Part shown: in pieces, positions 1 to 27,643 of the stretch
Layout of the letters: each line of letters starts with the position of its first letter
Numbering within the stretch: the first letter of the stretch is position 1
Virus record (IMG/VR): IMGVR_UViG_3300034158_000018
Span: 1 to 27,643 of that record
Length of the DNA: 27,643 nt
From: a virus
Direction: 5' to 3' (one strand)
Program-made: the position numbers and the translations under genes
Notes under the pieces: model-generated
Seen by the model: the letters and a program-made list of their open reading frames with translations, nothing else
What the model was told of the DNA's origin: nothing
Databases searched by the model: none

Positions 1-1008
1 CACGTATCCTGCTGGGTACAACTCAGCCTGCACACTGCCGACTGTGTTCTGACGAATCCCACCACAACTGATCGCTGTGACCCGGTGTGCATCATCCACC
101 AAGATCATGAGCGTCTTGGCATCGCTACCCAAGGCTACCCAGTTCTTGTAGTCACGGATCTCAACACCGTTACGCAACTTGGTGGTCCAGTAAGGAGAGA
201 TGCGTACCAAGGTGCTGATCAGGTAGTTCCGTTCAGCGACCGCGTTACGCATGTCGAAGTCTTCTGGGAAACGATAGCCGGCCAAGATCTCAGCAATGGC
301 CAACGGACGTTCAGCCAATAGACCATCAGCCCCCAACTTGTCCAACGCCTTGTTCACACTCTTGAGGTCAGAGGTGTTGATGGCGTTTTCAATGATGGCA
401 GCAAAGATAGCGTTCTTGACGGACTCATCGTGAGCCATCTCAGCCAGGTCATCGACCAGGTCACCAATGCCGTACTTGACGAGCTGTTTGGCGATACCAC
501 TCAGGATGCCAGCCTCGGCTCCCAAGTTGAAGAACTCCATCAGTTCGCCCTTACCGGTGAGTTCCCCCACCATTCGGATCAAACCATCGACGTCATCGAC
601 GTCACCACCCTTTACAAAGAGCGGAGCAGCACCGTAGAGGAGTTTCCCCAAGTCGGCCACATTACCGAAGCCTGCGTCCTTGAGCGTGTCACCTAGGACG
701 TTCTGGAGCGTACCACCCACTTGACCCAACAGGGAGGGGAGAGAGCTACCCATAGCGGACAGAGCTTTGTCCACCATCTCCATCTTGGTCAACGAGCCTT
801 GCTTGGCCCCGATAACCAGTTCAGCCAAATCGCGAGGAGAGCTCGTGTTGCCTTTCAACCCACCAATGGCATCGCTGTAGATTCCCTTGGCGGTTTCGAA
901 TACGCTGTTACGAGTCTCACCGGTAGAGATCTCATACGTGTCTTTCACCAAGAGCTTGTCAGAGGGACGCCCTTGGAACATCGAGTTAGATAAGCGACCA
1001 GTTGCCAT
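1..1008 (-). CDS. Partial virion-type structural protein, runs off left edge
   Basis: An open leftward frame runs from an ATG at 1008 to the window edge without a stop, giving 336 visible residues; the C-terminus is missing. The start is supported by AGAGG six bases upstream. The protein begins MATGRLSNSMFQGRPSDKLL and is soluble and moderately hydrophobic, rich in Gly, Leu and Ala with many predicted helices and no signal peptide. I do not recognise a domain. The position next to the RNAP/UvsX block, in the place where phiKZ relatives carry virion proteins, suggests a structural or head-internal protein, but this is inference from context only. The gene lies downstream of a strong terminator (1060-1081), so it is probably transcribed from its own promoter rather than from the NADAR operon. 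Confidence 0.75.
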   Translation of the reverse strand, partial: MATGRLSNSMFQGRPSDKLLVKDTYEISTGETRNSVFETAKGIYSDAIGGLKGNTSSPRDLAELVIGAKQGSLTKMEMVDKALSAMGSSLPSLLGQVGGTLQNVLGDTLKDAGFGNVADLGKLLYGAAPLFVKGGDVDDVDGLIRMVGELTGKGELMEFFNLGAEAGILSGIAKQLVKYGIGDLVDDLAEMAHDESVKNAIFAAIIENAINTSDLKSVNKALDKLGADGLLAERPLAIAEILAGYRFPEDFDMRNAVAERNYLISTLVRISPYWTTKLRNGVEIRDYKNWVALGSDAKTLMILVDDAHRVTAISCGGIRQNTVGSVQAELYPAGYV

Positions 1009-1059
1009 GATAAACCTCTCATTGTCTACACAACATCAGCAAAAAAAGAAAGGGCATAA

Positions 1060-1081
1060 AGCCGGGGATCTCTCCCCGGCT
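1060..1081 (-). terminator. Rho-independent terminator of the NADAR operon
   Basis: A perfect 9-bp stem (AGCCGGGGA paired with TCCCCGGCT) with a 4-base loop lies just past the stop of the NADAR-like gene. On the leftward strand it is followed by a run containing TTTCTTTTTTT (1040-1051 region), the classic layout of an intrinsic terminator. It separates the operon above it from the partial structural gene. Confidence 0.85.
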
Positions 1082-1085
1082 CTGT

Positions 1086-1568
1086 TTACGCTTCTACTTG
1101 CAGCTCTTTACGGAGTTCATCAAAGAACTCCATCTGCCAATCGCTATCACGCGGGTAGACGATCTTTGGCGGATTGTCAGCGTACGGAGATCCGTAATAG
1201 TAGTAATGAGCGAAGGGCATCGAAGAACCACGCAACAGCTCTTTGATCTCATCGTTCTCCATCACCTTGGCGCGAACGCCCAGCAAGAACTGTTCCTTGA
1301 AGTCCTGGTTCCACACCACTTCCAATGTGTTCCCCAACTTCTTTGCATCAAAGCCCGACAGCGCTCTGAGTGATTCATGCTTACAACCAGTCTTCAGGTA
1401 GTACCAAAGACCTTCAGCCGTACGGAAGGTCCCGTAGGTCGGATGGTTAACCGGAATGTCCGATAGGTTGGTCAACAGTCTACCAAGGCGAGTACGGCCC
1501 TTAGAATAAACATTTATGTGCGACATCCCATCGTCCAGAGGGTTGTGAATGACATCTGGCTTACTCAT
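1086..1568 (-). CDS. NADAR-like protein (possible ADP-ribose N-glycosidase family)
   Basis: 160 aa. The N-terminal half (about residues 18-60) has the shape of the NADAR/YbiA fold: INVYSKGR, then LTNLSDIPV, then TYGTFRTAEGLWYYLKTG, where E52 sits where the family has its conserved glutamate in the sEhyyqaqK motif. Residues about 93-135 (LLGVRAKVMENDEIKELLRG followed by a Tyr-rich stretch) match the usual Kf-qNpelr-aLl helix, and a Trp lies near the end. NADAR proteins are known to hydrolyse N-glycosidic bonds, including removal of ADP-ribose from guanine in DNA, and to act in riboflavin-intermediate clearance. Which of these applies here is unknown. The start codon overlaps the end of the upstream gene by 8 bases and has AGAGGAG 8 bases before it, so translation is probably coupled. 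The final WGxG-type motif is not clear, so the assignment is moderate. Confidence 0.6.
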   Translation of the reverse strand: MSKPDVIHNPLDDGMSHINVYSKGRTRLGRLLTNLSDIPVNHPTYGTFRTAEGLWYYLKTGCKHESLRALSGFDAKKLGNTLEVVWNQDFKEQFLLGVRAKVMENDEIKELLRGSSMPFAHYYYYGSPYADNPPKIVYPRDSDWQMEFFDELRKELQVEA

Positions 1569-2016
1569 CGGTGGACTCCTCTGGTTCTTCAGGTTTCGGT
1601 TGCTGCGCCGCTGGACGACGGCGTTTGCGCGTTGACTCAGTAACGTGTTTCAGTCTGCGATCTGAATAACGATTGCGGACAGAGATCTCACTGGTGTAGG
1701 TCTTCTCGCCATAGACGAGGTCAACCCGGACGGTGTAGGTATCACACCCCAACAGTTGGATCAGGGTTTCAAACCGTTCCCACGAGATGGAAGGTCTCGT
1801 TAACGCTCTGGACAGGTTGTTCTTCTCTTGAGCCACCAATCGCCTGTCACCACCATAAACCTTCTGGTAGTAGCGCTCCATCTTGCGGTCGAGGCTATCG
1901 ACGCTAGGAGAGTGGGCCATGAGAATATCCCGGAAGAGTAAGGCGAGTAGGTTCTCTACATCTTCTTTCCCTGTCTCGGGGTTGTTCACGATACTGCGGA
2001 ACGTTTTGGCACTCAT
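1561..2016 (-). CDS. Hypothetical protein with basic C-terminal tail
   Basis: 151 aa, unrecognised. Residues 1-80 look helical. Residues about 88-115 (LLGCDTYTVRVDLVYGEKTY) look like a small beta sheet. The C-terminus is low-complexity, first strongly basic (TRKRRRP near residue 131) and then acidic and proline-rich (KPEEPEESTDE). The start has AGGA seven bases upstream, and the stop overlaps the start of the NADAR-like gene by 8 bases, so the two form a translationally coupled pair. The basic tail could contact nucleic acid, but nothing else supports a function. Confidence 0.7.
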   Translation of the reverse strand: MSAKTFRSIVNNPETGKEDVENLLALLFRDILMAHSPSVDSLDRKMERYYQKVYGGDRRLVAQEKNNLSRALTRPSISWERFETLIQLLGCDTYTVRVDLVYGEKTYTSEISVRNRYSDRRLKHVTESTRKRRRPAAQQPKPEEPEESTDE

Positions 2017-2070
2017 CGTCTTATCCTGTTGCAGGTCCCACTTACTTTCGATGGAGGGACAGAGGATGTT

Positions 2071-2571
2071 TTAGGTGTTGCGGATCATTATCGAAGTTTC
2101 GAGCACAGAGAGCACGTCACTCACCACCCCAGAGAAGTTCTTTCTCATGTAGATAGAGTATGAATGCAGTGGATCGGTGTACTTGTCTACATATTCGTAA
2201 TGTATGACTGACAGCTTTTGTAGCAGTAACGCTAGAACCTCCTGTGGTGACCTGTAACCGCTACGGACATCGTAATAGTAGTCCACAATGGTTACTTCGC
2301 TCATGCTTCGTCTACGGGCTCTCCAGGCGGTCGGAGTGTCTGTTTCAGAATGCATGCAGGAGTACAACGTATCTAACCTGAAGAACAGGTCATTTACGGT
2401 GTCTGTGTACGTCATCATCGTGACGTCAAAGTGCTTTGCACCGAGTTCCGGTAATTTTATAGACGTGGCGACTTCCGCCAAGAGGAACATACGTTCCCAA
2501 TCGTCATCAGGTAATCGTTCGGGAAGGAAGAACTCATCCACCCCGAATAGTCGGTAAATAAAATCGCGCAT
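2071..2571 (-). CDS. Hypothetical protein
   Basis: 166 aa from the ATG at 2571 (MRDFIYRLFGVDEFFLPERL). A longer frame starts at 2595 but would overlap the start of the divergent gene at 2583 and has no better ribosome site, so the shorter start is preferred with low certainty. The protein is soluble, rich in Tyr and hydrophobic residues, and ends ETSIMIRNT. No domain is recognised. It is followed 54 bases later by the coupled gene pair 2016-1086, with which it may be co-transcribed. Confidence 0.65.
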   Translation of the reverse strand: MRDFIYRLFGVDEFFLPERLPDDDWERMFLLAEVATSIKLPELGAKHFDVTMMTYTDTVNDLFFRLDTLYSCMHSETDTPTAWRARRRSMSEVTIVDYYYDVRSGYRSPQEVLALLLQKLSVIHYEYVDKYTDPLHSYSIYMRKNFSGVVSDVLSVLETSIMIRNT

Positions 2572-2582
2572 AGGAGACAGCC

Positions 2583-3011
2583 ATGTCTGGAGCATTAGAA
2601 GGGGAAGTGTTCGTCGCCCAACCAGGTGACGTGGACCCCGGTGAAGTTGTAAAGTTTACACAACGGCTACGCTACCAAATGGTCGGCGATCTAACCGACC
2701 ATGGTGGCAACATTCGAGGCGACAACAAAGAACTCGCCAGCCTCCTGCGTGACATGGACCGTTCCGCCTTGACGCAACGGGAACTCAACATCCAGGAAGA
2801 CAGTCGTCAAGACGGCCGCATGGCGATTGAGGCCTACGCCAAGTTCCGAGGAATGCTTGGCGCAGAACCGTTCTCTCAAGGCGGTACAGTTACTCGCCGC
2901 CGTGACCCGACGGAAGGACTGATTCTACCTCAGGTGGAGCTGGTTCCTGGAGAGGATCACCAGGGGGAGTACGCTCTGAATATTGATGACTACGTATCGC
3001 CTGAAACATAG
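2583..3011 (+). CDS. Hypothetical protein, lone rightward gene in a leftward block
   Basis: 142 aa. It starts with ATG preceded by AGGAGA five bases upstream, a good ribosome site. No leftward frame of reasonable length explains 2596-2889, so this rightward frame is taken as coding. The protein is hydrophilic and charged, with a central helical part (about residues 47-95, including LTQRELNIQEDSRQD) and a Gly/Pro-rich acidic C-terminus ending DDYVSPET. Function is unknown. Its last 122 bases overlap the end of the convergent gene 2890-3738 on the other strand, which is unusual. Its orientation against all neighbours suggests a separate promoter inside the start of the 2071-2571 gene. Confidence 0.65.
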   Translation: MSGALEGEVFVAQPGDVDPGEVVKFTQRLRYQMVGDLTDHGGNIRGDNKELASLLRDMDRSALTQRELNIQEDSRQDGRMAIEAYAKFRGMLGAEPFSQGGTVTRRRDPTEGLILPQVELVPGEDHQGEYALNIDDYVSPET

Positions 3012-3738
3012 CGCGGTTGTAGCACACCCATTCAGTTGGAACGTGGATCAACGATACCCATTCCTGCAACACGCCGGAGCGGCACGCGAATGGGTCGGTG
3101 ACACCTTTCTCGGGAGCGGGATCTTTACCCAGCGGAGAAATCCGCGAAGTCATGATCACGTTCTCGGGAATCTTGTTCTGCAACAACTCCGTCTGGTGAT
3201 GCTTGAGCCAGTCTTCGACATCATACAGCGCAATCATCTCGAACTGATTCTCGAAACGTTTGACCGTTAGATCCTTCCAGGGCACGTACGCCCCAAAGAC
3301 ACGCGTCGGTAGCGGCATGTAATGCTGCATGCATTTGACGATGATGTCCCGCTCAGCCTGCGACAGATCGTCGTAGGGGTAGAAGTTGACGTAGATGTCC
3401 AAAGCATCGAACTCTACACCCCGCTCCAGTGCCGGCAGCTCCTTCTTGATGTCCATTCGAATCTGGTAGACAAAGTCCGTCATCCTCGCCCAGAAAATAG
3501 TATCGCCGTTCCGCTCAGCGAACGCCTTCTGATACGCTTCCCACGTTACAAACCCGTCAGTCGCTTTCTCGAAGTTGTCATGCTGCCGATAACGGTAGTA
3601 CTCTGTTCCCGCTAAGATTTCAGCAATCCCTTCAACAGGGACGCCATCAATGTCTTCCTCACCCATCATTCGAAGCACGGTGCTGTGACGAACGTCAAGC
3701 AGCATTTCAATGTCGATCAATGCGCGTTGGTTGGCCAT
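2890..3738 (-). CDS. Hypothetical protein
   Basis: 282 aa, starting MANQRALIDIEMLLDVRHST directly after the stop codon of the upstream gene (zero spacing), which suggests translational coupling. It is a soluble, aromatic-rich protein with no signal peptide or membrane segment. The last 40 residues are Pro/Gly-rich and are encoded opposite the end of the convergent gene 2583-3011. Those residues look less constrained than the rest. I recognise no motif. It belongs to the leftward cluster ending in the NADAR gene and starting near the RNAP-like gene. Confidence 0.75.
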   Translation of the reverse strand: MANQRALIDIEMLLDVRHSTVLRMMGEEDIDGVPVEGIAEILAGTEYYRYRQHDNFEKATDGFVTWEAYQKAFAERNGDTIFWARMTDFVYQIRMDIKKELPALERGVEFDALDIYVNFYPYDDLSQAERDIIVKCMQHYMPLPTRVFGAYVPWKDLTVKRFENQFEMIALYDVEDWLKHHQTELLQNKIPENVIMTSRISPLGKDPAPEKGVTDPFACRSGVLQEWVSLIHVPTEWVCYNRAMFQAIRSHQYSERTPPGDPLQEPAPPEVESVLPSGHGGE

Positions 3739-4242
3739 TTACTTAGGCGCCTTTGGTGGCTTAGCGCCAGTCAGCAGACGCTCAATGCCAAGCTCGGCCA
3801 GGCGCTTGTTGTACTGACCCAAGGAGAGGGAGTAAAGGAACATCAGCAGAGGGTTCTTCGCAAGGCCTTGACTGATCTCCTCGCAAGTGTTGCTCATCTG
3901 CTTGTTCTCAGTTGGGATGCCCTGAGCGTTCTTCAGCCACGACATGGCTTCAGCTTGACGCTTGGCGACATCGTTCTGGAGGTAAGTCAGACCGATCAGG
4001 TAAACGTACTCGTTCACCATCTCGATGATCCACTCCATCTGGAACATGTCCGCTTCCAGTTTCTTCCACACCCGTGCAGCGCCGGTTTCACTCGTGATCG
4101 AGTTACGCCAAACGATACTGCGGGACAGGGAGATCAGTTTGGAGGCACGGATGTACGCCTCATTGCCAAAGGGTTCAGTGGCACGGGCGATGATCGAGTC
4201 AGCCACGACGATGTCGTTAGGCTTTTGGATTGGCTGTTGCAT
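3739..4242 (-). CDS. Hypothetical helical protein
   Basis: 167 aa, starting MQQPIQKPNDIVVADSII with AAAGGA six bases before the ATG. The protein is predicted to be largely alpha-helical, with several leucine- and methionine-rich segments (about 68-92 and 130-152) and a basic end (GAKPPKAPK). No domain is recognised. It sits 9 bases after the RNAP-beta-like gene and is followed with no gap by the 282-aa gene, so it is probably part of the same operon. An accessory structural or polymerase-associated role is possible but not shown by the sequence. Confidence 0.75.
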   Translation of the reverse strand: MQQPIQKPNDIVVADSIIARATEPFGNEAYIRASKLISLSRSIVWRNSITSETGAARVWKKLEADMFQMEWIIEMVNEYVYLIGLTYLQNDVAKRQAEAMSWLKNAQGIPTENKQMSNTCEEISQGLAKNPLLMFLYSLSLGQYNKRLAELGIERLLTGAKPPKAPK

Positions 4243-4251
4243 AGACGTCCT

Positions 4252-5007
4252 TTAAGGTCGGTCAGCGCCCACGGTGCCAGGTGCGAAGGCGTCGTTAGGT
4301 ACTGGTGTCCCAGGCTTCATGTTGTTGCCCAGGTGCATGCAGTTGAAGAACACGGCCATGGTGTCGATCGATTTAGCGTTACCCAGACCAGATACCTGTT
4401 CCAGAGTACACTCACCGTTCTCGACCAATTGACGACGCATCTCACGATAAGCCGCTTCATCACCACCCCGTACCTTGATCTTCTCCATGATGGTGTTGTC
4501 CAAACCACGGGAAGACAACGAGCTGAGTTCAGGGGCCGATACACGGCTGCCTTTCGATTGGCTCGTAGGTTGGTTGGTGAGGTCATCGATACGCTGGTTG
4601 TGTTCAGGGATCGAACGCTTCTTGACCACGGTCTGTGCTTGACGACGAACCGGCAAGTCCAGGACAGGGTAAGGGTGAGGCGTCACGTATTGCAGGCCAG
4701 TTGCACCGTCCGTCATCACCAAGCGGTGGGTGAGGCTCTTACCGAGTTCACGCACGATCTTGAAGTTACGGGCGATGGAGATACGATGCTTGCCGAGGTT
4801 AGGAACATAAAACGGGAGCATGTCCCGGTTCTTGATCTCTTCCGGGGTAGAGGCTGGAGCCAGGCGTTTGATGTACGCCTCGAACTCCTTATCCGACATG
4901 GCTGCGAACTTAGCCGCCAGCAAGTCAGGGTTGGTGCGATCGCCAGGGATAATCTTGGCGATGTTATCCAAGATGAACTTGGTTACTTTCTCACGTTTAG
5001 CATTCAC
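4252..5007 (-). CDS. DNA-directed RNA polymerase beta-subunit C-terminal-like protein (phiKZ-type)
   Basis: 251 aa, start GTG at 5007 with AAGGGTG upstream; the nearby ATG at 5003 is out of frame. Residues about 135-230 follow the end of bacterial RpoB. IDDLTNQPTSQSKGSRVSAP corresponds to the TRQP-GGKAQFGGQRFGEME segment. It is followed by LSSLSSRG, then a helix IMEKIKV like LQEMLTVKSDD, then a final segment through NAKSIDTMAVFF and MHLGNNM like FNVLLKEIRSLGINIEL. phiKZ-like phages encode two multisubunit polymerases whose beta and beta-prime chains are split over several genes. This piece would be a beta C-terminal fragment, by position most like the virion polymerase subunit gp149. At 251 aa it is short for such a subunit. 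The other chains are not in this window. Confidence 0.7.
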   Translation of the reverse strand: MNAKREKVTKFILDNIAKIIPGDRTNPDLLAAKFAAMSDKEFEAYIKRLAPASTPEEIKNRDMLPFYVPNLGKHRISIARNFKIVRELGKSLTHRLVMTDGATGLQYVTPHPYPVLDLPVRRQAQTVVKKRSIPEHNQRIDDLTNQPTSQSKGSRVSAPELSSLSSRGLDNTIMEKIKVRGGDEAAYREMRRQLVENGECTLEQVSGLGNAKSIDTMAVFFNCMHLGNNMKPGTPVPNDAFAPGTVGADRP

Positions 5008-5033
5008 GGGATCACCCTTTGGTTGCGCTTACA

Positions 5034-5063
5034 GCATATACGTGGCTGACAGAGCCAGCCACG
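5034..5063 (-). promoter_or_regulatory. Hairpin plus TATATG motif upstream of the RNAP-like gene
   Basis: Between the 89-aa gene and the RNAP-like gene lies an 8-bp inverted repeat (CGTGGCTG at 5041-5048 with CAGCCACG at 5056-5063) with no U-tract on the leftward strand, so a poor terminator. Immediately downstream on the leftward strand comes TATATG (5040-5035), which resembles the phiKZ late promoter element. It could be an attenuator or a promoter; evidence is weak. Confidence 0.3.
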
Positions 5064-5083
5064 ATACGTCGAGTTGCAACCGC

Positions 5084-5353
5084 TTACGCCGAAGGGAGGT
5101 TGAAGCGAACCAGCGTCGGCAGAACGTGATCCGCGAAGTACCTCAACCACTGCTTCGGTTGCAGGTCATCGATCAAGCATTCCCGCTCATCGAGGGTTGG
5201 CACTGGGGCCTTGCTCAGTTCGATACGGAAGTACTTGTTGAGGGAGACCATCTCGTCCCCATGGGTGTTGCGGAAGGTGTCCCGGAAAACATCACCGAGT
5301 ACCTGCTTCTGCTCAGAGAGCAGATCTTCAACTTCTTGGGACAGGTGGGTCAT
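5084..5353 (-). CDS. Small hypothetical protein
   Basis: 89 aa from the ATG at 5353, chosen because AAGGA lies nine bases upstream; the longer frame up to 5521 only runs inside the end of the UvsX-like gene. It begins MTHLSQEVEDLLSEQKQVLG, an acidic helical N-terminus, and ends in a hydrophobic segment (WLRYFADHVLPTLVRFNLPS). No family is recognised. It starts 37 bases after the UvsX-like gene, so the two are likely co-transcribed. Confidence 0.7.
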   Translation of the reverse strand: MTHLSQEVEDLLSEQKQVLGDVFRDTFRNTHGDEMVSLNKYFRIELSKAPVPTLDERECLIDDLQPKQWLRYFADHVLPTLVRFNLPSA

Positions 5354-5390
5354 GACAGCAATTCCTTGGTGAAGGACCCACCTACGTCGA

Positions 5391-6830
5391 TCAAGAAGCG
5401 ACGATTTCAGGCAGGCCCATTTCTTTACGTGATTTTGGATACCAGTACGGATGGTAGCGACCGATCCGCATACGGAGGAGGTCCAGGGTAGAGAGGAACG
5501 GAACCTTTTCACCTTCTTCAATGGTCGTGTGCCAGAAGCGGGTGTTCAAGAGCAAGTCCCAATCGTAGCCCAGGGCTTTGATTTCAGTGTAGAGTGCTTC
5601 AGGTTCGCAGTGGTAGGCGTCATCAATATCCGTGCGGTACGTGAAGGTCCAGTGCATCTCCATAAGGATTTGCGCGGCGCGCTGTGCGGCAAAAGATTCG
5701 CGCAGCTTTTTACGTACGTTGGTACGGCGGATGGACATATCAGGAACGAGCGCCAAGGCGTAGCTCTGAAGGTTGCCCACCAGTCCATAACGGCCAGCTT
5801 CGCGTAGCAGATAAATGAAGTTGGACATGTACGGCAACCAGCCTTCCTTCTGACTGACGATGATAGGCAATGGAATACCCGACGGACCGTACTTCCCACG
5901 CATGTTGGTGAGTTTCAGTTCGATCAGGTCAGCCTGTTTGGTTTCATCGCCCGGTTCATACGGGAACTCGGCCACACCCTTTTCTTGCATCTGGCTGTAG
6001 TGCGTGATTGCATAACAGTTGCCGGTCTGGAAGCTCAGGTTCTCAGGCACGCGTTTGAGTTTCACGTCGCCTTTGAGGTGGTTGAGCGTCTTGATGTTCG
6101 GCTTGCGCGGATCCAGCTGGTACTGCTGACCAACATGCGCCGTGGTCAATAGATATATACCGTGCTTCGCCGTGAGGTCTGGCGCTTGCTCGACGATCTG
6201 CGATTTACCGCTGTTGACACGCATGGCCAACATGTTCAGTTCGGACGTACCGACGCTGCCGGTGTCCAGCATTTCAACGGCCGATTCAGCCTTGAGGCCA
6301 GAGAGGGAATCCCAGAACTCAAGCAGCGGGACGAAGTACTCATACGGTTTGCCGTTACCGGTATCGACCAGTTCCAGCTGTACACGCGGTTCTTCCTTCA
6401 AACGCTTCTTGGCGTATTCCTTGAGGACGTTGAACAGCTCGGTGCCGTTGTAGTCCACGGAGGAAGTGAAGAACATCCGATCTTTAGCGATCAGCGATTC
6501 TGGTACTGGGAAGCCGGGTAGGGGCAGGCCCATGGACAGACGCGTGATACGCTCTACACGTTCCTGGACGATGGTCGTCTCAGTGTCGTGGACATGCATG
6601 ACCGAAGACGGGAAAGCTCGCAACATAGCGCCGCCGAAACCGGCAGCGACAGTGGACTTGAACATGTTCGGCAAAGCAGCGATGCAGGAGAATGGAGCCA
6701 ACCCACCGTTGAGGATCATCTGGCCTTTATGACCAATTACCCAGTTCCCAGCAGACACGTCGAGGATGGTCCCCGTGTTCGGCATGGGGTAGAACGGCGC
6801 GGCAGGTTTCTTCCATGCGGCTTTAAACAT
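5391..6830 (-). CDS. UvsX/RecA-like recombination ATPase
   Basis: 479 aa from the ATG at 6830, preceded by GGAG six bases upstream; the earlier in-frame start at 6857 has no such site. Residues 52-60 (ALPNMFKST) are a P-loop that lacks the usual glycine before the lysine. T4 UvsX has the same kind of P-loop, with Phe before Lys-Ser. A hydrophobic strand ending in an acidic residue (YFVPLLEFWDSL, D174) fits Walker B. Before it comes HVHDTETTIVQERV, typical of the segment after the P-loop in RecA-like proteins. The protein would form filaments on single-stranded DNA for recombination and recombination-dependent replication. It is longer than T4 UvsX, with about 230 residues after the core. A replicative-helicase-type RecA fold is the main alternative. 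phiKZ has a similar gene (gp152) in the same context. Confidence 0.75.
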   Translation of the reverse strand: MFKAAWKKPAAPFYPMPNTGTILDVSAGNWVIGHKGQMILNGGLAPFSCIAALPNMFKSTVAAGFGGAMLRAFPSSVMHVHDTETTIVQERVERITRLSMGLPLPGFPVPESLIAKDRMFFTSSVDYNGTELFNVLKEYAKKRLKEEPRVQLELVDTGNGKPYEYFVPLLEFWDSLSGLKAESAVEMLDTGSVGTSELNMLAMRVNSGKSQIVEQAPDLTAKHGIYLLTTAHVGQQYQLDPRKPNIKTLNHLKGDVKLKRVPENLSFQTGNCYAITHYSQMQEKGVAEFPYEPGDETKQADLIELKLTNMRGKYGPSGIPLPIIVSQKEGWLPYMSNFIYLLREAGRYGLVGNLQSYALALVPDMSIRRTNVRKKLRESFAAQRAAQILMEMHWTFTYRTDIDDAYHCEPEALYTEIKALGYDWDLLLNTRFWHTTIEEGEKVPFLSTLDLLRMRIGRYHPYWYPKSRKEMGLPEIVAS

Positions 6831-6841
6831 AAATAGCTCCG

Positions 6842-6851
6842 GTTTGATATG
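6842..6851 (+). promoter_or_regulatory. Candidate TATG late promoter
   Basis: GTTTGATATG lies in the divergent gap between the UvsX-like gene and the 283-aa gene, 64 bases before the GTG start. It matches the TATG core of phiKZ late promoters, but the preceding tract is only moderately AT-rich. Weak by itself. Confidence 0.35.
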
Positions 6852-6915
6852 TAGCACGACAAGCGGACCGTGCAGAACTTATACACCCTACCCAATCAAC
6901 CGAGGGGACGAAAAC

Positions 6916-7767
6916 GTGTCCAAAGAAAACGCCTTCCTTAAAGAACTCGTTAGCAGTGAGATGCACAGTAATGTGGACTATCTCATGGCGACAGCCAGTA
7001 ACTTTTCACAAGAAAGTAAAGTGATGGCCTTCGTCGACGACATCCGTTCGCAGTTCGGTGCGTTCATCGGTCGTGCAGCGACATTCTTCAACAGCTCCAA
7101 AGTTGGTAACTTCAAGCCAGCCACAGTAATTCCAGGGAAACTCACAGAGTTGGCTAATGCCGAAGGCTATCGTAGCATCGGGCAAAAAGTCATCTCGATT
7201 CCACTCGGATTTCAAGGTAAGTACATAGACTATATCCAGGCGCTGTCTTCTGCCTTGACGTACGTCGAAGCGCTTGAGAAGACCATCGGCGCAGCCAGTC
7301 AACAACTCGCCACTGTGGCCAGTGAACCGGACCGCATGAAGGCCCAGAGCGCTCTGCGTAACCTGGAATCCTTGATCAAACCGATGCCTGCATCTGACTT
7401 CAATGCCTTGCGTGCTTTCTGCGGCAACCACGGCAAGAGTCAGGCTCGTCTGTCCGACGTGATCAACAACGGCGGCGAGATCGGTACCATCTACCGTGAT
7501 GCCAACCTGTTGAACCAGCGCTGCTCCCGTGTGGATTGGGCTGGTATCGATCGCAAGACCTCTCGTCTGGCCGAGCTGATCGTCCACGTACAGAAGGAAA
7601 TCGACGCAGCAGGCGATGGCGGTACCTCTGGCGCAGCAGCCAGCGCGTTGTCCACCATGGTCTACGGCTTGGCCACTTCGGTGTCTGCAGCGGCTGTCGT
7701 ACTGTCTGGCGTAATGGAACTGACCCATTGCCTGGCACAGAACGTTGGTGAAGTAGTCGACGCGTAA
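6916..7767 (+). CDS. Probable virion structural protein
   Basis: 283 aa from a GTG at 6916 that has GAGGGG eight bases upstream; the in-frame ATG at 6844 has no ribosome site and lies almost at the promoter motif. The protein begins MSKENAFLKELVSSEMHSNV and is soluble and mainly helical. It ends with an Ala/Gly/Ser-rich hydrophobic stretch (about residues 240-272, GGTSGAAASALSTMVYGLAT) that could be a membrane-like or fusion-type helix. No domain is recognised. In phiKZ the gene between UvsX (gp152) and RNase H (gp155) is, as I recall, a virion protein, which supports a structural role. It ends at a perfect hairpin terminator. Confidence 0.65.
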   Translation: MSKENAFLKELVSSEMHSNVDYLMATASNFSQESKVMAFVDDIRSQFGAFIGRAATFFNSSKVGNFKPATVIPGKLTELANAEGYRSIGQKVISIPLGFQGKYIDYIQALSSALTYVEALEKTIGAASQQLATVASEPDRMKAQSALRNLESLIKPMPASDFNALRAFCGNHGKSQARLSDVINNGGEIGTIYRDANLLNQRCSRVDWAGIDRKTSRLAELIVHVQKEIDAAGDGGTSGAAASALSTMVYGLATSVSAAAVVLSGVMELTHCLAQNVGEVVDA

Positions 7768-7776
7768 GCGGCACAA

Positions 7777-7803
7777 ACCACCTGGGTGTTTAGCCCAGGT
7801 GGT
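7777..7803. terminator. Hairpin terminator at a convergent junction
   Basis: A perfect 10-bp stem (ACCACCTGGG with CCCAGGTGGT) and 7-base loop separates the ends of two converging genes. The rightward side is followed by CTTATTCCTTTTATG, a loose U-rich tract; the leftward side has little U-tract. Probably works mainly for the rightward gene. Confidence 0.75.
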
Positions 7804-7813
7804 CTTATTCCTT

Positions 7814-8236
7814 TTATGCTGTCCGCAAACAGTCAAGCACGGCTCGTACATCCATCGTGAAGGTAGAGCCATCACCATATTGGAACCAGCGAGGAAGCAT
7901 CGAAGTCAGCTCTTGAGAGAGCGTACTCAGATCCATTTCGCCTTTCTGGAAGCTCTCGACCACAACAGCGGCTTGCGACTTCTTCCATATCCACGCTGAA
8001 ACAGCCGCGGGCAGAAGTAAAGCACTGCTCGTGCAAGCCAGTTGTAGTTTACTGTTGAGACAGTCCATCTCGACATCAGACGGATTCTTAACGCCCTTCA
8101 GTTTGAAGTACAGCGATCCAACAACAATCAGCCTACGGATACGGCAGTGGACTGTGTTCTTGTCGCAGACTGTATTTCTCGCGTGGGGGCAAGATGGCAG
8201 GGATTCTTGCTTTGACGCAATAATAGTGCCGGACAT
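7814..8236 (-). CDS. Hypothetical protein with Cys/His cluster and hydrophobic segment
   Basis: 140 aa from the ATG at 8236 (MSGTIIASKQESLPSCPHAR); the longer frame up to 8380 runs inside the RNase H gene. The start lies 25 bases after the RNase H stop, with TAGG about nine bases upstream. Residues 16-32 carry Cys and His at C16, H18, C24, H31 and C32, a possible metal site. Residues about 66-86 (QLACTSSALLLPAAVSAWIW) form a hydrophobic stretch that could be one membrane segment or a buried helix. Function is unknown. It lies in the position of phiKZ gp154, next to RNase H, and is probably co-transcribed with it. Confidence 0.65.
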   Translation of the reverse strand: MSGTIIASKQESLPSCPHARNTVCDKNTVHCRIRRLIVVGSLYFKLKGVKNPSDVEMDCLNSKLQLACTSSALLLPAAVSAWIWKKSQAAVVVESFQKGEMDLSTLSQELTSMLPRWFQYGDGSTFTMDVRAVLDCLRTA

Positions 8237-8261
8237 ATGGGAATACCTACGGGGTGTCGGG

Positions 8262-9746
8262 TTACAGTTTAGCCCGATCAATCGCATAGTGGATATTGGA
8301 TTCGAAGCGCGCCCACAGACCCACGTCTCCGTTCTCCAACTCCAGCATGGTAGCGTACCGCCCAACCTTGTCCGACTCACGCCACGTCACGACCTTTACG
8401 CTTTTCACGTCAGGGCCGAGTGCCGCCAGTTGGTTTCGGGAGATAATGTCGCTACCGAGGATCAATCGAACCTTGGCTTCGTACGGTTTCGGTTCAGCAT
8501 TCACTTTCTCGAGGTTGAAAACGGGCTTCACATCGATGTACTTCGTGATTTGCGTCACGAGGGGTTTCAGCTTGCGGTTGCCCTTAGTGTCTTTGTCCTC
8601 ATAGATTAAGTCTGTGATGTCCGTGAGTACAAAGTATTCGTCACCATTCCGTATATTTTTCAATGTCTTACGGAGTGATTGCCACACACTGGCTTTCCGG
8701 AAACCGAGACCGACAGGTGTCTGCTCAACCAAAACCGGCGTCTTGTCGCTGTTGACAGTGTCGAGCCGTTCCTGCCCCTCTAACAAGAAGGTGGTCCCGT
8801 AGGTCCTAACTTCGTTGTAGATCCGTGCAGAGAAGATCGAATCAAGGTGGCCAATCATCAGACGTCCACGCTTAACCGAATCACGCTTGATCGCGCTTTT
8901 ACGCAACGCTTCCATGATCGGGTCCGGCTCAGTCACCAAGCATACACCGAGGAAGTTGTCCGCATACCGCTTGCCCGGCAGGTCGTCTTCCTTATCCTTG
9001 GTGCCGTGCGTTCCCACGTAGTAAACGTGATGGCCCGTATCTTCTTCCACGAAATCTTCTTCCGTGGTGGAGAAGTACCAGCGAGGCGCTTGCAGGATGC
9101 GTGGTACTTCAGACTTCTGATTCCAGTAGCCCGCAGCTTCACGTTCCTCGCGAATGTCGCCGATCTTCTTCTGAGACAGAGCCAGACCACGAGTGGCCAA
9201 CGTGTCCGCACGATCGTTACCTGGGTGACCATTGTGACCTTTGATCCATTCCAGGGTCAGAGTATCGCAATGGGCCACCAGCTTCTCGTAAAGGTTCTTC
9301 ACCTTTTCCCAAGTAGGACGGTACTTGATCGGTTCGCCCGTGGAACCAACCCAGCCGCGCTTAGCCCACTTATCGACCCACTGCGTTGTGCCTTGCACGA
9401 CGAAGCGAGAGTCCGAGAAGATCTTGACGTGCTTGAGCTCAGGATGTTCTTCCATCCACTTGAGTGCTTCGTAAAGCGCCCAGAGCTCAGCTTCGTTGTT
9501 ACTGCCCATCAGGGTGTTGCCGCCGATGAGGTCGTGATAGTTGACAACGGTGACTTTACTGCCAGCCTTGTCGGTGAACTGATAACCGAGTTCAGTCGGA
9601 ACAACCTTTGGATTACCTGTGCCGCGTTTGGGCTCCTCAGGGAGGAAGGTGTACGCATGGACACCCCAACCAGCGTGCTTGGAATGCATCAGGTAGCCAG
9701 CATCGCAATAGACGATGGCACTGATCGCCATTGTTTCAGTAGTCAT
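8262..9746 (-). CDS. Ribonuclease HI with long C-terminal extension
   Basis: 494 aa. Residues 8-190 are an RNase HI domain that cleaves the RNA strand of RNA-DNA hybrids, probably removing primers or transcripts in phage replication. The metal-binding residues are visible: D15 in VYCDAGY, E87 in SNNEAELWALYEAL, D112 in IFSDSRFVV and D181 in HPGNDRADTLA. H171 matches the catalytic-loop histidine of E. coli RNase HI. The remaining 300 residues match nothing I recognise and include a segment LILGSDIISRNQLAALG near residue 434. phiKZ gp155 is also annotated as RNase H-like in a similar location. The ATG at 9746 is used because GGA lies upstream; M6 is an alternative start. Confidence 0.88.
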   Translation of the reverse strand: MTTETMAISAIVYCDAGYLMHSKHAGWGVHAYTFLPEEPKRGTGNPKVVPTELGYQFTDKAGSKVTVVNYHDLIGGNTLMGSNNEAELWALYEALKWMEEHPELKHVKIFSDSRFVVQGTTQWVDKWAKRGWVGSTGEPIKYRPTWEKVKNLYEKLVAHCDTLTLEWIKGHNGHPGNDRADTLATRGLALSQKKIGDIREEREAAGYWNQKSEVPRILQAPRWYFSTTEEDFVEEDTGHHVYYVGTHGTKDKEDDLPGKRYADNFLGVCLVTEPDPIMEALRKSAIKRDSVKRGRLMIGHLDSIFSARIYNEVRTYGTTFLLEGQERLDTVNSDKTPVLVEQTPVGLGFRKASVWQSLRKTLKNIRNGDEYFVLTDITDLIYEDKDTKGNRKLKPLVTQITKYIDVKPVFNLEKVNAEPKPYEAKVRLILGSDIISRNQLAALGPDVKSVKVVTWRESDKVGRYATMLELENGDVGLWARFESNIHYAIDRAKL

Positions 9747-9807
9747 GCATTTTAATCCAGTGGGTTAGCAGTATAATTCCTACACAATGAGAAGCCCCTG
9801 TAAAATG

Positions 9808-10128
9808 TTACTTTCCACACCGGCTAATGGTGGATTGGGTCTTCAGCTCTGCGCGAAGGAAGTCGATGTGTGCGTTGAGTCTGTCCACAACGCCCTGATC
9901 ATCGCCATCGGCCAGGTCATCCAATGTGGGCTTGTCTGGGATGATGTAGGTATCAGTCCGTTTGCAGGTAACAACCTTACGGGACTTGATGACCTTCCCT
10001 TTCTCAGCCGGTGCCGCCTCGAACGTGTTGTAAATCGTGATCGAAGGAGGGGTTGGACGTGGGGTGATGGGTACGCACGATCCCAATAAGAAGGTCGTGA
10101 CTAACAGAAGTTGTTTGGCGTGTTTCAT
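9808..10128 (-). CDS. Lipoprotein, candidate outer-membrane spanin (o-spanin)
   Basis: 106 aa. It opens with a lipoprotein signal: basic MKHAK, a hydrophobic stretch and the lipobox LLGSC, with the acylated cysteine at residue 18. The mature part starts Pro-rich (VPITPRPTPPS) and ends with a charged helical region of about 40 residues (LADGDDQGVVDRLNAHIDFL). AAGG lies eight bases before the ATG. It starts 10 bases after a small membrane protein with a coiled coil, the arrangement of two-component spanins, in which an outer-membrane lipoprotein binds the inner-membrane partner to fuse membranes at lysis. The mature chain has the usual o-spanin size. A virion or exclusion lipoprotein is the alternative. 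Confidence 0.6.
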   Translation of the reverse strand: MKHAKQLLLVTTFLLGSCVPITPRPTPPSITIYNTFEAAPAEKGKVIKSRKVVTCKRTDTYIIPDKPTLDDLADGDDQGVVDRLNAHIDFLRAELKTQSTISRCGK

Positions 10129-10138
10129 TGGATTGACC

Positions 10139-10561
10139 TTAATCTATCGCCTGTAGCTTTCCGATTGCATAGTCTTTAAGAGACTGCTTGCCCTTCTGCT
10201 TCGGAGGTGGCATGGCGGTGGGATGATCGGGTGGTGGAGGATTAGGCGTGGAAGGGGCAGATGTTGCAGGCCGCCCTTTGAGACGGCTTTCTAATGTGCT
10301 GATCAACAGAAGCTGATCAGCATTTGTCTTCTCCAGTACTGCTGCGTCTTCAGTCAGTTTGATGTTTCTGGCGTGAGTGAGGTCAGCCACGACCTTGACA
10401 TAGTAGAACAGAAAAAACATCATCAACAAACAGGCTGCCAGTCCTGTCGCCGCCTTGTTTGACAGCAGCAACTCTTTAACGCCTTTATCCTTTAACACGA
10501 TCTCCCTCAAGAAAGGAAAGAGGGATTTCAGAACAAGCAGTATCGTGTAGAGAAGGGACAC
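10139..10561 (-). CDS. Small membrane protein, candidate inner-membrane spanin (i-spanin)
   Basis: 140 aa from a GTG at 10561 with AGGAG seven bases upstream; an ATG two bases earlier is out of frame and soon hits a stop. Residues 1-25 are hydrophobic and amphipathic. Residues about 38-60 (TGLAACLLMMFFLFYYVKVV) are a clear membrane helix. Residues 61-95 form a charged, leucine-patterned helix that could be a coiled coil (ARNIKLTEDAAVLEKTNADQ). A Pro-rich linker (about 97-120) and a basic end follow. A single membrane helix with a periplasmic coiled coil next to a lipoprotein gene fits an i-spanin. If both N-terminal segments cross the membrane, a holin-like role is possible. Confidence 0.58.
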   Translation of the reverse strand: MSLLYTILLVLKSLFPFLREIVLKDKGVKELLLSNKAATGLAACLLMMFFLFYYVKVVADLTHARNIKLTEDAAVLEKTNADQLLLISTLESRLKGRPATSAPSTPNPPPPDHPTAMPPPKQKGKQSLKDYAIGKLQAID

Positions 10562-10584
10562 ATCTTGACTCCTATTGGGCGTCT

Positions 10585-10597
10585 AAAAAATACTATG
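10585..10597 (+). promoter_or_regulatory. Candidate TATG late promoter
   Basis: AAAAAATACTATG in the divergent gap before the 438-aa gene combines an A-tract with TATG, the core of the phiKZ late promoter recognised by the non-virion RNA polymerase. It resembles the element at 18165-18177. The gene start is 75 bases downstream. Confidence 0.45.
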
Positions 10598-10613
10598 TCT
10601 TCTTAGCAAATGT

Positions 10614-10630
10614 ACGTGTTTCAAACACGT
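10614..10630. repeat. Perfect 8-bp inverted repeat in a divergent gap
   Basis: ACGTGTTT, one central C, then AAACACGT forms a perfect 17-base palindrome between the GTG starts of two divergent genes and just after the TATG element. With only one unpaired base it cannot form a normal RNA hairpin without opening the centre, so a protein-binding operator is more likely than a terminator. Confidence 0.4.
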
Positions 10631-10671
10631 TCCTGGTTCATACCTTTCGCCGTAGCGCTTAGAGGTGATTC

Positions 10672-11988
10672 GTGAAGAGTTTTAAAGGGTTCGCCCACAT
10701 CGGCAGTTTGGCCGACAACAGAGATCACCAAGACGCACCGGTGGGTGAGCTGTCAGCACTCTCCCACACGTTTACGCGTGATCAAACCAAGAACACCAGC
10801 GGCGCTAACCCAGGTTACATGCTGCGTGGTTTCTCCTATTACATCGACGACGTCAAGAATCAGATCCCTGATACCGACGCACTGAAGATGTTGGCTGTCA
10901 TTGACTGGGTGTACGGTAAAGCACGCCTGGGTACATTGACCTCCGACGTCCTGTCTGTGAAGAGCGCCTGGATCACTGATCAAGCGGCAACCTTCGATCT
11001 GAAAGAAACCGGTCAAATGGTTCAGTTCGATAACAACAAGTGGGCACCGTCCTACCTGGTGTTTGCGCCGAAGGATGAGTTGACCACTCGCTGGAAGATT
11101 TGGTTCGCTGAAGCAGCCTTCTTCAACCAGTTCGACGAATACCTGTTCAACCACGTCAAGCCTCTGGCTAACCTGGATGACTTCTTCCTGGACTACGTGA
11201 ACCTCAAGCCTCTGCTTGCTGCACGTACGCTCAGCGATTCGATCGACCAGGTGGATACGCTGCGCGGCAAGGATCCTGAAACCCGTCTGCGTGTCGACCC
11301 GTTTGATTGGATTGACCCTATCGACCGTGACAAGCGCATCAGCGTGGATTGGATGTCGCTGCTGTGGGGTGAGGCGGGTAACAACCTCGACGCTGTCAAA
11401 GAGTCGTTGGTGAAATGGATCCTGGCTAACAGTACCCACACTCGTGAAGAGTGGGCTGTGATCTTCCCGGACATCTTCACGTCCACCGAACTGATCTTCG
11501 TCCCTATCTGGGATGAGTGGGCAGTACCGGAGCGTCCTCGTGAATCCGGCGTCTATCGTGGTGCTGGCAACATGCTGGCTGCGATCGAGAAGGCCAAGTT
11601 GGTTTGCAAAGGTGTCAAGTACACTGCTGCACACATCGCTGCTGTAGCGAACGACTGCCCGACTCAGTTCAAGAGCGTTCGTTGCGTGGTAGTCGGCGGT
11701 CCTGAGAATCGGGATGGCAAGAACCAACTGGTCCTGCAACATCCGGACTGGATCAACGTTCCGACCACTCACACCGACTTCATGCGGATGAGTGAATTGA
11801 CCAAGGGCGCTTACATGCTCGTCATGGAGATGCTCCAGTACGCAGAAGAGATGACGGCTACCACAGCGCCACCTACCGGATTCAACCGGACTGTGCGTGA
11901 TGGCGTGATGTACATCTCCAAGACCTATCAGAAGTTCCTGTATCTGATCGTGGTCAAAGCCAGCTTCGATGAGATCGTTCCGGGGTAA
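10672..11988 (+). CDS. Probable virion/tail structural protein
   Basis: 438 aa, start GTG at 10672 with GAGGTG five to six bases upstream. The protein begins MKSFKGFAHIGSLADNRDHQ, is soluble, rich in Trp, Asp and aromatic residues, and lacks a signal peptide or membrane helix. I do not recognise a domain. It heads a two-gene rightward unit with the coiled-coil protein downstream, 3 bases away. The size, composition and position between RNase H and the spike genes suggest a tail or baseplate component, as in the gp156-gp163 region of phiKZ, but this is context only. Confidence 0.65.
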   Translation: MKSFKGFAHIGSLADNRDHQDAPVGELSALSHTFTRDQTKNTSGANPGYMLRGFSYYIDDVKNQIPDTDALKMLAVIDWVYGKARLGTLTSDVLSVKSAWITDQAATFDLKETGQMVQFDNNKWAPSYLVFAPKDELTTRWKIWFAEAAFFNQFDEYLFNHVKPLANLDDFFLDYVNLKPLLAARTLSDSIDQVDTLRGKDPETRLRVDPFDWIDPIDRDKRISVDWMSLLWGEAGNNLDAVKESLVKWILANSTHTREEWAVIFPDIFTSTELIFVPIWDEWAVPERPRESGVYRGAGNMLAAIEKAKLVCKGVKYTAAHIAAVANDCPTQFKSVRCVVVGGPENRDGKNQLVLQHPDWINVPTTHTDFMRMSELTKGAYMLVMEMLQYAEEMTATTAPPTGFNRTVRDGVMYISKTYQKFLYLIVVKASFDEIVPG

Positions 11989-11991
11989 ACC

Positions 11992-12690
11992 ATGGCCAGA
12001 GTCACTCCACCTATTGGAGCGAAAGGCCTCTTCAAGGTTCGTTCCCCCTACGTGGTATCGGCTTCGGCTGTTTACTGGGTAGGTGCTGTTCGGACCTACG
12101 AGGAACTGATCGCTGCCAAGATCGATCCTTTGACTCAGGTGTATACACCGGTCGGGATGGGTCAAGCTGATTACAACTCGGACATCATCGAGGGTGCGCA
12201 AGTTATCACCCTGTTGTCGTTTGTCCGTCCACCGCTCCACATTCCAGATACGTACATTCTGGAATATCCGAACATGTCGATCGTTCCACACTCGTGGATC
12301 GTCTGCACTGTCAGTTGTGGGATTCTTCCGGATACCTACGACTTGGCTCGGATGCAACAAACGGTAGCCATTGCAGTATCGGAATACACGGGCGTGCAAG
12401 CGAACGTGACCATCTCCACTGCTCCAACGACTGACTCCGTTACGGAAGCAGCTTACCTCGAAGCGAAAGCTGTACGGGATGCTGCACTCCTGAACAAGTC
12501 CACTGACTTTGCTGACAAGCTCGTGCTGCAAGAGCAACTGGATAAGGCCAACGCTTACATTGGTGACCTGACCACCATCGTCGATCAGCAAGAAGTGACC
12601 ATCGTCGAACAAGTGCAAACCATCGCGGACAGGGACCGTGAGATCCTCGCTCTGAAACAACAGATCGAAGACCTGACACCCAAGCCGTAA
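11992..12690 (+). CDS. Probable virion structural protein with C-terminal coiled coil
   Basis: 232 aa, beginning MARVTPPIGAKGLFKVRSPY; the ATG lies 3 bases after the previous stop. Residues 1-150 look like a beta-rich domain. Residues about 154-230 form a long charged helix with a heptad-like pattern (QLDKANAYIGDLTTIVDQQE and following), typical of a trimeric or dimeric coiled coil. No catalytic motif is seen. It is probably a tail or baseplate structural protein partnered with the 438-aa product. It ends nine bases before a 15-bp terminator stem. Confidence 0.65.
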   Translation: MARVTPPIGAKGLFKVRSPYVVSASAVYWVGAVRTYEELIAAKIDPLTQVYTPVGMGQADYNSDIIEGAQVITLLSFVRPPLHIPDTYILEYPNMSIVPHSWIVCTVSCGILPDTYDLARMQQTVAIAVSEYTGVQANVTISTAPTTDSVTEAAYLEAKAVRDAALLNKSTDFADKLVLQEQLDKANAYIGDLTTIVDQQEVTIVEQVQTIADRDREILALKQQIEDLTPKP

Positions 12691-12698
12691 CGTAAAGG

Positions 12699-12733
12699 GC
12701 ATAGAGGCAGGGCGTAGTGCCCTGCCTCTATGC
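12699..12733. terminator. Perfect 15-bp hairpin at a convergent junction
   Basis: GCATAGAGGCAGGGC pairs perfectly with GCCCTGCCTCTATGC around a GTAGT loop. It lies between the converging 232-aa gene and the 23-aa ORF/159-aa-frame unit. Neither side has a strong U-tract (rightward side TGCTACTT), yet the stem length suggests a bidirectional stop or an RNA-protecting 3-prime end. The outer arms GCATA/TATGC recur at 16850. Confidence 0.75.
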
Positions 12734-12739
12734 TGCTAC

Positions 12740-12811
12740 TTAGAAGTTCTCGGTGCAGGTGCAATACGTCATCATGCACTTACAGCCAGACAGCTTGCGG
12801 AGAATGATCAT
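12740..12811 (-). CDS. Possible 23-aa Cys-rich microprotein
   Basis: A 24-codon frame starts with an ATG whose A is the last base of the TGA stop of the upstream gene (TGATG), the classic layout of translational coupling. It ends at 12740, seven bases before the terminator stem. The product is MIILRKLSGCKCMMTYCTCT plus ENF, with cysteines at 10, 12, 17 and 19 in a C-x-C-x4-C-x-C pattern that could hold one metal ion. No separate ribosome site stands out. It could equally be untranslated trailer; the four paired cysteines in such a short frame make it worth recording. Confidence 0.35.
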   Translation of the reverse strand: MIILRKLSGCKCMMTYCTCTENF

Positions 12812-13233
12812 CAGGAATACCCGAACCCTTCGAAGTTAGCCGAGTGGTGGTGAGGGATACCCCAAACCGAACGCTCGCCACTGGCCAGGTTAGGAGATTC
12901 GCCGAATGCCACCAGACCGGTGTAGACCATCCGCCAGCGATACAACTTCTGCTTCAGTGGATTCTCACTACCTTGTGCTCGAGCTTGGAACTGTTCGATA
13001 CAGAAGAGAACCGGCTGTTGGTAAGGGAACAGCTCGTTCTCAACGTCTTCGATCGGACAATGAAAGATAGGCACCAGCCCACATGCGATGGCGGTCTTCA
13101 CCGCCTCCACGTTATCGGCTTTCACATAGTCGCGATTGCAGTGCTCACCGTAAACCGATAGCGCACGTACAACGTCGGCTTGTGTTTCCATCCATACCGC
13201 GATGGGCTTGCCATTAATTGTCAGCTTCCGCAT
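12811..13233 (-). CDS. Hypothetical protein
   Basis: 140 aa from the ATG at 13233 (MRKLTINGKPIAVWMETQAD). The start overlaps the end of the SbcC-like gene by 20 bases and has a GTGGA-type site about nine bases upstream; the longer frame to 13290 lies inside the SbcC-like gene. The protein is soluble, mixed alpha/beta, and ends with a His-rich segment (GIPHHHSANFEGFGYS). No family is recognised. Overlap with the SbcC-like gene implies coupled expression, so a role in DNA processing is possible but unsupported by any motif. Confidence 0.7.
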   Translation of the reverse strand: MRKLTINGKPIAVWMETQADVVRALSVYGEHCNRDYVKADNVEAVKTAIACGLVPIFHCPIEDVENELFPYQQPVLFCIEQFQARAQGSENPLKQKLYRWRMVYTGLVAFGESPNLASGERSVWGIPHHHSANFEGFGYS

Positions 13234-15646
13234 ATTCAAATTCCACATGTTCGTTGTAGGGGTGAGGGTAATTGATGTTTCTATCATCAATGATGATAAC
13301 CTCGGAGTCTGGGAATGCCCGCTGAGTGTTGGAGTCGTGACTGATGATCAGGATCTGACTGAACCGATCACTGTCCACCAAGTCTTTGATCAGAGGGATC
13401 AGGTTGTGGGCATGTGTCTCATCAAACGTACGACCAGGCTCATCGAGGAACAGGGGGTAGCCTGTCATGTTGAGGCAGTAGTAGAGAGTCAACACAAACG
13501 CACGGTTCACGATCTCAAGCATAGAGTCTGAACCATCGGCAATATCTTTACGCAGACGGTTCTCATCAATGATCGGGAACTTGTAATCGAGGTCACCCCC
13601 TTCACGCTCAGGCATCTGAATAAACAACGGGTGCTGCCACACGCGTTTGATCATCTGGTTCACACCACCGACGATAGCGCCAATCTGTGCTGTGATCTGT
13701 TCTGCAATCAGTCCGGTCTTTGGAGACATCGCGTCGGTCAGGTGCTTGTAGGCTGCCTGCTCGATGAGCTTCTTCTCCAACTGCTGTTCGAGGTCCTTGA
13801 CGATCGTCATCACCAAGTCGTCTTCAGCTAACGCCGTTTCATTGATTGCCAAGGTGGTTTGGAGTTTCGCGATCTCCTCATCCGCCATGATCTCTGCTTC
13901 ACGGTCCAGGTAGCTAATCAGCTTAGTCTTCCACCCCTCGATCTCTTCTTCGACACTGCCGTAGAGTTGATGGAAGCGTTGATCGTAAGCCTTATCCTGT
14001 TTGACCGAGTCCAACTCAAGGTTGACTGTGGTCCGGTCTTCAAACGTCTGACGGTAGCTCTTGAACAACACATCGCGCTGTTCTGTCAGTTCGGTAAAGC
14101 CGGCACCTTCCCGCTCGTAGCTCTCCAACGCGCTCTTGATCTCATCGATCCGCTTGGTCAATGCCGAAGACTTCTCATGCAGGGTAACCGCACGCTCGTA
14201 CATCGCCAGCTTCTCGTACAGGCCACGACCCAAGTCAAACCCACCCACGCTATCCAAGTAGGCAAACAGACCTGGATGTTGTTGGATGTGTTTACGACGG
14301 ATCGCATCGAGTTGAGAGAACGCTTTGAAGTTACCGTCAGCATCGGCCAGTTCATCCGAGAGTGTCCGGACTTCCCCAGTAACGACTTTGACGAAGTCTT
14401 CACCCTTGGTTTGACGATCACGCAACTCGTCTACTTCAGAGGGATTGATCCCAGGCTTGAAACCATGCTGGCACGAAGGACAGGTCACGGCATCGCAGCG
14501 CTCGATCTGGTGCAGTCGTTCACCGATGGTGTTCAACAGGTTGTCGGCTTTGCTGAAAGCGATCTGACGCGACTGTAGGCGGTCAGAGATGCTCATCAAC
14601 ACATCGTGAGTCACCCGAGTAGCTGGCAACTCAGCACAGGCAAAACGTAATTCTTGAATCACGTTGTCGCACCGCACGATCAATGACGTATTGATGTCGA
14701 TGGTGAACATCGGCAAGCTTTCCAGTTGCCCGGTCAGGTGCTTGTGTTCATCAGTCAATGCATCCGGATCAACCGACATCAACTTCTTGATACGCCCAAG
14801 ACGTTGATTCAGATCCTCGAGGTTCCTGCCACGCTCTTCCTGCACAGCCTTTAATGCAGACGAACGATTACTCAGGTCATCGACCAGATCGTCGTAGGTC
14901 TTACCGCCTTGCAGGAGTCGTGGGTATTCCATCCGACTAAACACGTCGAACGAGTTGAACATCGCGTTGTACTCGTCCTGTAGATCAGCCATGCTGAAGT
15001 AACCACCCTCACTACGAGGGATCGACATCAGCGAACGGATCTCAGCTTTCAGGATAGCCGCTCGAGCACGCATCTCGATGGCATCATCCGGTTCGAGCAA
15101 ACGCTTACGCTCTTCATTCAACCGTCCACGCAAGAACGTAACCACAGAACTGGCTGCCGAGTATCCTTTACGGAACCGTTCGAATTGACGGAATGCGTAA
15201 CTGAAGTCGGACTCAGACATCCGTGCCACCCAATCACGACGCTGCTGTGAGCTGAGTTTGGTGAACTGAGTCTTGCCAGTAATGAAGTCGTGAATCTCAC
15301 GAGTGTAGTTGAAATACTCCTTGCAGAGTTCCAGCTGAACGGTGATCGTATGACCGTCGTTCTTTTCTTCCCCGTCTACGATGAAGGAGTAGTACATCTT
15401 CTGATCGTAGCGTTCTTCGATGCGGAACTTACGTCCGCGATCGTGAATGTGTACCTCGCGTCCTCCACCTGGAAAGAAGTCAGCTTTAAGATCAGCTGGC
15501 AGTGGGGAGAAGCCAATCGAGACGATACTACTCTTTCCGGAACCGTTCGTCCCAAGCACCATTTGAATGCGCTTGCCAGGGCGAATAACGATTGTGGGTT
15601 TCGTAGTCCGGTTACATTTGTGTAAGCGAACGTAATCGTAAAACAT
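13214..15646 (-). CDS. SbcC/Rad50/T4 gp46-like SMC-type ATPase
   Basis: 810 aa. Walker A is at residues 32-40 (GTNGSGKSS). Two long coiled-coil-rich regions flank a zinc-hook motif CPSC at about residues 389-392 (CPSCQHGFKPG). Near the end come a signature-like helix (DGSDSMLEIVNRAFVLTLYY), Walker B YPLFLDEPG at about residue 730, a D-loop (TFDETH) and the switch histidine in LIISHD. This is the complete set of Rad50/SbcC ATPase parts. In phages such as T4 the homolog (gp46) forms an exonuclease with an Mre11/SbcD subunit (gp47) that resects DNA ends for recombination-dependent replication and degrades host DNA. No nuclease partner lies in this window. RBS: GGAG about 10 bases before the ATG. 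Confidence 0.88.
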   Translation of the reverse strand: MFYDYVRLHKCNRTTKPTIVIRPGKRIQMVLGTNGSGKSSIVSIGFSPLPADLKADFFPGGGREVHIHDRGRKFRIEERYDQKMYYSFIVDGEEKNDGHTITVQLELCKEYFNYTREIHDFITGKTQFTKLSSQQRRDWVARMSESDFSYAFRQFERFRKGYSAASSVVTFLRGRLNEERKRLLEPDDAIEMRARAAILKAEIRSLMSIPRSEGGYFSMADLQDEYNAMFNSFDVFSRMEYPRLLQGGKTYDDLVDDLSNRSSALKAVQEERGRNLEDLNQRLGRIKKLMSVDPDALTDEHKHLTGQLESLPMFTIDINTSLIVRCDNVIQELRFACAELPATRVTHDVLMSISDRLQSRQIAFSKADNLLNTIGERLHQIERCDAVTCPSCQHGFKPGINPSEVDELRDRQTKGEDFVKVVTGEVRTLSDELADADGNFKAFSQLDAIRRKHIQQHPGLFAYLDSVGGFDLGRGLYEKLAMYERAVTLHEKSSALTKRIDEIKSALESYEREGAGFTELTEQRDVLFKSYRQTFEDRTTVNLELDSVKQDKAYDQRFHQLYGSVEEEIEGWKTKLISYLDREAEIMADEEIAKLQTTLAINETALAEDDLVMTIVKDLEQQLEKKLIEQAAYKHLTDAMSPKTGLIAEQITAQIGAIVGGVNQMIKRVWQHPLFIQMPEREGGDLDYKFPIIDENRLRKDIADGSDSMLEIVNRAFVLTLYYCLNMTGYPLFLDEPGRTFDETHAHNLIPLIKDLVDSDRFSQILIISHDSNTQRAFPDSEVIIIDDRNINYPHPYNEHVEFEYAEADN

Positions 15647-15673
15647 GATTTCTAAGCTCCGGGTCTTTCTTCT

Positions 15674-15686
15674 GTACCATATTCGC
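15674..15686 (-). promoter_or_regulatory. Possible TATG promoter upstream of the SbcC-like gene
   Basis: On the leftward strand the gap before the SbcC-like gene reads GCGAATATGGTAC, containing TATG about 30 bases before the start codon. It matches only the core of the phiKZ late element and lacks an A/T tract. No similar motif is seen on the rightward strand for the spike gene. Confidence 0.25.
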
Positions 15687-15712
15687 AGTGTGTGAAACTT
15701 TACGAGGTAACC

Positions 15713-16582
15713 ATGGCCAAGGCTTCAGTATTTAAGATGGTGGGCGTTGGCGTCGTGGCCAACAACAAAGACATCCGTTCTAAAGAGATCGAAGTCACGC
15801 CAACCGAATGGCTTCCAATGCACGATGGGGAGATGGTCTCCAACGGCGCAAAGATGACCCACAAGACCAAAGACGTCGATGGGAATGAAACCCAAGGCAT
15901 GATCTTGACCGATCAGATCGTGAAGGCTACGTGGCTGCCTGGCGGGTCTAACCGGTTAAGCGCCCCTGACGTACGCCGTGGTGTCCATGTCGAGCTGTGG
16001 GCCACTGCAGACGCCGACAAGTACTACTGGAAGACCATGGGGTTGGATGACAACCTTCATAAGCTCGAAACCATCATCATCGGCATCAGTAACACCACCG
16101 ATGAGTCGATTACAGAGCTCTCGCCAGAACACATGTACTGGATTGAGTTCTCGACACACACGAAGCGTCTGGCCTTTTGCACGAGTAAGTCCAACGGTGA
16201 ACCGTATCAGCACGAGCTGTGGGTCGACACGGAGGAAGGTGAGTTCATGTACACCGATGACATTGGCAACCTGGTCAATGTGAAGTCCAAGGTGAACCTC
16301 ATCCACCTTCAGAATGCCAAAGGAACATTCATCAAGATCGATCAGAAAGACATCAAGATGTTTGCCCCTCAGGACATGTTCGCTGACATCAAGCGTAACA
16401 TCGACGTCAAGGCGGGGAAGAACATCACGGTGAATGCTGGTAACGACATCGACATCGTCGCTGCCAAGAACCTACGGACCAAAGGCGGTGTGTTGGCCTC
16501 TATTGATGGTGGGGGCAGTAAGATGACACTCACAGCCGCTGGCACCACCCTTAAAACGCCGAAATTCACAGGTAGTCGCTAA
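15713..16582 (+). CDS. Baseplate central spike / gp5-VgrG-like beta-helix protein
   Basis: 289 aa from the ATG at 15713, which has GAGGTAACC directly upstream; the GTG at 15692 has no such site. Residues about 205-285 show short repeated strands rich in D, N, K and V (FADIKRNIDVKAGKNITVNA then GNDIDIVAAKNLRTKGG), the pattern of the intertwined beta-helix needle at the end of T4 gp5 and VgrG. The N-terminal part looks beta-rich and may hold an OB-like domain, but no lysozyme motif is visible. The next gene, overlapping by one base, encodes a PAAR tip, which fits a spike assembled as trimer plus tip for piercing the outer membrane. The protein starts MAKASVFKMVGVGVVANNKD. Confidence 0.75.
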   Translation: MAKASVFKMVGVGVVANNKDIRSKEIEVTPTEWLPMHDGEMVSNGAKMTHKTKDVDGNETQGMILTDQIVKATWLPGGSNRLSAPDVRRGVHVELWATADADKYYWKTMGLDDNLHKLETIIIGISNTTDESITELSPEHMYWIEFSTHTKRLAFCTSKSNGEPYQHELWVDTEEGEFMYTDDIGNLVNVKSKVNLIHLQNAKGTFIKIDQKDIKMFAPQDMFADIKRNIDVKAGKNITVNAGNDIDIVAAKNLRTKGGVLASIDGGGSKMTLTAAGTTLKTPKFTGSR

Positions 16583-16848
16583 TGCCTCTGATCTCTCTCG
16601 TAGGGCAGTCTATAGCCGGTGGCGTCATCACCGGACCAGGCGCGCCTCATTGGACCGCAGAAGGCCTTCCCATGTCCTTACTGGGCGATGGAGTGGCTGG
16701 TCACGGTCCTGGTGTCCACCAAGGTCCTGCCATGGTGACGGCTACTAGCTGGATGACCATCGAAGGTATCCCCGTGGTGATTCAGGGATGTCTGGCAAAC
16801 TGTGGTCACGACGCAAACGGTAACCCGTGGTTCGATCTTCCCATGTAG
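16582..16848 (+). CDS. PAAR-like spike tip protein
   Basis: 88 aa, starting within the stop of the spike gene (TAATG). PAAR proteins form a small cone that binds a metal ion and sharpens the tip of phage and type VI secretion spikes. The sequence has the expected Gly/Pro-rich short strands. Candidate metal ligands are H23 in GAPHWTAEGLP, H41 and H46 in AGHGPGVHQGP, and C70, C74 and H76 in QGCLANCGHD. The length fits single-domain PAAR proteins. Coupling to the spike gene supports 1:3 assembly. No effector extension is present. Confidence 0.78.
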   Translation: MPLISLVGQSIAGGVITGPGAPHWTAEGLPMSLLGDGVAGHGPGVHQGPAMVTATSWMTIEGIPVVIQGCLANCGHDANGNPWFDLPM

Positions 16849-16849
16849 G

Positions 16850-16885
16850 GCATACAGGCTGGGGACATCCCCAGCCTGCTTATGC
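16850..16885. terminator. Hairpin terminator at a convergent junction
   Basis: CAGGCTGGGGA (16855-16865) pairs with TCCCCAGCCTG (16868-16878), realistically as a 10-bp stem with an ACAT loop. Outer arms GCATA and TATGC extend it across a two-base bulge. It starts right after the PAAR stop and abuts the stop of the leftward 418-aa gene. The same outer arms are found at 12699-12733. Confidence 0.75.
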
Positions 16886-18142
16886 TCAGTACTTCAAGCG
16901 TTCGTTGAAGATGTCCATGAAGTACGCGCTGATGTATTCCTTATTAGGGGCGTGGATCGTCGCGTCGTTTTCGTAGGCTTCGTCTTCATTGACGTTGCGG
17001 GTGTCGTGCAGGTAGCGTGGGGCGTTGTTGTGGTCCACAGCCAGGCAATACATGCCGTACTGTCCGTGGATGGTGTACGGAGGCAGGAAGCCGTTACCGA
17101 GTACCAGGGGCTTGATGGGTTTGGTGTGGGCGTAGTACCGACCAGACAGACCAGTGCGTTCTACTGGGATGTTGTCGAAGAACAGGTTGGGCGTTTCGAC
17201 GGTGATGATGAACGTGTTACTCATCGTCAGGTATGCTTTGATGCATTCGTCACTGTTCATCAAGGCGATGTCAAGCGCACCAGTGTGGTTGACGTTACGA
17301 TCCATCAAGGAGGTCACTGGAGACCAGTCGATCATCTTGCGGGTGTCGTTGTACCGACGGTGGATAGGAAGCTTCCACCATTCGATCATCACGGAGTTAT
17401 CACCCACGACTTTATAGCCGTAGCCTTGCGTGTGCAGGTAACCACCCACAACCACCATCACGTACTTGTTGCTGAAGTCAGCCTTCGGTGCAGTGATGAC
17501 AGCACCTTCTGCTAATGGCAGACCTTTACGTCCGGTGACCATGTCAGCCGTGATCGGGAACATCTCGATCTTGCCGAGGTTGGCAAAGCTGATCAGACCG
17601 ACTTCATTGCGACCTGAAAGGTAAACACTCTTACCACCGTCGATGATGCGGAAGCCGTCAGTCCCTGCGTCAGTTAAATGCAGGAGTCCGTTGACGCTGG
17701 CCAGGCAGTGGTTGAACACGTCCATGTAGTCTGTCTTAACCCGAGTCATCCTCAGGTCAGTTAGTTCCACATCGGGGTATTCGCTACCGTCACCGGCATG
17801 GGGATGGACACGCTCAACCTTAAAGCCTGCTGCGTAAGCCTCAGCGGCCAATGCGCTGGTCTTCACGACGGTAGGTACAGTGATGTCGAACGGAATGTCA
17901 GCATCGCCTAGCGAAGTCAACCAGGCAGCAACGGTCAAGTCTGGGCTGGCTTGGTAGAAACGATCCACTACCTTGGAGACGTCGAGACTGACCTCATGAT
18001 CGATGGCTGGGTGGGATAGGATGAGGATGCACTGACTGTACGTGGTCATGAGATCACGCACCAAAGTGTTCCGAATATCCGCAGTGGCCAACCGTTGGTT
18101 TGCGCCGCGAAGACTCGCCATTGCTCTTACAAACGTAAACAT
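16886..18142 (-). CDS. Hypothetical, probable virion structural protein
   Basis: 418 aa from an ATG with GGGAG eight bases upstream. It starts MFTFVRAMASLRGANQRLAT and has a helical N-terminal third followed by a beta-rich body containing many Gly, Asn and aromatic residues. No signal peptide, membrane helix or catalytic motif is seen. It is the only leftward gene between the spike operon and the fibre operon, and it is divergent from the latter. A tail-associated role is inferred from location. It may be expressed at a different time than its neighbours because it needs its own promoter. Confidence 0.62.
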   Translation of the reverse strand: MFTFVRAMASLRGANQRLATADIRNTLVRDLMTTYSQCILILSHPAIDHEVSLDVSKVVDRFYQASPDLTVAAWLTSLGDADIPFDITVPTVVKTSALAAEAYAAGFKVERVHPHAGDGSEYPDVELTDLRMTRVKTDYMDVFNHCLASVNGLLHLTDAGTDGFRIIDGGKSVYLSGRNEVGLISFANLGKIEMFPITADMVTGRKGLPLAEGAVITAPKADFSNKYVMVVVGGYLHTQGYGYKVVGDNSVMIEWWKLPIHRRYNDTRKMIDWSPVTSLMDRNVNHTGALDIALMNSDECIKAYLTMSNTFIITVETPNLFFDNIPVERTGLSGRYYAHTKPIKPLVLGNGFLPPYTIHGQYGMYCLAVDHNNAPRYLHDTRNVNEDEAYENDATIHAPNKEYISAYFMDIFNERLKY

Positions 18143-18164
18143 GTTCGACTCCCGTACAGACGTT

Positions 18165-18177
18165 CAAAAATTATATG
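18165..18177 (+). promoter_or_regulatory. Candidate TATG late promoter of the tail-fibre operon
   Basis: CAAAAATTATATG lies in the divergent gap 52 bases before the first gene of the long rightward operon. The A/T tract ending in TATG closely fits the late promoter reported for phiKZ and resembles the element at 10585-10597. It is the best promoter candidate in the window. Confidence 0.5.
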
Positions 18178-18228
18178 CGTTACACCCCAGCTGCGGGTCA
18201 ATGCCCGCATTAGGACCGGAGAGATTAA

Positions 18229-19110
18229 ATGGCAGTCACCGATTACTTGTATCCGTTGGATATCACGGGTCAAGCCGTTACCAACAAGGTGCTCAACGAG
18301 CGCCAAACCCTGAATCCCCCGAGCGAACCTCTGGACTACCACTTCATCTTGCCATTCGCCGGACCTTACTTCCGCGACACGATGAAACTGGTTCACATCA
18401 CCACCGGTCGTGCGCTGGTGCGTGGTATCGATTGGATGCCGGGGCATAAGTTCCACAGCGCTAGCTTCGAACTCGAAGGCATCCGCGGTGGTATCTACAG
18501 CTCCATCTTATTCATGGACCGTGGTCTGTCGGGTCAGGTACAGCTTGCTGAATACCAAACCCTCGGCGGTGAATGGACCCTGAGTGAGCAGAAGATCCTG
18601 GAGATCCTCAGCAACCGTGCTGTCGACCCTCGCTCGCTGACTTACGACGAAGTGTCGGGTAAGCCAAACGTCTTCCCACCGATCGAACACTCGCATGACG
18701 TGAGTGACTTGACCGGCATGATCGAGCTGATCCAGTCGAACTACGACATCTCGGCTTCCATCCGTGCCCGTGACATGACCGTCGAACAACTGTTGGCGGA
18801 ATTGCTGCAAGCGCTGATTGACGCCAAGCCGAAGTACACCGCTACTCGTATCATCACGGCTGGTCAGTTCATCGAGATCGATCTGAAGACCATCCTGGGT
18901 GCCAAGTACCCGGCGTACGACATGTTGAGCGCTGCCATCGACGTCCGGGTGAAGAACCTGGATCAGACCTCGCCGACCTTCAACATGTACATCAACTCCA
19001 CCGACATCGCAACCAGCGGCGTGAACGCGGCCGGTATCGTGCGGGTCGTGAACTACTACACCGCAGATCTGGAGTTCCACATCCGTATCGACGTTCCGCG
19101 GTTCGCATAA
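18229..19110 (+). CDS. Tail-fibre-associated structural protein, paralog A1
   Basis: 293 aa, beginning MAVTDYLYPLDITGQAVTNK, with GGAG upstream (GGACCGGAGAGATTAA region). It is paralogous to the 213-aa protein at 20962. Both share an N-terminal block (YPxDxxGxxxTNKV), a GP-(Y/F)F-x-TGR(A/E)L block, and HSHDVSDLTGMIELIQSNYD near residues 155-175. This last segment corresponds to HLHSAYDLYGMKYLIESNYD in the partner. It adds a C-terminal beta-rich domain of about 100 residues (from about 195) absent from the paralog. No enzyme motif is seen. The repeated module at the head of a fibre operon suggests an attachment or adaptor role on the virion. Confidence 0.7.
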   Translation: MAVTDYLYPLDITGQAVTNKVLNERQTLNPPSEPLDYHFILPFAGPYFRDTMKLVHITTGRALVRGIDWMPGHKFHSASFELEGIRGGIYSSILFMDRGLSGQVQLAEYQTLGGEWTLSEQKILEILSNRAVDPRSLTYDEVSGKPNVFPPIEHSHDVSDLTGMIELIQSNYDISASIRARDMTVEQLLAELLQALIDAKPKYTATRIITAGQFIEIDLKTILGAKYPAYDMLSAAIDVRVKNLDQTSPTFNMYINSTDIATSGVNAAGIVRVVNYYTADLEFHIRIDVPRFA

Positions 19111-19120
19111 GGGGACACTC

Positions 19121-20914
19121 ATGGCTGCGCCTAGTATCCAGATGTCGAAACCGGGTGGCCTCTACCGTACTGTCCAAGCGCTGACCTGGCAGTTGAGTGA
19201 TCAGGTGGAGCGATTCAGCTTCACCGTCAACGGTGTTCAGCCGACGATGTCTAAGTACATCGCCTATGACACGTTGAATCCACCCAACCCGTTCATTGCG
19301 GTAACGCAGGACGGTGCAGGTAACGTGGTCTACGACGGGGGCTTCCCGAAGTTCTACAACATGTACGCTCCACCAGCGGGTGCGACGTTTGCCCAGCTGT
19401 CTGCGAGTTTCAAGTTCCTGTATAATGCCATCAACTTCTGTGCGAACAAGAAGAAGACGGACATCGGGAACAAGCGCATCCTCTTGCTGGGTGATGGTGG
19501 TAGCTCGAACAACACGGGCGATTACCGAGTCCTCTACGGCGGCGCTGCTGACTTCTACACCAGCTTCACCAACCTGGCTAAGACCGCCGGCTATGCGCTG
19601 ACGATCAAAGACCGGGTGAACTACGTAGGTGGTTACATCGACGCCCGGTTCGCTGAGCTCGATCAGTACTGCATGGTTATCATCATGTCGTCCGACTACA
19701 ACCACCCAGTCGGTGGCTGGATGACGGATCAGTGCGTGTCCGACATGATCACTTACCGTGAACGTGGCAACGGCCTCATCGTTATCACTGACCACGGCGT
19801 CACCTCACCGGCGCAAGACGCTGCTGGTAACTCCCGCGGGTTCTACGGGACGGCTCAGAAGCTTGTACGTAACTTCGGTTCGTACTTCACCGGTAACTTT
19901 GACCGCACTCCAGTTAACGTGGGGTTCCTTCGTGCAACGTACGGAGATCATGCGCTGTATAATGGCATGGCCAACTCCGAGTACATCCACGCAGGGTTCT
20001 CCGAATCCAAAGTGGTGGTGACCAAGTACCCTGAGTATACTCGGGAGACGGCGCCGACGGTGAACCTGACGCAGGATGGCAAGTACGTCATCTCGATCCT
20101 CGCGATCTTGAAGGACGGGACACCTGAGACTTATCGGTACGTGTTCAACATCGTGCTGGGTGAGTTCCTCTGGTGGAAGTCGAGTGTAGACGGTCGGATC
20201 TTGGGGGATACTTACTCCACGAAACAATCGATCTCTGACTTCCTGCCTTATATCTCGCCTCAGGACAACGGGACGCTGTTTGGCAGTATCTTGCGAAACG
20301 GTAAGAAGATCGGCAGCTTCGTCCACGATGAAGCAACGGGCAGCGTTTATAAGTACCTGTCTGGCACGAACATCTTCCCGGTTAACGACAAGGACGTTTT
20401 CACCATCTCGGTGGAAGAGCCCTTCAGTTACAACAAGTCCTTGACGGTGACACGTTACCAACCTCCGGTAGCGGTAATCATCGACCACGCCCACATGCTG
20501 AAGTTACTGGGTATCGACGACTATGTCGCGGTGCCTAAGAAGCAGTTGGTGAATCGGATCATCAAGGACATCGCTTCGTTCTATCCGGAATACCCGCTCT
20601 TGAAGAACGGTGATGCTGCACGGGACATTGCGATCATTCGTAAGTACACCAGCGAGTTCGTGGGTGAAGTCACTACGGCTTATATCTACGCAACCTCTGA
20701 CGATGCCAAGGAAGCGCGTCGTATCCTCACCACCCAGCCGAACTGCATCATCGATGCTAAGCTGAATCAGGTGTGGGAATACCAGTACCCTGAGTGGCTG
20801 CTCATCGACGGCTTGAAGGCTCAGGACTTCCTGGGTGCTCCACGACGTGTGACGAGTATCAGTAACGGGGACAAGTTCCTGTTGCGTGTGGATGGCACGA
20901 TCGTCCAAATCTGA
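19121..20914 (+). CDS. Tail structural protein with GATase/ThuA-like alpha-beta domain
   Basis: 597 aa from an ATG with GGGGAC upstream. Residues about 118-226 look like a flavodoxin-type or class-I-glutamine-amidotransferase-like (ThuA-type) domain: strand KRILLLGDGGSS, helix AADFYTSFTNLAKTAGY, strand YCMVIIMSSD and then ERGNGLIVITDHG. The rest is beta-rich and resembles virion proteins (many short Gly/Asn turns, VNxxxxFTISVEEPF). The domain has no obvious nucleophile Cys at the expected elbow, so it may be structural or carbohydrate-binding rather than catalytic. It lies between two paralogous fibre-type genes and is followed by a small UUCG hairpin. The fold call is by eye. Confidence 0.6.
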   Translation: MAAPSIQMSKPGGLYRTVQALTWQLSDQVERFSFTVNGVQPTMSKYIAYDTLNPPNPFIAVTQDGAGNVVYDGGFPKFYNMYAPPAGATFAQLSASFKFLYNAINFCANKKKTDIGNKRILLLGDGGSSNNTGDYRVLYGGAADFYTSFTNLAKTAGYALTIKDRVNYVGGYIDARFAELDQYCMVIIMSSDYNHPVGGWMTDQCVSDMITYRERGNGLIVITDHGVTSPAQDAAGNSRGFYGTAQKLVRNFGSYFTGNFDRTPVNVGFLRATYGDHALYNGMANSEYIHAGFSESKVVVTKYPEYTRETAPTVNLTQDGKYVISILAILKDGTPETYRYVFNIVLGEFLWWKSSVDGRILGDTYSTKQSISDFLPYISPQDNGTLFGSILRNGKKIGSFVHDEATGSVYKYLSGTNIFPVNDKDVFTISVEEPFSYNKSLTVTRYQPPVAVIIDHAHMLKLLGIDDYVAVPKKQLVNRIIKDIASFYPEYPLLKNGDAARDIAIIRKYTSEFVGEVTTAYIYATSDDAKEARRILTTQPNCIIDAKLNQVWEYQYPEWLLIDGLKAQDFLGAPRRVTSISNGDKFLLRVDGTIVQI

Positions 20915-20918
20915 TTAT

Positions 20919-20934
20919 CGCGGCTTCGGCCGCG
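20919..20934 (+). terminator. Small UUCG hairpin, possible attenuator or weak terminator
   Basis: CGCGGC, loop TTCG, GCCGCG lies five bases after the stop of the 597-aa gene and is followed by GTTTCACTCTATT. The stem is short (6 bp) and the U-tract interrupted, so partial termination or mRNA 3-prime protection within the operon is more likely than full termination. Confidence 0.45.
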
Positions 20935-20961
20935 GTTTCACTCTATTGCGAGTAAGTACTC

Positions 20962-21603
20962 ATGGCTGACACCATCTTTAAGTACCCGTTCGATCCACTG
21001 GGTACGAGCATCACCAACAAGGTCTCTGAAGAAGCCCACACGATCGGCGCATTGCGTGGTCGTATCTTCGCAGCTGACTACGGTCCGTTCTTCGGCAAGA
21101 CTGTGATCATCAAGGACGCAGCTACTGGTCGTGAGTTGATTCCCGTCACCGACTACGTACTGGTCCACTACTACCGCGAAGCCTCCATGGCGACCGGTCA
21201 GGCTGTGTACGCTGCAGTGCGGATCATCAACCCAGCAGTGGGTACCGCCATCCTGTTCACCGCTCAGATGGTTGGGGGTGAGTTCTCCTACTCTACCTTC
21301 GCAATCAAGCAGGCGATCCAGGACCTGATGAATGACGACCGCCCTGTGCATTGGGGCGATCTGGTGGGCATCCCTTCTCAGTTCGTTCCTGCTATGCACT
21401 TGCACAGCGCGTACGATCTGTACGGTATGAAGTACCTGATCGAATCGAACTATGACATCGCTGCGGCTATCCGTGAAGGTGACGTAGGTTCCCGGCAACT
21501 CTTGCTGGATCAGGTTCGTCAGAAGTTCGGTGACCTCGACAACTTCATGTTGGCGTTGTCGACCAACTACCGCACAGCTGCGGCTGAACTGGCACTGATT
21601 TAA
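20962..21603 (+). CDS. Tail-fibre-associated structural protein, paralog A2
   Basis: 213 aa, beginning MADTIFKYPFDPLGTSITNK. It is a shorter paralog of the 293-aa protein at 18229 and matches it along about 190 residues, including the GG-E(W/F) segment, the H-x-H motif (HLHSAYDLYGM, H152 and H154 by rough count) and SNYDIxAxIRxxD. It lacks the extra C-terminal domain and ends in a short helical segment (ALSTNYRTAAAELALI). The two copies flank the 597-aa gene, consistent with duplication around it or duplication followed by insertion. The likely role is virion attachment or adaptor. Confidence 0.7.
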   Translation: MADTIFKYPFDPLGTSITNKVSEEAHTIGALRGRIFAADYGPFFGKTVIIKDAATGRELIPVTDYVLVHYYREASMATGQAVYAAVRIINPAVGTAILFTAQMVGGEFSYSTFAIKQAIQDLMNDDRPVHWGDLVGIPSQFVPAMHLHSAYDLYGMKYLIESNYDIAAAIREGDVGSRQLLLDQVRQKFGDLDNFMLALSTNYRTAAAELALI

Positions 21604-21628
21604 ACATGCGATCCTTGGAGTGACGAGA

Positions 21629-24580
21629 ATGTCCCTGACGGAAAAGATGAATGAACTTCTGGTTGAGATGGAGGCAGTCAATGCCGAGATCATTCAGAAG
21701 ACTGGGGGTCCGGCGGGTAGCGATACTATCGTTGACCACGCCCCCAATGCTGACAAGCTTGATGGGATGACGGCAGGCCGTGTCTCGGATCTACTCCGGG
21801 AGCGCATTCGAGCCCACATCGAGACACTGGGTCAGAACGCTCACAACCTTCTACCTAGTGACCTCGGTACGTACAGTTCTATCGAGTTCAACACCAAGAT
21901 CGACAGCTACCTGGACATCAAAGGCAACGGCCCTCTGTCGTTCTACGGTGACCGTGAGTATCTGCCACCTACGGTGACCGGTTCGTTTGAATCGGGTGTG
22001 ACCTGGGCGCCGTGGAGTTACGTCGGTATGTTCCTTGAGGACAACGGCACACTCATGATGCTCCGTACCGGAACCGATGGCGTGAAGGCAGGTGTGTATT
22101 ACTCGTACCTGCGTAACGCCCTCAACACGTCGTTGATGTCTGACATCGTGATGACCAACGCCCGTTACAACCCAGCTTACTTCCCATCGGACTCGTACGC
22201 GCGTTCGGTACTGTGGGGTAGTCAGGATCTGATCATTGGTATCCTGGCACACAAAGTCACGGGTGTGATCACGGGTTACTTCGTTTCCCTGACGAACAAC
22301 ACCTACGACCAATCGAAACACACCGGCATCGTGATCCCCGCCAGCAGTGGCATCATGAACTGCTACGTCTCCGGTGACTCGGCCTTGCGTGGACAGCCGA
22401 TCGGGTTCTTGAAAGGCGGGACAGTTTATCTGCTCGTCAATAAAGACAACATCGACTTCGAAGCGGCTGGCTGGAAGGTCTACTCGATCCCGAAACAAAA
22501 CCTGATCGACAGCAACTATGTCGCTCCTACACCGATCACTGGTTGGACCATCAACCGCGGTGTGGAAGGTGTGGTTTCGCGTACCGACCTTGATTACGCA
22601 GACACCAAGAACAACCTGATCATCCTGGGTAGTCCTAGGATGTACGCGTCGGAGACCCATCGGTGCAACCCTGCCCACTACGCCAAGACCATGCCGGACG
22701 GTCGGATGGTGATGGACAGCATGCAATACATGGGTGTCTGGGACAACGCTAACCTGGCTCAGCCGATTCAGTGGCTGATGACCACTGTATTCAACTTCGA
22801 CCCGGTGAGTAAGGTCGTTGACATGTCGCCGTACTTTAACGACAAGCCGACGATGACGTTCAACGGTGATGGCACGGTGATGGATTGGGGCAACGGTAAG
22901 GGTAACCGCTACATCCGAAATACCCAAAGCCACATCAACCACATGAACGGCCAAGCGACATCACGTCTATTCGTTACTGAAAACAACGTGGCGTTTGTGT
23001 ACCTGACCAGTGTGTTGTACACCAGTCGCTCGCTCCACCGCTTCACGTACGCCGCCGATGCGACGATCGATGACATCCTGCTGGGAACGTCTAAATATCA
23101 AGCCTACGTGGCAGACGCTTTCGAAGGTCGGTATGCCAGCCCTGTGTCGTTCCTGATGGACTCGATTACAAACTTTGGCGATCTGGTCCTGACTGGTCAA
23201 AACACCGGTTGGAACAAGAACAACAAAGTAGCGCGTATGTTCTGGCGTGCTGGTACTGACAGTACGTTCACGTACCAGTATGGTTCATTGCAGACCTACA
23301 ACTACCTCGGAAACCCACCAACTCCAGAGCGGGCGTGGCTGCTTGACTATCCGGGTAACACCGAACCGGATATGTACAGCACTGTCAACGAAACGGATGC
23401 CAGTGGTTGGCGTGTCCATAAGGGACGTTTTGATAACTACGTCATGGCAGGCCGACGTAGTGGGGCTGCGAACATCACAGCGGCAATGGTAGGTACCGGA
23501 ACTCTCAGTATCACCCCAGCGGCTTTCGATAGCCTTGCAGCACCGTTGATGGCAGACCTTGCAGCACAGGTGGGGCCGCCCTATGGCACACCAGCCACAG
23601 TAACTCAATTGTGGTACGAGGTAATCTTACCTCAGCGCTACAGTGACTTACCTGCATTCGTTTACGGACATTACGTGGGCGCTGACCGAGTCACGTACTT
23701 CTTCGTGTATTCGCTTAACGTCAACAACCGTCAAACCGTTACTGCTGCGTCATTGGCCACTGCCACTCGAATGATCGTCCAGGCGCAACATGGGCGTGGT
23801 ACCGCTGTCGGATGTAGCTTTTCAGTATTCACTGCGGGTCAGGTGGCAATCCGTCGTGTCGACTCTGGTTTCCTGGTAGGGTTGGTCACCACTGGACGTT
23901 ATTCATTCATCGGTAACAGTGTGGCCACCTGCGCACTGCTGTCGTGGAAGCCTGGTGTCGGCTGGGCGATGGCGATGCCTATCGACTATGACCAACAACA
24001 GATCTCGAACAGTAACTGGGTCAACATGTCGCACGGTCTGTATCTGACGTTCACGACTGAGAACCACCGGGGTAACGTCGACTGTGGTACAAAGCTGCTG
24101 GGCGTGTTGGTCAGTAATGGTGCTGCGCCAAACCTGAACAACCTCGAAGAGTACCGTGCTCGGTTCCTTGATCGAAACTACGCGCGGATCTTCTTGTCTC
24201 AACAAACCGTTACGGCGTGGACTGTCTACTTCGCTGACCCGACACCTGTGATGATTGAGGGACTCTACTACGAGTTGGGTGTTTACGCCCATTACCTCAA
24301 CGCGGGGACGGATGCGAACAAAACGTTCTACTGCTGGGCGGTACGTGAGGCAGGTGATACTGTCCGGTACCACATCACCACTAACCCTGCGATCCCAACC
24401 GGATTCCTGGGTCAGCTGTATCTCGGCTTCTTCACTACCAACTCGGCAGGTCTTGCGATCGTAGCGGTTGAGAAACGTGTTGCTGTCGGTGGTGTGTTGA
24501 TCTCGACTACCTCTCGTGGTAATTCCATACCGGTAACGTCGGGCGTTCCAAACACCCCAGGTCGCCTCAACTGGAGATAG
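21629..24580 (+). CDS. Long tail fibre or tail-spike-like protein
   Basis: 983 aa from the ATG at 21629, eight bases after GGAG; the in-frame GTG at 21620 overlaps that site. Residues 1-85 form a helical adaptor module (DHAPNADKLDGMTAGRVSDL then RAHIETLGQNAHNLL) that recurs at the start of the next two genes. The remaining 900 residues are beta-rich, with many W, Y, N, G and T residues and a propeller-like or beta-sandwich appearance. No catalytic motif is recognised. The length and composition fit a receptor-binding fibre or spike whose N-terminus docks on the tail. The C-terminal part (from about 620) is the likely host-contact end. Confidence 0.7.
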   Translation: MSLTEKMNELLVEMEAVNAEIIQKTGGPAGSDTIVDHAPNADKLDGMTAGRVSDLLRERIRAHIETLGQNAHNLLPSDLGTYSSIEFNTKIDSYLDIKGNGPLSFYGDREYLPPTVTGSFESGVTWAPWSYVGMFLEDNGTLMMLRTGTDGVKAGVYYSYLRNALNTSLMSDIVMTNARYNPAYFPSDSYARSVLWGSQDLIIGILAHKVTGVITGYFVSLTNNTYDQSKHTGIVIPASSGIMNCYVSGDSALRGQPIGFLKGGTVYLLVNKDNIDFEAAGWKVYSIPKQNLIDSNYVAPTPITGWTINRGVEGVVSRTDLDYADTKNNLIILGSPRMYASETHRCNPAHYAKTMPDGRMVMDSMQYMGVWDNANLAQPIQWLMTTVFNFDPVSKVVDMSPYFNDKPTMTFNGDGTVMDWGNGKGNRYIRNTQSHINHMNGQATSRLFVTENNVAFVYLTSVLYTSRSLHRFTYAADATIDDILLGTSKYQAYVADAFEGRYASPVSFLMDSITNFGDLVLTGQNTGWNKNNKVARMFWRAGTDSTFTYQYGSLQTYNYLGNPPTPERAWLLDYPGNTEPDMYSTVNETDASGWRVHKGRFDNYVMAGRRSGAANITAAMVGTGTLSITPAAFDSLAAPLMADLAAQVGPPYGTPATVTQLWYEVILPQRYSDLPAFVYGHYVGADRVTYFFVYSLNVNNRQTVTAASLATATRMIVQAQHGRGTAVGCSFSVFTAGQVAIRRVDSGFLVGLVTTGRYSFIGNSVATCALLSWKPGVGWAMAMPIDYDQQQISNSNWVNMSHGLYLTFTTENHRGNVDCGTKLLGVLVSNGAAPNLNNLEEYRARFLDRNYARIFLSQQTVTAWTVYFADPTPVMIEGLYYELGVYAHYLNAGTDANKTFYCWAVREAGDTVRYHITTNPAIPTGFLGQLYLGFFTTNSAGLAIVAVEKRVAVGGVLISTTSRGNSIPVTSGVPNTPGRLNWR

Positions 24581-24582
24581 TA

Positions 24583-25260
24583 ATGTCAACTACAACAGAA
24601 ATCACTGAGGAGCTGACGGTCGAGTTTACCAAATGGAAAGACGAGATCCTTCGTCTCCTCCGTGCGAGTAACTCCAACCCAGAAGTGACCACCAGTAAAG
24701 TGGGTGGGCTGTCCTTCAATGAAATCGCTGCGATCATCGACCAGGAATTGCTTGCGCACATCAACAATCGCAACGCACATGGTCTGACGTTAGCCGGTTT
24801 GGGTGGGATGTCGGCCACGGCGTTCGACACGCTGATGAAGTCGTACTACCCCAAGGCAGGGATGCCATTCACTACCGTGAAGGGTGTTTCGTACACGGTG
24901 GCAGGTGCTGTGCTGAAGGTGGCTGACATCCAGTTCATGTGGATGGGTCGTGCATTGACTGCCTCTGGCGGTACGTTCACGGCTACAGCAGCCCGGCAGT
25001 ACATCAAGTTCGTGGTCTCCACGGCGGCTGGTGGTTATAAGCAGGTAACAGTGCTGATGTCGCCCAATGCCTCTGAGGATATCAACACCATCATCGTGGG
25101 ACACGTTCAGTTGGTGGGTGGCATCGCCCAACCTGTCTTCACTGATGTGGTTCGTATTGGTCATGCGGCCATCAGTCAACTGCGGCGCGGGTATGCAATT
25201 CCTGCAACGTTCGGCACACCGACTCAGCCGCAGACCCTCAGTCCGAGCTGGTTCTCGTAA
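24583..25260 (+). CDS. Short tail-fibre paralog, family B2
   Basis: 225 aa; the ATG lies 3 bases past the previous stop with GGAG shortly upstream. Residues 1-75 repeat the adaptor module: WKDEILRLLRASNSNPEVTT, VGGLSFNEIAAIIDQELLAH, then NNRNAHGLTLAGLGG. The middle (about 80-190) is a compact beta-rich domain with a Gly/Ala/Val pattern (MWMGRALTASGGTFTATAAR), and the end is RGYAIPATFGTPTQPQTLSP. It is much shorter than the 983-aa protein and may assemble on it or be an alternative tip. No enzymatic motif is seen. Confidence 0.68.
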   Translation: MSTTTEITEELTVEFTKWKDEILRLLRASNSNPEVTTSKVGGLSFNEIAAIIDQELLAHINNRNAHGLTLAGLGGMSATAFDTLMKSYYPKAGMPFTTVKGVSYTVAGAVLKVADIQFMWMGRALTASGGTFTATAARQYIKFVVSTAAGGYKQVTVLMSPNASEDINTIIVGHVQLVGGIAQPVFTDVVRIGHAAISQLRRGYAIPATFGTPTQPQTLSPSWFS

Positions 25261-25272
25261 ACAGAGGTCATC

Positions 25273-26007
25273 ATGGCAGAACCAACTGATGAAATCCTGC
25301 TGCTGAATTATTACTTCTCTCAGTATCAGGCCAACATCGTCCGGTTGTTGAAACGTCCTAAGCGTGCACGCATCATCGCAGGCAATACAGACACTCTCAA
25401 TAACCAGACGGTGGCACAACTGCTTGCGGGGGCAAGGGCTGACCTTGCTGCCCACGCAGCGTTGCAAAACAACCCACACCAAGAAACCATTCGGACCATC
25501 GGTTCGTTTGAAGAGTCCTACGTCCGTGGTGAGGCGGTGAAGAAGATCCCGAGTGGTATTCTTCCCATCTCCACCTATGGTGTCGGGGATGAGCTTGGCG
25601 ATGCCGAGGTCTTGGCTGCGTGGGATGTTGCTAACTGGATCTTGACATGCACTCGGCCGATGAACGTCATCATCTCCGGTACTCCGTTCTTGATTCCCAG
25701 CACGCGCATCGACTTACGTACCATCGATGCGGCCCCAGGTAACAAAACCTTTCACGTCTTCGTCTACCTGAAGTTCGGTGTGGTGTCGTATCGAGTCTCA
25801 TCTGAGTCGCCTCCTGAAGGCAACTCGATCATGTACATCGGCACCGTGACTACCGGCACCGTCGGTATCGTGTCGAAGACATTCAAATCTGTTGTGCGGA
25901 TTGACACCTTCCGTCTGTCGTCGACGCCTATTGGCTCTGCGATCCCGGTACAAGGTGGCACGTACGACGCAGCGGTTGCGTTCCCAACTACCTGGAACCC
26001 AGCCTAA
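25273..26007 (+). CDS. Short tail-fibre paralog, family B3
   Basis: 244 aa, starting MAEPTDEILLLNYYFSQYQA. Residues about 15-80 carry the same adaptor module as the two preceding genes: NIVRLLKRPKRAR, TDTLNNQTVAQLLAGARADL, then AHAALQNNPHQETIRTIG. The rest is a beta-rich domain that ends RLSSTPIGSAIPVQGGTYDA, resembling the end of the preceding protein (RRGYAIPATFGTPT). The match therefore extends through both ends, and the two genes likely arose by tandem duplication. Role: virion fibre or collar component. No catalytic motif. Confidence 0.68.
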   Translation: MAEPTDEILLLNYYFSQYQANIVRLLKRPKRARIIAGNTDTLNNQTVAQLLAGARADLAAHAALQNNPHQETIRTIGSFEESYVRGEAVKKIPSGILPISTYGVGDELGDAEVLAAWDVANWILTCTRPMNVIISGTPFLIPSTRIDLRTIDAAPGNKTFHVFVYLKFGVVSYRVSSESPPEGNSIMYIGTVTTGTVGIVSKTFKSVVRIDTFRLSSTPIGSAIPVQGGTYDAAVAFPTTWNPA

Positions 26008-26019
26008 TCGGAGAGCAGC

Positions 26020-26655
26020 ATGACTCAACCAGTACCGGAATACCCAACCAACGTTCAGGCCTCTAATCCGTACGAAGGTATCGACCGCGGCTTGTTCATG
26101 ATTCAGGGACCGGTTCCCAAATTCGCCCGTGTCCACTCAGCGCGTTGGGTGACACACGGTCCGAACGCCGGTATTGGTCGTCTGGAATACCAGATCATGG
26201 TGTTCAATGCCATGCCAACCACCAACGCCCAGTACATGGGTGGCGTTTTGGCTAAAGCTCCGGATGGCAGTGAGTGGTTCGACTGTCTGACACGCGGCAG
26301 CTTGCTTCCTCCGATCATGGTGGAGTACTGGGCTCGTCACAGCTACCAGGGCTATTACACCAACCACGAGGTCACCGATGCGGGTCTCTTGTCCGATCTG
26401 GAGAAGAACACCAACATCGAACAAGCCCAGGCACTCACAGTGACCATGGGACGTCCTCTGGAGCTCGATAGCATCGAATTCATTGTGACGTATAACCAAA
26501 CCGCTGGAATGCCTCTGACACGCAGCTCAGCGGCTCTGACGATTGGTTACGGTCCTACCACCAACAAGCAAGAGATCACGCTGACTGATTTCAATCAGCA
26601 GTTCTTCGATCCAGTGCAATACGCATTGGCTCACCTGAAATCCCTGAGGACTTGA
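26020..26655 (+). CDS. Probable tail/virion structural protein
   Basis: 211 aa with GGAGA upstream of the ATG. It begins MTQPVPEYPTNVQASNPYEG and appears to be beta-rich with scattered charged loops and no membrane segment. It lacks the adaptor module of the three preceding genes. No domain is recognised. It lies between the fibre paralogs and the lysin with 12- and 3-base gaps, so it belongs to the same late operon. A small tail or collar protein is the most likely role, from context only. Confidence 0.6.
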   Translation: MTQPVPEYPTNVQASNPYEGIDRGLFMIQGPVPKFARVHSARWVTHGPNAGIGRLEYQIMVFNAMPTTNAQYMGGVLAKAPDGSEWFDCLTRGSLLPPIMVEYWARHSYQGYYTNHEVTDAGLLSDLEKNTNIEQAQALTVTMGRPLELDSIEFIVTYNQTAGMPLTRSSAALTIGYGPTTNKQEITLTDFNQQFFDPVQYALAHLKSLRT

Positions 26656-26658
26656 TCT

Positions 26659-27333
26659 ATGGCTACCACGCCGAGTAAGACCCTGAGTGAAACTCAAACC
26701 TGGCTCAAGCAGCTGGGTTACAATCCAGGTATCGTTGACGGTATCTGGGGTAAAGACTCTGAGAAGGCTTACCAAGCTCTCATTGCGAACAACATCGTCA
26801 ATGGCGATGTGGTCATGATCCCGTGGGGTGTGAAATTCACCGAACAGGAAATGGCCAAACTGCGTCAGGTTGTCCGCAACCTCGGTTTACCACTGCATAT
26901 GGTCCAGGACTTCATGGGCTGCATGGCATGGGAGACTGGCGAGAAGTTCAGCCCGTCGACCAAGAACCCTGGTTCCAGCGCTACTGGCCTGATCCAGTTC
27001 ATGGAGGCCACCGCGAAGTCGATGGGCACCACGACTGCCGACATGGCCAAGATGACTGTGGTCGAGCAACTGGGCTACGTCGAGAAACACTTCCTGCCTT
27101 ACCGCAAGAAGATCCAGAACCTCGGCGACGTTTACATGACCATCCTGAAACCGGTAGCCGTTGGCCAGCCGGACAGCTACGTCATGTGGTCCAAGGCTGA
27201 CAGCCAGTTCGTTCCGAACAAAGGTATCGACTTCAATGACGACGGCGTCATCACTCGTCTGGAAGCCGTGCACAAAGTGCGCAACAAGCTGGTGAAAGGT
27301 TTCCTGCCTGGCAACGTCCGCAAGGCTGCGTAA
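26659..27333 (+). CDS. Endolysin: peptidoglycan-binding plus lytic transglycosylase (SLT) domain, with EF-hand-like loop
   Basis: 224 aa. Residues 8-45 are a PG_binding_1-type repeat (LSETQTWLKQLGYNPGIVDG then IWGKDSEKAYQAL). Residues about 80-180 resemble the SLT lysozyme-like domain of phiKZ gp144. E92 in MAWETGEKFSPSTKNPGSSA is the likely catalytic glutamate, and the downstream SATGLIQFMEATAKS is the typical GL-Q segment. The enzyme cleaves the glycan strand of peptidoglycan. Residues 191-202 (DFNDDGVITRLE) match a canonical EF-hand calcium loop. GAGGA lies nine bases before the ATG, inside the upstream gene. No signal peptide is seen, so release would need a holin. As the last gene of a tail operon it might instead be virion-associated. 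Confidence 0.85.
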   Translation: MATTPSKTLSETQTWLKQLGYNPGIVDGIWGKDSEKAYQALIANNIVNGDVVMIPWGVKFTEQEMAKLRQVVRNLGLPLHMVQDFMGCMAWETGEKFSPSTKNPGSSATGLIQFMEATAKSMGTTTADMAKMTVVEQLGYVEKHFLPYRKKIQNLGDVYMTILKPVAVGQPDSYVMWSKADSQFVPNKGIDFNDDGVITRLEAVHKVRNKLVKGFLPGNVRKAA

Positions 27334-27349
27334 ACAAAAAAAAGAAAGC

Positions 27350-27379
27350 TAGAGACAGGAGCTTGCGCTCCTGTCTCTA
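27350..27379. terminator. Bidirectional terminator between lysin and partial HNH-like gene
   Basis: A 13-bp perfect stem (TAGAGACAGGAGC with GCTCCTGTCTCTA) has a TTGC loop. On the leftward strand it is followed by CTTTCTTTTTTTTG, giving a strong intrinsic terminator for the right-edge gene. The rightward strand continues TGCTGTTACTTCTT, a weaker U-rich tail for the lysin operon. Confidence 0.85.
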
Positions 27380-27384
27380 TGCTG

Positions 27385-27643
27385 TTACTTCTTCGGTGTA
27401 CTCAGGTAGTCGCAGGTTGTAGCAACGTTGATGTCGGTGGATTGGCTGGATGCCGCCACAGTGGAAGACTGACGTAAACGACGTTCTTGCCAGCTAACGT
27501 TACCGGGTACATAGCCGAGACTAAGGATCTTGCGTTCCAAGCGCAGTCCGACCTTGTAGCCATTCTCCATCGCCCAGACGCGGAAGGTTTCGAAGTGTAG
27601 CCATTCCATCCCGAAATGGATATTGCTGCACTCACACATATGG
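27385..27643 (-). CDS. Partial gene resembling the C-terminal part of phage HNH-type homing endonucleases
   Basis: A leftward frame is open at the right window edge and ends at 27385. An internal ATG at 27639 gives MCECSNIHFGMEWLHFETFR and 84 aa, but the true start may lie outside. The pattern W-x-x-F-x-x-F, W-A-x-x-N-G-Y, G-L-R-L-E-R, G-Y-x-P-x-N-x-x-W and a final basic Q-rich segment (WQERRLRQS) matches the tail of mobile HNH-type endonucleases common in large phages. These usually read W..F..F..W...nGY..gl.ldRid..g.Y.peN.rW....q. The HNH residues themselves would be upstream. It may be a free-standing mobile gene inserted beside the lysin. Confidence 0.5.
   Translation of the reverse strand, partial: HMCECSNIHFGMEWLHFETFRVWAMENGYKVGLRLERKILSLGYVPGNVSWQERRLRQSSTVAASSQSTDINVATTCDYLSTPKK

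Follow-up and report, generated by a model that had tools for sequence, protein, structure and literature searches.

A phage is usually assumed to have a single spanin system. The window analysed here, the whole 27.6-kb stretch (27,643 nt) of IMG/VR virus record IMGVR_UViG_3300034158_000018, carries two small adjacent genes beside an RNase H gene, which the initial annotation proposed to be separate i-spanin and o-spanin genes remote from the lysin. Do they encode a spanin and, if so, is it the lysis spanin of this phage? The gene family also suggests possible functions for two conserved genes, so far 'hypothetical', beside an essential nucleus-maturation gene.

A membrane protein and a lipoprotein are encoded beside RNase H

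Both open reading frames lie on the minus strand exactly where they had been placed, with a single-TM protein followed by a lipobox protein, and the RNase H setting was likewise borne out by the match of the neighbouring product to phrog_3265 (Table 1). In our reading of the frames the TM gene and the lipoprotein gene are separated by 10 nt. The sequence AGGAG (10573-10569) stands 7 nt ahead of the GTG of the TM gene, and AAGG ahead of the ATG of the lipoprotein gene overlaps the stop codon of the TM gene. From this separated layout, translational coupling of the two genes is likely. Compared with three close relatives, dN/dS is 0.14-0.18 for the TM gene and 0.14-0.22 for the lipoprotein gene, indicating that both are real genes under purifying selection. 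Scanning shuffled genomes for TM plus lipoprotein pairs yielded 0 pairs. Together with the occurrence of both genes in 73 of 77 loci (see below), these sequence data confirm that the gene pair is not a product of chance.

Table 1 Features of the window discussed in the text (residue numbers refer to the respective protein).
Feature	Position	Strand	Remarks
RNase H-like protein, phiKZ gp155 homologue	8262..9746	minus	phrog_3265, E=3.6e-92; downstream, same gene row
o-spanin-like lipoprotein gene	10128-9808	minus	ATG start, 106 aa; homologue, by position and family, of phiKZ gp156 / PhiPA3 gp179 / 201phi2-1 gp241
C-terminal helix of lipoprotein, residues 77-105	9814..9900	minus	AF2; high pLDDT over residues 61-100
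Second invariant Cys (Cys55) of lipoprotein	9964..9966	minus	candidate disulfide with C-terminal Cys104
Lipobox LGSC, lipid-attachment Cys18	10075..10086	minus	V at +2, not Asp
i-spanin-like single-TM protein gene	10561-10139	minus	GTG start, 140 aa; homologue of phiKZ gp156.1 / PhiPA3 gp180 / 201phi2-1 gp242 (phrog_14813)
Short C-terminal helix of TM protein, residues 128-139	10145..10180	minus	AF2; candidate lipoprotein contact
Proline-rich linker, residues 97-127	10181..10273	minus	sequence; AF2 coil
Periplasmic coiled coil, residues 59-96	10274..10387	minus	a/d heptad 59,62,66,69,73,76,80,83,87,90,94; AF2 helix
Transmembrane segment, residues 40-58	10388..10444	minus	hydropathy, AF2 helix 36-96, positive-inside rule
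Conserved N-terminal block, residues 9-36	10454..10537	minus	..L[WF]PF[LI][KR]E..[LF].D[RK]T..E....N[KR]; predicted cytoplasmic
Virion structural protein, phiKZ gp157 homologue	10672..11988	plus	phrog_3293, E=2.7e-110; divergent upstream neighbour, syntenic in related loci
'Lysin', PG_binding_1 and Phage_lysozyme2 protein	26659..27333	plus	both below Pfam cut-offs; phrog_4928/196

TM prediction finds one strong membrane-spanning segment in the TM protein, and residues 1-19 are borderline hydrophobic. The N-terminal flank of the segment is more positive than the C-terminal flank in 34 of 40 non-redundant homologues, so an N-in/C-out topology is predicted, with the block of residues 9-36 in the cytoplasm. 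The AF2 model (pLDDT 82.6) consists of helices 2-24 and 26-34, a long helix 36-96, a coil and a final helix 128-139; pLDDT reaches 94-98 across residues 51-90. A periplasmic coiled coil had been claimed for this protein. The claim holds at the family level, where 0 of 20000 shuffles matched the heptad pattern of 40 sequences, and not for the window protein alone (7326/20000, not significant). Across the 40 homologues, per-column conservation within the folded part is highest in residues 9-36 and the periplasmic part is more variable. An ending of the form [KR]-hydrophobic-polar-x-hydrophobic recurs across loci with both genes and is absent in L173, L175 and L211, all without the lipoprotein (small numbers). 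When the C-terminal tails were compared by hydrophobic moment, the groups were not cleanly separated.

The lipoprotein starts with MKHAKQLLLVTTFLLGSC, a lipobox, and the corresponding claim proved sound: the motif reads LLGSC, and among 46 homologues the lipid Cys18 and also Cys55 are invariant, with one nearly invariant Pro. In the working alignment all 70 homologues contain at least three Cys, and 0/70 have Asp at +2 of the lipid Cys. The protein is thus predicted to carry an outer-membrane lipoprotein signal. AF2 models it as a coil followed by the helix 77-105 (pLDDT 78). It proved too divergent for tblastn in phages and for a search of viral contigs, and homologues were reached only via synteny.

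The pair recurs at the syntenic position in phiKZ-like phages

The TM protein matches phrog_14813, the phiKZ gp156.1 family, with E=7.7e-9. Pairs occupy the syntenic slot in phiKZ (gp156.1/gp156), PhiPA3 (gp180/gp179) and 201phi2-1 (gp242/gp241) as well as in Noxifer, RVTF4, DT01, LucasX and FLC9. We collected 80 IMG/VR loci by alignment of gp157 homologues; RNase H is present in 77 of them, which form the counting set. HMM searches detected both genes in 73/77 loci, the TM protein alone in four (L173, L175, L204, L211) and the lipoprotein alone in none. The two-gene loci cover 36 sequence clusters, and adjacency is kept despite very divergent sequences; the intergenic spacing, measured in 61 loci, ranges from -17 to +25 nt. 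Conservation of the pair, suggested initially as a check, is asymmetric, and the refuting condition named in the initial annotation, conservation of a single gene of the two, applies in part: the lipoprotein never occurs alone in the counting set, and the TM protein does so in the four loci, in most enterobacterial relatives, in an EL-like phage and in an Aeromonas phage. In phage PA7 (L013:3110-3666) the annotated ORFs of both genes are 5'-truncated, masking the TM segment and the lipobox; an intact lipoprotein ORF identical to that of phiKZ is present.

A single TM protein occupies the slot, and a lipobox ORF is missing, in Ea35-70, PhiEaH1, PCH45, Moabite, FBKp24 and Goslar; the EL-like Pseudomonas phage, the Aeromonas phage and Klebsiella phage Eowyn also have a TM protein without the lipoprotein. 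We considered whether the enterobacterial loci with one gene encode a unimolecular spanin and rejected this, as no lipobox occurs in any same-strand frame there. The enterobacterial single proteins agree with the TM protein in position and in an [LI]PYLYxFI[KR]E-like motif. Orthology was not accepted, since their HMM scores are weak and do not exceed those of unrelated TM/coiled-coil proteins. Ea35-70 has an overlapped pair elsewhere in its genome.

Vibrio phage pVa-21 and Salmonella phage SPN3US have both a TM protein and a lipoprotein in the slot. In SPN3US this pair, gp062/gp061, is the sole spanin-like pair found by the pair scan, which is weak evidence. A whole-genome lipobox scan found no second pair in Goslar or SPN3US; this result is weak and sensitive to the lipobox rule, because the strict form (small/hydrophobic residue at one position) missed phiKZ gp141.1 and was relaxed afterwards. 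The annotated start of SPN3US gp062 (L215:3467-3937) looks too late: with translation from a GTG further upstream, the protein gains an LPFLQ motif that matches the conserved block at the N-terminus.

A second, unrelated spanin-type pair is present in the same genomes

Nine genomes that carry the RNase H-locus pair were scanned in full (phiKZ, 201phi2-1, PhiPA3, RVTF4, Noxifer, DT01, FLC9, LucasX and the window's 264-kb relative), and every one of them also encodes a separate spanin-type pair. In phiKZ this is gp141, annotated as 'Rz-like spanin' (RefSeq, phrog_7584), which is overlapped by a further ORF and lies a short way upstream of the endolysin gp144; the lipoprotein gp141.1 overlaps gp141 by 146 nt. 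We found gp141-type homologues in 201phi2-1, PhiPA3, RVTF4, Noxifer and DT01, and in FLC9 by architecture and sequence likeness. The 264-kb relative has its RNase H locus at 51-52 kb; at 173237-172465 on the minus strand (L085:1465-2237) it also has genes for a TM protein of 155 aa and a lipoprotein of 102 aa, whose sequences align with phiKZ gp141/gp141.1. We rejected homology between the RNase H-locus pair and the gp141-type pair, as the hhalign alignment covers the TM segment and signal peptide only. By sequence, the RNase H-locus pair is a second pair, non-homologous to the gp141-type.

In the 264-kb relative the gp141-type pair lies ~104 kb from the PG_binding_1 endolysin candidate (68 kb), beside nucleotide-metabolism genes; the two adjoin in phiKZ. 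LucasX has an embedded Rz/Rz1-like pair of a 241-aa TM protein and a 71-aa lipoprotein at 172274-172489 (plus strand) where others have the gp141-type pair. Phages that share the RNase H-locus pair therefore do not all have the same kind of lysis spanin. In 201phi2-1 an unannotated lipoprotein ORF at 158266-158649 (plus strand; L068:3267-3650) overlaps gp226 by 176 nt and is the o-component of the gp141-type pair. The record of gp226 notes virion detection by mass spectrometry; such a note is absent from the records of 201phi2-1 gp241/242 and phiKZ gp156/156.1.

The initial remark that spanins are poorly described in phiKZ-like phages holds only in part. The gp141 protein is already annotated, and Kongari 2018 (PMC6139136) lists phiKZ, EL, 201phi2-1, OBP and Ea35-70 as having 'overlapped' two-component spanins, which therefore cannot be the separated RNase H-locus pair. 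As for gp156/156.1, the literature searched does not describe them as a spanin, and reports only co-transcription with gp155. Our search also returned no paper tying spanins to the RNase H locus and no experiment on a lysis role of the pair. The probable envelope-bridging system at this locus looks undescribed.

Comparison with known spanins

The TM protein has the predicted features of an i-component, namely a single TM segment, N-in/C-out topology and a periplasmic domain, and the gene for its partner is adjacent. The combined periplasmic length of ~82 + 89 residues (about 170 aa) falls inside the 62-300 aa reported for two-component spanins in Kongari 2018 (PMC6139136). No homology to named spanin families (PHROG Rz-like, phiKZ gp141 family) was recognisable, and the PHROG matches are families of unknown function. 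Foldseek against viral models returned nothing at E <= 0.001, a search that is uninformative for single helices.

The closest likeness is to phiKZ gp156.1/gp156 (phrog_14813 / phrog_15897, hypothetical), which share slot and architecture. The gp141/gp141.1 pair of phiKZ is also a TM protein plus a lipoprotein; however, its genes overlap and lie near the endolysin, they are other genes of the same genomes, the TM segment is near the extreme N-terminus and there is no WPFLKE block. T4-type PseT.3/PseT.2 are likewise separate adjacent genes, with conserved Cys and Pro in the o-spanin. Kongari 2018 (PMC6139136) describes these residues for T4- and Jersey-type o-spanins and a beta-alpha-beta core for that of T4, whereas the window lipoprotein is modelled by AF2 as one helix after a coil, and we found no sequence relation. 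With lambda Rz/Rz1 the pair shares a coiled coil on the i-side and a proline-rich stretch in the complex, but the lambda genes are embedded and the proline-rich stretch of the window is in the i-protein, not the o-protein.

The proposed i-/o-spanin layout is backed by topology, lipobox, family-level coiled coil, proline-rich linker, conserved Cys, adjacency, length and, with its asymmetry, co-conservation. The initial reading as a whole is only partly supported, given the spanin-type pair elsewhere in 9/9 genomes. As all predicted spanin features save the asymmetric co-conservation were found, it is well supported by architecture, as read from sequence, that the pair works like a spanin. This support does not extend to its being the phage's lysis spanin.

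Proposed roles: an accessory envelope bridge or a tether

The inner-membrane protein and the outer-membrane lipoprotein probably join across the bacterial envelope. The former would send its coiled coil and a flexible proline-rich arm through the periplasm, where its C-terminal helix may dock on the C-terminal domain of the lipoprotein. After endolysin action the pair would help to fuse or disrupt the membranes, freeing the very large virions, in addition to the gp141-type pair, to which it is unrelated in sequence. Through its conserved, predicted cytoplasmic N-terminus the TM protein may also take a further input from the cytoplasm, for timing or localisation, which ordinary i-spanins do without. 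This reading, an accessory, second spanin-type bridge of phiKZ-like phages, is the one we prefer, with evenly divided confidence. It gains from SPN3US, where the slot pair is the only one found, and from the absent virion notes. Counted against it are the cytoplasmic location of the best conserved region, the TM protein occurring without its partner in the four loci and most enterobacterial relatives, the lack of a match to a named spanin family, and the phiKZ partner gp155. According to the available text of PMC12571901 (Nature 2025), gp155 shares a transcript with 154, 156 and 156.1, its expression is ChmA-dependent and seen by 20 min p.i., and it is essential for nucleus maturation, not lysis, with its nuclease activity not needed. 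On the function of 156/156.1 that text, from the sole paper found naming gp156, says nothing.

This co-transcription also favours the main rival, which we consider possible if somewhat unlikely: a non-lytic tether that links inner and outer membrane at the nucleus/replication stage, for instance to stabilise the envelope, exclude superinfection or anchor a phage structure to the membrane, while the gp141-type pair does lysis. As a spanin-type pair is already present in 9/9 genomes, a lysis role is unnecessary to explain outer-membrane rupture, and the conserved N-terminus and the retention of the TM protein where the lipoprotein is lost point the same way. However, TM segment, coiled coil, proline-rich arm, outer-membrane lipoprotein and conserved Cys are what a spanin needs, SPN3US appears to have only the RNase H locus for this role, and expression before lysis is compatible with a spanin. 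A related proposal, rather doubtful in our view, is a bridge from the nucleus-maturation operon of nucleus-forming phages, present besides the lysis spanins, whose N-terminal WPFLKE...N block reads a cytoplasmic phage component and which acts before or independently of lysis. The one-gene loci (L173, L175, L204, L211, Ea35-70, PhiEaH1, PCH45, Moabite, FBKp24, Goslar and the EL-like, Aeromonas and Eowyn phages) and the cytoplasmic conserved block would also suit an inner-membrane factor that works with a partner in the cytoplasm, the lipoprotein being an independent neighbour with a separate function and no complex being formed. We consider this quite unlikely, given that the lipoprotein is never found alone in the 77 loci, that adjacency survives strong divergence and that the C-terminal motif is missing from three of the loci without the lipoprotein, L173, L175 and L211 (small numbers). 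Least probable by far is what the initial annotation implied, that this is the sole classical spanin pair, moved away from the endolysin. Layout and signals would fit, and T4-type spanins are also separate genes in Kongari 2018 (PMC6139136), but the gp141-type pair of the 264-kb relative largely refutes it.

Two unrelated two-component envelope pairs in 9/9 phiKZ-like genomes tested raise the question whether giant virions are freed by two spanin systems or whether one pair serves another purpose in the course of infection. Antisense knockdown has been published for the model phage phiKZ, which makes it possible to test each pair and the two jointly.

Other genes of the window

A lysin 16 kb away had been part of the original description. 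A candidate protein does lie ~16 kb from the gene pair; its lysozyme and peptidoglycan-binding Pfam matches are below cut-off, and it also matches a baseplate-hub family strongly. With this combination, both a lysis endolysin and a virion-associated enzyme are possible. The C-terminal regions of the window ORFs at 21620-24580 and 25273-26007 belong to a common family (phrog_3573/phrog_26864), which points to duplication of a tail-protein domain.
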